Below are positions 1 through 64,000 of a stretch of DNA of 64,000 nucleotides, piece by piece. A program made the position numbers and the translations under genes. Where the stretch lies: positions 1,737,001 to 1,801,000 of the forward strand of contig NZ_CP144918.1 of the NCBI RefSeq assembly GCF_036700095.1. Direction: 5' to 3'. The notes beneath the pieces are model-generated. The model did not search any database, had not been told where the DNA came from, and saw only the letters and a list, made by a program, of their open reading frames with translations. The stretch is from Pelagerythrobacter marensis. Lineage in GTDB: Bacteria > Pseudomonadota > Alphaproteobacteria > Sphingomonadales > Sphingomonadaceae. Numbering within the stretch: the first letter of the stretch is position 1; each line of letters starts with the position of its first letter.

Positions 1-1202
1 AGCCCCTCGGCCTCCGCCTGGCGCTTGACCAGGCCCGATCCGGGCACGACGATCGCCCATTTCACGCCGGGCGCCTTGCGGCGGCCGCGCAGGACATCGG
101 CGGCGGCGCGCAGGTCTTCGATCCGGCTGTTGGTGCAACTGCCGATGAAGACGTTCTCGATCGCGACGTCGGCCAGCCGCTGCCCGGGCCGGAGGTCCAT
201 GTAGGCCAGGCTCTTGCGCGCGGCCTCCTGCTTGGACGGATCGGCAAAGCTTTCGGGCGCTGGCACGCGGCCGCCGATGGGGACGACGTCTTCAGGACTG
301 GTCCCCCAGGTGACCGTCGGTTCGATCTCTGCCGCATCGATGACGACCGACTTGTCGAACGTCGCCCCCTCGTCGGTGCGCAGCGTGCGCCACCAGGCGA
401 CGGCGCGGTCCCAGTCCTCCCCGCGCGGCGCGTAGGGCCGGCCTTTCAGGTAGGCAAAGGTGACATCGTCCGGCGCGATCAGTCCGGCGCGCGCGCCGCC
501 CTCGATGCTCATGTTGCAGACGGTGAGGCGCCCCTCGACGCTCATCTCCTCGAACACGCGGCCGCGGTATTCGATGACGTGGCCGGTGCCGCCCGCGGTG
601 CCGATGGCGCCGATCGCGTGCAGGATCAGATCTTTCGGCGTGACCCCGGGGCCGAGCGTGCCCTCGACCCGCAATTCCATCGTCTTCGACTTGCGCAGCA
701 GGAGGGTCTGCGTGGCCAGCACATGCTCCACCTCGCTGGTCCCGATGCCGAAAGCGAGCGCGCCGATCCCGCCGTGGGCGGCGGTGTGGCTGTCGCCGCA
801 GACGATCGTCGCCCCCGGCAGCGAGAACCCCTGTTCCGGCCCGACGACGTGGACGATGCCCTGCTCGGGCGCGGTCGCCTCGATATGGCGAATGCCGAAA
901 TCGGGCGCGTTGCGTTCCAGCGCGGCGAGCTGGGCGGCGCTTTGCGGATCGGCGATCGGCAGGCGATTGCCCGCCGCGTCCACCCGCGCCGTCGTCGGCA
1001 CGTTGTGGTCGGGCACGGCCAGCGTCAGGTCGGGCCGGCGAACCGTGCGCCCGCCGGCGCGCAGCGATTCGAAAGCCTGCGGACTGGTCACTTCGTGCAC
1101 CAGGTGCCGGTCGATGAAGATGAGGCCGGTGCCGTCGTCGCGGGTTTCGACGACGTGAGCGTCCCAGATCTTCTCGTACAATGTGCGGGGGCGGCTTGCC
1201 AT
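1..1202 (-). CDS. leuC: 3-isopropylmalate dehydratase large subunit (partial, 3' end beyond window)
   Basis: Isomerises 2-isopropylmalate to 3-isopropylmalate in leucine biosynthesis, as a complex with LeuD, using a 4Fe-4S cluster. The reverse-strand reading frame opens with [16 protein letters not shown] and is open to the window edge, giving about 400 of the usual ~470 residues. Family motifs visible are the [19 protein letters not shown] segment and, near the cut end, GSCTNSR, which carries the first cluster cysteine. The other two cluster cysteines lie outside the window. The ATG is the first start in frame and matches the family N-terminus. The neighbouring thioesterase is divergent. leuD is not visible here and may lie further left. 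Confidence 0.96.
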
Positions 1203-1336
1203 GGCGTCCGGGCTATGCCTCCGCTCCGGGAGCGGCAAGATGGGAAAACTTGGGCGCGCTCAAGGCTTGCCGGCAGTGGGCCGGGCGGGGCGAGATTGGC
1301 AGTGCAATCGCGGCCGTTTTCTGATAGCTTACAGGC

Positions 1337-1738
1337 ATGTCAGCAAAACCCTTTGCCTTTCCGATCAAGGTCGTGCCCGAAGATATCGATTTCATGGGCC
1401 ACGTGAACAACGCCCGCTACCTCAACTGGGTGCAGGATGCCGTGCTCGCGCACTGGCGCAAGCTGGCCCCGGCGGAGGAGGTTTCGGGCAAGGCCTGGGT
1501 CGCGCTCAAGCACGAGATCACCTATCGCAAGCCTGCCTTCCTGGAAGACGACGTGATCGCGCGCACTGTGCTGGAAAGCATCAAGGGCGCGCGTGCGTTC
1601 TATTCCACGGTCATCCACCGGGGGGAGGAAGTGCTGGCCGAAGTCAAATCGAGCTGGTGCTGCATCGACGCCGAGACGCTGCGCCCCGCGCGGATCGGCG
1701 AAGAGGTCGCGCGGTTCTTCTTCCCGCGCGAGCAATAG
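1337..1738 (+). CDS. Acyl-CoA thioesterase, hotdog fold (YbgC/4-HBT family)
   Basis: A 133-residue single hotdog-fold protein. The N-terminus runs VVPEDIDFMGHVNNARYLNW, which is the classic 4-hydroxybenzoyl-CoA thioesterase motif: an acidic residue, then GHVNNxxY. Such enzymes hydrolyse acyl-CoA thioesters in the cytoplasm, but the substrate cannot be read from the sequence. Length is normal for the family. It lies 18 bases upstream of crtZ on the same strand, so the two are probably cotranscribed, although a functional link to carotenoids is not established. Confidence 0.88.
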   Translation: MSAKPFAFPIKVVPEDIDFMGHVNNARYLNWVQDAVLAHWRKLAPAEEVSGKAWVALKHEITYRKPAFLEDDVIARTVLESIKGARAFYSTVIHRGEEVLAEVKSSWCCIDAETLRPARIGEEVARFFFPREQ

Positions 1739-1756
1739 CGTATAAGGGATCGCGCC

Positions 1757-2275
1757 ATGAGCGTGATCGTGCCCGTCCTGATCGTCCTTGCCACCATCGT
1801 CGCGATGGAAGGCGTGGCCTGGGCCAGCCACAAGTACGTGATGCACGGCTTCGGCTGGGCCTGGCACCGCGACCACCACGAGGCGCACGACAACCTGCTG
1901 GAGAAGAACGACCTGTTCGCGCTGGTCGGCGCGGCGGCGAGCGTTGCGATGTTCGCGCTCGGCAGCCCGTGGATCATGGGCGAGGGGGCCTGGCCGCCGG
2001 CGACCTGGATCGGGCTGGGCATCCTGGGTTACGGCGCGATCTACACGCTGGTCCACGACGGGCTGGTCCACCAGCGCTATTTCCGGTGGGTTCCGCGCAG
2101 CGGCTATGCCCGGCGGCTGGTCCAGGCGCACAGGCTCCACCACGCGACCGTCGGCAGGGAAGGCGGGGTCAGCTTCGGCTTCGTCTTCGCACGCGACCCG
2201 GCGAAGCTGAAAGCCGAGCTGAAGGCCCAGCGCGCGGCGGGGATCGCGGCCGTTCGCGGCAGCACGAAAGCCTGA
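1757..2275 (+). CDS. crtZ: Beta-carotene hydroxylase (CrtZ type)
   Basis: Non-haem diiron membrane hydroxylase that adds 3-hydroxyl groups to the beta-ionone rings of beta-carotene, giving zeaxanthin. The 172-residue protein carries the histidine clusters of the fatty-acid-hydroxylase superfamily in order: HKYVMHG, HRDHHEAH, VHDGLVHQRY and HRLHH. Hydrophobic stretches at residues 1-20, about 53-73 and 80-100 fit an integral inner-membrane protein. Length is typical for bacterial CrtZ. No other crt gene is adjacent, so the hydroxylase is separated from any crt cluster, as is common in sphingomonads. Confidence 0.94.
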   Translation: MSVIVPVLIVLATIVAMEGVAWASHKYVMHGFGWAWHRDHHEAHDNLLEKNDLFALVGAAASVAMFALGSPWIMGEGAWPPATWIGLGILGYGAIYTLVHDGLVHQRYFRWVPRSGYARRLVQAHRLHHATVGREGGVSFGFVFARDPAKLKAELKAQRAAGIAAVRGSTKA

Positions 2276-2301
2276 GACCGGCGCCCGGCGGCAGCCCGCG
2301 C

Positions 2302-2339
2302 GGTTGACACTCGATGGCTCGGTTGTGCATGTGTCAACC
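2302..2339. repeat. 9-bp inverted repeat after crtZ
   Basis: GGTTGACAC (2302-2310) is mirrored perfectly by GTGTCAACC (2331-2339) with a 20-base spacer. It lies 26 bases past the crtZ stop. No T-run follows, so it is a weak terminator candidate. The left arm contains a consensus -35 hexamer TTGACA. It could be an operator, but no gene starts just downstream on the forward strand. Confidence 0.5.
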
Positions 2340-2643
2340 CTCAGATTCCCTTGCGAAATCAGCTCTTTGCCCGGTGCTTTACGACACCGGCTGTGACCTT
2401 TCGATTTGCCCGCCACCCCCGGTGTGACCTTTGCCGCGGCCCGCGCAGTCCGCGCGGCCCGCGCGGCGCAAGGCCGGGCCGGCGGCAGCGAATCCAACAG
2501 GGGGCGGGCAGCATCCATCCCATCGGTCTGGCAAATTTCCGCCGTGTAGGAAAATGGAATAACGGCCCGGTTTGCCGATTGCGGAAACGGCGCGGCGGGG
2601 GAGGGGCCGGCGACGCGGCAACCCGCGCCCGCAGGGCCGCGTG
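2340..2643. repeat. Non-coding gap between crtZ and DUF454 gene, with short repeats
   Basis: No convincing gene is seen in this stretch. It contains a small hairpin, CCGGTG (2371-2376) paired with CACCGG (2385-2390). The direct repeat TGTGACCTTT occurs at 2392-2401 and 2423-2432, exactly 31 bases apart, about three helical turns. The two flanking genes converge here, so the hairpin may help termination. The role of the direct repeat is unknown. Confidence 0.45.
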
Positions 2644-2991
2644 TCACTCGTTGCGCGTCGCGATCCAGGTGCCGCAGACAAGCAGGATCGCGATCGAAAT
2701 CCAGTACCAGGGGTGGCCCAGCGTGTACCAGGTGAAGACCGCGCCGACGGTCATCGCCCCGATCGCCATCGTCTTGGCGCGCCGGCTGATCGCGCGGCGT
2801 TCGCGCCAGTCGCGGATCTGCGGCCCCCAGTGCGGATGGTCGAGGATCCGCCGTTCCCATTCCGGGTTGCTGCGCGCGAAGCAATAGACCGCGAGCAGCA
2901 GGAACGGGACGGTCGGCATCAACGGCAGGAAAGCGCCCAGCGCGCCCAGCGCCACCGCGACGATCCCCCCGGCGAGATAGATCCGGCGCAC
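2644..2991 (-). CDS. DUF454 (YbaN-like) small inner-membrane protein
   Basis: A 115-residue protein starting with RRIYLAGGIVAVALGALGAF after a GTG codon. It matches the DUF454/YbaN pattern: an N-terminal membrane helix with the segment LPLMPTVPFLLLAVYCFARS, a central soluble stretch with HPHWGPQIRDW, then two C-terminal helices. Function is unknown in the family. The GTG at 2989-2991 is preferred to longer in-frame starts because a purine-rich GAGGGGG lies just upstream and the longer version would read through the repeat at 3044-3174. Confidence 0.82.
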   Translation of the reverse strand: MRRIYLAGGIVAVALGALGAFLPLMPTVPFLLLAVYCFARSNPEWERRILDHPHWGPQIRDWRERRAISRRAKTMAIGAMTVGAVFTWYTLGHPWYWISIAILLVCGTWIATRNE

Positions 2992-3043
2992 CGTGGCCCC
3001 CTCTTTCGTTTCTCGTTTCGTTTCTCGGCGTCGCTTGCCGGCG

Positions 3044-3174
3044 CCTGGAGTCGTTTTCAGCAAGGCTGAAGCGGCACCGGCCCGCACCCCCACCCGGCCA
3101 CCCATAGGATACCCTGCCGTTGGGTGGCCGGGTGGGGGTGCGGGCCGGTGCCGTATCAATGAAAACGACTCTAG
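3044..3174. repeat. R1 inverted-repeat element, copy 1 (long form)
   Basis: The ends read CCTGGAGTCGTTTTCA and TGAAAACGACTCTAG, which are near-perfect terminal inverted repeats. Inside is a perfect 32-base inverted repeat (3072-3103 against 3122-3153) around an 18-base loop, so the whole element can fold into a long hairpin. Shorter relatives lie at 15433-15498 and 55946-56007, with fragments at 3942-3975 and 41565-41580. The right end supplies the TAG stop codon of the YqaE-like gene. It carries no coding capacity of its own. Confidence 0.85.
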
Positions 3175-3329
3175 CGCATGTAGTTGACGTATATCGCGTG
3201 GATCAGCCCGGGTACGAACAGGATGATCGTGAGGATCAGGTTTATCAGGAAATCGCGATTCAGCCCATGCTTCAGGGCCACCCCGAGCGGGGGCAGAAGG
3301 ACGGTCGCGATCAGGATGACAATGGGCAT
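3171..3329 (-). CDS. YqaE/Pmp3 family membrane protein
   Basis: A 52-residue proteolipid-like protein. It begins MPIVILIATVLLPPLGVALK and has a second hydrophobic helix, LINLILTIILFVPGLIHAIY, the normal two-helix layout and length of UPF0057/Pmp3. Family members are linked to membrane potential and salt stress in yeast and plants; the bacterial role is inferred only. The stop codon TAG (3171-3173) lies within the end of the neighbouring R1 element. The longer frame upstream is arginine/proline-rich and was not used. Confidence 0.88.
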   Translation of the reverse strand: MPIVILIATVLLPPLGVALKHGLNRDFLINLILTIILFVPGLIHAIYVNYMR

Positions 3330-3449
3330 GAAAAACGCTCCTGGCTGGCTTGGCGCTCGCCGCCGCCGCCCCGCGGGTGGCGGAGCAGGCAGGCGGCGCG
3401 GGGCCGTTTCCTTCACAGCGTTTTCGAACGCTTGCGGTTCCGCCCGGTT

Positions 3450-3857
3450 TCAGCCGGCGGCAATCCGCGCGGCGTGATCGCGCACCAGCGCGATCATGTT
3501 GGGCACCCCCTGCGTGCGGTTCGAACTGAGCTGGTTCCTGAGGTCGAACGGGGCGAGCGCTGCCGCCACGTCCATTTCCGCCACTTCGCGCGCGGGCTTG
3601 TCCTGAACCGCGGCGATCACCAGCGCGACGATCCCCTTGGTGATCGCGGCATTGCTGTCGGCCAGGAAATGCAGCCGGCCGCCTTCCACGGTGGGATAGA
3701 CCCAGACCGCGGCGGAGCAGCCGCGCACCAGCGTGGCATCGGTCTTGAGCGCATCGGGCATCGGTTCCAGCTCGCGCCCCAGCTCGATCAGCAGACGATA
3801 GCGCTCGTCGCCTTCGAGAAATTCGTACTCTTCGCGGATGTCGTCGAGGGTTCGCAT
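3450..3857 (-). CDS. sufE: SufE family cysteine desulfuration protein
   Basis: Accepts sulfur from the cysteine desulfurase SufS and passes it on for iron-sulfur cluster assembly in the cytoplasm. The 135-residue protein starts MRTLDDIREEYEFLEGDERY. It contains the family active-site region TLVRGCSAAVWV with the sulfur-accepting cysteine, and a C-terminal DLRNQLSSNRTQGVPNM segment typical of SufE. Length matches the family. The rest of the suf operon is not in the window. A tandem 15-base repeat lies 45 bases upstream of its start. Confidence 0.93.
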   Translation of the reverse strand: MRTLDDIREEYEFLEGDERYRLLIELGRELEPMPDALKTDATLVRGCSAAVWVYPTVEGGRLHFLADSNAAITKGIVALVIAAVQDKPAREVAEMDVAAALAPFDLRNQLSSNRTQGVPNMIALVRDHAARIAAG

Positions 3858-3901
3858 GAGGCGGCAGGTAGGCGCCGCAACGCGGAAACGGAAGACCCGG
3901 G

Positions 3902-3931
3902 CCGTATCGGGATTCGCCGTATCGGGATTCG
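3902..3931. repeat. Tandem 15-bp direct repeat upstream of sufE
   Basis: Two perfect head-to-tail copies of CCGTATCGGGATTCG (3902-3916 and 3917-3931). They sit 45-75 bases upstream of the sufE start, in its presumed promoter region. The role, if any, is unknown. Confidence 0.7.
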
Positions 3932-3941
3932 GATGTTTGCA

Positions 3942-3975
3942 GGCCGGTGCCGAGACAGCCTTGCTGAAAAAAACC
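3942..3975. repeat. R1 element, half copy
   Basis: GGCCGGTGCCG followed by AGCCTTGCTGAAAA. This is the reverse complement of the left half of the R1 element, whose left half reads TTTTCAGCAAGGCT and then CGGCACCGGC. It probably is a decayed copy. Confidence 0.6.
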
Positions 3976-3997
3976 CTGATTGTCCTTAATCCCCTGT

Positions 3998-4061
3998 TAT
4001 GCTGAACGCGGTTCAGCACCCATCGTGCCGCCAGGCATTGTCGGCGCAAGAGGAGGCATGG
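3998..4061. repeat. R2 intergenic repeat, copy 1
   Basis: Begins TATGCTGAACGCGGTTCAGC, in which GCTGAAC and GTTCAGC form a hairpin, followed by ACCCATCGTGCC and a GGAGGCATGG end. It aligns along its whole length with 41446-41509. No coding function is apparent. Confidence 0.7.
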
Positions 4062-4074
4062 CGGCCTTCACGGC

Positions 4075-4317
4075 CTAGGGGTCCACGCCGCTGGCGATGG
4101 CTTCCAGCTTGCGGATGCGTTCTTTCAGATCGGCGATCTCGATCCGCGCCGCGCCCATTTGCGCGCCGCCTTCGATCTCGCGTGTCGGGCGCGGGCCGGA
4201 ACGGTCCAGCTCGTGTGTCTTGAGCGCGAGCCAGCCCTGCCAGGCGTGCAGGGCGGCGAGGGCGACGATGCCGATCGCGACGAGCGCTGCGGCAGCGATG
4301 ATAATCTGTTCGCTCAT
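4075..4317 (-). CDS. Psp-linked small membrane/coiled-coil protein 5 (last of array)
   Basis: An 80-residue protein: an N-terminal membrane helix (IIIAAAALVAIGIVALAAL), a basic/polar linker, then a short helix RIEIADLKERIRKLEAIASG. The ending matches the beginning of the module seen in its upstream neighbours (RVLERIVTDRG...) but stops early, so it is a truncated member of the array. AAAGGAG fits better with the ATG at 4317 (8-base spacing) than with the ATG two codons earlier. It lies 45 bases after the previous array gene. Function unknown; membrane stress is suggested by context only. Confidence 0.7.
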   Translation of the reverse strand: MSEQIIIAAAALVAIGIVALAALHAWQGWLALKTHELDRSGPRPTREIEGGAQMGAARIEIADLKERIRKLEAIASGVDP

Positions 4318-4362
4318 GGGCATTGCTCCTTTCCACTCGCATTCGGCGGGAAGCGGCCGCCG

Positions 4363-4632
4363 TTACTTTTCCCGCAACCGTTCGATTTCGTCGGCGATCG
4401 CCCGGGCTTCGCGGCCGTCGACGGTGATCTTTTCCAGCACCTTGATCCGTTCGCGCAGCTCCTCGATCTCGCGCCGGGTCTCGGCATCGGGGGGACTCGC
4501 GGGTTCGGCGGGCCTTGCTGGGTCGGCCTGGCCTTGCCCGTGGCGCCGCCGCCGTTCCTCGCGCCGGGCGTTGACGATCTGGACAATGCCCCAGATCGCG
4601 ACGATCACGACGATGGCGGTCCAGAAACTCAT
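4363..4632 (-). CDS. Psp-linked small membrane/coiled-coil protein 4
   Basis: An 89-residue protein with one N-terminal membrane helix (WTAIVVIVAIWGIVQIV), a basic patch ARREERRRRH, a proline/alanine-rich linker, and a C-terminal helix EIEELRERIKVLEKITVDG ending in ADEIERLREK. That C-terminal block is the same module found in PspB, PspC and the other array members. It overlaps the upstream gene by four bases (ATGA), so translation is probably coupled. No named family was recognised. Confidence 0.75.
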   Translation of the reverse strand: MSFWTAIVVIVAIWGIVQIVNARREERRRRHGQGQADPARPAEPASPPDAETRREIEELRERIKVLEKITVDGREARAIADEIERLREK

Positions 4633-4913
4633 TGCAGCTTCTCCCGGCTCTCGACCGACCGCAGATCCTCGATCTCCATCGCCAGGTCGGCCCCGCGATC
4701 GGTCGCGATCCGTTCGAGCACGCGCATGCGCTGTTCGAGCTTTTCCACCTGCGCGGCGTATTGCGCGGCCTTTTCCGCGGTCTTGTCCGCCATCAGGTCC
4801 ATCTGCCTCTCCTTGTGCCGCAAGTGGCGCTGGTACATCTCGTTGCCGACGCCGAGCACCAGCGCGGTGAGCGCGATCACGAAGACGAAGATGACGATCA
4901 GGTCCCCGTCCAT
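4629..4913 (-). CDS. Psp-linked small membrane/coiled-coil protein 3
   Basis: A 94-residue protein: N-terminal membrane helix (DLIVIFVFVIALTALVLGVG), a charged stretch, then ADKTAEKAAQYAAQVEKLEQ, which closely resembles the equivalent part of array protein 1 (MTAEKAAQYASHIKDLED). The C-terminus reads RMRVLERIATDRGADLAMEI, the shared module. It overlaps the upstream gene by one base (TGATG) and the downstream gene by four. It looks like a recent duplicate of array protein 1. Confidence 0.78.
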   Translation of the reverse strand: MDGDLIVIFVFVIALTALVLGVGNEMYQRHLRHKERQMDLMADKTAEKAAQYAAQVEKLEQRMRVLERIATDRGADLAMEIEDLRSVESREKLQ

Positions 4914-5221
4914 CAGTTCGCCTCCCGCTCGTCGCGCAGCCGCCCGATCTCGTGTGTCAGGTGATAGCCGCTGTCGGTGACGATCCGCTCGACATTGGCC
5001 AGCCGGTCCTTGATGGAGCCCAGCTCGGCGCGCAGCTCGGCATTTTCCCGGGTCAGCAACTTGACCCGTTCGGCCGCCTGGTCGTTCTTCGGATAGACCG
5101 CCTTGCCCCAGCTGTTTTCGAGCGGGTAGCCGTTCTTGACCCGGATCCATGTATTGGCGACCCAGCCCAGCGACAGCGCGATCACCCCGCCGATCACGGC
5201 GGTTTCGGTCAGGAATTCCAT
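4913..5221 (-). CDS. Psp-linked small membrane/coiled-coil protein 2
   Basis: A 102-residue protein with an N-terminal membrane helix (TETAVIGGVIALSLGWVANT), a middle region KNGYPLENSWGKAVYPKN, and a coiled coil ending RLANVERIVTDSGYHLTHEI, which is the shared module. ATG at 5221 overlaps the upstream TGA by one base; a GTG one codon earlier is also in frame. The middle region is unlike the other members. No enzymatic motif is seen. Confidence 0.75.
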   Translation of the reverse strand: MEFLTETAVIGGVIALSLGWVANTWIRVKNGYPLENSWGKAVYPKNDQAAERVKLLTRENAELRAELGSIKDRLANVERIVTDSGYHLTHEIGRLRDEREAN

Positions 5222-5535
5222 CACACGTTCTCCTTGCGCGCGCCATCGAGGGGGACGCCGGCGCCTTGCTCCTCGACCCGGTGCTGATCACGCAGGGCCT
5301 CGATCTGGGCCGATACGTCGTAGCCGCGGTCGGTCACGATCCGTTCGAGCACGCGAACGCGATCTTCCAGATCCTTGATATGGCTGGCATATTGCGCGGC
5401 CTTTTCGGCGGTCATTTCGGCGGTGGATTTGACATTCATCTCCGCCATTTTCTGCTGATGCTTGGCCCAGATGGCGACGATCGGGATCATCAGCGCGATG
5501 ATCGGGATCATCACTCCCAGCGTTCCTGCGTCCAT
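5221..5535 (-). CDS. Psp-linked small membrane/coiled-coil protein 1
   Basis: A 104-residue protein. An N-terminal membrane helix (LGVMIPIIALMIPIVAIWAK) is followed by KHQQKMAEM, then MTAEKAAQYASHIKDLEDRV and the module RVLERIVTDRGYDVSAQIEA. The topology (one helix, then a cytoplasmic leucine-zipper-like tail) is that of PspB, but it is longer. It lies 26 bases after pspC and heads a run of small genes, the first four of which overlap one another. It likely works with the Psp proteins at the inner membrane; this is inference from position and shared sequence. Confidence 0.78.
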   Translation of the reverse strand: MDAGTLGVMIPIIALMIPIVAIWAKHQQKMAEMNVKSTAEMTAEKAAQYASHIKDLEDRVRVLERIVTDRGYDVSAQIEALRDQHRVEEQGAGVPLDGARKENV

Positions 5536-5561
5536 TGCTCTGCTCCCCTTCTCCGTTCGGT

Positions 5562-5939
5562 TCAGCGCAGCCGTTCGATTTCGGCGGTGAGGCGCGGGTT
5601 GGACGAGACGTAGTAGGTTTCCACTTCGGCCAGGCGGCGGTCGATGTCGCGCATCCGGGCGCGGATCTCGCGCGCGGTGCGCTTCGGGCTCTGCCGCACG
5701 CGCTGCCAGTATTGCTGCTCTTCCCGGTCGACATAGAGGTGCGCCGGCTTCTTGTTCAGCAGGATGCCGGCGATGAAGTAGAACGGGATCGTCATGCCGC
5801 CGGCAACGAACGTCAGGCCGATGAAGCCGAGCCGGACCCACAGGGCATTGACCCCGGTATAGTCCGCAATGCCCGAGCAGACCCCCATCAGCTTGGCGTT
5901 CTGCTTGTCGCGGTAAAGCGTGGTGCGCGGGCTGTTCAC
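5562..5939 (-). CDS. pspC: Phage shock protein C (PspC domain membrane protein)
   Basis: Inner-membrane sensor of envelope stress that, with PspB, releases PspF from PspA. The 125-residue protein has the PspC signature: LYRDKQNAKLMGVCSGIADY, then ALWVRLGFIGL and FVAGGMTIPFYFIAGILL membrane segments. The C-terminal part ends LAEVETYYVSSNPRLTAEIE, resembling the tail module of PspB and the downstream array. GTG at 5937-5939 overlaps the pspB stop by four bases (GTGA) and follows AAGGGAG, which decides the start. Confidence 0.93.
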   Translation of the reverse strand: MNSPRTTLYRDKQNAKLMGVCSGIADYTGVNALWVRLGFIGLTFVAGGMTIPFYFIAGILLNKKPAHLYVDREEQQYWQRVRQSPKRTAREIRARMRDIDRRLAEVETYYVSSNPRLTAEIERLR

Positions 5940-6232
5940 TGGCTGGCTCCCTTCTTCTCGGCGAGCAGGCGGTCCAGCTCGCGCAGTTTCTCGTTGTCGA
6001 TCTCGCGGTCGTGGACCAGGCGGGCGGGTTTGAAATCGGGGTTGTCGCTGGCGACCAGGCGCTCGACCGTGTCCATCCGTTCGTCGAGCCGTTTGGCGAG
6101 GCTGTAGAGTTCCTCCAGCAGCGCCTCGTCGTCGGTGGTGATCGTGGCGGAGGTCTTCCACTTGGTGATGTAGTGGAGGATGATCCACGGCAGAGCGATG
6201 AAGATCGCAACGATTGCAAGCACTTCTTCCAC
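5936..6232 (-). CDS. pspB: Phage shock protein B
   Basis: Small inner-membrane partner of PspC. The 98-residue protein starts at GTG (6230-6232), three bases after the pspA stop. It has an N-terminal membrane helix (VLAIVAIFIALPWIILHYIT), then a zipper-like helix EELYSLAKRLDERMDTVERL and VASDNPDFKPARL, which corresponds to the conserved PspB tail (compare LEAILDAEHPNWR in enterobacteria). It is slightly longer than enterobacterial PspB (~74 residues) because of a C-terminal helix. Confidence 0.9.
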   Translation of the reverse strand: MEEVLAIVAIFIALPWIILHYITKWKTSATITTDDEALLEELYSLAKRLDERMDTVERLVASDNPDFKPARLVHDREIDNEKLRELDRLLAEKKGASQ

Positions 6233-6235
6233 CGA

Positions 6236-6940
6236 TCAGCCCTCCTTGCTCGTGTCGTCGCCGCTCGAGTCTTTCAGGCCGAGCGCGCGCTTCATCGCTT
6301 CCAGCTCCTCGTCGACCTTGTCCGACCCTTCGAGCGCGGCGATCTCTTCCGAGAGCGAGAGCTGGCCGCTGCCGTCGGACAGCGAAAGCGCGTCGGCGCG
6401 GCCTTCGGCGTAGTCGACCCGGCGTTCGAGCTGGTCGAACCGGGCGAGCGCCTCGTCGGTGCGCTCGGTGCTCATCAGTGTGCGCAGCTTGACGCGGTTC
6501 TCCGCGCTTTCCAGGCGCGCGGCGATCGCGGTCTGGCGGCTGCGCGCCTCGCGCAAGCGGTGCTGCAGCTTGGCGATATCCTGCTCATAAGCGCGCAGCG
6601 CGTCGTCGAGCACGGCGATTTCCTGCTTGAGCTGGTCGGCCATGTCGGCCGCCTTCTTCTTCTCGACCAGCGCGGCGCGGGCGAGATCCTCGCGATCCTT
6701 GCTGAGCGCGAGCTGGGCTTTCTCGGCCCAGTCGGCCTGGAGCCGCTCGAGTTTTACCGTATGGCGATGCATCTCCTTCTGATCGGCGATCGTGCGCGCG
6801 GCGCTCGCGCGGACTTCGACCAGCGTTTCCTCCATCTCGAGGATGATCATGCGGATCATCTTGGCCGGGTCGTCGGCCTTGTCGAGCATGTCGTTGAAGT
6901 TGGCGGCGATGATATCGCGCGTACGGCTGAAAATGCCCAT
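6236..6940 (-). CDS. pspA: Phage shock protein A
   Basis: PspA/IM30 (ESCRT-III-like) coiled-coil protein that binds and repairs stressed membranes and, at rest, inhibits PspF. From MGIFSRTRDIIAANFNDMLD it is 234 residues, the normal length, nearly all charged helix, with the family pattern DKADDPAKMIRMIILEMEET near residue 20. GGAG with 8-base spacing precedes this ATG. The frame, however, stays open for 87 codons upstream to a GTG at 7201, so an extended form is possible (see the 6941-7201 entry). It is followed directly by pspB and pspC. Confidence 0.95.
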   Translation of the reverse strand: MGIFSRTRDIIAANFNDMLDKADDPAKMIRMIILEMEETLVEVRASAARTIADQKEMHRHTVKLERLQADWAEKAQLALSKDREDLARAALVEKKKAADMADQLKQEIAVLDDALRAYEQDIAKLQHRLREARSRQTAIAARLESAENRVKLRTLMSTERTDEALARFDQLERRVDYAEGRADALSLSDGSGQLSLSEEIAALEGSDKVDEELEAMKRALGLKDSSGDDTSKEG

Positions 6941-7201
6941 CAAAGGTGCTCCGTTGAAATTGAAATCGCTCGACCAGCCCCCTCCGGCGCGGGCGTGCGA
7001 GCGGCCCTGGGTTGGCCTTCCCCGGGTCGGTCTTCCCTGCGTCGGGCCCTGCGTCGGGGTGGGGCTGGTGCGCAGGCGTTCGACCTCCTCGTCCAGGCGC
7101 GAGGGGCGGTCATGGGCCGAAGCGCGCGGGGACTGGGGGGTGTCGCGCTCCGGCCCAAGGGGGGTGGATCTGCCCTTGTCGAGATCGGTGGGCTTGCTCA
7201 C
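6941..7201 (-). other. Open in-frame leader of pspA (possible N-terminal extension)
   Basis: This stretch reads in frame into pspA without a stop. It begins at GTG (7199-7201), which overlaps the stop of the preceding small gene as GTGA. The 87 codons encode a Pro/Thr/Gly/Arg-rich, apparently disordered segment with a repeated T(Q/R)G motif (TQGPTQGRPTRGRPTQGRS) and a short helix RLDEEVERLR. Either PspA is made in an extended form through translational coupling, or this is an untranslated or independently initiated leader. Standard PspA starts at its MGIF. Confidence 0.5.
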
Positions 7202-7350
7202 GCCAGCTCCACCTGTTCGCAGCCGATCGTCGCGGCCATCGCCGGGTTCGCCTGCATCTGGCCGCTGAGCGCCACGAACAGGGCCATCGCGGCGATGCTG
7301 GCGATAGAGGCCTGCCCCAGCTTGCTCTGGAAAAAGCGGCGGTCGTACAT
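7198..7350 (-). CDS. Small single-helix membrane protein at the head of the psp operon
   Basis: A 50-residue protein starting MYDRRFFQSKLGQASIASIA, with one hydrophobic helix (IASIAAMALFVALSG) and a short tail ending CEQVELA. GGGAGG precedes the ATG by nine bases. It is the first gene after the sigma54 promoter at 7388-7404 and its stop overlaps the GTG of the pspA leader, so it should be co-induced with pspA. A start at 7386 would sit inside the promoter and was rejected. No family was recognised. Confidence 0.65.
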   Translation of the reverse strand: MYDRRFFQSKLGQASIASIAAMALFVALSGQMQANPAMAATIGCEQVELA

Positions 7351-7387
7351 CGTGTGGGTCCTCCCTAACTCGGTTTCGTTCACCATT

Positions 7388-7404
7388 GAGCAAGGGGTGT
7401 GCCA
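7388..7404 (-). promoter_or_regulatory. Sigma54 (RpoN) promoter of the psp operon
   Basis: On the reverse strand the sequence reads CTGGCACACCCCTTGCTC. TGGCAC (7404-7399) and TTGC (7393-7390) are separated by exactly five bases, matching the -24/-12 consensus TGGCAC-N5-TTGCW. It points into the small membrane gene and pspA. The sigma54 activator pspF lies immediately on the other side, divergent. Its enhancer site is expected between 7405 and 7505 but was not resolved. Confidence 0.9.
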
Positions 7405-7505
7405 GTTTCGAAATATGGTGGAATAACAGGTGCCTGCTGGATTTCATCCGATCCAGGATTGGTTTCTGTTGCCAATAATCGGCAGATATCACTATAGGTT
7501 GGGGC

Positions 7506-8546
7506 ATGGATCGGGAAAACCAGTTCATCGGCCAGTCGGGGGCCTTTCTCGACGCGGTCGAGCGCGCCAGTCGCGCGGCCCCGATGCGCCGCCCGGTGCT
7601 GGTGATCGGCGAACGCGGCACGGGCAAGGAACTCATCGCGGAACGTCTCCATCGTCTCTCGACCCGGTGGGACGAGCCGCTCGTGACGATGAACTGCGCC
7701 GCGCTGCCCGAAACGCTGATCGAGGCGGAGCTGTTCGGCCACGAGGCGGGGGCCTTCACCGGCGCTACCAAGGCGCGGGCCGGACGGTTCGAGGAAGCCG
7801 ACAAAGGCACGCTGTTTCTCGACGAACTGGGCACGCTGTCGATGGCGGCGCAGGAACGGCTGCTGCGCGCGGTCGAATACGGCGAAGTCACGCGGATCGG
7901 ATCGAGCCGCCCGATCCGGGTCGACGTGCGGATCGTCGCCGCGACCAACGAGGACCTGCCCGCGCTGGCCGAGCGGGGCGAGTTCCGCGCCGACCTGCTC
8001 GACCGGCTGAGCTTCGAGGTCATCACCCTGCCGCCGCTGCGCGTGCGCGAGGGCGATGTCGAAGTGCTCGCCGAATATTTCGGGCGGCGCATGGCGGCCG
8101 AGCTGCACTGGGAAGGCTGGCCGGGCTTTGCCGACCACGTCGCGCGCCAGCTGGAGGACTATCCCTGGCCGGGCAACGTGCGCGAGCTGCGCAATGTCGT
8201 CGAACGCGCGGTCTATCGCTGGGAAAGCTGGGAAGAGCCGATCGGCCATGTCCAGTTCGACCCGTTCGACAGCCCGTGGAAGCCGTTCGAACCCGCCACC
8301 AGGCGGGCCGGGCGGGAAGGGCGCGCACCCCCGCCTCGGGCCGCGGCGGGGGCCGGGGCCGGGCAGGACTTCGATTCGATCGACGATCTGCGCGCCGCAG
8401 TCGACACTTACGAGCGCCGTATCGTCGAACATGCGCTGGGCAAGAATCGCTGGAACCAGCGCCAGACGGCGCGCGCGCTCGGCCTCAGTTACGACCAGCT
8501 GCGCCATTGCATCAAGAAGCACGGGTTGATGCAGGAAGGCGATTGA
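7506..8546 (+). CDS. pspF: Psp operon sigma54-dependent activator
   Basis: AAA+ enhancer-binding protein that drives sigma54-RNA polymerase at the psp promoter and is restrained by PspA. The 346-residue protein has no receiver domain, as expected for PspF. Visible are Walker A GERGTGKE (35-42), ELFGHEAGAFTGA with the sigma54-contacting GAFTGA loop (82-87), and Walker B GTLFLDE (101-107). The C-terminal helix-turn-helix WNQRQTARALGLSYDQLRHC follows a Gly/Ala/Pro-rich linker. It is divergent from the psp operon, the usual arrangement. Confidence 0.95.
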   Translation: MDRENQFIGQSGAFLDAVERASRAAPMRRPVLVIGERGTGKELIAERLHRLSTRWDEPLVTMNCAALPETLIEAELFGHEAGAFTGATKARAGRFEEADKGTLFLDELGTLSMAAQERLLRAVEYGEVTRIGSSRPIRVDVRIVAATNEDLPALAERGEFRADLLDRLSFEVITLPPLRVREGDVEVLAEYFGRRMAAELHWEGWPGFADHVARQLEDYPWPGNVRELRNVVERAVYRWESWEEPIGHVQFDPFDSPWKPFEPATRRAGREGRAPPPRAAAGAGAGQDFDSIDDLRAAVDTYERRIVEHALGKNRWNQRQTARALGLSYDQLRHCIKKHGLMQEGD

Positions 8547-8691
8547 CGCTTGCCAATCCCGGCCGCGAAGTCTATCTGGCCATCAATCCCGACATTGTCG
8601 CGACACTGGAGGGGCTGGCGCCGCGAGGGGCCGGCCACGAGGCTCTTGCCGAAACCCCCGTATCGCGCATGTCGCGCAACCTGGAGACCCG

Positions 8692-9252
8692 ATGGCCGAT
8701 CTGGCGCGCCTGACCGAGATTGTCGAACCCGAAGCCCGTGCGCTCGGCTTCGAACTCGTGCGCGTGAAGATGATCGCCTCCGAAGCCGGCGACGGCGGGC
8801 AGGCGCTGCAGGTCATGGCCGAAGATCCGGCGACCGGGCAGCTCGTGCTCGACCAGTGCGCCGCGCTCTCACGCCGCATCTCGGACAGGATCGACGCGCT
8901 CGAGGAAGCGGGCGAGGTTCTGGTCGAAGGCGCCTATCACCTCGAAGTCAGCTCCCCCGGGATCGACCGGCCGCTCACCCGGCCGAAGGATTTCGAGAAT
9001 TGGGCCGGGCACGAGGCCCGGATCGCGCTTGCCGAGAAGATCGACGGGCACCGCAACTTGCGCGGGGCGATCGCCGGGTTCGCGGACGGCAAGGCGCTGA
9101 TCGACGACCGCAAGGCGGGCCGCATCGCGGTGCCGCTGGACGCAATCCATTCGGCGAAGCTCGTCCTCACCGACGAACTCATCGCCGCCACCAGACCGAT
9201 CGACGCCAGCGGCGCCGAAGATATTGTCGAAGAAGAGAAGGCTGACGACTGA
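8692..9252 (+). CDS. rimP: Ribosome maturation factor RimP
   Basis: Needed for late 30S ribosomal subunit assembly. The 186-residue protein starts MADLARLTEIVEPEARALGF and contains the family hallmark YHLEVSSPGIDRPLTRPKDF. The C-terminal SH3-like domain is followed by an acidic tail. It is the first gene of the conserved rimP-nusA-ylxR-infB order and its stop touches the nusA start. The 145 bases between pspF and rimP hold no clear gene and probably the operon promoter. Confidence 0.95.
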   Translation: MADLARLTEIVEPEARALGFELVRVKMIASEAGDGGQALQVMAEDPATGQLVLDQCAALSRRISDRIDALEEAGEVLVEGAYHLEVSSPGIDRPLTRPKDFENWAGHEARIALAEKIDGHRNLRGAIAGFADGKALIDDRKAGRIAVPLDAIHSAKLVLTDELIAATRPIDASGAEDIVEEEKADD

Positions 9253-10910
9253 TGGCCAGTGCAATTTCCGCCAACAAGGCCGAGCTGCTCGCGATCGCGA
9301 ATGCGGTCGCTTCGGAAAAGATGATCGACAAGGCGATCGTCATCGAGGCGATGGAAGAAGCGATCCAGAAAAGCGCGCGCAATCGTTATGGCGCGGAGAA
9401 CGACATCCGGGCCAAGCTCGACCCGCAGACCGGCGACTTGCGCCTGTGGCGCGTGGTCGAAGTGGTCGAGGAGGTCGAAGACTACTTCAAGCAGGTCGAT
9501 CTCGAAGCGGCGAAGAAGCTCGATAGCGACGCCAAGCTCGGCGATTTCATCGTCGATCCGCTGCCGCCGGTCGATCTCGGCCGGATCGACGCGCAGAGCG
9601 CCAAGCAGGTGATCTTCCAGAAGGTCCGCGATGCCGAGCGCGAGCGCCAGTACGAGGAATTCAAGGATCGGGCGGGCGAGATCATCACCGGGGTGATCAA
9701 GTCGGTCGAATTCGGCCATGTGATCGTCAACCTCGGCCGCGCCGAAGGCGTCATCCGTCGCGACCAGCAGATCCCGCGCGAAGCCGCCCGGGTCGGCGAG
9801 CGCGTGCGCGCGCTGATCACCAAGGTGGAGCGCAACAACCGCGGGCCGCAGATCTTCCTCAGCCGCGCGCACCCCGACTTCATGAAGAAGCTGTTCGCGC
9901 AGGAAGTGCCCGAAATCTACGACGGCATCATCGAGATCAAGGCCGCCGCCCGCGACCCGGGCAGCCGTGCCAAGATCGGCGTGATCAGCCACGATTCCAG
10001 CATCGACCCGGTCGGCGCCTGCGTCGGCATGAAGGGCAGCCGCGTGCAGGCGGTGGTGCAGGAACTGCAGGGCGAGAAGATCGATATCATCCCCTGGTCC
10101 GAGGACACGGCGACGTTCGTCGTCAACGGCCTGCAGCCCGCGACCGTCAGCCGCGTCGTTCTGGACGAGGACGAAGGGCGGATCGAAGTCGTCGTGCCCG
10201 ACGACCAGCTCAGCCTCGCGATCGGTCGCCGCGGCCAGAACGTGCGCCTCGCCAGCCAGCTTACCGGTCACCAGATCGACATCATGACCGAGGAAGAGGC
10301 GAGCGAGAAGCGGCAGAAGGAATTCGCCGAACGCTCCAAGATGTTCGAGGAAGAACTCGACGTCGACGAAACGCTGTCGCAGCTGCTCGTCGCCGAAGGC
10401 TTCGCCGAGCTGGACGAAGTCGCCTACGTCGAACTCGCCGAGCTGGCCGCGATCGAAGGTTTCGACGAGGAACTGGCCGAGGAACTCCAGAGCCGCGCGC
10501 TCGAGGCGATCGAACGGCACGAGGAAGCCTCGCGGACCGAACGCCGCGAACTGGGTGTCGAAGACGCCCTGGCCGAAATCCCGCACCTGACCGAAGCGAT
10601 GCTGGTCACGCTGGGCAAGGCGGGGATCAAGACGCTCGACGATCTGGCCGATCTGGCGACCGACGAGCTGATCGCCAGGAAGCGCGAGGCCCCGCGCCGC
10701 CGCCAGAACGCCGACGGTCCGCCGATGCGGCGCCCCTCGGCGCGCGAGCAGGACAAGGGCGGCGTGCTGGGCGAATACGGCCTGAGCGAAGAGCAGGGCA
10801 ACGAGATCATCATGGCCGCGCGCGCGCACTGGTTCGAGGACGAAGAACCGGCCGCGCCCGCGGGGGACACCGCCACCGAGGAGGCCGCCGATGCGGACTC
10901 CGAACAATGA
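9252..10910 (+). CDS. nusA: Transcription termination/antitermination protein NusA
   Basis: RNA polymerase-binding factor for pausing, termination and antitermination. The 552-residue protein has, in order, the N-terminal polymerase-binding domain (MASAISANKAELLAIANAVA), an S1 domain (about 130-200), two KH domains including SLAIGRRGQNVRLASQLTG, and C-terminal acidic helix-hairpin repeats (about 370-550). The last repeat region carries an arginine-rich interruption (REAPRRRQNADGPPMRRPSA). The end overlaps the ylxR start by 20 bases. Confidence 0.97.
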   Translation: MASAISANKAELLAIANAVASEKMIDKAIVIEAMEEAIQKSARNRYGAENDIRAKLDPQTGDLRLWRVVEVVEEVEDYFKQVDLEAAKKLDSDAKLGDFIVDPLPPVDLGRIDAQSAKQVIFQKVRDAERERQYEEFKDRAGEIITGVIKSVEFGHVIVNLGRAEGVIRRDQQIPREAARVGERVRALITKVERNNRGPQIFLSRAHPDFMKKLFAQEVPEIYDGIIEIKAAARDPGSRAKIGVISHDSSIDPVGACVGMKGSRVQAVVQELQGEKIDIIPWSEDTATFVVNGLQPATVSRVVLDEDEGRIEVVVPDDQLSLAIGRRGQNVRLASQLTGHQIDIMTEEEASEKRQKEFAERSKMFEEELDVDETLSQLLVAEGFAELDEVAYVELAELAAIEGFDEELAEELQSRALEAIERHEEASRTERRELGVEDALAEIPHLTEAMLVTLGKAGIKTLDDLADLATDELIARKREAPRRRQNADGPPMRRPSAREQDKGGVLGEYGLSEEQGNEIIMAARAHWFEDEEPAAPAGDTATEEAADADSEQ

Positions 10911-11649
10911 GCGCCTGACGCCCGACATCGCCGAGGCCGGCCGCGCGGACACGTCCGCGCCGGAACGGCGCTGCATCCTTTCCGGGGAGCACGGCGCGCG
11001 CCATGCGCTGGTGCGGCTTGCAATCTCGCCGGACGGCCAGGTCCTGCCCGATCCGCTGGCGAAAGCGCCGGGCCGGGGCGCCTGGATCGGCGTTTCGCGC
11101 CGCGAACTGGAAGAGGCGATCGCCCGCGGGCGCCTGCGCGGCGCGCTGGCGCGGGCGTTCAAGGGGGCGCCGCTGACAGTGCCGGACGACCTGCCGCAGA
11201 AGGTGGATCGCGCCCTCGTCCGGGTCCTGCTCGACCGGCTCGGACTCGAAATGCGCGGAGGAAGGCTTATCTTGGGGTCGGACCGGATCGCCGAACATGC
11301 GCGCGCCGGGCGCGTTGCGCTGCTGCTCCATGCCGGCGACGCCAGCGAAGACGGATCGAGGAAGCTCGATCAGGCCTGGCGCGTCGGGCGCGAGGCCGAA
11401 GGCACCGGGGAGCGGGGGATTCGCTTGCCACTGGACCGGGCGGCGCTGTCTGTGGCATTGGGCCGCGACAATGTTGTCCACCTGGCGCTGGCCGACGCTG
11501 CCGCGGCCGAGCGGGTCGGTTCGATCCTCGCGCGCCTGCTGCATTTCAGGGGGCTGACACCCGACGAACATGACGGTGCGCCGGGACAGCCCGGGGCGCC
11601 GGGTTTCCCGGTCGCGGCCGGGGACGAGCATATCGAGATTGAAGGATAG
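10891..11649 (+). CDS. ylxR: YlxR/DUF448 RNA-binding protein with C-terminal L7Ae-like region
   Basis: A 252-residue protein. The N-terminal DUF448 (YlxR) domain includes RRCILSGEHGARHALVRLA, and GRGAWIGVSRRELEEAI matches the family GRGAY/W motif. After a linker, a second domain (about 125-225) with GRVALLLHAGDASEDGSRKL resembles the L7Ae/YlxQ-type fold often fused to YlxR in alphaproteobacteria. The conserved position between nusA and infB supports a role in transcription/translation. The molecular function is not well established. Confidence 0.85.
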   Translation: MRTPNNERLTPDIAEAGRADTSAPERRCILSGEHGARHALVRLAISPDGQVLPDPLAKAPGRGAWIGVSRRELEEAIARGRLRGALARAFKGAPLTVPDDLPQKVDRALVRVLLDRLGLEMRGGRLILGSDRIAEHARAGRVALLLHAGDASEDGSRKLDQAWRVGREAEGTGERGIRLPLDRAALSVALGRDNVVHLALADAAAAERVGSILARLLHFRGLTPDEHDGAPGQPGAPGFPVAAGDEHIEIEG

Positions 11650-11658
11650 ACGAGTTTT

Positions 11659-14220
<2,562 letters not shown>

Positions 14221-14287
14221 TGCCGCGGGGGGCGGGCGCCGGGCCGGCGCCGCGGCCCTTCGGGTGCGATTGACGAGGGGGTAACGC

Positions 14288-14983
14288 ATGCCGTCCGTTC
14301 TTGCCGTACGCCATCTGGATTTCGAACATCTCGGCGTGTGGCACGGCGCGCTGGAGCGCCGCGGGTTCGAGATCGCCTACTGCGATCCCGCCCGGGCCGA
14401 CCTGGGATCGATCGATGCCGCCGCGCCCGATCTCCTGGTCGTGCTCGGTGCGCCGATCGGCGCTTTCGACGACGAGCACTATCCGTTCCTCGCGGGAGAA
14501 GTGGCGCTGATCGAACGGCGCCTCGCTTCGCGGCGGCCGCTGCTGGGCATCTGCCTCGGCGCGCAGCTCCTGGCCCGTGCGCTGGGAGCGGGCGTCGCGC
14601 CGATGGCGGAGAAGGAAATCGGCTTCGGCCCGCTCACGCTGACCGATGCCGGCGCGGCGTCGCCCTTGCAATGTCTGGAGGGATGGCCGGTGCTTCACTG
14701 GCACGGCGATCGGTTCGAGGTGCCCGACGGCGCGACGCTGCTCGCCGCCACCGAGCATTGCCCGCACCAGGCCTTTTCCGTCGGCTCCCGGATTCTCGGG
14801 CTGCAATGCCATCTCGAAGCCGATGCCGCGGAAATCGAGGCGTGGCTGGTGGGGCACAGCGCCGAGCTGCTGGCGAGCGGCGGCGATCCGCGCACGATCC
14901 GGGCCGACGCGGCGCGGTTCGGCCCGACGCTGGCCGATCGCGCGGAAAAGGTGCTCCACCGCTGGATAGACGGTTGGGAGTAG
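14288..14983 (+). CDS. Class I glutamine amidotransferase-like protein
   Basis: A 231-residue stand-alone class I glutamine amidotransferase. The nucleophile elbow is [16 protein letters not shown], with the catalytic cysteine at about residue 90. The second region is GLQCHLEAD, where the catalytic His and acidic residue are expected. This resembles the GuaA-amidotransferase-like proteins annotated as GMP synthase homologues; the synthetase domain is absent, so true GMP synthesis is unlikely. It is inserted between infB and rbfA, which are usually adjacent. The substrate is unknown. Confidence 0.85.
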
Positions 14984-15024
14984 AGCGTGCCGTGCCCGAT
15001 GGTTTAACAAGATGGACGATTGAT

Positions 15025-15420
15025 ATGGCCGGACAACCAACCACCCCCGAACAGCAGTCGGTGCGCGTCCTCAAGGTGGGCGAGCGGGTGCGGCATATCC
15101 TGTCGGAGCTGCTCGCGCGCGGGGAAGCGCACGACGAAGTGCTGACCGCCCATTCGGTCAGCGTCACCGAAGTGCGCATGACGCCCGACTTGCGCAATGC
15201 GAAGGCTTACGTGAAGCCTCTGCTGGGCGAGGACGAGGATGCCGTGCTCAAGGCCTTGCGGACCCACACGGCCTTCTTCCAGCGCGAAGTGGCCAAGCGC
15301 CTCGGCCTCAAGTTCGCGCCCAGGCTGCAGTTCCAGCCCGACGAGAGCTTCGACGAGGCCGAGCGGATCGAGCGCCTGCTGAACGACCCGAAAGTCGCGC
15401 GCGACCTCGACGAGAACTGA
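15025..15420 (+). CDS. rbfA: 30S ribosome-binding factor RbfA
   Basis: Cold-shock-related factor for 30S subunit maturation. The 131-residue protein contains [20 protein letters not shown] and the conserved [20 protein letters not shown] strand region, then [20 protein letters not shown], typical of the KH-like RbfA fold. The ATG at 15025 lies 42 bases after the amidotransferase stop. It closes this part of the translation operon. The R1 element just downstream can act as its terminator. Confidence 0.95.
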
Positions 15421-15432
15421 CCGGGCCGGCCG

Positions 15433-15498
15433 CTAGAGGTCGTTTTCAGCAAGGCTAAAGCGGCACCGGCCGGTGCCGTTTCAATGAAAACGACGCTA
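15433..15498. terminator. R1 element, copy 2, as likely bidirectional terminator
   Basis: A compact R1 copy: GTCGTTTTCA (15439-15448) pairs with TGAAAACGAC (15485-15494), around a perfect 18-base palindrome CGGCACCGGCCGGTGCCG (15461-15478). It fills the gap between convergent rbfA and the AbgT transporter and supplies the latter's TAG stop. The T-run on one side and A-run on the other fit a two-way terminator. Confidence 0.75.
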
Positions 15499-17133
15499 CT
15501 CCGCCAGCGCCGGGCCGGTCGGCTGGATCGTGGTCGGCGCTTCGATGAAGACGCCGGCCCCCGGCCCGAGCGGCAGGTCGAGCGCGACCCAGCCGATCGT
15601 CATTGCCAGACCGGCGAGCAGCAGCCCGAGCGAATAGGGCAGCATCGTCGCGGCCAGGCTGCCGAGGCCGAAATCCTTCTGCCAGCGCTGGCAGAAGATC
15701 AGGATCAGCGGGAAATAGACCATCAGCGGGGTGATGATGTTGGTCGCCCCGTCGCCCACGCGATAGGCGGCGGTGGCCATTTCGGGCGAAATGCCCAGCA
15801 GCATCAGCATCGGCACCAGCACCGGGGCGAGCAGGGCCCACTTCGCGCTGGCCGAGCCGACGAAGATGTTGAGCACCGCCGCCACGAGCACGATCGCGCC
15901 CAGCAGCGCCCACGACGGCAGGCCCGAATTGCCGAGGAAATCGGCCCCGTTGACCGCGAGGATCAGGCCGAGGTTCGACCAGGCGAACATCGCCACGAAG
16001 TGCGCCGCCGCGAAGGCGAGCACGAGGTAATAGGCGAGATCCTCCATCGCGCCGGCCATCATCTTCACCAGACCGCGATGGTCGTCGATCGTTCCGGCGG
16101 CCTTGCCGTAAGCCCAGCCCGCCAGCAGGAAGAGGAGGAAGAAGCCGGCCACCAGGCTCTGATAGAACGGGGTCAGCCGCGCTTCGGGCGTTGCCGTTTC
16201 GTCGATCAGTGGGGTGCCGGGGCCGAGGGTGAAGAACAGCCACAGGCCGATCACGAACAAGACCGCCAGGCCCGCCATGCGCAGGCCCCTGCGTTCCGGC
16301 CCGGTCAGCTCGCGGTCGCCGTCCTCCCCCGTGGCGGGGGCGGCTTCGCCGCGCTGTTCGGGCGACACGCCCTGTCCGGCCATCGCCGCGTTCCAGGGGC
16401 CGAGCCGGGGTTCGATCATCCGGTCGGTCACGAACCAGATCACCGGCAGGAAAATCCCTGTCATCGCCGCGATGAAATACCAGTTGCCGGCGATATTGGC
16501 GGTGAAATCGCCGAATACGGTTTCGACCGAAGCCTCGGTAATGCCGAACAGCAGCGCATCGAGCTGGCCGGGCAGGAGGTTGGCCGAAAAACCGCCCGAC
16601 ACGCCGGCGAAGGCGGCGGCTATGCCGGCCACGGGATGGCGCCCGGCGGCGTGGAAAATGATCCCGGCCAGCGGGATCAGCACGACATAGGCGGCATCGG
16701 CGGCGAGATTGCCGATCATGCCGACCAGCGCGACGATCGGGGTGAGCAGGAACGTCGGCGCATTGCGCACGCCCGCGCGCATCGCGGTGCCGAACAGTCC
16801 GGCCCGTTCGGCCACGCCGGCGCCCAGCATCACCACCAGGACATAGCCCAGCGGGTGGAAATGGGTGAAAGTCGCGGGCATTTCGACCCACAGCCGCCGG
16901 ATGTTCTCGGGCGAGAGCAGGCTGGTCGCCGCGATCACCCGCGCCTCACCGGTCGCCTCGTCCACTTCGGTCGGGTGAAGCACCGACCAGCCGAGCAGGC
17001 TGGCGATCACGGAGATCGCGACCAGACCGGCGATCAGCCAGAAGAACAGAAACACCGGATCGGGCAGCTTGTTGCCGCTCCGTTCGATCCAGCCGAGAAT
17101 ACCCTTCTGCGTCGGGGCTGCTGCGTCTGCCAC
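15496..17133 (-). CDS. AbgT family transporter
   Basis: A 545-residue multi-spanning inner-membrane protein of the AbgT family. The founding member imports p-aminobenzoyl-glutamate, and others (MtrF, YdaH) export sulfonamides. Family features include GNKLPDPVFLFFWLIAGLVA near the start, GMIGNLAADAAYVVLIPLAG, and GDGATNIITPLMVYFPLIL near the end. GTG at 17133 is preferred because AAGGAAGAGG precedes it; an ATG at 17175 would add 14 residues. It is divergent from a MarR-GNAT gene. The substrate direction cannot be read from sequence. Confidence 0.92.
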   Translation of the reverse strand: MADAAAPTQKGILGWIERSGNKLPDPVFLFFWLIAGLVAISVIASLLGWSVLHPTEVDEATGEARVIAATSLLSPENIRRLWVEMPATFTHFHPLGYVLVVMLGAGVAERAGLFGTAMRAGVRNAPTFLLTPIVALVGMIGNLAADAAYVVLIPLAGIIFHAAGRHPVAGIAAAFAGVSGGFSANLLPGQLDALLFGITEASVETVFGDFTANIAGNWYFIAAMTGIFLPVIWFVTDRMIEPRLGPWNAAMAGQGVSPEQRGEAAPATGEDGDRELTGPERRGLRMAGLAVLFVIGLWLFFTLGPGTPLIDETATPEARLTPFYQSLVAGFFLLFLLAGWAYGKAAGTIDDHRGLVKMMAGAMEDLAYYLVLAFAAAHFVAMFAWSNLGLILAVNGADFLGNSGLPSWALLGAIVLVAAVLNIFVGSASAKWALLAPVLVPMLMLLGISPEMATAAYRVGDGATNIITPLMVYFPLILIFCQRWQKDFGLGSLAATMLPYSLGLLLAGLAMTIGWVALDLPLGPGAGVFIEAPTTIQPTGPALAE

Positions 17134-17223
17134 TCGTCGATCCTCTTCCTTGGTCCTTTCGGCGACGGCTAGCATCGCCGCGCGGCGATGTCGCCCCGAT
17201 TAACCGGTTCTGCACAACGCTAC

Positions 17224-17242
17224 TAGTTGACATTGGCAACTA
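17224..17242. promoter_or_regulatory. Inverted repeat between abgT and MarR-GNAT gene
   Basis: TAGTTG (17224-17229) and CAACTA (17237-17242) flank ACATTGG. It lies 18 bases before the MarR-GNAT start and about 90 bases upstream of the transporter, a natural place for a MarR-type operator. Autoregulation is inference only. Confidence 0.45.
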
Positions 17243-17260
17243 ATATGGCAGGATCGCGCC

Positions 17261-18190
17261 ATGTCTTCGGTGCAAACGTCGGAAATCGATCAGGCCGTAA
17301 CCCGGTTGCGAGCCTTCAATCGCGGGTTCTCGCAGCTCATGGGTCTGCTCGAGCCGCGCTACATGGGCAGCGAGATGTCGCTGGTCGAGGCGCGCGTGCT
17401 GTACGAGATTGCGCAGCGCCAGCCCGTGCTGGCGCGCGACATCGCGGCCTCTTTGCGGCTCGATCCCGGCTATCTCAGCCGTCTGATCCGGCGCCTGATC
17501 GAGCGGGGGCATGTCGCGCGCGGACGGGGGAAGGATGCACGCGAGCGGCCCCTGGCCTTGACCTGCGCGGGAACGGCGGCCTTTGCCGCGCTCGACAGCG
17601 AAACCGCCGCGCAAACCGCGCGCCTTGTCGAGCCGCTGGGCGAAGACCGCGCCCGGCGTCTCGGCGTGCTGCTGGCAGAGGCGGGGGCGCTGCTGTTCGG
17701 CGCCGAGCCGGCGGACTGGCATCTGCGGCCCTTCCGTATGGGCGACATGGGGCTGATCACCGCGCGCCAGGCGGACTTCTATCACCGGCACTACGGCTGG
17801 GGGCGGGGCATGGAGGCGCTGATCGGCGAGATCACCGCTGCATTCCTGCGCGATTTCAAGCCGGGGCGCGAACAGTGCTGGATCGCCGAGCGCGACGGGC
17901 GGATGCTGGGGTCGGTCTTCCTTGTGGAAGAGAATGTCGAGACCGCCCGCCTGCGGTTGCTCTATGTCGAGGAAGAGGCGCGCGGCACCGGTATCGGGCG
18001 CGCCCTTGTCCGCCAGTGCAGCGATTTCGCGCGCGAGGCCGGATATCGCCGGATCGTGCTGTGGACTCACGCGGTGCTGGAAAGCGCGCGGCGCATCTAC
18101 GCGGCCGAAGGCTACCGCATCGTGGATCGGCACACGCACGACGATTTCGGCAAGCCCGAACTGAGCGAGAGCTGGCTGCTGGAACTGTGA
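17261..18190 (+). CDS. MarR-type regulator fused to GNAT acetyltransferase
   Basis: A 309-residue two-domain protein. Residues about 1-145 form a MarR winged helix, including EARVLYEIAQRQPVLARDIA and DPGYLSRLIRRLIERGHVAR. Residues about 155-309 form a GNAT acetyltransferase with an acetyl-CoA binding pattern EEARGTGIGRALVRQC and a C-terminal HAVLESARRIYAAEGY. This MarR-GNAT architecture is known in proteobacteria. It may sense a small molecule and acetylate a substrate; both are unknown. It is divergent from the AbgT transporter, which suggests control of that gene. Confidence 0.87.
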   Translation: MSSVQTSEIDQAVTRLRAFNRGFSQLMGLLEPRYMGSEMSLVEARVLYEIAQRQPVLARDIAASLRLDPGYLSRLIRRLIERGHVARGRGKDARERPLALTCAGTAAFAALDSETAAQTARLVEPLGEDRARRLGVLLAEAGALLFGAEPADWHLRPFRMGDMGLITARQADFYHRHYGWGRGMEALIGEITAAFLRDFKPGREQCWIAERDGRMLGSVFLVEENVETARLRLLYVEEEARGTGIGRALVRQCSDFAREAGYRRIVLWTHAVLESARRIYAAEGYRIVDRHTHDDFGKPELSESWLLEL

Positions 18191-18243
18191 GCAATCGCGC
18201 CGGTGCGATTGGCAGGCCGGGACGCCGAGTTTAGCGACCGGAT

Positions 18244-18822
18244 ATGGCCAAGCTCTATTTCTACTACGCCAGCATGAACGCGGGGAAATCGACCACCCTG
18301 CTGCAGGCGGACTTCAATTATCGCGAGCGGGGGATGCACACGATGCTGTGGACCGCCGCGCTCGACGATCGGGGGGAGCATCGGGCGATCGAAAGCCGCA
18401 TCGGCCTGGGCGCCGAGGCGCAGCGCTACGACGCCGAGACCGACCTGTGGCAGCGCGTGACGGCCGCGCACAAGGCGGAGCCGCTCGGCTGCGTGCTGGT
18501 CGACGAGGCGCAGTTCCTGACCCGCGAACAGGTCTGGCAATGCGCGCGGCTGGCGGACGAGGCGAATATCCCGGTACTCTGCTATGGCCTGCGGACCGAT
18601 TTTCAGGGCGAGCTGTTTCCCGGATCGGCCGTGCTGCTGGGTATCGCCGATGCGCTGGTCGAGCTGAAGGCGGTCTGTCACTGCGGCCGCAAGGCGACGA
18701 TGAACCTGCGCGTGGACGCCGCCGGCGCGGCGGTGAAGCACGGCGCCCAGACGGAGATCGGCGGCAACGAGCGCTATGTCGCGCTGTGCCGGCGGCATTT
18801 CTCGCAGGCTCTGGCGGATTGA
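18244..18822 (+). CDS. tdk: Thymidine kinase
   Basis: Phosphorylates thymidine with ATP in the pyrimidine salvage pathway. The 192-residue type II enzyme shows the P-loop FYYASMNAGKSTTLLQ at residues 5-20, the DEAQF catalytic/Walker B region (CVLVDEAQFL), and the lid with zinc-binding cysteines (VCHCGRKATMN and LCRRHF). Length is typical. It stands about 50 bases after the MarR-GNAT gene on the same strand. Confidence 0.95.
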   Translation: MAKLYFYYASMNAGKSTTLLQADFNYRERGMHTMLWTAALDDRGEHRAIESRIGLGAEAQRYDAETDLWQRVTAAHKAEPLGCVLVDEAQFLTREQVWQCARLADEANIPVLCYGLRTDFQGELFPGSAVLLGIADALVELKAVCHCGRKATMNLRVDAAGAAVKHGAQTEIGGNERYVALCRRHFSQALAD

Positions 18823-18889
18823 CGGCCTTTCGGGCGCCGGAACCGGAACGGCGCTTGGCCGCAGGTCCCGCGCACCCTATCTACCCGCC

Positions 18890-19573
18890 ATGACGGAAAC
18901 CCTCATCCTTGCCGCGATCCTGATTCCCTGCCTGGTGATCGCGATCGTCTTCCACGAAGTCGCGCATGGATGGACCGCGCTCGCGCTCGGCGATCCGACG
19001 GCGAAGGAGCAGCGGCGGCTGTCGCTCAATCCGATCCGCCACGTCGATCCGGTCGGCACGCTGATCGTTCCCGGTGCGCTGGCATTGTTCGGCGGGCCGG
19101 TGTTCGGCTGGGCCAAGCCCGTGCCGGTGCGCAAGAACCGGCTCGACAATCCCCGCTACGGGATGATGGCGGTCGCCGCCGCCGGGCCGGGGACGAACCT
19201 GGTGCTGGCGGCGATCGGGGCGGTCGTGCTGGGGCTGGTGGCCGCTTCGCTGGTGGCGCCGCCCGCCGGGGCGATGGAATGGCTGCTGACCGGCCTCAAC
19301 TATTTCATCGTGATCAACATCTTCCTCGCGCTGTTCAATCTCCTGCCGATCCCGCCTTTCGACGGCTCGCATATCGTGGAGGGGCTGCTGCCGCGGTCGA
19401 TGGCGGCGCAGTACGCGCGGCTGCAGCAGGTCGGCATGTTCCTGTTGATCGCGCTGATCGCGATCACCTGGGCCTTCCCCGGCAGCGGAGTGATCGAGAA
19501 CGTCGTCCTCCCCCCGGTCGAATGGCTGCGCGAGAAATATCTGGCGCTCGCGCTCTGGGTTGCAGGGGGCTGA
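18890..19573 (+). CDS. Site-2 protease family (M50) membrane metalloprotease
   Basis: A 227-residue intramembrane zinc protease of the small M50B type. The zinc motif is FHEVAHGW (HEXXH), and the third ligand region is LLPIPPFDGSHI (the NxxPxPxxDG-like motif). Several membrane helices are evident (LILAAILIPCLVIAIVFHEV, NYFIVINIFLALFNLLPI, FLLIALIAITWAF). No PDZ domain is present, unlike RseP. The substrate is unknown. Its end overlaps the truB start by 14 bases. Confidence 0.9.
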   Translation: MTETLILAAILIPCLVIAIVFHEVAHGWTALALGDPTAKEQRRLSLNPIRHVDPVGTLIVPGALALFGGPVFGWAKPVPVRKNRLDNPRYGMMAVAAAGPGTNLVLAAIGAVVLGLVAASLVAPPAGAMEWLLTGLNYFIVINIFLALFNLLPIPPFDGSHIVEGLLPRSMAAQYARLQQVGMFLLIALIAITWAFPGSGVIENVVLPPVEWLREKYLALALWVAGG

Positions 19574-20552
19574 CATTCCGCACGGCTGGCTCATCCTCGA
19601 CAAGCCCCGCGGGCTCGGCTCGACCCAGGCGGTCGGCGCGGTCAAGCGCAACCTGCGCGAGGGGGGCTATCCCAAGACCAAGGTCGGCCACGGCGGCACG
19701 CTCGATCCGCTGGCCGAAGGCGTGCTGCCGATCGCGCTGGGCGAGGCGACCAAGCTTGCCGGGCGGATGCTCGATGCCAGCAAAGTCTATGAATTCACGA
19801 TCGCCTTCGGGGAGGAGACCGACACGCTCGATGTGGAGGGCGAAGCGATCGCGCGATCCGGCCACCGCCCGGCCCGCGACGAGATTGCGGCGGTGTTGCC
19901 GCAGTTCACCGGCGAGATCGAACAGACGCCGCCGGCTTATTCGGCGGTGAAGATCGACGGCAGGCGCGCCTACGACCGGGCCCGGGCGGGCGAGGCGGTG
20001 GAGATGAAAGTGCGGCGGGTGACGATTCGCGATCTCCAGATGGGGGCCGCCGAAGGCGGTGGAGGGGGCATAGCGCGCCATTCCCCCTCCGACGGCCCTG
20101 ACGGGCCGCCACCTCCCCCAAAGGGGGAGGAGTTGGAGGACGTCACCTTGCTCGCCCATGTTTCCAAGGGCACCTACATCCGCTCGCTCGCGCGCGATAT
20201 TGCGCGGGCTCTTGGAACCGTCGGCCACGTTACCTATCTGAGGCGCGTCAAGGCCGGCCCGTTCGCGCTCGAACAGGCGATTTCGCTGGACATGCTCAAC
20301 GAAATCGGTAAGGGCGCGCGGCTTGAAGACCTTCTCCTGCCGCTGGAGGCGGGGCTGGACGGTATCCCGGCCCACGATCTCGATCCGGAAAGCGCGCAGG
20401 CGGTCCGCCAGGGCCGGGTTCTTTCCGGAATGCCCCATCCCGACGGGCTTCTCCTCGCGAAATCCGGCGGCGTGCCGGTCGCGCTGATGGAAGTGGCGGC
20501 GGGGACGGCGAAAGTCGTCCGGGGCTTCAACATCCCCGATACCGCGGAGTGA
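19560..20552 (+). CDS. truB: tRNA pseudouridine(55) synthase TruB, with an internal repeat insertion
   Basis: Makes pseudouridine 55 in the T-loop of tRNAs. The 330-residue protein starts at TTG and reads HGWLILDKPRGLGSTQAVGA, with the catalytic aspartate in GGTLDPLAEGVLPIALGEAT. After VTIRDLQ (about residue 160) a Gly/Pro-rich stretch of roughly 27 residues interrupts the normal sequence before VSKGTYIRSLARDIARALG. The extra DNA is the triple-hairpin repeat at 20061-20129, and the frame is preserved. The C-terminal PUA-like part is present. rpsO follows four bases later. Confidence 0.94.
   Translation: MQGADIPHGWLILDKPRGLGSTQAVGAVKRNLREGGYPKTKVGHGGTLDPLAEGVLPIALGEATKLAGRMLDASKVYEFTIAFGEETDTLDVEGEAIARSGHRPARDEIAAVLPQFTGEIEQTPPAYSAVKIDGRRAYDRARAGEAVEMKVRRVTIRDLQMGAAEGGGGGIARHSPSDGPDGPPPPPKGEELEDVTLLAHVSKGTYIRSLARDIARALGTVGHVTYLRRVKAGPFALEQAISLDMLNEIGKGARLEDLLLPLEAGLDGIPAHDLDPESAQAVRQGRVLSGMPHPDGLLLAKSGGVPVALMEVAAGTAKVVRGFNIPDTAE
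20061..20129 (+). repeat. Palindromic repeat inserted in frame inside truB
   Basis: Three consecutive hairpins: GGAGGGGG/CCCCCTCC (20061-20068 and 20083-20090), CGGCCC/GGGCCG (20093-20098 and 20103-20108), and CTCCCCC/GGGGGAG (20113-20119 and 20123-20129). The layout is that of an intergenic palindromic repeat, yet it lies within the truB frame and encodes a Gly/Pro-rich loop. Confidence 0.75.
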
Positions 20553-20556
20553 ATGA

Positions 20557-20826
20557 ATGTCGGTTACTGCCGAAAAGAAGACGGAAATCATCAAGGACAA
20601 TGCCCGCGACACCAATGACACGGGCAGCCCCGAGGTGCAGGTCGCGATCCTTACCGAACGTATCCGCAACCTGACCGAACACTTCAAGGACCACCACAAG
20701 GACAACCATTCGCGCCGAGGCCTTCTGACGATGGTCAACAAGCGCCGCAGCCTGCTCGCCTACCTCAAAAGGAAGGATGTCGAGCGGTACAATGCGCTGA
20801 TCCAGAAGCTGGGTCTTCGGAAATAG
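20557..20826 (+). CDS. rpsO: 30S ribosomal protein S15
   Basis: An 89-residue primary 16S rRNA-binding protein. The pattern [20 protein letters not shown] and the helices [20 protein letters not shown] are diagnostic. Length is the family standard. It follows truB by four bases and precedes pnp, the conserved proteobacterial order. A strong terminator lies just downstream, so pnp may have its own promoter or depend on read-through. Confidence 0.98.
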
Positions 20827-20837
20827 GATTTCGCGGG

Positions 20838-20858
20838 CGGCTCCCTTCGCGGGAGCCG
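20838..20858 (+). terminator. Rho-independent terminator after rpsO
   Basis: CGGCTCCC (20838-20845) and GGGAGCCG (20851-20858) form a perfect 8-bp stem around TTCGC, followed by TTTGCTT. It lies 11 bases after the rpsO stop codon. Confidence 0.8.
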
Positions 20859-20875
20859 TTTGCTTATAGTCGCGA

Positions 20876-20947
20876 GTCCCAGCGAAGGCTGGGATCTCCA
20901 TCCACCGGCGGAGCGCCAGTGGCATGAGGCCCCAGCCTTCGCTGGGG
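20876..20947. repeat. R3 intergenic repeat, copy 1
   Basis: Flanked by hairpins CCCAGCGAAGGCTGGG and CCCCAGCCTTCGCTGGGG, with the core CGGCGGAGCGCCAGTGGC at 20906-20923. The same 18-base core occurs identically at 49790-49807 and in a variant at 41734-41806. It sits between rpsO and pnp, outside any gene. Confidence 0.75.
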
Positions 20948-21092
20948 TTCGCAAAATGTGAGGTTATCCTTCGCAATCCGGCGGAGGGGCCTTTGGGGCA
21001 AGCAACAAGGCCCCGCACCGGACCGGGACGGCTAGCCCGGCAAGTAGGCCCCGCCGCGCAATAGGGCGCTGCGGGTTCACGAAGGAAAACAC

Positions 21093-23384
21093 ATGTTCGA
21101 CACGAAAACCGTATCGCTGGAGTGGGGCGGAAAGACCCTCACTCTGGAAACCGGGCGTATTGCCCGTCAGGCCGATGGCGCCGTTCTGGCCACTTATGGC
21201 GAAACCGTGGTGCTGTGCGCCGTGACCGCCGCGCGCACGGTGAAGGAAGGGCAGGACTTCTTCCCCCTCACCGTCCACTACCAGGAGAAATTCTCCGCCG
21301 CGGGCCGTATCCCGGGCGGCTTCTTCAAGCGCGAACGCGGCGCGACCGAGAAGGAAACGCTTACCAGCCGCCTGATCGACCGCCCGGTCCGCCCGCTGTT
21401 CCCCGAAGGGTTCTACAACGAAATCAACGTGATCGCGCAGGTCCTGTCGTACGATGGCGAGACCGAGCCCGATATCGTCGCGATGATTGCCGCTTCCGCC
21501 GCGCTGACGATTTCCGGCCTGCCTTTCATGGGCCCGATCTCGGGCTGCCGCGTGGGCTATATCGACGGCGAATACGTCCTCAATCCGTCGCAGGCCACTG
21601 CACTGGAAGAGGGGCGCCTCGATCTGGTCGTCGCCGCCACGCACGATGCGGTCATGATGGTCGAGTCCGAAGCCAAGGAACTTTCCGAGGACGAAATGCT
21701 CGGCGCGGTGATGTTCGCGCATGACGAGAACAAGAAGGTCGTCAAGGCGATCGTCGATCTGGCCGAGCAGGCTGCAAAGGCGCCGTGGGAACTCGACCCG
21801 GTCGAGGACAAGTCCGCCACGCTCGACGAATTGCGCGAATTGATCGGCGACGATCTCGCCGCCGCTTACAAGCTGACCGACAAGCAGCAGCGCCAGAACG
21901 CGATTGCCGATGCACGCGCCAAGGCGCGCGCGCATTACGAGAGCCTGGATGAGGCCGATCCGGCGGAATATCTCGGCAAGCTCAAGCTGGTGAAGAAGCT
22001 GGAAAGCGACATCGTGCGCAAGGCCATCCTCAAGGATGGCCAGCGCATCGACGGTCGCAAGGTCGACGAGGTTCGCCCGATCGAAGCGACCGTCGGCCTC
22101 CTGCCGCGGACGCACGGTTCGGCGCTGTTCACGCGCGGTGAGACACAGGCCGTCTGCACGACCACGCTTGGCACCAAGGACAGCGAGCAGATGATCGACG
22201 GGCTTGGCGGCCTGTCCTACGAAAACTTCATGCTGCACTACAACTTCCCGCCCTATTCGGTCGGCGAAGTCGGGCGTTTCGGCGGGTCCAACCGGCGCGA
22301 GATCGGCCACGGCAAGCTCGCCTGGCGCGCGCTGCATCCGATCCTGCCGTCGCGTGAGGACTTCCCCTATACGATCCGCATCCTTTCCGACATCACCGAG
22401 TCCAACGGCTCGAGTTCGATGGCGACGGTCTGCGGCGGCTGCCTCGCCATGATGGACGCCGGCGTTCCGATCGAACGTCCGGTTTCCGGCATCGCGATGG
22501 GTCTGATCCTGGAAGGCGACGAGTTCGCCGTGCTCAGCGACATCCTCGGCGACGAGGATCACCTGGGCGACATGGACTTCAAGGTCGCCGGCACCGAAGC
22601 GGGCATCACCAGCCTGCAGATGGATATCAAGATCGCCGGGATCACTCGCGAGATCATGCAGCAGGCGCTGGCGCAGGCCAAGGAAGGCCGTGCGCATATC
22701 CTGCGCGAGATGACCAAGGCGCTGGGCAGCGCCCGCGCCGAGGTTTCCCAACATGCCCCGCGGATCGAGACGCTGCAGATCGACAAGTCGAAGATCCGCG
22801 ACGTCATCGGCACCGGCGGCAAGGTGATCCGCGAGATCGTCGCCGAAACCGGAGCCAAGGTCGATATCGACGACGAAGGGGTGATCAAGATCAGCTCTTC
22901 CAATCTGGATGAGATCGAAGCGGCCAAGAACTGGATCCTCGGCATCGTCGAGGAGCCGGAAGTGGGCAAGATCTACGAAGGCAAAGTCGTCAACATCGTC
23001 GACTTCGGCGCTTTCGTGAATTTCATGGGCGGTAAGGACGGTCTCGTCCATGTCTCCGAAATGAAGAACGAGCGGGTCGAGAAGCCGACCGACGTCGTCT
23101 CCGAAGGCCAGGAAGTGAAAGTCAAGGTCCTCGAGATCGACAATCGCGGCAAGGTTCGCCTGTCGATGCGCGTCGTCGATCAGGAAACCGGCGAGGAGCT
23201 GGAGGACACCCGTCCCCCGCGCGAACCGCGCGGTGATCGCGGCGATCGTGGCGGCGGCCGTGGCGGCGATCGCCGCGGTGGACGTGGCGGTCGCGGTGGC
23301 GGCGGCGGCGACCGCGGTCCGCGCCGCGAAGGCGGCGGAGAGCGCGGCGGCGAAAACCACGTCCCCGACTTCCTGAAGGACTGA
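21093..23384 (+). CDS. pnp: Polyribonucleotide nucleotidyltransferase (PNPase)
   Basis: 3'-5' phosphorolytic exoribonuclease and degradosome component. The 763-residue protein has two RNase PH cores. The first begins [20 protein letters not shown]; the second holds [20 protein letters not shown]. They are followed by a KH domain ([20 protein letters not shown]) and an S1 domain ([20 protein letters not shown]). The C-terminus is a long Arg/Gly/Asp-rich tail ending VPDFLKD, as in other alphaproteobacteria, where it may contact RNase E. Confidence 0.98.
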
Positions 23385-23427
23385 CGCCGGACAGCCCTGC
23401 CGCGCGCAGGGCCCGGCACAAGCAGGA

Positions 23428-23453
23428 GGGGTCGCGAAAAACTTCGCGGCCCC
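23428..23453 (+). terminator. Terminator after pnp
   Basis: GGGGTCGCGAA pairs with TTCGCGGCCCC (one G-T wobble) around a four-base loop, followed by TTTCGC. It lies 44 bases after the pnp stop and just before the next gene. Confidence 0.75.
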
Positions 23454-23478
23454 TTTCGCTATGTATGGAGAGACGCCG

Positions 23479-24162
23479 ATGCTGCCCCGCGAAACGCTTG
23501 CCACAGCCCGTATTCCCGGCGGCGATACGTTGACCCTGGTCAGCCACGGGCGCGATTTTGTCATCATGCTCGGCCGCGACGAACTGATGGGCACGCGCAT
23601 GCGCTTTTCGGAAGAGCAGCTCGCGCAGCTCACGCTGGAGCAGATCGATGCGCCGCGCCCGCGCGTCCTGATCGGCGGATATGGCATGGGCTTCACGTTT
23701 CGCGCTGCGCTGGCGGGCCTTCCCGCCGCGGGCGTCGCGGTTGTGGCCGAAGTCGTGCCCGAGATCCTCGAATGGGCAAAGGGGCCGCTCGCCGCGCTGA
23801 CCGGCGATTGCCTGGACGATCCGCGCGGCGAAGTCGTGATCGCCGATGTCGCGGCCCTGATCGACGACGCCGTGGATGGCACGACAGAGCGCTACGACGC
23901 GATTCTGCTCGACGTCGACAACGGCCCCGACGGGATCGTGCGCGACGGGAACGAGCGGCTCTATACCCGCACCGGCATCGCGCGCCTGCGCGATGCGCTG
24001 ACGCTCGGCGGTCTGCTGGCGGTCTGGTCGGCGGCGCCCGATCACAAATTCGCGCGCCGGTTGAAGGATGCGGGCTTCGCGGTGGATGAGCGCACAGTGC
24101 GCGCGCGGCCCAACAACAAGGGGCCGCGCCACACGATCTGGTTCGCGCGCCGGCCGTCTTGA
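23479..24162 (+). CDS. Spermidine synthase-like SAM-dependent methyltransferase
   Basis: A 227-residue Rossmann-fold protein. The SAM-binding strand-loop is PRPRVLIGGYGMGFTFRAAL, followed by VAVVAEVVPEILEWAK and RYDAILLDVDNGPDGIV. This resembles the SpeE/spermidine-synthase-like family, but the polyamine-binding N-terminal domain is short, so polyamine synthesis is unlikely. The ATG at 23479 is chosen because GGAG precedes it by nine bases; the ATG at 23461 overlaps the terminator tail. The substrate is unknown. Confidence 0.75.
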   Translation: MLPRETLATARIPGGDTLTLVSHGRDFVIMLGRDELMGTRMRFSEEQLAQLTLEQIDAPRPRVLIGGYGMGFTFRAALAGLPAAGVAVVAEVVPEILEWAKGPLAALTGDCLDDPRGEVVIADVAALIDDAVDGTTERYDAILLDVDNGPDGIVRDGNERLYTRTGIARLRDALTLGGLLAVWSAAPDHKFARRLKDAGFAVDERTVRARPNNKGPRHTIWFARRPS

Positions 24163-24166
24163 GCGG

Positions 24167-24691
24167 TCAGCTTCCTGCCAGGCGCATTTGCCCCAGGAAA
24201 TCGCGCTTGCCCACCTCGACTCCTTTCATGCGCAGGATGTCGTAAGCGGTCGCTGCGTGGAAATAGAAGTTCGGCTGGCTGAAGCTCAGCAGGAAGTCCT
24301 CGGCCGTGAAATCCCGCGTGAAATCGCGGATCTGGAAGCGCATCGGCCGGCCGATCCATTCTTCCATTTCGGCTTCGTCGAGCGCTTCCAGCGCCGCGAT
24401 CGCGCCATCGAGCTTGTCGCGCAGCGCGTCGAAACTGTCGGGCGGGGGCGTCATGTCGGGGCTGAACGTGCCCGCACGAACCCCTTCGATCGCTCCCTGG
24501 GTGTGCACGGCGACGCTTTTGACCTGATAGTCGAATGCCAGCATGTCTTCGATCAGGCGGCCACCGATGATTTCACCGTGGCTGCATCCTTTCTCGCCGC
24601 ACCACGCCTCGGCCTTGTCGACAAGGCTCCGGGTCGAGCCGAGCATCTGCAGGGCGCTGGGAACGAAGGCAGCGTGAAGCGAAAGCGGCAT
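24167..24691 (-). CDS. DUF1993 family protein
   Basis: A 174-residue soluble helical protein of the DUF1993 family, whose predicted fold is the DinB-like four-helix bundle. It begins MPLSLHAAFVPSALQMLGST and contains MLAFDYQVKSVAVHTQGAIE and FSQPNFYFHAATAYDILRMK, features typical of the family. The function is unknown. It is convergent with the methyltransferase gene (four bases apart) and follows modC by 69 bases. Confidence 0.83.
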   Translation of the reverse strand: MPLSLHAAFVPSALQMLGSTRSLVDKAEAWCGEKGCSHGEIIGGRLIEDMLAFDYQVKSVAVHTQGAIEGVRAGTFSPDMTPPPDSFDALRDKLDGAIAALEALDEAEMEEWIGRPMRFQIRDFTRDFTAEDFLLSFSQPNFYFHAATAYDILRMKGVEVGKRDFLGQMRLAGS

Positions 24692-24760
24692 GGGCGATTC
24701 TCCCGTAAAGCTGGTCCGGCGGTGTGATCTAACCGCCACCTCGGCCCCTGGCCAGTCGCA

Positions 24761-25396
24761 TCAGTCCAGCGAGAGGATCGCGCCGGCCAGCCGTTCCACT
24801 TCGCGCTTCTCGTGGCTTACCAGGACGGCCGGCACGGTGATCCGGGTCACGATGCGCTCGAGCATGGCCATGATCCGTTCGGCCCGGTCGGGGTCGAGCG
24901 AGGCCAACGGTTCGTCCAGCAGCAGGAAGGCCGGGCGCGAGAGGATCGCCCGGGCCATCGCCACCCGCCGCGCCTCTCCGCCGGACAGCGTGGCGGGGCG
25001 GCGATCGAGCAGGGAGCCGAGGTCCAGAAGCGCTGCGACCTCGTCTGGCGCCGGCCAATCGGCGGAAGGGCAGAGCGCTTCCCGATCGGCCGTCGCGCCA
25101 TAGGTCAGGTTGTCCTGCACCGTAAGGTGAGGAAAGAGCCGCATATCCTGAAAGACGTAACCCGCTCGGCGGGCTTCGGGCGGGAGGTCGATGGCGGCGC
25201 CGGCATCGAAAAGAACGCGGCCCCCGACCGCGACTCGCCCTGCCAGCGGTCGTCGCAACCCGGCCAGGCAATCGAGCAGCGATGTCTTGCCTGCACCGGA
25301 AGCGCCGGTTACCGCGAGAATGCGTGCGGATGTAGCAATCGCTACCTCCCGCTCACGCTTGCCGGCGCGATATGTCAGCGCGAGATCAAACGACAT
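24761..25396 (-). CDS. modC: Molybdate ABC transporter ATP-binding protein, short form without TOBE domain
   Basis: ATPase of a molybdate importer. The 211-residue protein has Walker A GASGAGKTS, signature LSGGEARRVAMARAI and Walker B AFLLLDEPLASLDPDRAE. Typical ModC is about 350 residues with a C-terminal molybdate-binding TOBE/MOP domain; this one stops right after the ATPase domain (IVTRITVPAVLVSHEKREVE...). It overlaps modB by 11 bases. The family call rests mainly on its place in modABC. Confidence 0.87.
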   Translation of the reverse strand: MSFDLALTYRAGKREREVAIATSARILAVTGASGAGKTSLLDCLAGLRRPLAGRVAVGGRVLFDAGAAIDLPPEARRAGYVFQDMRLFPHLTVQDNLTYGATADREALCPSADWPAPDEVAALLDLGSLLDRRPATLSGGEARRVAMARAILSRPAFLLLDEPLASLDPDRAERIMAMLERIVTRITVPAVLVSHEKREVERLAGAILSLD

Positions 25397-26078
25397 GCGC
25401 CTGCTTCCCGGAAGCTCGCCGGACGAGCCATTCGCTGGCCATCAGCGCCGCCAGCGACAGCAATACCGCGATCAGCGCGAGGCGGGCGACCGCCGCTTCC
25501 CCACCAGGGGTCTGAAGAAGGGTGTAGATCGCCAGCGGCAGGGTGCGCGTTTCGCCGGGAATATTCGCCGCGAACGTGATGGTCGCCCCGAACTCGCCCA
25601 CCGAACGGGCAAAGCCGAGCACCAGCCCCGCGAGAATACCGGGAAGGCTGAGCGGCAGGGTAATCGTGCGAAAAGCGCGCCAGCGGCTTGCTCCCAGCGT
25701 GCGCGCGGCCGCAACGAGGCGCCGGTCCACGGCCTCGATCGAAAGACGCATGGCGCGCACCATCAACGGCAGAGCCATGACGCCCGCCGCCAATGCGGCC
25801 CCGGTCCAGTGAAAGGCCAGCGAGAGGCCCAAAGCGCGGTCCAGCAAGCCGCCTAGCGGTCCGTTGCGCCCGAATACCAGTAGCAGGAGCCACCCGGTGA
25901 CCACCGGTGGGATGACGAGCGGCAGGTGCACCAGCGCATCGAGCAGGACTTTTCCGGGAAACCGCCGGCGCGCGAGCAGCCAGGCGAGGGCATAGGCCAG
26001 CGGCAGCGCGGCTGCCATTGCAACCAGGCTGACGCGCAGCGAGAGGCCGATCACTTCCCATTCCGCGGGCGAGAGCAT
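25386..26078 (-). CDS. modB: Molybdate ABC transporter permease
   Basis: Integral membrane subunit of the molybdate importer. The 230-residue protein begins MLSPAEWEVIGLSLRVSLVA, with about five membrane helices and the ATPase-contact (EAA) loop AARTLGASRWRAFRTITLPL. FARSVGEFGATITFAANIPG is a ModB hallmark. It starts three bases after the modA stop, so the three genes form one operon on the reverse strand. Confidence 0.93.
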   Translation of the reverse strand: MLSPAEWEVIGLSLRVSLVAMAAALPLAYALAWLLARRRFPGKVLLDALVHLPLVIPPVVTGWLLLLVFGRNGPLGGLLDRALGLSLAFHWTGAALAAGVMALPLMVRAMRLSIEAVDRRLVAAARTLGASRWRAFRTITLPLSLPGILAGLVLGFARSVGEFGATITFAANIPGETRTLPLAIYTLLQTPGGEAAVARLALIAVLLSLAALMASEWLVRRASGKQAHVV

Positions 26079-26081
26079 GGC

Positions 26082-26849
26082 TCAGTCGTCCCCCGGAAGC
26101 GGTGCAAAACCGTGGTGCAGGAAAACGCGCCGCGCCGCCGGCGAAGCCAGGTGGGCCAGGAAAGCCCCACCGTCGGGATGCTTCGCGCGCGCCAGGACTG
26201 CGGCGGGATAGCGAACCGGCGGATGGGCGCCGGCCGGCACCCGCGCGGCCACGAAGACCTTGGGCGAGGCGGCGGCATCGCTGGCATAGACGATCGCGGC
26301 GTCGACTTCGCCCCGCTCCGCCAAAGCCAGCGCGGCGCGGACATTGTCGGTCACGATGGTGCGCGGCGCGATCGCTGCCCACAGGCCGAGCGATTCGAGC
26401 GCCGCGCGGGCATAACGGCCGGCGGGTACGGCCTGCGGATCGCCGATCGCGACGATCCCCTTGCCCAGAGCCGCAGCTACGGATCGGCTTTCGGATATAT
26501 CGTCGCTCGCGCCTGCAATGGCGGGATGCACGACGACCAGCGTGTTCGACACCAGATCGCGCGGATCGCCCCGGGCGAGGTACCCGCCGCGTTGAAGGCG
26601 GTCCATCCACGCCCCGTCGGCCAGCACGACGATATCGGCTGGCGCGCCGGCTTCGACCTGCCGGGCAATTGCGTGCGATCCGGCGTAGGACAACACCGGT
26701 CGCGGATGGCCCGCCGCCACCCATTGCGCGGCGGCTTCGTCGAGCGCGCCCTGCAGACTTGCCGCGGCAAGAACGACCGGTCCGCGTTCCTGCGGCGGCG
26801 CGCAACATGCCAGCAGCAGGACACCGATGAAAACGACAAGCCTGGACAC
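26082..26849 (-). CDS. modA: Molybdate-binding periplasmic protein
   Basis: Captures molybdate (or tungstate) in the periplasm and delivers it to ModBC. The 255-residue protein starts at GTG with a lipoprotein-type signal (VVFIGVLLLACCAPP), so it may be lipid-anchored. The mature part shows VVLAAASLQGALDEAAAQW, typical of ModA (AASL...), with ADIVVLADGAWMDRL and GKGIVAIGDPQAVPAGRYAR. It lies 59 bases downstream of gcrA on the same strand. No ModE-like regulator is adjacent. Confidence 0.92.
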   Translation of the reverse strand: MSRLVVFIGVLLLACCAPPQERGPVVLAAASLQGALDEAAAQWVAAGHPRPVLSYAGSHAIARQVEAGAPADIVVLADGAWMDRLQRGGYLARGDPRDLVSNTLVVVHPAIAGASDDISESRSVAAALGKGIVAIGDPQAVPAGRYARAALESLGLWAAIAPRTIVTDNVRAALALAERGEVDAAIVYASDAAASPKVFVAARVPAGAHPPVRYPAAVLARAKHPDGGAFLAHLASPAARRVFLHHGFAPLPGDD

Positions 26850-26908
26850 CGCACCACGTCCGCCGTCAGGCCGTCACGCAGAGCGCGGCCATCGACCGCT
26901 TGCGATGC

Positions 26909-27583
26909 TCAACGAACCCGCGGTCCGCCGAAGGGCAGCGGGGGAGGGGGCCGGCGCGCGCCGCGCGGAAGCTGCGCCTGATAGGCGCGGCCGCAGTGCT
27001 CGACGCAATAGGGAAAGCCGGGGTTCACGGGCTCGCCGCAGAAGTGGAAATCCGGCTCCCCGGGATGACCCATCGGCCAGCGGCAGACCTTGTCGCTCAG
27101 GTCGAGCAGGCTGGTCTTGTCGGCGATCTCGGGGCTCGGCTTGGCCGGGACCAGGCGGCGCGGCGGCGCCGGAGGGATCGGCGCCTGCTGGTCGCCGGGG
27201 CCCTGCCGCAGGAAACCGCCGGGCCCGACCGAGACGATCTTGGGCAGGCCTGGGCCGGGATTGGGCAGCGGCTGCGACTGACCGCCCGATCCCTGGCTGG
27301 CGGGGCGCGGCGGCGCGGCGGCCGGTGCACTGTCCGCCGCCTTGGGCGCCGGGCGGGGCGGCGCCGGCTTCTTCGCCGCGGGCCTGGCGGCGGGTGCCTT
27401 GTCCGCTTTCTTCGGTTCGTTGGCCTTGACCGGGGAAGGGCGCGATTTCAGCCCTAGGCGGTGCGCCTTGCCGATCACCGCATTGCGGCTGACCCCGCCC
27501 AGCTCGTCGGCGATCTGGCTGGCAGTCGCGCCGCCTTCCCACATCTTCTTCAGCGTGGCGATCCGTTCGTCGGTCCAGCTCAT
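26909..27583 (-). CDS. gcrA: Cell cycle regulator GcrA
   Basis: Sigma70-binding transcription cofactor that acts at GANTC-methylated promoters in alphaproteobacteria. The N-terminus reads SWTDERIATLKKMWEGGATA with the DNA-binding helix-turn-helix QIADELGGVSRNAVIGKAHR. A long Ala/Pro-rich linker (about 60-165) leads to a C-terminal Cys/His domain with CRWPMGHPGEPDFHFCG and YCVEHCGRAYQ. The protein is 224 residues, longer than Caulobacter GcrA (~173) because of the linker. Its cofactor methylase CcrM is not in the window. Confidence 0.95.
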   Translation of the reverse strand: MSWTDERIATLKKMWEGGATASQIADELGGVSRNAVIGKAHRLGLKSRPSPVKANEPKKADKAPAARPAAKKPAPPRPAPKAADSAPAAAPPRPASQGSGGQSQPLPNPGPGLPKIVSVGPGGFLRQGPGDQQAPIPPAPPRRLVPAKPSPEIADKTSLLDLSDKVCRWPMGHPGEPDFHFCGEPVNPGFPYCVEHCGRAYQAQLPRGARRPPPPLPFGGPRVR

Positions 27584-27655
27584 TCGATTTCCATTCGCAA
27601 CAAATTCCATGGGGGCGGCTTGCCAGCGGAAGCAACGAGCACTAGTCGCGCCGGA

Positions 27656-28558
27656 ATGGCCGATCAAGCCCGCACCCCCGCCAGTTCGCCCGACGACAAG
27701 GGCCTATCCATCGTGGAGGAAATTCCCGGCGACCTGCGCCGTTTTCCGCCCCGCGGAGTGCCCGTGTTCGACGGGATCAACCGCATCGGACTGTGGAGCC
27801 TCTATATGAAGGAGGTTCGCCGATTTCTCAAGGTCCAGACGCAAACCGTCTGGGCACCTGCGGTCACCACTTTGCTGTTCCTGGTCATCTTCAGCGTCGC
27901 GCTCGGGCGTGGGGGACGCGAAGTGCTGGGGGTGCCCTTCGCCACTTTCGTCGCCCCCGGCCTGATCGTCATGGGCATGATGCAGAACGCTTTCGCCAAT
28001 GCCAGCTTCTCCCTGCTGGGCGGGAAGATCCAGGGGACGATTATCGACGTGCTGATGCCCCCCCTGTCGGAAGGGGAATTGATGGCCGGCATCGTCGGTG
28101 CCGCCGTGACGCGCGCGATCATGGTCGGCGCCGCCGTGGCCCTGGCCATGGCGTTCTATCCCGGCGTCAGCCTGGCGGTGGAGCATGTCTGGGCGGTCGT
28201 CTGGTTCGGCCTGATGGGGGCGGTCATGCTGTCGCTCATGGGCCTCCTGACCTCGATCTGGGCGGAAAAGTTCGATCACAACGCCGCGATCACGAATTTC
28301 ATCGTCGCGCCGCTCGCTCTGCTCTCGGGCACGTTCTACGTGATCGATAACCTCGCCCCGGTGTTTCAGACGATCAGCCGCGCAAATCCGTTCTTCTACG
28401 TGATTTCCGGCTTCCGCTACGGTTTCCTGGGAGAAAGCGATATCGGCAACAGCGATGCGGCCCTGGTGCAGAGCGCGCTCGGCCTCGGCTTGCTCAACCT
28501 GGTCCTGGCCTATGCCTGCTACCGCGTGCTCAGAACGGGCTGGAAGCTGAAAGCCTGA
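27656..28558 (+). CDS. ABC-2 type transporter permease
   Basis: A 300-residue membrane subunit of an ABC-2 exporter (NodJ/DrrB-like). After a soluble N-terminus (to about residue 45), six hydrophobic segments are visible, including AVTTLLFLVIFSVALG, AAVALAMAFYPGVSLAV and NFIVAPLALLSGTFYVI. The motif FVAPGLIVMGMMQNAFANAS is typical. No ATP-binding gene is adjacent, so its ATPase must be encoded elsewhere. It is divergent from gcrA, with 72 bases between. Substrate unknown. Confidence 0.88.
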   Translation: MADQARTPASSPDDKGLSIVEEIPGDLRRFPPRGVPVFDGINRIGLWSLYMKEVRRFLKVQTQTVWAPAVTTLLFLVIFSVALGRGGREVLGVPFATFVAPGLIVMGMMQNAFANASFSLLGGKIQGTIIDVLMPPLSEGELMAGIVGAAVTRAIMVGAAVALAMAFYPGVSLAVEHVWAVVWFGLMGAVMLSLMGLLTSIWAEKFDHNAAITNFIVAPLALLSGTFYVIDNLAPVFQTISRANPFFYVISGFRYGFLGESDIGNSDAALVQSALGLGLLNLVLAYACYRVLRTGWKLKA

Positions 28559-28590
28559 CGCTCTGCCGGCCGATCCGCCCGACGGCGCGA

Positions 28591-28971
28591 TCAGTGAGTC
28601 AGCGAACGGCGCATCTTGTAGCGCCCGTTGCGGAAATCCTCGAACAGTTCGGCCACGTTGGGGTGGTCGACCGGTCCGCCGTCCGCATCGGGCACCAGAT
28701 TCTGCTGGCTGACATAGGCGACGTACGAGGAATCCTCGTTTTCCGCGAGCAAGTGGTAGAACGGCTGGTCGCGGCGCGGGCGGATATCCTCCGGAATCGC
28801 CTCGTACCACTCCTCGCTGTTGGAGAAGACCGGGTCGACATCGAACACGACGCCGCGGAAATCGAACATGCGATGGCGCACCACGTCGCCTATGCCGAAG
28901 CGGGCGCGTGCGTGGCGTGGCATTTCGATGAACCGGCCCGCCTGGGCGGAAAAGAACTGCGATCGTTCCAT
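28591..28971 (-). CDS. hspQ: Heat shock protein HspQ (YccV family)
   Basis: Small protein that binds hemimethylated DNA and modulates Lon in enterobacteria. The 126-residue sequence holds RFGIGDVVRHRMFDFRGVVF and FYHLLAENEDSSYVAYVSQQ, then NLVPDADGGPVDHP, all signatures of the YccV domain. The N-terminal extension of about 20 residues precedes the domain. It is convergent with the ABC-2 permease gene. Confidence 0.92.
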   Translation of the reverse strand: MERSQFFSAQAGRFIEMPRHARARFGIGDVVRHRMFDFRGVVFDVDPVFSNSEEWYEAIPEDIRPRRDQPFYHLLAENEDSSYVAYVSQQNLVPDADGGPVDHPNVAELFEDFRNGRYKMRRSLTH

Positions 28972-29131
28972 TGCAGCGGCGAATATAGGATTTCGCAGCC
29001 GCGAAACAAGCGTGCCGCCGCGGTCATCCCCCGCGAACCGGGAACAAGGGGCTTGGCAAGCCATGACCGCTCCGCTAACCGGCCCGCTCCCGACGCGACC
29101 GGGGGCACGGTCCCCAAGCGCTTTCTCGTGC

Positions 29132-29221
<90 letters not shown>

Positions 29222-29431
29222 CTTGCATGCAGGCCGCGGGAACGCCCCCGGGCCCGATCCTTCGGCCCATTTCCGCTCGCCGCCTGCGGGTGGGCGGCTG
29301 TCGAGCGCGGATACCTGTTGTCCCGCTCGGCGCTCGGCGCCCCGAACACCCGTTCGTCGCCTCTGGCGAAATCCCGGAAACCTGCGAATCGCCAATCGTT
29401 TCGTGGGGGATTGCTGGAATGTCGATCCGTC

Positions 29432-29917
29432 CTAAAACGCCGCGCCGGTGAGGGCATCGATCGCGCCCTGGAGGATCACGGCGGCCGCGTGGCTGTCGAT
29501 CCGCTCGGCGCGTTTGCGCCGGCTCAGGTCCTGTCCGATCATGTCGCGTTCCGCGCTTGCGGTGGACCAGCGCTCGTCCCACAGCAGCACCGGCAGGCCC
29601 AGGCCGCTCGCGAGGTTGCGCGCATAGGCGCGGCTCGACTGGGCCCGCGGCCCCTCGCTGCCGTCCATATTGCGCGGCAGGCCGACGACGAGGCCCTTGA
29701 CCGCACGCTCGCGCACCAGAGCCGCCAGGGTTTCCAGATCGCGCCCGAACTTGCCGCGCGCGATTGTCTTGCCCGCGGTCGCGAAGTGCCATCCGGCATC
29801 GCAGGTCGCCGTGCCGATGGTCTTCGTGCCCAGGTCGAGGGCCAGCAGGGTGCCGCCGTCGGGCAGGGCGGCGGCGAAATCGGCGCTGCTTTCGGTTATC
29901 AGGGGCGGTTCGACCAC
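29432..29917 (-). CDS. ruvX: Putative pre-16S rRNA nuclease / Holliday junction resolvase RuvX
   Basis: YqgF-family RNase H-fold protein involved in 16S rRNA maturation. About 161 residues, with the catalytic region GGTLLALDLGTKTIGTATCD, then GLVVGLPRNMDGSEGPRAQS and LLWDERWSTASAERDM, all hallmarks. No ATG lies near the expected start; GTG at 29917 is chosen and overlaps the upstream gene by 19 bases. Homologues usually begin a few residues later, so the exact start is uncertain. Confidence 0.9.
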   Translation of the reverse strand: MVEPPLITESSADFAAALPDGGTLLALDLGTKTIGTATCDAGWHFATAGKTIARGKFGRDLETLAALVRERAVKGLVVGLPRNMDGSEGPRAQSSRAYARNLASGLGLPVLLWDERWSTASAERDMIGQDLSRRKRAERIDSHAAAVILQGAIDALTGAAF

Positions 29918-31038
29918 GCCGAAACCCGCCGCGAGACGTCCTGCTTCACGTTTTCCCAGAACAGCGGGATGTCGTAGACGTGATAGTTGTTGCCCGGCAG
30001 GACCGCGCTGCCGATTTCCGGCGGGTCGCCGATCAGCAGCAGGCCCTGTTCGCTGCATCGCGCGGGAACCGCACCGGGCACCAGCTCCCCGCTGGAATAG
30101 TCGGCCTCGGGAATCAGCGTGCCCAGGTTCGCCTCGGCCGGCGCCGCCCCGCCGATTCCCCCGGTCAGCGGATTGGTGCAGAGGATCGGGCTGTCGCCGC
30201 GTATCGTGCCGTCGAATCCGGCCGAACCGCTGTAGGCTTCGATCACGCGGCCGGGATCGGCCGGTTCGGCGAATGTCGACCAGCTCAATATGCAGCCGGC
30301 CTGCGAGGCGGTGGCGCAGGCGGGGAAGCCCAGCGCGGGAAGGTCGTGCTCGACCGAAATCGGCCAGCCGATGGCGTAGACCGCGGCGACGCGCCCCTTG
30401 AGCGCACTGTCGGCCAGCTCTTCGCGCAAGAGGCGCAGCAGGTGCAGCGCGCCCTGGCTGTGCCCGGCGAGCACGATCGGCGTTTCCGCGTCGACGCTGG
30501 CGACGAAAAAGTCGAAAGCCTGCTTCACGTCGGCATAGGCGGCGTCGATCGCCTGACGCGCCTCGTCCGAATCGGTCAGGAACGCGCCGAACGTCGCCTG
30601 GCGATAGCGCGGCGCCCAGATCTCGCTCGCCCGGTTGAACGGGCTGGCCATGCCGCGGACGTAGATCCTGGCGATCCGCTGCGATTCGGCATCGTCGAGC
30701 GGGGCGTTCCACTGCGCGCGGTCGAGATAGCTGGTCGGATGGATGAAGAAGACCGCGAAGTCGCCGGGCGCGTTCGCGTCCTCCGCGGGCAGTTGCCGCC
30801 CTTCGCCCTGCATCGCCGGCTGCCAGCGCGCGGCATCGTCCAGCCCGATGCCGGGGCGCGACAGCCACATCGCCGGGTCCTGATAGGCGTTCGTTTCCAG
30901 CGGCGCCTGCTCGACGAATGCGGTGCCGGGGACGTAGGCGATTTCGGCCAGGTCGTCCCAATAGAAGCGCAGCGCAAACATCGCCGCGATCGCCAGGACG
31001 ATGAGGATGGCGACGAAATAGAGAAACTTGCGTGCCAT
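29899..31038 (-). CDS. DUF3089 alpha/beta-hydrolase-like protein
   Basis: A 379-residue protein with one N-terminal membrane helix (FLYFVAILIVLAIAAMFALR) and then a DUF3089 domain. It has the alpha/beta-hydrolase nucleophile elbow IVLAGHSQGALHL (GHSQG) and FAVFFIHPTSYLDRAQWNAP near the start of the domain. Probably membrane-anchored, facing the periplasm. Activity and substrate are unknown; a lipase/esterase is the likeliest type. It starts with a one-base overlap (TGATG) after the AI-2E gene. Confidence 0.85.
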   Translation of the reverse strand: MARKFLYFVAILIVLAIAAMFALRFYWDDLAEIAYVPGTAFVEQAPLETNAYQDPAMWLSRPGIGLDDAARWQPAMQGEGRQLPAEDANAPGDFAVFFIHPTSYLDRAQWNAPLDDAESQRIARIYVRGMASPFNRASEIWAPRYRQATFGAFLTDSDEARQAIDAAYADVKQAFDFFVASVDAETPIVLAGHSQGALHLLRLLREELADSALKGRVAAVYAIGWPISVEHDLPALGFPACATASQAGCILSWSTFAEPADPGRVIEAYSGSAGFDGTIRGDSPILCTNPLTGGIGGAAPAEANLGTLIPEADYSSGELVPGAVPARCSEQGLLLIGDPPEIGSAVLPGNNYHVYDIPLFWENVKQDVSRRVSAWSNRP

Positions 31039-32150
31039 CAGTCCTCCGGCCCGGTTGAAGGGGTTTCGCTGTTCAGCCGCGCGGCGCGCCGTTCCAGGCC
31101 GACCTTGATCATGGCGAGCAGGGGGTCGGCCAGGGCCAGGCCGAGGATGCCGAACAGGACGCCGAAGATCAGCTGCGCGCCCAGTACCAGCGCGGGGGCC
31201 AGGTCGACCGTCTTCTTGGCGATCATCGGGATCAGGACGTAACCGTCGAAGTTCTGCACCAGCAGGTACACGAAAATGGTGTAGAGGCCCATGTCGGTGC
31301 CGCCGGAGAAGCCGACGAGCACCATCAGGACCCCCGAAATCAGCGCCCCGATATTGGGAATGAACGCCAGCAGACCGGTCAGCAGCCCCAGCAGGACGGC
31401 CATGGGCACCGGGCCGATCCCGATGAGCTGGCCGCCGTATGCCAGCAGGGCCCAGGTGAATATCCCCTCGGCGAACATGCCCACCAGACGCCCGGCGAGC
31501 AGGCGGCGCATGGTGAACGACATGCTTTCTATCGTTTCGTGGAAAACCTTGCGCTGTTGGGGCGGGACCATCCACGCCACGCCGCGTTCGTAGAGGTTGG
31601 GGTCGATGGCGATATATACCCCGATGATCAGGATCAGCGCGATCGTGGCGAAGCCGCCGAAAATGCCGCCGATCGCGCGGGTGACCGTGCCCACCCCGCT
31701 GACCAGGTTGCCGGCGACGTTCTGCACGTCGTTCTGGCTGATGGCGAAACCCTGTTCGCGCAGCAGGCTCAGCAGCCGCCCGACCTGCTCGCCGATGATC
31801 GCGGGAAACTGCGCCGCCTGTTGCGAAATCTGCGATCCGGCGAAATAGCTGAGCCAGGCGAGGAAGGCGACCATCGCGACGATCACCATCGCCACGCGCC
31901 AGCCGCGCGCGATCTTGAGATAGCGGCCGAGCAGCCGCGAGCCGCCGTCGATCATGGTCGCGAACACCATCGCGCCGAAAATCACCAGCAGCGACTGCGA
32001 GATATAGACGGCGAGCGCGAACAGGCCGACGACCCCTGCCCAGACGAGCGCGCGCATCGCCTCGAATCGCAATTCGGGGCTGCGGATGTGAGCCGGGCTC
32101 TTGCCCATCGATACCTTCGGCGCGCCGCGCGCTTCGCTAGTCTCGCTCAC
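31038..32150 (-). CDS. AI-2E family transporter (PerM-like)
   Basis: A 370-residue multi-spanning membrane protein of the AI-2E/PerM superfamily. Membrane segments include ALVWAGVVGLFALAVYI and LLVIFGAMVFATMI near the start, ATIALILIIGVYIAI in the middle, and GLLTGLLAFIPNIGALISGV. FAEGIFTWALLAYGGQ and VLGAQLIFGVLFGILG are typical. Members transport diverse substrates, for example autoinducer-2 in E. coli TqsA, but the substrate here is unknown. The first 14 bases overlap the end of lepB. Confidence 0.88.
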   Translation of the reverse strand: MSETSEARGAPKVSMGKSPAHIRSPELRFEAMRALVWAGVVGLFALAVYISQSLLVIFGAMVFATMIDGGSRLLGRYLKIARGWRVAMVIVAMVAFLAWLSYFAGSQISQQAAQFPAIIGEQVGRLLSLLREQGFAISQNDVQNVAGNLVSGVGTVTRAIGGIFGGFATIALILIIGVYIAIDPNLYERGVAWMVPPQQRKVFHETIESMSFTMRRLLAGRLVGMFAEGIFTWALLAYGGQLIGIGPVPMAVLLGLLTGLLAFIPNIGALISGVLMVLVGFSGGTDMGLYTIFVYLLVQNFDGYVLIPMIAKKTVDLAPALVLGAQLIFGVLFGILGLALADPLLAMIKVGLERRAARLNSETPSTGPED

Positions 32151-33036
32151 TCTCGGTGCCCCTGTCGGCGATTGCGGGACGCAGTGTGCTCCAGGCGCGG
32201 TCGCCGCGCAAGGATGTGAACCAGGTGACGGGATTGAACCCGGTCGTGCCGTCCAGCGAGAACGTGATGAACTCCGCGCGGCCGCCGACGTTTTCCAGCG
32301 GCACCGGCCCCATCAGCCCGCTCGGGTCGTAGGCGCGGCTGTCGGCCGAATGGTCGCGGTTGTCGCCCATCACCATGACATGCCCTTCGGGAATCACGAT
32401 CGGGCCGAAATCGTCGAGCGTCTGCTGCTTGTGGTCGATGATCAGGTAAGTCGCCCCGTTGGGCAGCGTTTCGCGCAGCGTCGGCGGCTCGCACACTTGC
32501 GTGCCGTCGGGCAGCGTGGCGGTGTAGTCGAGCGGCATTCCGGTGCGCGGATCGCCGCCGAAATCGCACCGCATGTTGGCGTCGATCGGAATCCGCAGCG
32601 GCGGCTCCACCTCCTGCGGGACAGGAACGCCGTCGATCACGATCTGCCCGCCGCGCACTTCGAATGTGTCGCCGGGCAGGCCGACGACGCGCTTGATATA
32701 ATCCTCGTCCCGCACCGGGTGCACGGGGATCACGATGTCCCCGTATTCGGGCGTGGCCGGCCAGATACGCCATTCGCCGCGCGGCATCAGGTGGAACGAG
32801 ATCGAGGCCCAGCTCCAGCCATAGGGATATTTGCTCACCACCAGGCGGTCGCCCACCAGCAGGTTGGGCAGCATCGATTCGCTGGGGATGTAGAACGGCT
32901 TGGCGATGAAGCTGTGGAAGCCCAGCACCGCGAGCAGCATCACGGCCAGCCCGCGGATTTCGGACAGCCAATCGATCTTTTCCTTCTTCTTCGTCTTGTC
33001 GGCGGTGTCGGTCACGGCGGAAGATGCGCTGCTCAT
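32137..33036 (-). CDS. lepB: Signal peptidase I
   Basis: Cleaves signal peptides from exported proteins at the inner membrane. The 299-residue protein has an N-terminal membrane helix ([20 protein letters not shown]), the catalytic serine box [16 protein letters not shown], the lysine box [19 protein letters not shown] and the C-terminal box [17 protein letters not shown] at 33036 overlaps the acpS stop by four bases (ATGA), which decides the start. Confidence 0.96.
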
Positions 33037-33434
33037 AACGGTCGGGCCTCGATGATCACGAAGGCCTGGGCCCATGGATGGTCGTCGGTTAGGGTGAGAT
33101 GAATGACGGCCTCATGGCCTTGCGGCGTCAATTCCGCAAGCCGCGCGGCCGCGCCCCCGGCCAGCGCGAGCGTCGGCGCGCCGGACGGAGCGTTCACCAC
33201 CCCGATATCCTTGTGGAACACCCCGCGGCGAAAGCCGGTGCCGACGGCCTTGGCGAACGCCTCCTTCGCCGCCCACCGCTTGGCGTAAGTGCCGGCGCGT
33301 GTATAGGGGCGCCTGGCGGCCTTGGCCCGCTCGACATCGGTGAAGCAGCGCGCCTCGAACTTCTCGCCCCACCGCTCCAGCGAGGCGGCGATCCGCTCGA
33401 TATTGGTGAGATCCGATCCGAGGCCGATGATCAC
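33033..33434 (-). CDS. acpS: Holo-[acyl-carrier-protein] synthase
   Basis: Transfers phosphopantetheine from CoA to acyl carrier protein. The 133-residue protein starts at GTG with [20 protein letters not shown] (the GxD motif), followed by FTDVERAKA and [18 protein letters not shown] with the KEA motif; all are AcpS signatures. The pdxJ-acpS neighbourhood is common in proteobacteria. The longer in-frame start would translate the repeat that separates it from pdxJ. Confidence 0.95.
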
Positions 33435-33449
33435 GACGGGTTCCCCAGC

Positions 33450-33535
33450 CCGTCGCCCCGGACTCGATCCGGGGTCCCGCTTCCTTCGGGCGCCGCGCAA
33501 GCAGAAGCGGGACCCCGGCTCGGGGGCCGGGGTGA
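33450..33535. repeat. Large hairpin repeat between pdxJ and acpS
   Basis: CCGGGGTCCCGCTTC (33469-33483) is perfectly mirrored by GAAGCGGGACCCCGG (33504-33518), with smaller CCCCGG/CCGGGG arms on both sides. It resembles the common alphaproteobacterial CCGGA..TCCGG intergenic repeat type. The two flanking genes read through it in the same direction. Confidence 0.7.
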
Positions 33536-33570
33536 CGAGAAGCTGGCTGGCGAGGCTATCGCACCCGCCA

Positions 33571-34299
33571 TCACCGCGCCTCGTCCATCAACGCGCGCAT
33601 CGCGCGGACCGCCTGTTCCAGCCCGACGAAAACCGCCTCGCCGACCAGATAGTGCCCGATGTTCAGTTCCGCGAGCTGCGGGATGGCGGCGATCGGCTGG
33701 ACGTTGTCGTAGGTGAGCCCGTGGCCGGCATGCGGCTCGATCCCGTTCTTCGCCGCCAGCGCGGCCATGTCGGCAATGCGCTTCAGCTCGCGCGCGCGAT
33801 CTTCGCCCGTGGCATGGGCATATTCGCCGGTGTGGAATTCCACCACCGGCGCGCCCAGGCGCAGCGCGGCGTCGAGCTGGCGCTCGCTCGCCTCGATAAA
33901 CAGGCTGACCCGGATACCCGCATCCAGAAGGCGGGCGACCACCGGGGCGAGCTGATTGTGCAGTCCCGCTGCATCCAGCCCGCCCTCGGTCGTGCGCTCC
34001 TCCCGCTTCTCGGGGACGATGCAGGCCGCATGGGGGCGATGCCGGAGGGCGATTTCCAGCATTTCCTCGGTCGCGGCCATTTCGAGGTTCAGCGGCAGCT
34101 CGGTCGCGGCCTGGATTCGGGCCAGATCCTCGTCGCGAATGTGCCGGCGGTCTTCGCGCAAGTGCGCGGTGATGCCGTCGCCGCCGACCGCCGCGACGAT
34201 TTCGGCCGCGCGCACCGGGTCGGGATGGTCGCCCCCGCGCGCATTGCGGATCGTGGCGACGTGGTCGATGTTGACGCCGAGGCGGAGAGGAGCCGGCAT
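33571..34299 (-). CDS. pdxJ: Pyridoxine 5'-phosphate synthase
   Basis: Condenses 1-deoxyxylulose-5-phosphate and 3-amino-2-oxopropyl phosphate to pyridoxine 5'-phosphate, the last step of the DXP-dependent vitamin B6 pathway. The 242-residue protein shows [20 protein letters not shown] at the start, [14 protein letters not shown] and, near the end, [20 protein letters not shown]. It starts two bases after pyrE ends, in the same operon. Confidence 0.97.
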
Positions 34300-34300
34300 C

Positions 34301-34879
34301 CTACTTCCTGCTGCCCGGCTTGGTCACGGGTATGGCCGCGAGTTCGGGCGGAACCTCGTCTTCCGCATATGTCGGGAAGGCGATGTCGAGCAGCGCGTGA
34401 TAGGGCACGTCGAAAGCGACCCCTTCGGCCCGCCGATCGACCAGCGAGACGAGGCCGACGACATGGCCGCCGGCCGCTTCGACCGCTTTCATCGCCTCGC
34501 GCGAGGAAAGGCCGGTGGTCACGACGTCTTCCACCACCAGCACGTTTTCCCCCGGCTCCAGCCGGAACCCGCGACGCAGCTCGAACGTCCCTTCCGGCCG
34601 TTCGAGGAAGATCGCCTCCTTGCCCAGCGCGCGGCCCATTTCGTGCCCGATGATGATGCCGCCCATGGCCGGGGAGACGACTTTCGCGACCGCGCTGCGC
34701 AAGTCGCGCGGCATTTTCGCGGCCAGTGCCGCGGCCAGCCGGCTGGCGCGCATCGGGTCCATCAGGACGCGGGCGCATTGCAGGTAATAGGCGCTGTGCC
34801 GGCCGGAAGAGAGCTTGAAGTGCCCTTCGAGCAAGGCTTCGCTGGCGCGGAATTCGTGCAGGACTTCGTCTTCTGTCAT
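34301..34879 (-). CDS. pyrE: Orotate phosphoribosyltransferase
   Basis: Makes orotidine 5'-phosphate from orotate and PRPP in pyrimidine synthesis. The 192-residue protein has [20 protein letters not shown] near its N-terminus and the PRPP-binding motif [18 protein letters not shown]. It heads the reverse-strand run that ends at ruvX. The divergent oxidase operon starts about 180 bases away. Confidence 0.96.
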
Positions 34880-34952
34880 CGATGCTTACCGTCCGTTCCC
34901 GGGGCAGAATCCGGCGCTTCTGGCCGGTTGGGGATTTTTCTCCTAGAAGCGC

Positions 34953-34981
34953 TTGAGACAGGGGGCAAGCGCGCGTATAGG
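34953..34981 (+). promoter_or_regulatory. Candidate promoter of the cytochrome oxidase operon
   Basis: TTGAGA (34953-34958) and TATAGG (34976-34981) are separated by 17 bases, close to a sigma70-type promoter, about 80 bases before the ctaC start. This is the only good match noted in the pyrE-ctaC gap. No experimental support exists. Confidence 0.4.
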
Positions 34982-35062
34982 CCCGCGCAGACCTGTCCCC
35001 CGACGGGGTTTTCGCGGCTGCGCATGTGGCCTCCAACGACAAGAACGGAAAGCGTCGGACAG

Positions 35063-36106
35063 ATGAAATTCGGTGATTGGCCCGGCCGGGCTGCGCGGCT
35101 TGCAACTATTCTCTGGGCGGCTCTCGTGCTGGCCCTCGCGCCCCAGGCGGCGCTCGCCCAGGCGGAGCCTGAGGCGCCCGTGACGGAGGCGGTTGCAAGC
35201 GATGTTCCCGCTGCGGCTGCGGCGACGGACCAGGCGGATGCCGCCGCCGCCGACGCCGCGGGCGGATACGAGCCGCTCGGTCCCGAATGGATCAGGGGGC
35301 AGCCGACGCCCGGCGGCTGGGACGTTCAGGAACAGTTTTCCCCGATCGGCAGGTCCGCGACCGGCCTGCACGTCGGGCTGATGTGGGTCATGGGCGTGAT
35401 CAGCCTGTTCGTGCTCGGGCTGCTGCTCTGGGTCATCGTCCGCTATCGCCGCGGCGCGAACCCGACGCCGTCCAAGACGACGCACAACACGCTGATCGAG
35501 GTTGTCTGGACTCTGGTGCCGGTGCTGATCCTGGTGGCGATCGCCATTCCTTCGATCTCGCTGCTCACCAAGCAGTACGAATCGCCGCCGGAAGACGCGG
35601 TCACGATCAAGGTGACCGGTTATCAATGGTATTGGGGGTACGCCTATCCCGACAACGGCGGGTTCGAAGTGATCTCGAACATGATGCCGGAGGACGAGGC
35701 GCGGGCGAAGGGCTTCCCGGCGCAGCTGGAGGTCGACAACCGCATGGTCGTGCCGGTCGATACGCCGCTGCGGATCCAGACCACGGCCGCCGATGTCATT
35801 CACGCGTTCGCGGTGCCTTCGCTGTGGTTCAAGATCGACGCCGTGCCGGGCCGCCTCAACGAGCGTATGCTGACGATCGACGAGCCGGGCATCTATTACG
35901 GCCAGTGCTCGGAGCTGTGCGGGGCGCGGCACGGCTATATGCCGATCGCGGTCGAGGCCCTTCCGCGCGACCAGTGGGAGGCCTGGGTCCGCTCGCAGCC
36001 GGGCGGGACCGTGGGCGAGCCAGAGGCCGCCGCTGCGGCAGCCCCTTCCGAAGCGGGTGAAACCGCCGATGCCGAGGCTGCCGATCCGGCCGCCGCGACC
36101 AACTGA
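35063..36106 (+). CDS. ctaC: Cytochrome c oxidase subunit II
   Basis: CuA-bearing subunit that accepts electrons from cytochrome c. The 347-residue protein begins with a signal peptide (ARLATILWAALVLALAPQAA, cleaved near ALAQA), an Ala-rich linker, and two membrane helices (LHVGLMWVMGVISLFVLGLL and VVWTLVPVLILVAIAI). The CuA motif reads YYGQCSELCGARHGYMP, preceded by VIHAFAVPSLWFKIDAVPG. A C-terminal Ala/Glu-rich tail of ~40 residues is extra. It is the first gene of the operon. Confidence 0.97.
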   Translation: MKFGDWPGRAARLATILWAALVLALAPQAALAQAEPEAPVTEAVASDVPAAAAATDQADAAAADAAGGYEPLGPEWIRGQPTPGGWDVQEQFSPIGRSATGLHVGLMWVMGVISLFVLGLLLWVIVRYRRGANPTPSKTTHNTLIEVVWTLVPVLILVAIAIPSISLLTKQYESPPEDAVTIKVTGYQWYWGYAYPDNGGFEVISNMMPEDEARAKGFPAQLEVDNRMVVPVDTPLRIQTTAADVIHAFAVPSLWFKIDAVPGRLNERMLTIDEPGIYYGQCSELCGARHGYMPIAVEALPRDQWEAWVRSQPGGTVGEPEAAAAAAPSEAGETADAEAADPAAATN

Positions 36107-36130
36107 TTTACGTCGAAGAGAAACGCGATC

Positions 36131-37837
36131 ATGGCTACTACCGCTGAAGCCTTCCAGGCCCACACCGATGACGCTCATCACGATGCCGATCACAAGCCCG
36201 GCTTCTTCGCGCGTTGGTTCATGTCGACCAACCACAAGGACATCGGCACGCTTTACCTGATCTTCGCGATCGTCGCCGGCATCCTGGGCGGGGCGATTTC
36301 GGGCATCATGCGCGCCGAGCTGGCCGAACCCGGCATCCAGGTGCTGGGTTACTGGGTCAACCTGATGGGCGGGGAGGCGAATTTCGACGCCAACCTCCAC
36401 ATGTGGAACGTGCTCATCACCGCGCACGGCCTGATCATGGTCTTCTTCATGGTCATGCCGGCGATGATCGGCGGGTTCGGCAACTGGTTCGTGCCGCTGA
36501 TGATCGGCGCGCCCGACATGGCCTTTCCGCGGATGAACAACATCTCGTTCTGGCTGACCGTGGCGGGGTTCTGCTCGCTGCTGTTTTCCGCCTTCGTGCC
36601 GGGCACGGCCGCGGGTTACGGCGCGGGCACCGGGTGGACGGTCTATGCCCCGCTGGCGACATACGGACATGACGGTCCGGCGGTCGATTTCGCGATCTTC
36701 GCGCTCCATCTCGCGGGTGCCGGCTCGATCCTGGGCGCGACCAACTTCATCACCACGATCTTCAATATGCGCGCACCGGGCATGACGCTGCACAAGATGC
36801 CGCTGTTCGTGTGGTCGGTGCTGGTCACCGCCTTCCTGCTGCTGCTGGCGCTGCCGGTTCTGGCCGCGGCCATCACCATGCTGCTGACCGACCGCAATTT
36901 CGGCACGACGTTCTTCGATCCGGCCGGGGGCGGCGATCCGCTGCTCTACCAGCACTTGTTCTGGTTCTTCGGCCACCCCGAAGTGTACATCATGATCCTG
37001 CCCGGCTTCGGCATGGTCAGCCAGATCGTGGCCACGTTCAGCCGCAAGCCGGTGTTCGGCTATCTCGGCATGGCCTATGCGATGGTCGCGATCGGCGTGG
37101 TCGGCTTCGTCGTCTGGGCGCACCACATGTATACCGTGGGCCTCGACGTGAACACGAAGATGTATTTCACCGCCGCGACGATGGTTATCGCGGTGCCCAC
37201 GGGCGTGAAGATCTTCAGCTGGATCGCGACGATGTGGGGCGGCAGCCTCGAGTTCAAGAGCCCGATGGTCTGGTCGCTCGGCTTCATCTTCCTGTTCACC
37301 GTGGGCGGCGTGACCGGGGTCTATCTCGCCAACGGCGGGATCGACGATGTCGTGCACGACACCTATTTCGTGGTCGCGCACTTCCACTACGTGCTGTCGA
37401 TGGGTGCCGTGTTCTCGCTCTTCGCCGGGTTCTATTACTGGTTCCCGAAGATGAGCGGGCGGATGCACAGCGAATTTCTGGCCCATGTCCACTTCTGGGG
37501 CTTCTTCATCGGCGTGAACGTGATCTTCTTCCCGCAGCATTTCCTCGGCTGGCAGGGTATGCCGCGGCGCTATCCCGATTTTGCCGAGGCCTATGCCTAC
37601 TGGAACCACATCTCGTCGGTCGGCTACGCGATCATGGCCGTGTCGATGCTCGTGTTCTTCGCCAACCTCGTCTACGCCTTCACGGCGGGTCGCCGGGCGC
37701 CGGCGAACTACTGGGGCGAAGGCGCGACGACGCTCGAATGGACGCTGTCGAGCCCGCCGCCCTATCACCAGTTCGAGACGCTGCCGGTGATCGAGGAGCA
37801 TCACGACTATCACGATCACCGCCCGGCATCCGCCTGA
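36131..37837 (+). CDS. ctaD: Cytochrome c oxidase subunit I (aa3, type A1)
   Basis: Catalytic core of the terminal oxidase, holding haem a and the haem a3-CuB centre and pumping protons. The 568-residue protein carries [20 protein letters not shown], with the type A1 glutamate in GHPEVY, and [20 protein letters not shown], with the CuB histidines and the Tyr-Thr of the K channel. [20 protein letters not shown] holds the haem ligands. [17 protein letters not shown] is the canonical N-terminus. Confidence 0.99.
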
Positions 37838-37912
37838 CGCCCCGGCCTCTCCCCGATCGGGGGAGGGCGGTGCCGATCGGTCGGGCGGGGCGGGGCCGGG
37901 CCGGAGAAAGAT

Positions 37913-38830
37913 ATGACCGCGACCACGACCCGAATCCCGGCGGCCGACTGGCGCGATTTCTTCGCGCTGACCAAGCCGCGGGTGATGAGCCTGGTGATCT
38001 TCACCGGGCTCTGCGGCCTGCTGGCGGCGCCCGGCGCGGTCCATCCGGTGATCGGGTTCGTTGCGGTGCTGTGCATTGCGCTCGGCGCGGGCGGCGCGGC
38101 GACGCTCAACCAGTGGTGGGAGGCGGATCTCGACGCGGGGATGAAGCGCACGGCCGGCCGGCCGATCCCCGCCGGCCGCCTGGCGCGCACCGATGCGCGC
38201 GATTTCGGCGTGGCGCTGTCGGTCGGCTCGGTTCTGCTGATGGGGCTGGCGGTGAACTGGCTGGCCGCGGCGATCCTCGCGATCTCGATCGTCTACTACG
38301 CGGTCGTCTACACCGTCTGGCTGAAGCCGCGCACGCCGCAGAACATCGTCATCGGCGGCGGGGCAGGGGCCTTTCCGCCGATGATCGGCTGGGTCGCGGT
38401 GACCGGCGAGATCACGGCGATGCCGATCCTGCTGTTCGCGATCATCTTCATGTGGACGCCGCCGCACTTCTGGGCGCTGGCGCTGTTCGTCCAGTCGGAT
38501 TACGCCAAAGTCGGCATTCCGATGATGCCGGTGGTGAAGGGCGAACGGTCCACGCGGCGGCAGATCCTGGTTTACGCTCTGCTCCTGCTTCCCGTCGCGC
38601 TCGCGCCGTGGTTGATCGGCGGCACGGGGGCGATCTATGGCGCGGCGGCGGCGGCGCTGACCGTGCTGTTCGTGCTGCTGTCGCTGCCCGTGGCGTTTCG
38701 CGAATCGCAAGCCGGCGACCGGATGCGGCCGGAAAAGCGGCTGTTCGGCTATAGCGTGCTATACCTGTTCGTGCTGTTCGCGGCGCTGGTCGCGGATCGC
38801 GTGGCCCAAACCCAAGGATGGATCGCATGA
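37913..38830 (+). CDS. ctaB: Protohaem IX farnesyltransferase
   Basis: Converts haem b to haem o for the oxidase, using farnesyl diphosphate. The 305-residue membrane protein has the prenyltransferase aspartate motif [19 protein letters not shown] and a second region [40 protein letters not shown] is the family N-terminus. ctaD-ctaB is a normal order. The ctaA gene for the next step (haem o to haem a) is not in this operon. A short CTCCCC/GGGGAG hairpin lies in the ctaD-ctaB gap. Confidence 0.97.
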
Positions 38831-38952
38831 CACCCGAAGAGCAGGAAGCGTTCAAGAAGCGGCAGAAAGGGCGCAACGTCGCGCTCGCGCTGGTTCTCGG
38901 CTTTTTCGTCGTGCTGTTCTACATCCTCACATTCGTGAAGATGGGAGACTGA
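38827..38952 (+). CDS. coxF: CoxF-like small membrane protein
   Basis: A 41-residue protein beginning [17 protein letters not shown] and continuing with one membrane helix ([20 protein letters not shown]) and ending KMGD. Start ATG overlaps the ctaB stop by four bases (ATGA). Small proteins of this layout occur at the same place in alphaproteobacterial cox operons (CoxF). The role is unclear, probably in oxidase assembly. It is easily missed because of its size. Confidence 0.78.
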
Positions 38953-38955
38953 CCG

Positions 38956-39540
38956 ATGACGAGCGCCGCGCTCGAACGCAAGAACCTGCGCGTGGGGCTG
39001 CTCGGCTTCCTCGCCGCGGGGGCGATGCTGGGCCTGGGCTATGCCGCGGTTCCGCTGTACCAGCTGTTCTGCCAGGTCACCGGCTTCGGCGGGACGACGC
39101 AGCGCGCGACGGAAAGCGATGCCGACCTGGCCGCCCGCCTGGCCCAGAGCGCGGGCGCGCAGACGATCTCGGTCCGTTTCGACGCCACGACCTCGCGCAA
39201 CATGCCCTGGACTTTCGCGCCTGAGAAAGTGACCGAAACCGTCCAGATCGGCGAGCGCGAGATGGCCTTCTTCGTCGCTCGCAACGACAGCGGCGAACCG
39301 ATCACCGGGACCGCGACGTTCAATGTCGAGCCCGAGCAGACCGGCAAGTATTTCAACAAAATCCAGTGTTTCTGCTTCACCGAGCAGACGCTGCAACCGG
39401 GCGAGGAAGTGCGCATGCCGGTGCTGTTCTTCGTCGACCCGGCGATCCTCGACGATCCCAACGCGCAAGGCGTGGAGCAGATCACGCTGAGCTACACCTT
39501 CAACCGCAAACCCGAGCCCGCTTCGACGGGCGCATCCTAA
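38956..39540 (+). CDS. ctaG: Cytochrome c oxidase assembly protein CtaG (Cox11)
   Basis: Copper chaperone that inserts CuB into subunit I. The 194-residue protein has one N-terminal membrane helix (GLLGFLAAGAMLGLGYAAVP), then VPLYQLFCQVTGFGG (conserved Cys). The copper-binding motif is YFNKIQCFCFTEQTLQPGEE (CFCF). The periplasmic beta-sandwich follows. It begins four bases after the CoxF-like gene. Confidence 0.96.
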   Translation: MTSAALERKNLRVGLLGFLAAGAMLGLGYAAVPLYQLFCQVTGFGGTTQRATESDADLAARLAQSAGAQTISVRFDATTSRNMPWTFAPEKVTETVQIGEREMAFFVARNDSGEPITGTATFNVEPEQTGKYFNKIQCFCFTEQTLQPGEEVRMPVLFFVDPAILDDPNAQGVEQITLSYTFNRKPEPASTGAS

Positions 39541-39604
39541 CACTGGACCAACGCCGCGCCGCCGATTAAGGGCCGCGCAACCGTTTAGACAGGACCTGCG
39601 ATCA

Positions 39605-40426
39605 ATGGCCGGAACCAAGAACCACGATTATCACATCCTTCCCCCCGACATCTGGCCGCTGATCGGCTCGCTGTCGGCGCTGGTCTTCACCAGCGGCCTG
39701 GTGCTCTACATGCACGAAATGGCGAACTGGCAGATCGTGCTCGGGCTTGGCATCGCGGGACTGATCGCGACGTTCTTCAGCTGGTTCGGCAATATCGTGA
39801 AGGAAGCCGAAGGCGGCTATCACACCCCGGTGGTGCAGCTTCACATGCGCTACGGCATGATCCTGTTCATCGCGTCGGAAGTGATGTTCTTCGTCGGCTG
39901 GTTCTGGAGCTGGTTCGATTTCGCCCTGTTCCCGAGCGAGATTTCCGAAGTGATCGGCGGCCAGTTCCCGCCGGTCGCGATCGAAGCGGTGATGAACCCG
40001 TTCGACCTGCCGCTGCTCAACACGCTGATCCTGTTGTGCTCGGGCACCACGGTCACCTGGGCGCACCACTCGCTGATCCACGGCGATCGCGACGGGCTGA
40101 AGAAAGGCCTGTGGCTGACGATCCTGCTGGGCATCCTGTTCAGCGCCATCCAGGCCTACGAATACATGCACGCGCCGTTCGCGTTCGGCGAGAACACCTA
40201 CAGCTCCGCGTTCTACATGGCGACCGGCTTCCACGGGTTCCACGTGATCGTCGGCACGATTTTCCTGATCGTCTGCCTCGTGCGCACCTACAAGGGGCAC
40301 TTCACCCCGCGCCAGCACTTCGGCTTCGAAGCGGCGGCGTGGTACTGGCACTTCGTCGACGTCGTGTGGCTGTTCCTGTTCGTGACAGTCTACGTCTGGG
40401 GCAGCTGGGGCGCGCCCGTCCATTGA
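39605..40426 (+). CDS. ctaE: Cytochrome c oxidase subunit III
   Basis: Third core subunit of aa3 oxidase, seven membrane helices, needed for stability and proton uptake. The 273-residue protein starts MAGTKNHDYHILPPDIWPLI and contains YGMILFIASEVMFFVGWFWS, GTTVTWAHHSLIHGDRDGL, and FYMATGFHGFHVIVGTIFLI, all standard. The terminal AAWYWHFVDVVWLFLFVTVY is conserved. A one-base overlap (TGATG) couples it to the next gene. Confidence 0.98.
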   Translation: MAGTKNHDYHILPPDIWPLIGSLSALVFTSGLVLYMHEMANWQIVLGLGIAGLIATFFSWFGNIVKEAEGGYHTPVVQLHMRYGMILFIASEVMFFVGWFWSWFDFALFPSEISEVIGGQFPPVAIEAVMNPFDLPLLNTLILLCSGTTVTWAHHSLIHGDRDGLKKGLWLTILLGILFSAIQAYEYMHAPFAFGENTYSSAFYMATGFHGFHVIVGTIFLIVCLVRTYKGHFTPRQHFGFEAAAWYWHFVDVVWLFLFVTVYVWGSWGAPVH

Positions 40427-40827
40427 TGGATGCGCGCGAGCCATCCGCCGACCCATCCGCCGACAAGGGGCAGCCCGGCACCGCCGCGGCTGCCCTTTTC
40501 GGTTTGTGTCCCCGCTGCGGCGGCAAGACACTCTTCGCCCGTGGGGTCCGCTTCGCCGAGCGCTGCGGCGCCTGCGGGCTGGACTATTCGAAGTTCAACG
40601 TGGGCGACGGGCCGGCCGCTTTCCTGACGCTGGCGATCGGCGCGCTCATCACCGGCCTGGCGATCTGGCTGGAGCTGGCAGTGCAGCCGCCGTTCTGGGT
40701 CCATGTCCTGCTGTGGGTGCCGATCACCGCGCTGGCGGTGGTCTTCGGCCTGCGGATCGCGAAAGGCTGGCTGATCGGCGCGGAATATCGCAACGCGGCG
40801 AAGGAAGCGGGCGGGCCGGACGTATGA
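40426..40827 (+). CDS. DUF983 membrane protein in the oxidase operon
   Basis: A 133-residue protein. A zinc-ribbon-like pair LCPRCGGKTLFARGV and ERCGACGLDYSKFNVGDGPA is followed by two membrane helices (AFLTLAIGALITGLAIWLEL and VHVLLWVPITALAVVFGLRI). This is the DUF983 pattern, which recurs beside oxidase assembly genes in alphaproteobacteria. The function is unknown. The end overlaps the surF1 start by four bases. Confidence 0.87.
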   Translation: MDAREPSADPSADKGQPGTAAAALFGLCPRCGGKTLFARGVRFAERCGACGLDYSKFNVGDGPAAFLTLAIGALITGLAIWLELAVQPPFWVHVLLWVPITALAVVFGLRIAKGWLIGAEYRNAAKEAGGPDV

Positions 40828-41393
40828 CGCGCAAGGTCCCGATCGTCCCGACGATTATCGTGCTGGCCGCAGTCGCGACGATGATCGCGCTCGGTTTCTG
40901 GCAGCTCGACCGCAAGGCGCAGAAAGAGGCGCTGCTCGCCCGTTACGAAGCGGCGCGGACGATCTCGGCCGCCGTGCCCTGGCCGCGCGATGCGCAAGAG
41001 GCCGAACAGAACCTGTTCCGCCACGCGCAGCTCGATTGCGAGCGCGTGCTCTCGCTCTCCAGCCGGGCGGGAACCAGCGCAGAAGGGCGCAAGGGCTGGG
41101 CGCATATCGCCCGCTGCGCGATCGGCAGCGGCGAAGAGGCCGACATCGCGATCGGATGGTCCGAACGGCCAGCTACGCCCGACTGGCAGGGGGGCACGGT
41201 CGAAGGGGTGATCGCCTCCGGCCCTCGGCTCGTCGCCGATCGGCCGGTGGCCGGGCTGGCCCCGCTGGCTCCGCCCGACCCGGCGAACGTGCCGAACAAT
41301 CACCTCGCCTATGCCGGGCAGTGGTTCTTCTTCGCGCTGATCGCACTGGTGATCTACGTCCTGGCGCTGCGGCGGAGGTGGCGCGAGGCCTGA
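40824..41393 (+). CDS. surF1: SURF1 family oxidase biogenesis protein
   Basis: Assembly factor thought to handle haem a insertion in subunit I. The 189-residue protein has one helix at each end (TIIVLAAVATMIALGFWQLD and FFFALIALVIYVLALRRRW), the conserved LGFWQLDRKAQKEALL, and NNHLAYAGQWFFFAL near the C-terminus. It is shorter than typical SURF1 (~230-250), with a reduced periplasmic domain. It ends the operon. Confidence 0.93.
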   Translation: MTRKVPIVPTIIVLAAVATMIALGFWQLDRKAQKEALLARYEAARTISAAVPWPRDAQEAEQNLFRHAQLDCERVLSLSSRAGTSAEGRKGWAHIARCAIGSGEEADIAIGWSERPATPDWQGGTVEGVIASGPRLVADRPVAGLAPLAPPDPANVPNNHLAYAGQWFFFALIALVIYVLALRRRWREA

Positions 41394-41445
41394 AGGCCTT
41401 TTTGGCCTGGTCACCCGGGACTGAAGCTTATTGCCTTGCGCCCGT

Positions 41446-41509
41446 CATGCTGAACTCGTCAGTATCCATCGTGCCTCCAGACATCGTCGGTGCAAAAAGG
41501 AGGAATGGA
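41446..41509. repeat. R2 intergenic repeat, copy 2
   Basis: CATGCTGAACTCGTCAGTAT, then CCATCGTGCC and GGAGGAATGG. It aligns with 3998-4061 over its whole length. It lies in the ~440-base gap between surF1 and the SRPBCC gene; the rest of that gap holds the AHSA1 remnant, an R1 end fragment (41565-41580) and an R3 copy. Confidence 0.7.
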
Positions 41510-41587
41510 CCCTGGAAGCGAAGCTGTGCAAAGCACAAGCAAGTTCAGGGTGACGAGCTTTCGATGAAAGCGACTCCAGGCGGGTCG

Positions 41588-41677
41588 GTTCTTTACCATG
41601 CCGACATGGGCTTCGAAGAAGGGTGGGGGGCGGCGATCGACCAGCTCGCCGCCGTGGCAACGACGCTGCGGGCGTAG
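41588..41677 (+). pseudogene. Possible C-terminal remnant of an AHSA1/SRPBCC gene
   Basis: Thirty codons reading VLYHADMGFEEGWGAAIDQL and then AAVATTLRA before a stop. The MGFEEGW..A.DQL pattern matches the C-terminal helix of AHSA1-type SRPBCC proteins. Upstream in this frame the sequence is repeat DNA (R2 copy and an R1 end), so the N-terminal part is missing. An intact SRPBCC gene lies just beyond, on the other strand. The call rests on pattern recognition only. Confidence 0.4.
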
Positions 41678-41733
41678 CCAGGCGCAGTCGAGCGGCCACG
41701 AAGCGCGTATTCGCGGCCCCTCCCTTTCCCGAT

Positions 41734-41806
41734 CCCCCGCGAAGGCGGGGGCCTCGGGCCGTCGGGCGGAGCGCCGGCGGCCCGAGGTCCCGGCCTTCGC
41801 CGGGAC
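41734..41806. repeat. R3 intergenic repeat, variant copy 2
   Basis: CCCCCGC/GCGGGGG hairpin, then CCTCGGGCCG (41752-41761) mirrored by CGGCCCGAGG (41778-41787), enclosing GGCGGAGCGCCGGCGGC, a variant of the R3 core. It sits just downstream of the SRPBCC stop codon. Confidence 0.65.
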
Positions 41807-41831
41807 ACGCGAGGGGGCCGCGGATCGCGGC

Positions 41832-42311
41832 CTACTTGTAAAAGCCCTCGCGCAAGTTGATGCCATGCTCCAGCCAGGCCTTCATCGCGATCAGCATCCC
41901 GGTCCAGCCTTCGCAGTTGTTGTAGGAACCGCGCCGCCCGCCGGGCGTGTCGCGCCAGCCTTCCTCGGCGATTTCGACCAGGGTGCGTCCGTCTTCGATG
42001 GGCTTGAACAGCATGGTGACGGTGGTCTTGTAATCCGCCGGCTGCATCGTCGCGCCGACTTCGCCGCTTTCCCCTTCGCTCGCATCCCATTCCAGAACGA
42101 TCTTCTCGTTCGGAACGACCTCGATCACCTCGACCGGGAAGGCGCCGGGGAAATCGTGGAAATCCCATGTCACCGTGGCGCCGGTTTCCAGCCGCCCTTT
42201 CGCCCCGCCGGTGGTGAAGAAGCACGACAGCTTCTCCGGGTCGGCGACCGCTTCGAACACGTCCTCCACCGGCTTTGCGATCCGGCCGGACACTCTGAAA
42301 TTCACCTGCAT
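41832..42311 (-). CDS. SRPBCC (AHSA1-like) ligand-binding domain protein
   Basis: A 159-residue START/Bet v1-type protein of the AHSA1 branch. The N-terminus MQVNFRVSGRIAKPVEDVFE and VTWDFHDFPGAFPVEVIEV are typical, with a C-terminal helix NCEGWTGMLIAMKAWLEHG. These proteins often pair with an ArsR-type regulator, as here, where the regulator is divergent and 49 bases away. The ligand is unknown. Confidence 0.88.
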   Translation of the reverse strand: MQVNFRVSGRIAKPVEDVFEAVADPEKLSCFFTTGGAKGRLETGATVTWDFHDFPGAFPVEVIEVVPNEKIVLEWDASEGESGEVGATMQPADYKTTVTMLFKPIEDGRTLVEIAEEGWRDTPGGRRGSYNNCEGWTGMLIAMKAWLEHGINLREGFYK

Positions 42312-42342
42312 GATTCACGCTCCTCTTGAGATGCGATCAATT

Positions 42343-42362
42343 ATGTTATAAAAATCTAACAT
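42343..42362. promoter_or_regulatory. Inverted repeat at the ArsR gene start (candidate operator)
   Basis: ATGTTA (42343-42348) and TAACAT (42357-42362) surround an AT-rich TAAAAATC spacer in otherwise GC-rich DNA. It overlaps the ATG of the arsR-like gene and lies in the divergent SRPBCC promoter region, so it probably is the regulator's binding site. Confidence 0.55.
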
Positions 42363-42726
42363 GTCAAACGAAGACGAACTCGATCGTGTTTTCAAGGCGC
42401 TGGCCAACCGGGTGCGGCGGGAAATCTGCGATGCGCTGAAATTGCGGCCGCTCACCACCAAGCAGCTGTGCACCTCGTTTCCGGCGCTGGATCGCACCAC
42501 GGTGATGATGCACTTGCGCGTGCTGGAGGAGGCCGGGCTGGTGGTGCCGGTGCGCAAGGGGCGCGAGCGGTTCAATCACCTCGACGCCATGCCGATCCAG
42601 GCGATCCACGAACGCTGGATCGGCCCGCACGCGGCGGCCGCCGCCGCCGGCCTCCATCGCCTCAAGCGCGGGCTGGAGGCAAAGGACGAGAGTGCCGGAA
42701 AGAAGCAAAGCCACGGTCAAGCCTAG
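42361..42726 (+). CDS. ArsR family transcriptional regulator
   Basis: A 121-residue winged-helix repressor. RVFKALANRVRREICDALKL and KQLCTSFPALDRTTVMMHL form the HTH, followed by the wing LVVPVRKGRERFNHL and a linker MPIQAIHERWIGPH. No metal-binding CxC motif is present, as in the ArsR regulators that pair with SRPBCC proteins. The ATG lies inside the inverted repeat at 42343-42362. Confidence 0.9.
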   Translation: MSNEDELDRVFKALANRVRREICDALKLRPLTTKQLCTSFPALDRTTVMMHLRVLEEAGLVVPVRKGRERFNHLDAMPIQAIHERWIGPHAAAAAAGLHRLKRGLEAKDESAGKKQSHGQA

Positions 42727-42774
42727 CCGGTGTTGCTTGCGGGGCGCGCGGGGCGCGGCTAGTCGCTCGGTTCG

Positions 42775-44172
42775 ATGGACTACATCTCAACACGCGGCAG
42801 CGCTCCGGCGCTCGATTTCGAAGGCGTTACGCTCGCCGGTCTGGCGAGCGACGGCGGGCTTTACCTGCCGCGCGAATGGCCGCGCCTTTCGCAAGACGAG
42901 ATCGCGGCGCTCGCCGGGCTGCCCTATCCCGTGCTGGCCGCGCGGATCATGCAGCCTTTCGTGGGCGAGAGCCTGTCGCCCGAGCGGCTGCTGGCGCTGT
43001 GCGAGCAGGCCTATGGCCGCTTCGCGCACACGGCGGTGACCCCGCTGGTCCAGCTCGACCAGCGCAACTGGCTGCTCGAACTGTTCCACGGGCCGACGCT
43101 GGCGTTCAAGGATGTTGCGCTGCAATTGCTCGGCCTGCTGTTCGAGGAATTTCTGGGCCGCAAGGGCGGGCACCTGACGATTGTCGGCGCGACCAGCGGC
43201 GACACCGGATCGGCCGCGATCGACGCGGTCGCGGGGCGCGAGGGGGTGGAGATCTTCATGCTCCATCCGAAAGGGCGGGTCAGCGACGTTCAGCGGCGAC
43301 AGATGACGACCGTGCTCGCCCCCAACGTCCACAATATCGCGATCGACGGCAGCTTCGACGATGCCCAGGCGATGGTGAAGCGCATGTTCGCCGATCCCGC
43401 GCTGACCGGGCGCTTCGGCCTGGGCGCGGTCAATTCGATCAACTGGGCGCGGCTGATGGCGCAGGTGGTCTATTACTTCGCCGCCGCGCTCCAGCTCGGC
43501 GGGCCGGCACGCAAGGTCGCTTTCGCCGTGCCGACCGGCAATTTCGGCGATGTCTTCGCCGGCTATGTCGCCGCGCGCATGGGCCTGCCGGTCGAACGGC
43601 TGGTGGTCGCGACCAACGTCAACGATATTCTCCACCGCGCGCTCACCGACGGGGACTATTCTGCCGGCGCGGTGACGCCCACCGCCGCGCCGTCGATGGA
43701 TATTCAGGTCAGCTCCAATTTCGAACGCCTGCTGTTCGATGCCGGCGGGCGCGACGGGATCGCGCTGGCCGAACAGATGAAGGGGTTCGAGGCGAGCCGG
43801 GCGATGCGGCTCACCAATGCCCAACGGCAGGGCGCTTCCGCGCTGTTCACCAGCGCGCGCGCCGATCCGGGCGACATGGCGCAGGCGATGCGCTGGGCGT
43901 GGGAAAACTGCGGCGAGACGATCGATCCGCATACCGCGATCGGCCTCCATGCCGCGCGGCAGCAGGATCTGCCGGACGATGTGCCGGTGGTCACGCTCGC
44001 CACTGCGCATCCGGCCAAGTTCCGCGACGCGGTGGAGCGCGCGACCGGCTTCCGCCCGCCGCTGCCGCTGCGCGTCGGCGAGCTGTTCGAGCGGGAGGAG
44101 CGGATGGTCGAGCTGCCCGGCGATTACGACGCGGTCGCGGCCTATATTGCCGGGAACGCGACGCCGCGCTGA
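42775..44172 (+). CDS. thrC: Threonine synthase
   Basis: PLP enzyme that converts O-phosphohomoserine to threonine. The 465-residue protein starts MDYISTRGSAPALDFEGVTL, has the PLP lysine in GPTLAFKDVALQLLG, and contains GHLTIVGATSGDTGSAAIDA and VPTGNFGDVFAGYVAARMGL. It is the longer threonine synthase class. A one-base overlap couples it to the next gene. Confidence 0.97.
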   Translation: MDYISTRGSAPALDFEGVTLAGLASDGGLYLPREWPRLSQDEIAALAGLPYPVLAARIMQPFVGESLSPERLLALCEQAYGRFAHTAVTPLVQLDQRNWLLELFHGPTLAFKDVALQLLGLLFEEFLGRKGGHLTIVGATSGDTGSAAIDAVAGREGVEIFMLHPKGRVSDVQRRQMTTVLAPNVHNIAIDGSFDDAQAMVKRMFADPALTGRFGLGAVNSINWARLMAQVVYYFAAALQLGGPARKVAFAVPTGNFGDVFAGYVAARMGLPVERLVVATNVNDILHRALTDGDYSAGAVTPTAAPSMDIQVSSNFERLLFDAGGRDGIALAEQMKGFEASRAMRLTNAQRQGASALFTSARADPGDMAQAMRWAWENCGETIDPHTAIGLHAARQQDLPDDVPVVTLATAHPAKFRDAVERATGFRPPLPLRVGELFEREERMVELPGDYDAVAAYIAGNATPR

Positions 44173-45062
44173 TGGCGAGATTGATCGAACAGCCGCTGGT
44201 CATGGCAGGGGAGGGGTGGTCCGATTACGGGCTGGTCGACAGCGGGCACGGGCGCAAGCTGGAGCGTTACGGCCCCTATCGCTTCATCCGTCCCGAACCG
44301 CAGGCGATGTGGGCTCCGCGCGATGCCGACTGGCAGGCGCATGGCGAATTCGTGCCCGGCTCGGACGAGGACGGCGGCGGGCGCTGGCAGTTCGCGCAGG
44401 ACGTGCCGCGCGAAGGCTGGCCGCTGGCGTGGGAAGGGGTGCGCTTTACCGCGCAGTGCACGCCGTTCCGCCATCTCGGTTTCTTCCCCGACATGGCGCC
44501 GGTCTGGCGCTGGATGGGCGAACGGCTCGGCGGGTGCGAGGATGCGGAGCTGCTCAACCTGTTCGGCTATACCGGGGTCGGCACGCTGGCGCTCAGCCGC
44601 TTCGGGCGCGTGGCGCATGTCGATGCGTCGAAGAAGTCGGTCGCCCGGGCGCGGGCGAACGCGGCGCTGTCGGGGCTGGAGGACCGCCCGGTCCGCTGGC
44701 TGGTCGACGATGCGGCGAAGTTTACCGCGCGCGAGGTGCGGCGCGGGCGGCGCTACGACGGGATCATTCTCGATCCGCCCAAGTTCGGCCGCGGCCCGAA
44801 CGGGGAAGTCTGGCGGCTGGAGGAGGGCCTGCCCGGCCTCGTCGCCGACTGCCGCCGGCTGCTCGATGCCGACAGCCGCTTCCTGTTCCTGACCGTCTAT
44901 GCCGTGCGCATGAGCAGCCTCGCGCTTGGCGGTCTTCTTACCTCCGCCATGCAGGATCTGCCGGGGGAAATCCAACACGGCGACCTTTCTGTGCGCGAAG
45001 ATGGCAAAGATCCCCGCCTCCTCCCCACCGCGATCTTCGCGCGCTGGTCGAATACAGGCTAA
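44172..45062 (+). CDS. Class I SAM-dependent RNA methyltransferase (RlmI-like)
   Basis: A 296-residue methyltransferase. The SAM-binding core has LLNLFGYTGVGTLALSRFGR and VAHVDASKKSVARARANAAL, with motif IV ILDPPKFGRGPNGEVWRL. This matches the RlmI/RlmKL C-terminal methyltransferase family that methylates rRNA cytosines or guanines. The N-terminus lacks a recognisable PUA domain. The exact target is unknown. Confidence 0.83.
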   Translation: MARLIEQPLVMAGEGWSDYGLVDSGHGRKLERYGPYRFIRPEPQAMWAPRDADWQAHGEFVPGSDEDGGGRWQFAQDVPREGWPLAWEGVRFTAQCTPFRHLGFFPDMAPVWRWMGERLGGCEDAELLNLFGYTGVGTLALSRFGRVAHVDASKKSVARARANAALSGLEDRPVRWLVDDAAKFTAREVRRGRRYDGIILDPPKFGRGPNGEVWRLEEGLPGLVADCRRLLDADSRFLFLTVYAVRMSSLALGGLLTSAMQDLPGEIQHGDLSVREDGKDPRLLPTAIFARWSNTG

Positions 45063-45071
45063 GCGCAGCCG

Positions 45072-45446
45072 ATGGCCGATTCGCTCATCCTCGAAGTCGC
45101 CGATCTCGAACACGATGTCCTGACCGGGATCTATTCGGAAGAGACCGGCAAGCCGCAACCGCTGCGGATCACGATCCGCGCGCGGCTCAAATGCGCGCCG
45201 CACTACGCGCCCGACACGCCGCTCGATGCGAGCAAGAATTACATGGATCTGAAGTTCGCCGCCACCGAGGCCCTGCCGCCGGGCGTTCACTTCAAACTGA
45301 TCGAAGCGGTCGCCGACCATATCTGCGAAACGCTGTTCCTTCAGGATTCGCGGGTCGAGGCGGTGACGGTGAAGATCGTCAAGCTGGCGATTGCGGAAGC
45401 CGGCGAGAAGATCGGCATCACGCTAACCCGCGAGCGGCGCGAATGA
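45072..45446 (+). CDS. folB: Dihydroneopterin aldolase family protein
   Basis: A 124-residue T-fold protein of the FolB family, which cleaves 7,8-dihydroneopterin in folate synthesis. LILEVADLEHDVLTGIYSEE and KLIEAVADHICETLFLQDSR correspond to the two conserved blocks. In FolB the first block usually reads xGVxxxE; here it is DVLTGIYSEE. The assignment to dihydroneopterin rather than another T-fold substrate is likely but not certain. The end overlaps the next gene by four bases. Confidence 0.8.
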   Translation: MADSLILEVADLEHDVLTGIYSEETGKPQPLRITIRARLKCAPHYAPDTPLDASKNYMDLKFAATEALPPGVHFKLIEAVADHICETLFLQDSRVEAVTVKIVKLAIAEAGEKIGITLTRERRE

Positions 45447-45790
45447 AAGCGATCGCGGTCGACGACCTGCCCGGCGATCCCCTGGCGGCGGCGGCCGTGT
45501 TCCACCAGCACTGGCTGCCCTATGCCGAGGAGGTTCTGGAATCGGGCGACGACCTGTTGCTCGTTTTCGCCCCTGCCGATCACACCCACAGTGAATGGCG
45601 CCGCGCCGCAGTGGCGGGTCTGGCCCGCAAACATGCGCCGCGCCGGGTGAACGCGGTGGCTGCCGGCCAGCAGGAGGCCGCGCGGCAGGCGCAGGCCTAT
45701 CTCGCTGCCGCTCCCGGCGTGACCGGGCAATACCTGCCGCTCGCCGAACCCGGTGGGGGTGGCTTCCCGGAACTGCATAGGGCAGGTTAG
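45443..45790 (+). CDS. Unknown protein between folB and moaA
   Basis: A 115-residue protein, not recognised. It starts MKAIAVDDLPGDPLAAAAVF and contains DDLLLVFAPADHTHSEWRRA and AQAYLAAAPGVTGQYLPL, a pattern of short hydrophobic strands and Ala-rich helices that could be half of a Rossmann-like fold. It overlaps folB by four bases and ends four bases before moaA, so it is probably cotranscribed with pterin genes. No signal peptide or membrane helix is seen. Confidence 0.6.
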   Translation: MKAIAVDDLPGDPLAAAAVFHQHWLPYAEEVLESGDDLLLVFAPADHTHSEWRRAAVAGLARKHAPRRVNAVAAGQQEAARQAQAYLAAAPGVTGQYLPLAEPGGGGFPELHRAG

Positions 45791-45794
45791 GCCC

Positions 45795-46799
45795 ATGAAC
45801 GTCAGCGCGCCTCTGGTAGACACCCATTGCCGCAGGATCGACTACCTGCGCCTTTCGGTGACCGATCGCTGCGATTTGCGCTGCACCTATTGCATGCCAG
45901 AGCGGATGCAGTTTCTCCCCCGCCGCGACATCCTGAGCCTCGAGGAGCTTCATCGGCTTGCACTGGGTTTCATCGCTCGCGGGATCAGGCGCATTCGGCT
46001 GACCGGGGGCGAGCCATTGGTCCGGCGCGACGTCATGGACCTGGTGCGCGCGCTGGGGCGACGGATCGGCGACGGGCTGGACGAACTGACGCTGACCACG
46101 AACGGTCTCCAGCTTGCGGCTCATGCCGATGCGCTGGCGGCGGCTGGGGTGCGGCGGATCAATGTCTCGCTCGACACGCTCGATCGCGCGACCTTTGCCC
46201 GGCTCGCGCGGCGCGACCGGCTCGACGATGTGCTCGCCGGGATCGCGGCGGCCCGGGCGGCCGGGCTGGCGGTCAAGATCAACACCGTCGCGCTGCGCGG
46301 CGTCAACGAACGGGAGATTCCCCAGCTCGCCGAATGGGCCCACGGGCAAGGGCACGCGATCACCCTGATCGAACTGATGCCGCTGGGCGAAGTGGAGGAG
46401 GATCGCTTCGACCGCTACCTGCCGCTTTCGAGCGTCCGTTCGGCGCTGGAGAAGCGCTGGACCCTCACACCCTCGCCCCACCGCACCGGCGGGCCCGCGC
46501 GCTATGCCGAGATTGCCGAGACGGGCGGGCGGATCGGTTTCATCACTCCCCTGAGCGCCAATTTCTGCGACGGGTGCAACCGCATCCGCGTCACCGCGAC
46601 CGGGCAGCTCTACCCTTGTCTTGGCGGGGCGGAGCGAGTCGATCTGCGCGCCGCGCTGCGATCGGGAGACAGCGAAGCGGCCATGGCGCGCGCGCTGGAC
46701 ACCGCGATGCGGATCAAGCCGGCGCGTCACGATTTCCGTATCGACGCACCGGGTGCCGCCCCCGCGCAACCCCGGCACATGTCGGTGACGGGCGGATGA
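45795..46799 (+). CDS. moaA: GTP 3',8-cyclase MoaA
   Basis: Radical-SAM enzyme, first step of molybdenum cofactor synthesis. The 334-residue protein has DYLRLSVTDRCDLRCTYC, with the CxxxCxxC cluster motif, and the second cluster site FCDGCNRIRVTATGQLYPC. The SAM/GTP barrel includes RRIRLTGGEPLVRRDVMDL. ATG at 45795 matches the usual N-terminus; an earlier in-frame ATG overlaps the previous gene. The protein ends overlapping moaD. Confidence 0.97.
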   Translation: MNVSAPLVDTHCRRIDYLRLSVTDRCDLRCTYCMPERMQFLPRRDILSLEELHRLALGFIARGIRRIRLTGGEPLVRRDVMDLVRALGRRIGDGLDELTLTTNGLQLAAHADALAAAGVRRINVSLDTLDRATFARLARRDRLDDVLAGIAAARAAGLAVKINTVALRGVNEREIPQLAEWAHGQGHAITLIELMPLGEVEEDRFDRYLPLSSVRSALEKRWTLTPSPHRTGGPARYAEIAETGGRIGFITPLSANFCDGCNRIRVTATGQLYPCLGGAERVDLRAALRSGDSEAAMARALDTAMRIKPARHDFRIDAPGAAPAQPRHMSVTGG

Positions 46800-47050
46800 A
46801 GCTGGTCTTCCTGGGAAAACTGGCGGACCTGGCGGGGTGCGAGGAGCACGATTTTTCCGCCTCCGGCGCGCGCGATTGGCACGGACTGAGTGCGTGTCTT
46901 GGGAGGCTGGGGGGCGATTCCCTGATCGAGGCCGCCGCTTCCGACAGCGTGAGAGTCGCGGTCAACGGCACGCTGATCGCCGACAAGCATGGATTGCAGG
47001 TGGGCGAGGGGGACGAAGTGGCCTTCCTGCCCCCGGTCAGCGGCGGCTGA
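46796..47050 (+). CDS. moaD: Molybdopterin synthase sulfur carrier subunit
   Basis: Small ubiquitin-like sulfur carrier. The 84-residue protein ends in the essential Gly-Gly (FLPPVSGG), which becomes a thiocarboxylate. VRVAVNGTLIADKHGLQVGE gives the beta-grasp pattern. It overlaps moaA by four bases (ATGA) and is followed by moaE. Confidence 0.92.
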   Translation: MKLVFLGKLADLAGCEEHDFSASGARDWHGLSACLGRLGGDSLIEAAASDSVRVAVNGTLIADKHGLQVGEGDEVAFLPPVSGG

Positions 47051-47054
47051 GCGA

Positions 47055-47498
47055 ATGCGCGACTTGCGCCTGCTTCACGCCCCCTTCGATCCTGCGGAGC
47101 CGGCCGATCGCCTCGCCGCGGCCTGCCCGCAAGCCGGAGCGATCTGCAGTTTCGTCGGGCAGGTCCGCGCCGATGGCGAAGTCGAGGCTCTCGAACTGCA
47201 ACATTACGAACCGCTGACGCTGCCGGGCATCCACGCGCTTGCCGACAGAGCCTTTGCCCGTTTCGACCTGATGGGGCTGGTCATGCTTCACCGGGTCGGC
47301 CGGCTCGCCCCCGGCGAAGCCATCGTCTGTGTCGCGGCCGCCGCCCGTCACCGGCGCTCTGCCATCGAGGGGGTCGATTACTGCATGGACCACCTGAAGT
47401 CCGCGGCCTGGCTTTGGAAGCGCGAGAAACGCACCGACGGCTGGCACTGGATCGAACCGCGTGCAGAGGATCGACGCGACCTCGCCCGCTGGCGCTAG
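47055..47498 (+). CDS. moaE: Molybdopterin synthase catalytic subunit
   Basis: Works with MoaD to add dithiolene sulfurs to cyclic pyranopterin monophosphate. The 147-residue protein contains GAICSFVGQVRADGEVEALE, LQHYEPLTLPGIHALADRA, and KSAAWLWKREKRTDGWHWIE; all are family motifs. ATG at 47055 is chosen as it matches the expected N-terminus. Confidence 0.95.
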   Translation: MRDLRLLHAPFDPAEPADRLAAACPQAGAICSFVGQVRADGEVEALELQHYEPLTLPGIHALADRAFARFDLMGLVMLHRVGRLAPGEAIVCVAAAARHRRSAIEGVDYCMDHLKSAAWLWKREKRTDGWHWIEPRAEDRRDLARWR

Positions 47499-47499
47499 A

Positions 47500-48015
47500 T
47501 CAAAGCGCGCTGCGAAGCTCTTCCAGCACGGCATCTTCCTGTGCGATCATATCCGTAACGTCTTCGCGCGTATCGGCGATCGCCTCCTGCAGCTCGAAAG
47601 CGAGCACGGCATCGGCGAAAAGAAGGTCGAGATCGCCCAGCGCGATCGCCACGCGACTGCGATGCGAATCGAGGTCGGCCAGCGCAACCTGGGCGCTGGC
47701 ATATCGGTCGCTCTCCACCGCTGCGCCTCGAGCGGCGCGTACCGCCTGCCGCGTTCCGGGCACGGCCGCCAGGAACGCCTGGTGCGCGCTGCCGGCTTCG
47801 GACCGCAATTGCCCGAGGCGCGCGAGAAGGTCCGCGCCGGGCGGGGCGGGCTGGGCGGGCGGTGCTTCGGGCTGCGGCGCCGCGAGGCTGCCCCCGATGC
47901 GTTCGGCATCGCGGATCGCGAGCGACGGATAGTTGTCTGCGCCGGTCGCACAGGCCGCCAGCGGGACGGTAAGCAGTACGGGTGCGAAACGGAGATGGAC
48001 TGACATCATGTCCAT
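47500..48015 (-). CDS. Hypothetical lipoprotein
   Basis: A 171-residue protein with a lipoprotein signal, [16 protein letters not shown], where the lipid-modified cysteine follows LAA. The mature part begins with a Pro/Ala-rich segment and continues in charged Ala-rich helices ([20 protein letters not shown]) that look like a coiled coil. The ATG at 48015 and another at 48006 are both possible. No family recognised. It converges with moaE, one base apart. Confidence 0.65.
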
Positions 48016-48083
48016 GCTCTAGCACGGTGGCGGCCGCGCGCCAGACACGATGGGTGCGGGCGGGCACCTGTCGGAATCCGTCG

Positions 48084-48112
48084 TTGACTTGCGGCATCGG
48101 TTCCCTTAACGG
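48084..48112 (+). promoter_or_regulatory. Candidate promoter for rplU-rpmA
   Basis: TTGACT (48084-48089), 17 bases, then TAACGG. It lies about 95 bases before rplU, in the only gap that could drive the ribosomal genes. The -10 match is weak. Confidence 0.35.
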
Positions 48113-48206
48113 CACCCATCTTTCCGGGAGCCGCCCTGCGCGGCGCATCGGACGCGTTCCTTCCACGAAGGCGGGGACACAAGCAACGAGATTGGAAGTT
48201 AGCACC

Positions 48207-48701
48207 ATGTTCGCAGTAGTGCGCACGGGCGGCAAGCAATACCGGGTTGCCGCCGGAGACAAGATCGCGGTCGAGAAGCTCGCCGGGGAAGCCGGCGACA
48301 CGGTGACGCTGGGCGATGTCCTGCTTGCAGGCGAGGGCGAGAAGATCGCCGACGCATCGAAAGTGTCCGTTTCGGCCGAGATCATTGCTCAGGCGAAGGG
48401 CGAGAAGGTGGTCGTGTTCAAGAAGCGCCGCCGCCACAACTATCGCCGCAAGGCCGGGCATCGCCAGCAGCTGACCTTGCTGCGCATCACTGCGGTGGGC
48501 GACGCGAAGGCTTCGCCGAAGAAGGACGAGGCGAAGGAAACGCCGAAGAAGGCTGCTCCGGCCAAGAAGGCCGCGCCTGCGGACGCGACCGAAACCGCGG
48601 AGAAGAAGCCGGCGGCGAAGAAGGCCGCCCCGAAGAAGGAAGGCGCCACGAAGAAGGCGCCGGCCAAGAAGGCTCCGGCCAAGACCGAAGCCAAGAAGTA
48701 A
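48207..48701 (+). CDS. rplU: 50S ribosomal protein L21 with Lys/Ala-rich C-terminal tail
   Basis: The first ~100 residues are normal L21 ([20 protein letters not shown] and [20 protein letters not shown]). They are followed by a tail of about 60 residues made mostly of Lys, Ala, Pro and Glu (e.g. [16 protein letters not shown]). Total 164 residues against ~103 in E. coli; such tails occur in sphingomonad L21. rpmA follows by 12 bases. Confidence 0.96.
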
Positions 48702-48713
48702 GGATCACGAACG

Positions 48714-48983
48714 ATGGCACATAAGAAAGCAGGCGGTTCGTCGCGTAACGGTCGCGATTCGGCTGGCCGTCGCCTTGGCGTGAAGAAATTCGGCAGCCAG
48801 GGCGTGATTCCGGGCAACATTATCGTGCGTCAGCGCGGGACCAAGTTCTATCCCGGCGCCAATGTCGGGATGGGCAAGGATCACACGCTGTTTGCGCTCG
48901 CCGAAGGCGTGGTGCGATTCCACACCGGCAAGCTCGGTCGCAAATACGTATCGGTCGACATGCTGGCGCAGGCCGCAGAGTAA
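48714..48983 (+). CDS. rpmA: 50S ribosomal protein L27
   Basis: An 89-residue protein starting [20 protein letters not shown] after Met, with [20 protein letters not shown] and [19 protein letters not shown]. This is a textbook L27 without the Firmicutes-type N-terminal extension. It forms the usual rplU-rpmA pair. Confidence 0.98.
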
Positions 48984-49052
48984 CCGGACGATTCGATAAC
49001 GGGATCGTCCAGACGGGACGGTCCCAGCCGGGGCAAACCGCCGGCAGACGAA

Positions 49053-49080
49053 GAGGGAGATGGGGCCACCCGTCTCCCTC
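49053..49080 (+). terminator. Terminator after rplU-rpmA
   Basis: GAGGGAGATGGG pairs with CCCGTCTCCCTC (one mismatch or wobble) around GCCA, followed by TTGTCG. It lies 70 bases after the rpmA stop. Confidence 0.7.
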
Positions 49081-49186
49081 TTGTCGTATCTCCCTCTCAT
49101 ATCGGCGAAAATCGTTTTTCGCCGCCATGCCATTGTCACGCATCCGCCTTACCGGGCGTGACGGGGGCGAAGAGGAGAGAGCGCAG

Positions 49187-49720
49187 ATGTTCCATCGCAG
49201 CCAAAGACTGCTCCTGAGACCGCCGTGGCCCGAGGACTGGAGCGAAATCCTCGGCGGAATTGCCGACGAAAGCGTCGTGCGCAATCTTGCGCGCGCACCC
49301 TGGCCCTACCGCCCGCATCACGCGCGCGAATTCGTCGCTCGCCCCGTGCCTCCGCATTTCCCGCGCTTCGTCGTGGCTCGTGCCGACGATTCGGCCATGG
49401 TCGGCTGTGTCGGGATCGATCCGGCCGGGGAGGTGGCCGAACTGGGTTACTGGATCGCGCGCCCTTACTGGGGGCGCGGATATGCGACCGAGGCCGGCCG
49501 GGCGGTGCTCGAAATCGCGCGGATGCTGGGGCATCGGCGGATAGTCGCGAGCCATTTTCTCGATAATCCGGCATCCGGCCGGGTCCTGCGCAAGCTTGGC
49601 TTCGCCTGCACCGGTTCGGTCCGCCTTCGGCACAGTTGCGGACGCGGGGGCGAAGCGCTCGCCGCAGAATATGCGCTGGATCTCGAAGGCGAATGCGAAC
49701 CGGGGATGCGCGCCGCGTGA
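49187..49720 (+). CDS. GNAT family N-acetyltransferase (RimJ-like)
   Basis: A 177-residue acetyltransferase of the RimJ/RimL type. It begins MFHRSQRLLLRPPWPEDWSE and has LGYWIARPYWGRGYATEAGR, the acetyl-CoA-binding segment, then RIVASHFLDNPASGRVLRKL. A GGAGAGAG sequence before the ATG supports this start over the one at 49127. The substrate, protein or small molecule, is unknown. Confidence 0.88.
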   Translation: MFHRSQRLLLRPPWPEDWSEILGGIADESVVRNLARAPWPYRPHHAREFVARPVPPHFPRFVVARADDSAMVGCVGIDPAGEVAELGYWIARPYWGRGYATEAGRAVLEIARMLGHRRIVASHFLDNPASGRVLRKLGFACTGSVRLRHSCGRGGEALAAEYALDLEGECEPGMRAA

Positions 49721-49737
49721 TTCCTGGCGTACATGAG

Positions 49738-49833
49738 CCCCGCGAGGCGGGGAACTCGGGCCACCGGGCTCCGCCTGACAGCCTGTGCCCGGCGGAGCGC
49801 CAGTGGCCCGAGGCCCCATCCTTCGCTGGGGCT
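49738..49833. repeat. R3 intergenic repeat, copy 3
   Basis: CTCGGGCCAC (49755-49764) mirrored by GTGGCCCGAG (49803-49812), containing the core CGGCGGAGCGCCAGTGGC at 49790-49807, identical to that at 20906-20923. A CCCCATCCTTCGCTGGGG hairpin ends it. It lies between the convergent GNAT and hydrolase genes. Confidence 0.75.
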
Positions 49834-49858
49834 CGGCACTTCGGGCTCGGCGCCGCGA

Positions 49859-50734
49859 TTACTCCGTCGGCAGCAATGCGTCCGCAAAATCGCCTTCGTA
49901 GAGGCCGATCAGTTCGCGATCGTCGTGATCCCAGGGGTGGAAGCCGGGCCTGAAATAGGCGAGCCAGGCGGGAAAGATGCGGCGGACCACCCCGGGGCTG
50001 ACCACGAGATAGCGGAACAGGCCCCAGCGGGCTTTCCAGCCGGTGATCCCGTCCTGGGCGAGCAGGTTCATCGAATCTTCCCAGCGATTCTTGAAAAAGC
50101 GGCCTGTGACGATCAGCATCATCAGACTGCGGACTTTCCATCGCCGCCATTTCGACCAGTCGCGGGTGGCGTGGTTCCAGGTGTCGAAAGCCACGCCCTT
50201 GTGCTCGATTTCCTCGACCGCGTGCCAGCGCCACATATCGCGGACCTCCGCATCGGCCGCCGCAAAATGGCGGGGATTGGCGAGGAATTCGTGCGCCATC
50301 ATCGCCGTATAGTGCTCCAGCGCCATCGTCGCGGCGAGATTGAGGATTTCCGGCCGTCCTTTGGTCAGGGCCAGCATCTCCTCCACCCGCTTGTCGATCG
50401 CCTTGATGTCGTAGCCCGCGTTCTCGGCCAGCTTGTTGAACGCGATATGCTCGCGCGTGTGGTTGATTTCCTGCTTCACAAAGGCGCGGATTTCGGCGTC
50501 GAGTTTGGGGCCGGCGCCTGCGCGATGCGCCTTTACCGCCTCGATGAAGAAGGCTTCCCCGCGGGGGAATGTCGCGGAAAGGGCATTGTGCCAGGCGGTT
50601 CCGAAAGGCTCGCCGGCCCACCAGCGGCGCGGCGTGGTCTCGCGATTGAACCGCTCGTCCCGGACCGTAATCGTCAGGTCGGCGGGCGTCGGTGCGGAAG
50701 AGCGTTCGAGAGAGATTTGGGCAGGGGCGTTCAT
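49859..50734 (-). CDS. Metal-dependent hydrolase (PF10118-type), paralogue B
   Basis: A 291-residue protein of the predicted metal-dependent hydrolase family, probably a ferritin-like diiron fold. Metal-ligand candidates lie in KQEINHTREHIAFN, ALEHYTAMMAHEFL and AVEEIEHKGVAFDTWNHAT, i.e. repeated E..H helices. It is clearly related along its length to the next gene (50914-51822). The start ATG lies 16 bases from the 18-bp palindromic operator at 50750-50794. Enzymatic activity and substrate are unknown. Confidence 0.85.
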   Translation of the reverse strand: MNAPAQISLERSSAPTPADLTITVRDERFNRETTPRRWWAGEPFGTAWHNALSATFPRGEAFFIEAVKAHRAGAGPKLDAEIRAFVKQEINHTREHIAFNKLAENAGYDIKAIDKRVEEMLALTKGRPEILNLAATMALEHYTAMMAHEFLANPRHFAAADAEVRDMWRWHAVEEIEHKGVAFDTWNHATRDWSKWRRWKVRSLMMLIVTGRFFKNRWEDSMNLLAQDGITGWKARWGLFRYLVVSPGVVRRIFPAWLAYFRPGFHPWDHDDRELIGLYEGDFADALLPTE

Positions 50735-50749
50735 GGGAAGCTCGCTAGT

Positions 50750-50794
50750 TATTGACACATGTGTAAGTAATTTCTGCTTACACATGTGTCAATA
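50750..50794. promoter_or_regulatory. 18-bp perfect inverted repeat, candidate TetR operator
   Basis: TATTGACACATGTGTAAG (50750-50767) is perfectly mirrored by CTTACACATGTGTCAATA (50777-50794) around TAATTTCTG. Each arm contains the smaller palindrome ACACATGTGT, so two operator sites are likely. It lies 16 bases upstream of hydrolase B. The likely binder is the TetR-type regulator at 51853-52452. Confidence 0.8.
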
Positions 50795-50811
50795 GTGCGG
50801 ATCCTCGCGCA

Positions 50812-50840
50812 GGCAGGGGGCTCGGGCCGCTGGCGCTTTG
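50812..50840. repeat. R3 fragment
   Basis: CTCGGGCCGCTGGCGCT (50821-50837) is the reverse complement of the R3 right half (AGCGCCAGTGGCCCGAG) with one change. It lies between the operator and hydrolase A. Confidence 0.5.
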
Positions 50841-50913
50841 TCCGATCGTCTGAAGCCCGGCGTTCGTTGGTTCTCGGGAAAGGGCTCGACAGGGGCAAGG
50901 TGGGCGCCCCGCC

Positions 50914-51822
50914 TTACTCCGCCGGCATCACCGCGTCGGCATAGGGGCTGTCGAACTTGCGGATCAGCGCCCGATCGTCCTGCTTCCACGGGTGGAAGCC
51001 GGGCAGCAGGATCTTGGCCCAGTCGAAGAACATCCGCCGCATCATGCCGGGCGCAATCCACAGGTGCCGGAACAGCAGCCACCTGGCGCGCAAGCCGGTG
51101 ATCCCGTCCTGCCGCAGCAGACCCAGCGCATCGCGCACGCGATTGTTGAAATAGCGCCGCGTGATCAGCAAGGCGAGCAAGGCGCGCACGCGATAGCGTT
51201 TCCATGCCGACCATTCGCGTGTGGCATGGAGCCAGACGTCGTAAGTGATGCCCTTGTGCTCGATCTCCTCGATCGAATGCCAGCGCCACATCTCGGCGAT
51301 TTCCGGGTCCACCCCGTCGAGATAGCGCGGATCGGTCAGCAGGCAGTGGCTGATCGCAGCGGCGAAATGTTCGAGCGCGATGGTAATCGCGAGATTGAAT
51401 TCGGCCGGGCGCCCCCTCGTCAGGGCGAGCATCTCCTCGATACCCTTGTCGATGCTCTCGATATCGTAACCGTGACTCTGGGCCAGATTGTTGAATGCGA
51501 CGTGTTCGCGGGCGTGATTCGATTCCTGGCGGGTGAAGGCACGAAGCTCGGCCGCCATGCGGGGCGGAACCTTGTCGTCGTAATACTTCATCACCTGGAT
51601 GAAGAACTTCTCGCCGCGGGGAAGGCTTGCGGAAACCGAGTTGTACCAGGCGGTTGCCACCGGATCGCCCGAATGCCACCACCGTTCCGGCCGGCCGTCG
51701 CGGCAGAACTTGCGGTCGCGAATGCTAAGGGCGTGGTCGTCGGGTGTTGCGCTGCCCGACGTGCGCGGAACCTTGCCGCCGGCGTCGGGGCGTTCTAGGC
51801 CGCTCGCTTGGTCCGCGTTCAT
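50914..51822 (-). CDS. Metal-dependent hydrolase (PF10118-type), paralogue A
   Basis: A 302-residue paralogue of the neighbouring hydrolase. Shared blocks include ESNHAREHVAFNNLAQSHGY, DIESIDKGIEEMLALTRGRP, MWRWHSIEEIEHKGITYDVW and QDGITGLRARWLLFRHLWIA. The His/Glu positions of a diiron site are kept. It starts only 30 bases from the divergent TetR gene, so the promoters must be compact or overlap coding sequence. Substrate unknown; related proteins occur near lipid genes. Confidence 0.85.
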   Translation of the reverse strand: MNADQASGLERPDAGGKVPRTSGSATPDDHALSIRDRKFCRDGRPERWWHSGDPVATAWYNSVSASLPRGEKFFIQVMKYYDDKVPPRMAAELRAFTRQESNHAREHVAFNNLAQSHGYDIESIDKGIEEMLALTRGRPAEFNLAITIALEHFAAAISHCLLTDPRYLDGVDPEIAEMWRWHSIEEIEHKGITYDVWLHATREWSAWKRYRVRALLALLITRRYFNNRVRDALGLLRQDGITGLRARWLLFRHLWIAPGMMRRMFFDWAKILLPGFHPWKQDDRALIRKFDSPYADAVMPAE

Positions 51823-51852
51823 GGACCTGCATTTTATTGTTCAAGGAACCGC

Positions 51853-52452
51853 ATGGCAAGTCGCAAGCGCCTGACCCCCGAAGAAAGCCGCCGGGCCGCG
51901 CTCGAGGCCGCACGGCGGCTCTTGATCGAAACCGGCCCGCAGTCGGTCACGCTCAAGGCCGTTGCGGGGCGGATCGGGCGAACCCACGCAAATCTGCTGC
52001 ATCATTTCGGCTCAGCCGCGGGGCTGCAGAAGGAACTTGCCAAGCATCTTGCGGAAACCGTGTGCGAGAGCATCAAGGACGCGGTCCGCGCCAGTCGTGC
52101 CGGGCTCGGCTCTCCGCGCGAAGTCGTCGACCTCGCTTTCGATGCGTTCGACAAGGAAGGCGCAGGGGCCCTGGCAAGCTGGATGATCCTGACCGGCAAC
52201 GAAGACGCGCTGTCGCCGATCGTGGAAACGATTCATCAGCTGGTCGACGAAATCGCGCCCGAGGAAGCGACCTCACACGGCGATGTGGCGAGAGTTCACG
52301 AGGACACGCTGGCGCTGGTCCTGATGGCGATGGGGGACGCGCTGATCGGCTCCGCCCTGTCTCGTTCGCTGATGCTGCCCGAAACCGCGGCGCGGGACCG
52401 GGCGGAGCGGATGCTGCTCAATTCGATTGCGACCGCGAGTCAGCCGAACTGA
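51853..52452 (+). CDS. TetR/AcrR family transcriptional regulator
   Basis: A 199-residue regulator. The N-terminal HTH is ARRLLIETGPQSVTLKAVAG and RIGRTHANLLHHFGSAAGLQ, typical of TetR. The C-terminal ligand-binding domain is helical (LASWMILTGNEDALSPIVET). It is divergent from the two hydrolases and most likely controls them. The C-terminus overlaps the end of ygfZ by 35 bases (convergent). Confidence 0.9.
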   Translation: MASRKRLTPEESRRAALEAARRLLIETGPQSVTLKAVAGRIGRTHANLLHHFGSAAGLQKELAKHLAETVCESIKDAVRASRAGLGSPREVVDLAFDAFDKEGAGALASWMILTGNEDALSPIVETIHQLVDEIAPEEATSHGDVARVHEDTLALVLMAMGDALIGSALSRSLMLPETAARDRAERMLLNSIATASQPN

Positions 52453-53176
52453 GCGCGCTCCCCATCCAGTCGGGCGCAAGCGAGGGATCGATCGCATCGA
52501 CCCGCAAGTGGTCGACGGCCAGGCCCAGCGCGGGATAGGCGGCGCGGCGCCGCTTTTCCTCCGACCGGTCGAGCGGCACGACCAGCAGGCGGCGATTGAC
52601 CTTCTGGCGCCAGTTCATCCGCGCGGTATTCTCCTGCCCGACATAGCACCCCTTGTCGAAGCTGACGCCGTTCAGTTCGATCGCATTGGTTTCGAGCCAG
52701 AGCACGTCGCCCAGCTCGGCCTGTCCCTCGGGGACGCCGAGGGCCAGCCGGTGGGCGCGCCATTCGTCGTCTGCCGGCGCGTCGTCGGGCGAAACCGGCG
52801 CTATCCAGCGCTGCCCCAGGTCCGCCAGGCGCGGATCGGACGCGGCGCCATCGCCGATCTGCCGCCGCCAGTGCACCGCGAGGCCATCGTCGATGCCGAT
52901 CGCGATCTTGCGCCGCAGCCGATAGAGCGACAGGCGCTTCACGAGGTCCTCGGCCCGTTCGGCTTCGCAGTCGAGCAGCAAGTCGCGCTCGCCGCCGGGC
53001 CAGACGAGCACGTCGAACAGGGCCTTGCCCTGCGCCGTCAGCAGGGCGGCATAAACGGGCAGCGGCCCGGCCACGTCGTTGGTCAGCAAACCCTGAAGGA
53101 AGGCGCCAACGTCCTCGGCATCGTCTTGCGGGGAGAGGCGCACTATGGCGCGATCGAACAGGCGGGTTGCGGTCAT
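52418..53176 (-). CDS. ygfZ: Folate-binding protein YgfZ (iron-sulfur cluster maturation)
   Basis: A 252-residue GcvT-like protein that supports Fe-S cluster enzymes. The signature KGCYVGQENTARM, with the conserved cysteine, is present, preceded by ELNGVSFD. The N-terminus TATRLFDRAIVRLSPQDDAE and FLQGLLTNDVAGPLPVYAAL match the family. It is convergent with the TetR gene. Confidence 0.92.
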   Translation of the reverse strand: MTATRLFDRAIVRLSPQDDAEDVGAFLQGLLTNDVAGPLPVYAALLTAQGKALFDVLVWPGGERDLLLDCEAERAEDLVKRLSLYRLRRKIAIGIDDGLAVHWRRQIGDGAASDPRLADLGQRWIAPVSPDDAPADDEWRAHRLALGVPEGQAELGDVLWLETNAIELNGVSFDKGCYVGQENTARMNWRQKVNRRLLVVPLDRSEEKRRRAAYPALGLAVDHLRVDAIDPSLAPDWMGSALSSADSRSQSN

Positions 53177-53215
53177 GGGTGACAGATAGGGCGCTGCCGG
53201 CCTAAGGGAACCCCC

Positions 53216-54262
53216 ATGAACGCGACCCCCGAATCCCTGACCATCCGCCGGCCCGACGACTGGCACGTGCACTTGCGCGACGGCGCCCTTCTGCAAGCGG
53301 TTACGCCTTATACCGCACGACAGTTTGCGCGGGCCATCGTGATGCCCAATCTCGCGCCGCCCGTCACCGGGGTGGAGGCCGCGAGCGCCTATCGCGAACG
53401 CATTCTCGCTGCGGTGCCCGAGGGGGTGGCATTCGCCCCGCTGATGACATGCTATCTGACCGACGATACCGATCCCGACGAACTCGCCAGGGGCTTCGAG
53501 CAAGGGGTGTTTACCGCGGCCAAGCTCTATCCGGCGAACGCCACGACCAATTCCGCGCACGGGGTGACCGACGTGGCGAATATCCGCAGCGCGCTGGAAC
53601 GGATGGCATCCATCGGGATGCCGCTGTGCGTCCATGGCGAGGTGACCGATGCCGAAATCGACGTCTTCGACCGGGAAAAGGTCTTTATCGATCGGGTGCT
53701 GGAACCCCTCCTTATCCGCCTGCCTGCGCTGAAGGTGATCTTCGAACACATCACGACGGCAGACGCAGTCCAGTTCGTCGTTTCGGCTGGCGAGAACGTG
53801 GCGGCGACGATCACGCCGCAGCACCTCCACATCAATCGCAATGCCATGCTGGTCGGTGGAATCCGGCCGCATGCCTATTGCCTGCCGGTGGCGAAGCGCG
53901 AACGGCACCGCATTGCCCTGCGCGAGGCCGCGACCTCGGGCTCCCCCAAATTTTTCCTCGGCACCGACAGCGCGCCCCATGCGCGCGATGCAAAGGAAAG
54001 CGCCTGCGGCTGCGCGGGCATCTTCAACGCCCCCTTCGCGCTCGAAAGCTATCTCGAGGTGTTCGAAGACGAGGGCGCGCTGGAAAATTTCGAAGGCTTC
54101 GCCAGCGAGCATGGCCCGCGCTTCTACGGATTGCCGCTGAACGAGGAACGGATCACGCTGGAACGCACCGGGATGCAGGTGCCCGATGAGATCGACGCGC
54201 TTGGTACGCCGATCGTCCCCTTCCATGCGGGCGAGAGGCTGCGCTGGGCCATGCGCGCCTGA
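53216..54262 (+). CDS. pyrC: Dihydroorotase
   Basis: Zinc amidohydrolase of pyrimidine synthesis (class II, PyrC). The 348-residue protein shows [20 protein letters not shown] with the HxH zinc ligands, [17 protein letters not shown] with the carboxylated lysine, and [20 protein letters not shown] with the catalytic aspartate. Length matches E. coli PyrC. It is divergent from ygfZ. Confidence 0.97.
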
Positions 54263-54265
54263 TCT

Positions 54266-55174
54266 TCAGGCCTGCAGCACCTTGTCGGCTTTGCGACGGG
54301 AAAGAATGTCCCAGACGAAAATTGCGATCGCCGTCCAGATCAGCACGAAGCAGGCGATCTGCACCGTCTGCAGCGGCTGATCGAAAACGGTGAGGCCGAG
54401 GACGAAAACGATCGTCGGCGCCAGAAATTGCAGGAAGCCGATCGTGGAGTAATCCATCCGCCGCGCGGCAATCGCGAACAGCAGCAGCGGGATGGCGGTC
54501 AGCGCGCCGCCGAGGACGATGGTAAAGCTCAGCTCCGGCGATTGGGCGAATGCCGACCCGGCCGGGGAGGCCGCGTACCACAAGGCGATTGCCGCGGCCG
54601 GCACGAGCAGCAATGTCGATTCGATCGTCAGCCCCGGCAATGCGCCGACATCGACACGCTTGCGCAGCAACCCGTAAGTTCCGAAGCTGAGACCGAGCGT
54701 AAGACTGATCCACAGCGTGGTCAGCGCGCCGCCGAGAAGAAGAGCGACTCCCGCAGCGGCAATCGCCACCGCGAGCCATTGGCGCCGGCTCAACTTCTCG
54801 CCGAGAATGAAAGTGCCCAGCAGCACGTTGATCAGCGGATTGATGTAGTAGCCCAGGCTGGCGGCATAGAGGTAATCGTGCTGGATCGCCCAGACGTATA
54901 CCAGCCAGTTCAGTCCGATGAGAACCGAACTTGCTGCCAGCGTGGCAAGGCTGCGCGGGTTGGCAAACGCCCGCAGGACCTCTCGCCCCTGCCGCCGGAT
55001 CGCGACGATCACGAGGCAGATCGGCAGGGTCCAGATGATTCGCCAGCCCACGAATTCGAACGCGGGCACTTCGCGCACGAGCAACAGATAGAGCGGCAGA
55101 AAGCCCCAGATGAAGTAGGCCGAAAGCCCGGCGGCGAGGCCCGATTGCCGGGTTTGGGGGATCTCACCGCTCAT
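54266..55174 (-). CDS. rarD: EamA family transporter RarD
   Basis: A 302-residue drug/metabolite-superfamily transporter of the RarD type, about ten membrane helices. GLSAYFIWGFLPLYLLLVRE, VGWRIIWTLPICLVIVAI and QHDYLYAASLGYYINPLINV are characteristic. Substrate unknown; RarD homologues are linked to chloramphenicol sensitivity. It converges with pyrC three bases away. Confidence 0.9.
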   Translation of the reverse strand: MSGEIPQTRQSGLAAGLSAYFIWGFLPLYLLLVREVPAFEFVGWRIIWTLPICLVIVAIRRQGREVLRAFANPRSLATLAASSVLIGLNWLVYVWAIQHDYLYAASLGYYINPLINVLLGTFILGEKLSRRQWLAVAIAAAGVALLLGGALTTLWISLTLGLSFGTYGLLRKRVDVGALPGLTIESTLLLVPAAAIALWYAASPAGSAFAQSPELSFTIVLGGALTAIPLLLFAIAARRMDYSTIGFLQFLAPTIVFVLGLTVFDQPLQTVQIACFVLIWTAIAIFVWDILSRRKADKVLQA

Positions 55175-55275
55175 TTCGCAGGTGATCTAGGCATCGCGCC
55201 GGAGCTGCGCAACGATCATTCCGCCTCCGCGCGAACTCGGCTCGTCGCAAAATGAACTTGCTGCAATGTCCGTTG

Positions 55276-55315
55276 CGATCCGTTCATGGAGGGCTCGATA
55301 TTTATGAACGGATCG
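55276..55315. promoter_or_regulatory. 12-bp inverted repeat upstream of the glycine-zipper gene
   Basis: CGATCCGTTCAT (55276-55287) is mirrored by ATGAACGGATCG (55304-55315) with a 16-base spacer. It lies 50 bases upstream of the gene, in the ~190-base gap after rarD. It could be an operator or an RNA leader hairpin. Confidence 0.55.
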
Positions 55316-55365
55316 AGCGGACGACCTTCCCCGAGTGTCCGGCGAAACGATGAGAGGAACGAGCG

Positions 55366-55833
55366 ATGACCAGGATCAGTCTGAAGTTCGCCGCGCTTGC
55401 GATTGCGGCGCCGGGCCTTGCGCTGGCGATGCCGGCCCAGGCCGCCGAGCCGGCCCGAGCCTATCAGGCGGTGCACGGCGCGACCTATGAAACCGACAGT
55501 TACAACCAGTGGCGCGATCGCGACCGCTATCGTGACCGCGACTACCGCGATTATCGGCGGTACGATCGTGGCCGTTACGACCGCGATCGGTACGACCGCG
55601 ACCGATACGACAGGGTGAGCCGCGATGCGCGTATCTGGCGCGGCCGCGACGGGCGATACTATTGCCGTCGCGACGACGGCACGACCGGTCTGCTGATCGG
55701 CGGTGCCGTGGGCGGCCTCTTGGGTCACGAGATTGCCGGCCGGGGCGACCGCACCCTCGGTGCGATCCTGGGCGCGGCTGGCGGCGCTCTGCTTGGGCGC
55801 GAAATCGATCGCGGAAGCACTCGCTGCCGCTGA
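55366..55833 (+). CDS. Glycine-zipper 2TM domain surface protein
   Basis: A 155-residue exported protein. The signal peptide ends at AMPAQA. The middle is an Arg/Asp/Tyr repeat region (RDRDYRDYRRYDRGRYDRD and similar). The C-terminus is a glycine-zipper pair, LLIGGAVGGLLGHEIAGRG and LGAILGAAGGALLGREID, as in the SlyB/17-kDa-antigen-like family. Likely outer-membrane or periplasmic; no precise role. Confidence 0.85.
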   Translation: MTRISLKFAALAIAAPGLALAMPAQAAEPARAYQAVHGATYETDSYNQWRDRDRYRDRDYRDYRRYDRGRYDRDRYDRDRYDRVSRDARIWRGRDGRYYCRRDDGTTGLLIGGAVGGLLGHEIAGRGDRTLGAILGAAGGALLGREIDRGSTRCR

Positions 55834-55896
55834 ACGATCACCGACGATCTTCGGCTGCACCCACCTGCAGCCGCAGCGCGGTTGCCACCGGCCGCG

Positions 55897-55934
55897 GAAG
55901 ACGCCTCGCTGTCAGACGGCAGTGGGGCGTCTTC
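55897..55934 (+). terminator. Terminator after the glycine-zipper gene
   Basis: GAAGACGCC (55897-55905) pairs with GGCGTCTTC (55926-55934), followed by GATT. It lies 64 bases after the stop codon. Confidence 0.6.
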
Positions 55935-55945
55935 GATTGACGGCG

Positions 55946-56007
55946 CCTGGAGTGGTTTTCAGCAAGGCTGAAGCGGCCGGTGCCGTCTCAATGAAAGCGT
56001 CCCTAGG
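55946..56007. repeat. R1 element, copy 3 (degenerate)
   Basis: CCTGGAGTGGTTTTCAGCAA, then GGCTGAAGCGG and CCGGTGCCG, ending TGAAAGCGTCCCTAGG. It shows the same order as copies 1 and 2, with mismatches in the right arm. It lies between the glycine-zipper gene and convergent moaB. Confidence 0.75.
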
Positions 56008-56018
56008 GGTGCCCGCGA

Positions 56019-56558
56019 TCAGACTTCGCGCAGGCGCGGCATCAATTCCGCGAAGTTGCACGGGCGGTTGCGGCTGTCGAGCTGTTCGGCGAGAATTCCG
56101 TCCCAACCGTCCTTCACCGCGCCGTTGGAACCGGGCAGGGCGAAGATATAGGTCCCAGCGGCGACGATGGCGCAGGCGCGGCTTTGGATCGTGCTGGTGC
56201 CGATGGATTTGTAACTGAGCCAGCGGAACAACTCGCCGAAACCCGGAATGTCGCGCCCGGCGTGGTCGCGGCGAACTTTCTCGAGCGCTTCGGGGGTGAC
56301 ATCGCGGCCGGTCAGCCCGGTGCCGCCCGTAGCGACGATCGCGTCGATCCGGGAATCGGCCATCCAGGCTTCCAGCCGATGCGCGATTGCATCGCTATCG
56401 TCGCGAACGATCGCCCGCTCGACCAGCCTGTGGCCGGCGCCTTCGATCCGGCCTGCGAGGATATCGCCCGACGTATCGTCGGCTGCCGTGCGGCTGTCGG
56501 ATACCGTCAGCACTGCGATCCCGATCGGCGTGAAGGTGCGGTCGTAATCGATGGGCAT
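56019..56558 (-). CDS. moaB: Molybdenum cofactor biosynthesis protein B
   Basis: MoaB/MogA-type protein acting on molybdopterin (adenylylation step). The 179-residue sequence has IGIAVLTVSDSRTAADDTSG, the hallmark IVATGGTGLTGRDVTPEALE, and YIFALPGSNGAVKDGWDGIL. It is separate from moaADE in this window. A one-base overlap (TGATG) follows the transglycosylase gene. Confidence 0.94.
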   Translation of the reverse strand: MPIDYDRTFTPIGIAVLTVSDSRTAADDTSGDILAGRIEGAGHRLVERAIVRDDSDAIAHRLEAWMADSRIDAIVATGGTGLTGRDVTPEALEKVRRDHAGRDIPGFGELFRWLSYKSIGTSTIQSRACAIVAAGTYIFALPGSNGAVKDGWDGILAEQLDSRNRPCNFAELMPRLREV

Positions 56559-58336
56559 CAGTCGCGCGATGTCAGGCGCACGCCGCCGCCGCCCGAAAGC
56601 TCCGGGAAAGTCGGCCACATGCCCTGCGCCAGAGCGATCCGGCTTTCCGAAGCGCCGCCGGCCTGCCGCTCGTACATCCAGTAATTGCGCATCACGATCG
56701 CGACATAGCCGCGCGTTTCCCAATAGGGGATGCTTTCCATGTAGAGCAGGGGATCGCCCTGGTCGCGGATCTCGGTGTTCCACCGGGTGACCGGCGAAAG
56801 GCCGGCGTTGTAAGCGGCCATCACTTTCGGCAGCAGGCCGCCGGTGGCGCCGGAATCGCGCAGCATCTGCAGGTGTTCCTGGCCGAACGCGAGATTGATT
56901 TCGGGCCGGGCGAGATCGCTGGCATTGCCCGAAACGCCCAGTTTCGCGCGGTGATCGATCGCAGCGGCGGGCATGATCTGCATCAGACCGCGCGCGCCGG
57001 CCGGGCTGACGGCATCGGCCCGAAACACCGATTCCTGCAATGTATGGGCATAGGCGAGCGCGGGATCGACGCGCCATCCGTTCACCGGCTGCCATTTCGG
57101 GGCGGGATAGCGCAGCGCCGGTTCGGCCCGCGCACCGCGCGGCGCATTGTGCGCCATCCACAACTGTGTCGATGGCAGGCCCATTTCGCGCGCGAGCCGG
57201 GACAGCTCGTCGTAGTTTTCCGGGTCGCCGATCTGCGCCTCGTGCCGCAAAACCTCGTCGGCGAGACGATCGCGTCCGATCTCGGCCAGGGCCACCGCGA
57301 TACGCACGTTCTCGATCTCGCGCAGCTTGCGCCAGTCCTCCATTGCGAAATCCGCGCTCGCGTGGTTCTGCGGGAGATGCTGGCCGAGCTGCTCGCGGGC
57401 GAGCATGCCGTAAAGCGTCTCGTCGAGCCGTGCGGCACCGCGCAAGCGCTCGGCTGCCTTCTCCGGCTGGCGGCACCGGATCGATGCACGGCTCGACCAG
57501 TAGAATGCGGCTGCCGTCAGCTCGTTGTTGGTGGAACCGCGCGCTGCCCGTTCGAAGCTGTCGGCGGCGGTCTCGCAATCGTTCAACCGCCATGCCGCCA
57601 GTCCGGCCACCCAGTCGCCTTCCGCGACCCAGGCGCCCGAGCCGTCGCGCACGGTCTGCGCCATGGCGAGCGCGGCCGGATCGTTGTTCTCGATGTAGTA
57701 GCTGAAAGCCACGCGCTGCCGCCATTCGGCGCGAGCGGGCGGGCTGAGCAGGGCATCGACGCCGTCGAGGAGCTGGCGTGCGCCGTCGGGGTCGTCGTTG
57801 CTGATCCGGTCGAGAATGGCCTGGCGCACATCCGCCGGCATTGTCCCGTCGTCGACGGTCGAGGGCCGTACCCGTTTCGAGGCGTACGGCTGCCTGACGA
57901 AGCTCTGCCGCTGCGGAAGATAGGGGGCCGACATCAGGCCGCGCTTCAGCCCCAGATTGCCCATTTGCTCGGCATGCGGCAGGCGGCTGCCCTCTGCCAG
58001 CCAGGCCTGGATCGCGGGCAATTCCACCCGCGGGCTGGTTGCAGCCAGGTAATATTCCGCTTTCGCCACCTGGTGCAGCGGGCCGTCGGAGCGCTCTGCC
58101 AGCATGGCCTCCACCCGCGACCAGTCCTGCCGATCAATCGCCTGGAACAGGTCCGTGTAGTATTCGCGGTCGGGGCGGCTGAGCAGTTCGGGAACATTGC
58201 TGTTGAGGGCACGCGAACGGAAATACTCGGCGGCACTGCTGTTGGCGGCCGCCGGCGTCGCAACGACCGCGGAAGCGAAGAGCGCTGCAGTGGCCGCTAT
58301 CAGCGTCAACCATCGGGTCGGGTCAGGTTTCGCCAT
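56558..58336 (-). CDS. slt: Soluble lytic murein transglycosylase
   Basis: Cleaves peptidoglycan between MurNAc and GlcNAc in the periplasm. The 592-residue protein has a signal peptide (LTLIAATAALFASAVVATPA), a long superhelical alpha domain (about 35-440), and the SLT catalytic domain with AYAHTLQESVFRADAVSPAG, where the Glu is catalytic, then ARGLMQIMPA and KVMAAYNAGLSPVTRWN. ATG at 58336 is chosen since it precedes the signal peptide directly. Confidence 0.94.
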   Translation of the reverse strand: MAKPDPTRWLTLIAATAALFASAVVATPAAANSSAAEYFRSRALNSNVPELLSRPDREYYTDLFQAIDRQDWSRVEAMLAERSDGPLHQVAKAEYYLAATSPRVELPAIQAWLAEGSRLPHAEQMGNLGLKRGLMSAPYLPQRQSFVRQPYASKRVRPSTVDDGTMPADVRQAILDRISNDDPDGARQLLDGVDALLSPPARAEWRQRVAFSYYIENNDPAALAMAQTVRDGSGAWVAEGDWVAGLAAWRLNDCETAADSFERAARGSTNNELTAAAFYWSSRASIRCRQPEKAAERLRGAARLDETLYGMLAREQLGQHLPQNHASADFAMEDWRKLREIENVRIAVALAEIGRDRLADEVLRHEAQIGDPENYDELSRLAREMGLPSTQLWMAHNAPRGARAEPALRYPAPKWQPVNGWRVDPALAYAHTLQESVFRADAVSPAGARGLMQIMPAAAIDHRAKLGVSGNASDLARPEINLAFGQEHLQMLRDSGATGGLLPKVMAAYNAGLSPVTRWNTEIRDQGDPLLYMESIPYWETRGYVAIVMRNYWMYERQAGGASESRIALAQGMWPTFPELSGGGGVRLTSRD

Positions 58337-59096
58337 AAGTCCAATCGAGCCAGCATCGCCAGAACCGCTCGCGCCGCCGTGCCGATCGGCGCATATCCGC
58401 GAGCCCTCCGGCACCCATCGCGGGAATGCTTGTTCCTTCATGGTTAATATTGCGTAAAATTGCAGGGCCTTGCGTCATATCGTGCCCCAGAAGCGGCGGA
58501 ATGTTGCGCCCGAGAAAAAGGATTCTGCCCGGTTTCACCAGCCCGACATGATGAATCAGAAGCTCGCCCAGGCCGGCGGCACGAATGGCGTCCCAGTCCG
58601 GCGCGACATCGTGGCGAGGCAGCAGGGATGCGGTGTAGACCGTCTCGGGTGTCAACCCCGCCGCGCGCAGGAACCCTTGCAGCAGCGCGCCGTCGGGGCC
58701 GGAAAGCAGCCGTTCGCGATCTCCCTCCTCGGGCTGGTTGACAACGACCATCAGGCGGGCCTGTGCAGGACCGGCAGGCGGCACGCGCGGAAAGGAGCCG
58801 CCGGTATCGAGCACGTCGGCGGTGAGCCACCACTCGCGGAACGCCGCCAGGTCGCCCGGCCAGCTGCTTTTGTCCACATCGACCCGAGGGGTCGCTTCAA
58901 CCGCGGGTGCGCGTTCGCGGACCGGCTCTGCCGGCCGGGACTCGACCGCGGGAACGGCCGGGGCCTCGGCCTCTTCCGGCGAAGCCAGCCAGGCCGTAGC
59001 GTCGTCGGCGAAATCGCAATCGACGCCGGCATCGCGCCACCAGTCGATCGCGGCGGCAAACTGGCCGGAAAGCGGGAGGGGCGGGCGTTCTGCCAT
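58323..59096 (-). CDS. UDG-like protein with degenerate active-site motifs
   Basis: A 257-residue protein of the uracil-DNA glycosylase superfamily. The core reads RLMVVVNQPEEGDRERLLSG, then DGALLQGFLRAAGLTPETVY and LFLGRNIPPLLG. Family 4 enzymes have GEAPGxxE where this has NQPEEGD, and they carry four Cys for a 4Fe-4S cluster; only two Cys are present here, neither in such a motif. It may be a divergent or inactive member. The start at 59096 is likelier than 59177. It overlaps slt by 14 bases. Confidence 0.75.
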   Translation of the reverse strand: MAERPPLPLSGQFAAAIDWWRDAGVDCDFADDATAWLASPEEAEAPAVPAVESRPAEPVRERAPAVEATPRVDVDKSSWPGDLAAFREWWLTADVLDTGGSFPRVPPAGPAQARLMVVVNQPEEGDRERLLSGPDGALLQGFLRAAGLTPETVYTASLLPRHDVAPDWDAIRAAGLGELLIHHVGLVKPGRILFLGRNIPPLLGHDMTQGPAILRNINHEGTSIPAMGAGGLADMRRSARRRERFWRCWLDWTYGET

Positions 59097-59182
59097 CAGG
59101 CTTGCGGTCTTGACCTGCCCTGCCGCAGCAATCAAGGCATGATGCAAGCCCGGGGCAGCAAAGAGACGAAGGATCATTTGGG

Positions 59183-60829
59183 ATGAGCGAACGCGAATCG
59201 ATGCCGTGCGACGTGGTGATCGTGGGCGGCGGGCCGGCCGGCCTCGCCGCAGCGATCCGCCTCAAGCAGATCAACGACGCGCTCGAGGTGGTCGTACTGG
59301 AAAAAGGCTCCGAGATCGGAGCGCATATTCTTTCCGGCGCGGTGGTCGATCCCAAGGCGCTCGACGAACTTCTGCCCGAATGGCGCGACCAGGGTTGCCC
59401 GATGGCGGAAGTGCCGGTGACAGATAACTGGCACTGGGTGCTGTCGAGGGGCGGCAAGAGGGCCATCCCCCACCTGTTCATGCCGCCGTTCCTGTCGAAC
59501 GACGGCTGCTACACCGGTTCGCTGGGCAATATGACCCGCTGGCTGGGCGAGCAGGCGGAAGCTCTCGGCGTCATGGTCTTCCCGGGCTTTCCCGCTGCCG
59601 ACGTGCTCTTCGACGATAGCGGCGCGGTCGCGGGCGTGGTGACGCAGGACATGGGCGTGGCCGCCGACGGCAGCCACAAGCCCGATTACCAGCCCGGCAT
59701 GGAAATCCACGCTAAGTATACCCTGTTTGCCGAGGGTGCGCGCGGCAACCTGACCAAGCGGATCAAGGCGCGCTTCGATCTGGAGGCCGACTGTCAGCCG
59801 CAGGTCTATGGCCTGGGCATCAAGGAGCTGTGGGACATCGATCCCGACAAGCATGTGCCGGGCCGCGTGATCCACACGCAGGGCTGGCCCCTGTCGGAAA
59901 GCGACACCTGGGGCGGCGGCTTCCTCTACCATCAGGCGGGCGGGCAGGTCGCGCTCGGTTTCGTCACCGCGCTCGATTACGAGAACCCCTACGTCTCGCC
60001 GTTCCAGGAATTCCAGCGCTGGAAACTGCATCCGGCCATCCGCGAATACCTCGAAGGCGGGAAGCGCGTCGCCTATGGCGCGCGCGCGATCAACGAGGGC
60101 GGTTGGCAGTCGGTCCCGAAGCTGGCCTTCCCCGGTGGCGCGCTGATCGGCTGCGCGGCGGGCTTCGTCAACGTGCCCCGGATCAAGGGCAGCCATACGG
60201 CGATGAAAAGCGGGATGCTGGCGGCAGAAGCCGTCGCGGCCGCGATCGGCGGCGGCGCGGAGAAGACCGAGTTGGGCGACTACGATGCCGCCGTGCGGTC
60301 GAGCTGGATCGCCGACGAGCTGAAGAAGGTGAAGAACGCCCAGCCCGCAGTGGCGAAGTTCGGCGGCGATGTCGGCACCGTCATTGCCGGGATCGACATG
60401 TGGATGCGCACGCTGGGCATCGGCCTGCCGGTGACGATGAAGCACGATCCCGACTATACCCATACCCACCGGGCGGACCTCCACCGGCCGATCGATTACC
60501 CCAAGCCCGACGGCGAGATCACGTTCGATCGGCTGACCTCGGTATCCTATTCCTACACCAATCATGCAGAGGACCAGCCCTGCCATCTGAAGGTGAAGGA
60601 CATGGCGCTGCAGGAGGCAAGCGAGCTGGGCGTCTATGGCGGCCCCTCGACGCGCTATTGCCCCGCCGGGGTCTACGAATGGGTCGATGTCGAGGAAGGC
60701 GATCCCAAGTTCGTGATCAACGCGCAGAACTGCGTCCACTGCAAGACCTGCGATATCAAGGACCCGAACCAGAACATCGAATGGGTCACGCCCGAAGGCG
60801 GCGGCGGACCGAACTATCCGAATATGTGA
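59183..60829 (+). CDS. Electron transfer flavoprotein-ubiquinone oxidoreductase
   Basis: Passes electrons from ETF to ubiquinone at the inner membrane during fatty- and amino-acid oxidation. The 548-residue protein starts with an FAD site, DVVIVGGGPAGLAAAIRLKQ, has ETF-QO segments such as AHILSGAVVDPKALDELLPE and WGGGFLYHQAGGQVALGFVT, and a C-terminal 4Fe-4S domain NCVHCKTCDIKDPNQNIEWV. Its 5' end is close to the divergent UDG-like gene. Confidence 0.97.
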   Translation: MSERESMPCDVVIVGGGPAGLAAAIRLKQINDALEVVVLEKGSEIGAHILSGAVVDPKALDELLPEWRDQGCPMAEVPVTDNWHWVLSRGGKRAIPHLFMPPFLSNDGCYTGSLGNMTRWLGEQAEALGVMVFPGFPAADVLFDDSGAVAGVVTQDMGVAADGSHKPDYQPGMEIHAKYTLFAEGARGNLTKRIKARFDLEADCQPQVYGLGIKELWDIDPDKHVPGRVIHTQGWPLSESDTWGGGFLYHQAGGQVALGFVTALDYENPYVSPFQEFQRWKLHPAIREYLEGGKRVAYGARAINEGGWQSVPKLAFPGGALIGCAAGFVNVPRIKGSHTAMKSGMLAAEAVAAAIGGGAEKTELGDYDAAVRSSWIADELKKVKNAQPAVAKFGGDVGTVIAGIDMWMRTLGIGLPVTMKHDPDYTHTHRADLHRPIDYPKPDGEITFDRLTSVSYSYTNHAEDQPCHLKVKDMALQEASELGVYGGPSTRYCPAGVYEWVDVEEGDPKFVINAQNCVHCKTCDIKDPNQNIEWVTPEGGGGPNYPNM

Positions 60830-60898
60830 CGGGGACCTTTGCCAAACGCTCGCGTCGCCCTGGATCCGAACCGGGGCGACGGAAACGGCAGGAATTGC

Positions 60899-61717
60899 GT
60901 GAGCATCACCGAAACCGCCTACGCCAAGATCAACCTGGCGCTGCATGTCCGGCGGCGGCGGGAAGACGGGTATCACGAGCTGGAGACGCTGTTCGCCTTC
61001 GTCGATACCGGCGATGTGCTGACGGCGCGCACCGCGGCGCAGGACAGCCTGACCGTCACCGGCGAATTTGCCGGCGCGCTCGACGATCCGTTCGGCAATA
61101 TCGCCGCGAAAGCGCTCGCCAAGCTGCCGCGCGCGGACGGCCTTGCCCTCACGCTCGAAAAGCGGCTGCCGGTCGCTGCCGGACTGGGCGGCGGCTCCGC
61201 CGATGCCGGGGCGGTGTTTCGCCTGATCCGCGAGCGCTATGGCCTGCCCGGGGACTGGCGCGAACGGGCGGCGAGCCTGGGCGCGGACGTTCCCGCTTGC
61301 GTGGAGAGCGTTGCCTCTATCGGGCGCGGGACCGGCACCGAGTTGTCGCCGGTCGAAAACGATCTGGCCGGAACGCCGGTTCTGCTGGTCAATCCGCGGG
61401 TGCCGCTCCCCACCGGCCCGGTTTTCGCCGCCTGGGACGGAGCCGACGCGGGGCCGCTGGCGGGCACGACCGCCCGCGAAATTGCCGAAAGCAACGGCAA
61501 CGATCTCGAGCGGATCGTTTTCGAACGCCTCCGCGTGGAAGAGGCCTTGTCTGCCTGGAACGCCCTGGCCGACAGCGGCGGGTTTCTGACTCGCATGTCC
61601 GGCTCGGGCGCGACGTCTTTCGCCTTGTTCGAAACGATCGAGGCGCGTGACCGGGCGGCTGCGGATATTGCCGCCGCAAACCCCGGCTGGTGGCAAATGA
61701 AAGGTGCGCTGCGATGA
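60899..61717 (+). CDS. ispE: 4-diphosphocytidyl-2-C-methyl-D-erythritol kinase
   Basis: GHMP kinase of the MEP isoprenoid pathway, which feeds carotenoids and quinones. The 272-residue protein has ETAYAKINLALHVRRRREDG (catalytic Lys), LPVAAGLGGGSADAGAVFRL (ATP loop) and SLGADVPACVES (catalytic Asp). GTG at 60899 follows AGGAATT; a longer TTG start at 60839 is possible but does not match the family N-terminus. Confidence 0.95.
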   Translation: MSITETAYAKINLALHVRRRREDGYHELETLFAFVDTGDVLTARTAAQDSLTVTGEFAGALDDPFGNIAAKALAKLPRADGLALTLEKRLPVAAGLGGGSADAGAVFRLIRERYGLPGDWRERAASLGADVPACVESVASIGRGTGTELSPVENDLAGTPVLLVNPRVPLPTGPVFAAWDGADAGPLAGTTAREIAESNGNDLERIVFERLRVEEALSAWNALADSGGFLTRMSGSGATSFALFETIEARDRAAADIAAANPGWWQMKGALR

Positions 61718-62442
61718 TCGACAGTCTTCCGTTCCGCCGGGTTGGCGAACCGACCCGGGGCGGTATCGTTTGCGTGGTCGATCATGCGTCCAACCGCGTC
61801 CCCGCGGACATCGAACTGGGGATCGCGCCCGAGCTTCTGGACAAGCATATCGCGGTCGACATCGGTGTCGAAGGCGTCGCCGAACGCATGGCGCGACGGC
61901 ACGCGATCCCCGCCCATCTCGCGTGTGTCAGCAGGCTGGTATGCGACCTCCATCGTGAAGAGGAGTCGCCTGCCGTCGTCCCCGAAACGAGCGACGGCCA
62001 CCTGATCCCGGGAAACATCGGCGCCGATATCGAACGGCGTCTCGCGCTGTTCCATCGCCCCTACCACGCTGCGCTGGCCGAGTGGCTCGACGCCGCGCAG
62101 CCCGAGCTTGTCATTGCGCTCCACAGCTTCACCCCCGCGCTCGAAAGCGGTGGTGAGGAACGGCCGTGGGAAGTCGCCCTGCTCTATAACCGGGACGATC
62201 GCGCCGCGCGCCACGCGATCCGCCTGTTCGCGGAAGAAGGGCTGACGGTCGGCGACAACCAGCCTTATTCGGGCAAGCAGTTGAACGCGACGATGGACCG
62301 CCATGCGGAGGCGCACGGGAGACCCTATCTGACGATCGAGATCAGACAGGACATGATCGAGCGGGAGGCCGATCAGGCGCGCTGGGCGGCACTCGTCGCG
62401 GATGTCGCCGGCCGCACTGCGCACGCGCTGAAGGACGCTTAA
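61714..62442 (+). CDS. N-formylglutamate amidohydrolase family protein
   Basis: A 242-residue zinc-type hydrolase of the FGase family (histidine degradation and related). IVCVVDHASNRVPADIELGI near the N-terminus, SRLVCDLHREEESPAVVPET, and IALHSFTPALESGGEERPWE are family blocks. It overlaps ispE by four bases (ATGA). No other histidine-degradation gene is nearby, so the physiological substrate is uncertain. Confidence 0.88.
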   Translation: MIDSLPFRRVGEPTRGGIVCVVDHASNRVPADIELGIAPELLDKHIAVDIGVEGVAERMARRHAIPAHLACVSRLVCDLHREEESPAVVPETSDGHLIPGNIGADIERRLALFHRPYHAALAEWLDAAQPELVIALHSFTPALESGGEERPWEVALLYNRDDRAARHAIRLFAEEGLTVGDNQPYSGKQLNATMDRHAEAHGRPYLTIEIRQDMIEREADQARWAALVADVAGRTAHALKDA

Positions 62443-62589
62443 GGGCCCCTGGCGGCGCTCGGGGAGTGCTCACGGGTGCCCGAGCGGCACGCGAGAGCTG
62501 TTGCCGGCAAAAGAATTTCCCTTTCGACCGGCCCGTGCGATGCTTTAGGGGTTGGAATCCCCTCGAACGCGCAACATCTGGAACTCGCC

Positions 62590-64000
62590 ATGCCTGCCTA
62601 CCGCTCCCGCACTTCGACCCACGGCCGCAACATGGCCGGCGCGCGCGGGCTGTGGCGCGCAACGGGCATGAAGGACGACGATTTCGGCAAGCCGATTATC
62701 GCCGTGGTCAATTCCTTCACCCAGTTCGTGCCTGGTCACGTCCACCTGAAAGACCTGGGCCAGATGGTCGCGCGCGAGATCGAGGCTGCGGGCGGCGTGG
62801 CCAAGGAGTTCAACACGATCGCGGTCGACGACGGGATCGCGATGGGCCACGACGGCATGCTCTATTCGTTGCCCAGCCGCGATCTGATCGCCGACAGCGT
62901 CGAATACATGGTCAACGCCCATTGCGCCGACGCGATGGTCTGCATTTCCAATTGCGACAAGATCACGCCGGGAATGCTGATGGCGGCGATGCGGATCAAC
63001 ATTCCGGTCGTGTTCGTTTCCGGCGGACCGATGGAAGCGGGCAAAGTCGTCCTCAAGGGCAAGGAAGTCGCGCTCGATCTGGTCGATGCGATGGTCGCCG
63101 CCGCCGACGAGCGCATGACCGACGAGGAAGTTCTCGATATCGAGCGGTCCGCCTGCCCCACATGCGGATCGTGCAGCGGCATGTTCACCGCCAATTCGAT
63201 GAACTGCCTGACCGAGGCGCTCGGTCTCTCGCTGCCGGGCAACGGATCGACCCTTGCCACCCACGCCGACCGCAAGGCGCTGTTCCTGCGCGCCGGGCGG
63301 CTTGTCGTCGAACTCTGCCGCCGGTGGTACGAGGAAGACGATGCGAGCGTCCTGCCGCGCACGATCGCCGATCGGTCGGCTTTCGAAAATGCCATGAGCC
63401 TCGATATCGCGATGGGCGGATCGACCAATACCGTGCTGCACCTGCTTGCCGCCGCGCACGAGGCGGGGCTGGACTTCACGATGGCCGATATCGACCGCCT
63501 CAGCCGCCATATCCCGTGCCTTTCCAAGGTCGCACCGGCGAAGGACGACGTGCATATGGAGGACGTTCACCGGGCCGGCGGAATCATGGCGATCCTGGGC
63601 GAACTCGATCGCGCGGGCTTGCTTAACACCGCGGTGCCCACCGTTCACAGCCCGACACTGCGCGATGCTCTCGACGAATGGGATATCGCGCGCACCAACA
63701 GCCCGGCGGTGCAGGAGTTTTTCCGCGCCGCGCCCGGTGGCGTGCCGACGCAGACGGCATTCAGCCAGAACCGGCGGTGGGCCGAACTCGACCTCGATCG
63801 CCGCGAGGGGGTGATCCGCTCGGCCGAACATGCCTTCAGCCAGGATGGCGGGCTTGCGGTTCTCTACGGCAATCTGGCGGAAGATGGCTGCATCGTGAAG
63901 ACCGCCGGGGTCGACGAAAGCATTCTGACGTTTTCCGGCCCGGCGAAAGTCTACGAAAGCCAGGACGCGGCCGTGACGGCCATCCTGACCGACCAGGTTC
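62590..64000 (+). CDS. ilvD: Dihydroxy-acid dehydratase (partial, 3' end beyond window)
   Basis: Fe-S enzyme of valine and isoleucine synthesis. The frame starts [20 protein letters not shown] and is open for 470 codons to the edge, of a usual ~610. Cluster and active-site motifs are [19 protein letters not shown] and [20 protein letters not shown], then [18 protein letters not shown]. About 150 bases of gap precede it, without a recognised gene. Confidence 0.97.

Follow-up and report, generated by a model that had tools for sequence, protein, structure and literature searches.

The perfect 18-bp inverted repeat upstream of gene B in the Pelagerythrobacter marensis window (the whole 64,000-nucleotide stretch of DNA analysed here) is best read as two adjacent 22-bp operators, TTAYTKACAYNNRTGTMARTAA, at which TetR_A, a TetR-family protein encoded nearby, would bind as dimers and repress B until released by a ligand; from the comparison of related sequences a probability of about 0.85 is assigned to this interpretation. 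As judged from its conservation, the operator pair is genuine and of the TetR type, a known kind of element, and the perfection of the palindrome is its least conserved property. No description of the operator sequence, its regulon or its gene set was found in the literature searched. The features of the locus, together with one candidate site elsewhere in the window, are compiled in the table.

Table. Features of the B/TetR_A locus and a further candidate operator (positions in the window).
Feature	Position	Strand	Basis	Remark
Gene B	49859..50734	-	domain search, alignment	PF10118, "metal-dependent hydrolase"
Inverted repeat	50750..50794	no strand		18-bp perfect arms, 9-nt spacer
Operator 2	50752..50767	-		B-proximal, 25 bp from operator 1, of which it is an exact inverted copy
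Putative -10 of the B promoter	near 50764-50769	-	-10 A frequency	TACTTA, spacer 17, non-consensus
Operator 1	50777..50792	-		B-distal, nearer tetR; minus-strand sequence TTGACACATGTGTAAG
Putative -35 of the B promoter	50787..50792	-	half-site asymmetry	TTGACA, inside operator 1
Gene A	50914..51822	-	domain search, locus comparison	PF10118 paralogue without operator
TetR-A gap	51823..51852	no strand	PWM scoring	30 bp, no operator
TetR_A gene	51853..52452	+	domain search	regulator of 199 aa with TetR_N domain; proposed operator binder
Candidate operator at thioesterase gene	1328..1343	+	site search	CTTACAGGCATGTCAG, over the start codon of a thioesterase gene (4HBT, YbgC/FadM-like)

The sequence-only reading had described a perfect inverted repeat in AT-richer DNA directly upstream of B, and this description is accurate: the arms (50750-50767 and 50777-50794) are complementary at 18 of 18 positions, G and C make up 14 of the 45 bases, and the element ends 15 bp from the start of B. 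That start was set at 50734 (MNAPAQ), which is conserved in the alignment, whereas the mechanical list of open reading frames places it at 50785, within the repeat. Perfect inverted repeats with arms of at least 18 bp and a spacer of at most 20 were present in none of ten simulated 64-kb first-order Markov windows, and the real window contains two. The other one, at 3072-3153, has GC-rich 33-bp arms and a 16-nt spacer. The genome-wide site search that had been suggested as a check found TTGACACATGTGT, with up to one mismatch allowed, in the 2.91-Mb genome solely at the two arms of this repeat. The pattern YTKACANNNNTGTMAR occurs at nine sites.

The palindrome ACACATGTGT is nested in both arms and had been taken as the functional element, an assignment that comparison did not support. 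Among the seven genomes of the genus that were searched, CACATGTG occurs at the locus in P. marensis only, and none of the six congeners retains the ACACATGTGT core upstream of B, which rules out exact ACACATGTGT as the motif. While the core varies freely, TKACA-N4-TGTMA and its flanks are conserved, and YTKACA-N4-TGTMAR is found twice upstream of B in all seven genomes, with a distance of 24-25 bp between the copies. Alignment of 76 operator loci yields the consensus TTA-TTGACA-YNNR-TGTMAG-TAA, in which positions 8 and 9 are nearly free; the conserved element is thus the 22-bp operator, present in one or two copies. A strong-looking palindrome can therefore mislead, as the conserved signal resides in the half-sites and their spacing and not in a perfect core.

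A second operator accompanies the first in 30 of these 76 loci, at an offset of 24 (8 loci), 25 (21) or 26 (1), and none was found at any other offset when all offsets from 8 to 49 were scored. Pooling gives 117 distinct operator regions, 67 of them dual (55 at 25, 11 at 24 and 1 at 26) and 50 single. A quasi-palindrome of 22 bp has the length expected for one dimer, and its position at tetR/B loci is that of a TetR-family operator. The earlier suggestion of dimer-of-dimers binding may hold, though not in the interleaved form known from QacR. In sites of the QacR type two dimers occupy one site with overlapping half-sites; here two separate 22-bp operators lie 24-26 bp apart, and 50 of the 117 regions hold a single one. 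At a distance of 25 bp, i.e. about 2.4 helical turns, the operators do not overlap.

The distribution of the site was followed in two sets of genomes. From the 117 genomes of the family with a TetR_A orthologue, 104 TetR_A loci were tabulated, one per genome (G015, G017, G027, G030, G054, G061, G076, G095, G098, G119, G121, G128 and G143 are absent from this table; G095 and G128 possess both a PF10118 gene and the site). Of the 70 loci that contain a B-type gene but no A, 64 carry the exact site, as do all 11 with both A and B, while it is missing from the 3 that have A alone and occurs in 1 of the 20 that lack a PF10118 gene. Altogether it was found in 75 of the 81 loci that include a B-type gene vs 1 of 23 without, where in distant loci "B-type" denotes a PF10118 gene scoring higher, sometimes narrowly, with the B than with the A query. 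Three of the six B-type-only loci without the exact site carry it with one mismatch, and at one locus the site is present with no PF10118 gene detected. In the named set of 80 loci, which were found via TetR alignment and have 11 TetR genes in common with the first set, the site was found in 33 of 33 loci with B only, 16 of 16 with A and B, 0 of 8 with A only and 0 of 23 with neither, hence in 49 of 49 with B vs 0 of 31 without; as the loci are related by descent, the counts of both sets represent non-independent events. By the TetR locus, Pelagerythrobacter and Altererythrobacter are nearest among the named genomes. Among the A-only rows, L050 of the first set and L277 of the named set (both G120) as well as L279, also of the named set, have a contig break at most 679 bases from tetR, and in G120 gene B with a dual operator directly upstream lies on a contig separate from tetR. 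The site is thus retained with B in relatives from both genome sets, and the outcome that would have refuted the sequence-only reading, its absence from relatives that keep the genes, did not arise.

The gap between tetR and gene A had been described as 30 bases without the motif. Its length agrees, and the best score of the position weight matrix from tetR -110 to +40 is -22.7, compared with at least 18.8 for the 76 aligned sites. Likewise, the stretch around this gap scored below 0, with no operator, in all 14 loci of the first set that contain A. Since the site accompanies B and is absent from the TetR-A gaps, it would serve B, and the comparison supports the proposal of the sequence-only reading that control of the two paralogues differs. 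In a tree of the PF10118 proteins A and B each form one clade; L144, L165 and L174 look mis-extracted and have very long branches, the placement of gene C is unsure, and only the A/B separation is used here. In loci without A, B and tetR are divergent and the operator lies between them, in many cases across the start codon of tetR, which makes autoregulation of tetR likely there; in arrangements with A, such as that of P. marensis, tetR has no operator close by.

TetR_A itself scores above the cut-off for PF00440 (TetR_N), and its structure model matches TetR folds. EthR2, FasR, Rv0078 and EilR are among the nearest solved folds identified with Foldseek, at 15-21% identity, and one FasR structure entry contains C20-CoA according to its title. 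Across the 149 genomes of the family the dual-site pattern occurs in 19 (control 0), 18 times at the tetR_A locus and once, in G120, just upstream of B. The strict single site TTGACAYNNRTGTMAGTWR occurs in 58 (control 0), each of which belongs to the 117 with a TetR_A orthologue, vs none of the 32 without (Fisher p 1.4e-8, relatedness ignored), a comparison partly confounded by the rarity of the Coq4-like target described below in the latter genomes (3 of 32 with matches, at 35-40% identity), whose PF10118 genes are uncounted. Of these 32 genomes 13 have no match to TetR_A and 19 weak matches only, and their value as a clean negative control is weakened by the Coq4-like target being mostly missing as well. 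That the site tracks B beside TetR_A in two genome sets supports, on comparative grounds, the original assignment of the operator to the neighbouring TetR protein.

Three other explanations have to be weighed. The site could be bound by the paralogue TetR_C or by both TetR proteins, so that the palindrome would be a shared node of cross-talking regulators. TetR_C is encoded elsewhere in the genome, beside a third PF10118 gene, C (TetR_C gene at G000:C1:1076357-1076980); it is 39% identical to TetR_A, both have HANxLHHFGSAA at the recognition helix, and its intergenic region contains TTGACATCAATGTCAA, which is similar to the operator at B. However, among the 149 genomes clear matches to TetR_C were found solely in the genus members G000, G003 and G005 (83-100% identity) and in G061 and G111 (59-60%), whereas the operator at B is retained in dozens of genomes whose sole clear match is TetR_A. 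As the explanation for the conserved site this is unlikely, although from its sequence TetR_C could share the B operator sites in this genus. Even less is to be said for a different dimeric regulator that owns the site and is linked to it by chance, TetR_A being irrelevant. The tie between TetR_A and the site is comparative evidence, and TTGACA also looks like a -35 box; but the site follows the tetR/B junction through changes of gene order, in many genomes extends over the start of tetR and is absent in its strict form from the 32 genomes without a TetR_A orthologue, confounded as that count is. This explanation is considered very unlikely.

An RNA hairpin on the minus strand between A and B, acting as terminator or attenuator, is the least credible of the three and highly improbable. 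The perfect arms do fold to -25.6 kcal/mol in P. marensis, and fully complementary cores occur in 8 of the 67 dual loci vs 1.65 expected. Yet just 1 of the 67 distinct dual loci has arms that are complementary at 18 of 18 positions, core complementarity averages 1.46 vs 1.42 in shuffled pairs, 50 of the 117 regions have a single operator, and the element remains where B and tetR are divergent and gene A is missing. No stem-loop followed by a T-run was found in 50600-51000; together with the lack of conserved arm pairing in relatives this speaks against an intrinsic terminator.

With TetR_A as the preferred binder, the operator is most likely a TetR-family repressor site overlapping the -35 box of B, as indicated by base frequencies across relatives. 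Position 3 of the B-distal half (TTGACA) is G in 114 of 117 regions, and the mirrored position in 48 of 117; the otherwise symmetric operator is asymmetric exactly here, for which a -35 box in the B-distal half is the best explanation. At a spacer of 17, position 2 of the putative -10 is A at a frequency of 0.74 in the 50 single-operator and 0.84 in the 67 dual-operator regions; a consensus sigma-70 promoter for B was not found. Operator 1 would accordingly overlap the -35 and operator 2 cover the putative -10 and the start region. TetR_A dimers on the operators would deny RNA polymerase access and so silence B, and binding of a ligand, which is probably hydrophobic or an acyl-type metabolite, would release TetR_A and turn B on. 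Steric repression is the most likely mode because the operators lie over the putative -35, -10 and start; TetR_A could act as an activator at some promoters. In relatives without A, the operator between the divergent genes probably also autoregulates tetR; in P. marensis, with A positioned between operator and tetR, both A and tetR would escape this operator. TetR_A would act, in addition, at single operators of unlinked genes, foremost the Coq4-like gene.

Nine YTKACANNNNTGTMAR sites are present in the P. marensis genome (control 0). Two of them constitute the pair at 50750-50794, and the other seven are located just upstream of or over the starts of genes for an acyl-CoA ligase, gene C, a TonB receptor, a secreted protein, a small protein, a thioesterase and a Coq4-like protein, some of these genes being related to lipids. 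The site at the thioesterase gene has an equivalent position in G059 (L223). Between gene C and the divergent TetR_C gene (G000:C1:1076357-1077928, L004) lies TTTACATTGACATCAATGTCAA, which can be read as a symmetric site in two overlapping registers 3 bp apart. Family-wide, strict sites away from tetR and B amount to 26 loci, comprising 13 Coq4-like genes, 3 P450, 3 acyl-CoA ligases, 3 TonB receptors, 2 small proteins, 1 thioesterase and 1 unassigned, where the query proteins for this assignment were drawn from some of the same loci. The P450 (Pfam: p450) is presumably CYP153-like. A small uncharacterised protein of the MSVGGTYD type has an operator upstream in three genera (L040, L195 and L228), the L040 copy being without a Pfam hit; beside it in L040 and L195 is what we take to be an M16-type peptidase gene.

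The Coq4-like gene was the most frequent of these targets. In the best 30 Coq4-like loci, chosen independently of the site, an operator was found just upstream in 28 (23 exact, 5 with one mismatch) and none in the remaining two, compared with 0 of 30 for equal stretches inside the genes. Several of the 30 genomes (G064, G125 and G135) have TetR_A without an adjoining PF10118 gene, and a Coq4-like target would explain the persistence of TetR_A there after loss of B. Tandem Coq4-like paralogues, each preceded by a strict operator, occur at G101:C1:422872 and 424532 (L229).

The sequence-only reading had called the product of B a hydrolase, which is the database name of the family, but its conserved residues are suggestive of a di-iron protein of the ferritin-like type. 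All 45 of 45 sequences of A and B share E60, E89xxH92, E140 and E175xxH178, and the AF2 model of B (pLDDT 87.6) is nearly all helical, so that the helical core with E, ExxH, E and ExxH characteristic of ferritin-like di-iron proteins is present in residues and model. Its best structural alignments were to CmlI, AurF, methane monooxygenase and R2 proteins, the top VIA Z being 12.9 (CmlI, rmsd 4.2 over 228 residues), where values of Z below about 13 may be helical-bundle background. Foldseek gave no match at E of at most 0.001, and no convincing solved relative of B was found by sequence. CmlI, AurF and other ferritin-like di-iron oxygenases resemble B in their helical core and E...ExxH...E...ExxH pattern; they differ from it in sharing only 10% identity, and the Z of 12.9 may reflect a mere common helical arrangement. 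On this basis the sequences suggest that A and B are ferritin-like di-iron proteins, "hydrolase" being a doubtful designation and a misleading family name.

The perfect arms themselves are specific to P. marensis. Operator 2 ends with TGTCAA, compared with TGTCAG in all six congeners, and relative to G002, the closest congener by B (93%), there is 1 difference in the 16 positions of operator 1, against 6 in those of operator 2 and 3 in the 9-nt spacer. The excess of perfectly inverted cores mentioned above has a p of 0.0002 and is to be taken as a lead only, several measures having been tried on related loci; direct core identity shows no excess (4 of 67 vs 2.16 expected, p 0.15). Homogenisation of the arms over the full 22 bp is unsupported: the mean inverted match is 15.28 vs 15.27 in shuffled pairs, and four loci have at least 19 matches vs 2.65 expected (p 0.26). 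Template switching between the arms of quasi-palindromes is a known class of mutation, as described in the portions of PMC7202029 and PMC8604942 drawn on here, and the species-specific arms are perhaps an inverted copy made in this manner. A wider proposal is tentative and given somewhat less than even odds. According to it, a dispersed regulon of the Erythrobacteraceae and their kin, apparently not described before, is under the control of TetR_A (PF10118 di-iron protein, Coq4-like protein, acyl-CoA ligase, P450, thioesterase and TonB receptor); its products together take up and oxidise one hydrophobic compound, and template switching at the inverted repeat now and then renders the two copies of the fixed-distance operator pair at B identical, the perfect palindrome being a mutational footprint in a regulatory site.

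In its architecture the B locus is similar to the TetR-TetA system, where the paired palindromic operators tetO1 and tetO2 lie adjacent to each other over the promoter and the regulator gene is next door. The differences concern the operator sequence and the target, the position of gene A, which separates the regulator from the operators in P. marensis, and the existence of unlinked sites. In the part of PMC6921075 drawn on here, the palindromic TetR-TetA operator is stated to overlap the promoters of both tetA and tetR. The same part describes AlkU of Rhodococcus jostii RHA1 as a TetR repressor of an alkane hydroxylase operon, with two conserved inverted repeats proposed as sites, one of them just upstream of the putative -35, and with two protein-DNA complexes observed; AlkX of Dietzia is likewise a TetR repressor of such an operon in the part of PMC8784404 drawn on. 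As described there, both are like the proposed role of TetR_A in repressing an oxygenase operon, AlkU with paired repeats near the -35. In contrast, they are actinobacterial, the repeats GATTTacAAATC and ACAAATcTtcAtATTTGT are unlike the TetR_A operator, and a PF10118 or Coq4-like target was not found in these parts of the two papers.

For PF10118, a family whose accession was found in one paper of the literature searched, the analysis provides an operator together with its likely cognate regulator and a group of genes whose co-regulation can be tested, and the same lead holds for the bacterial Coq4-like gene. The ligand of TetR_A, if identified, would point to the substrate.
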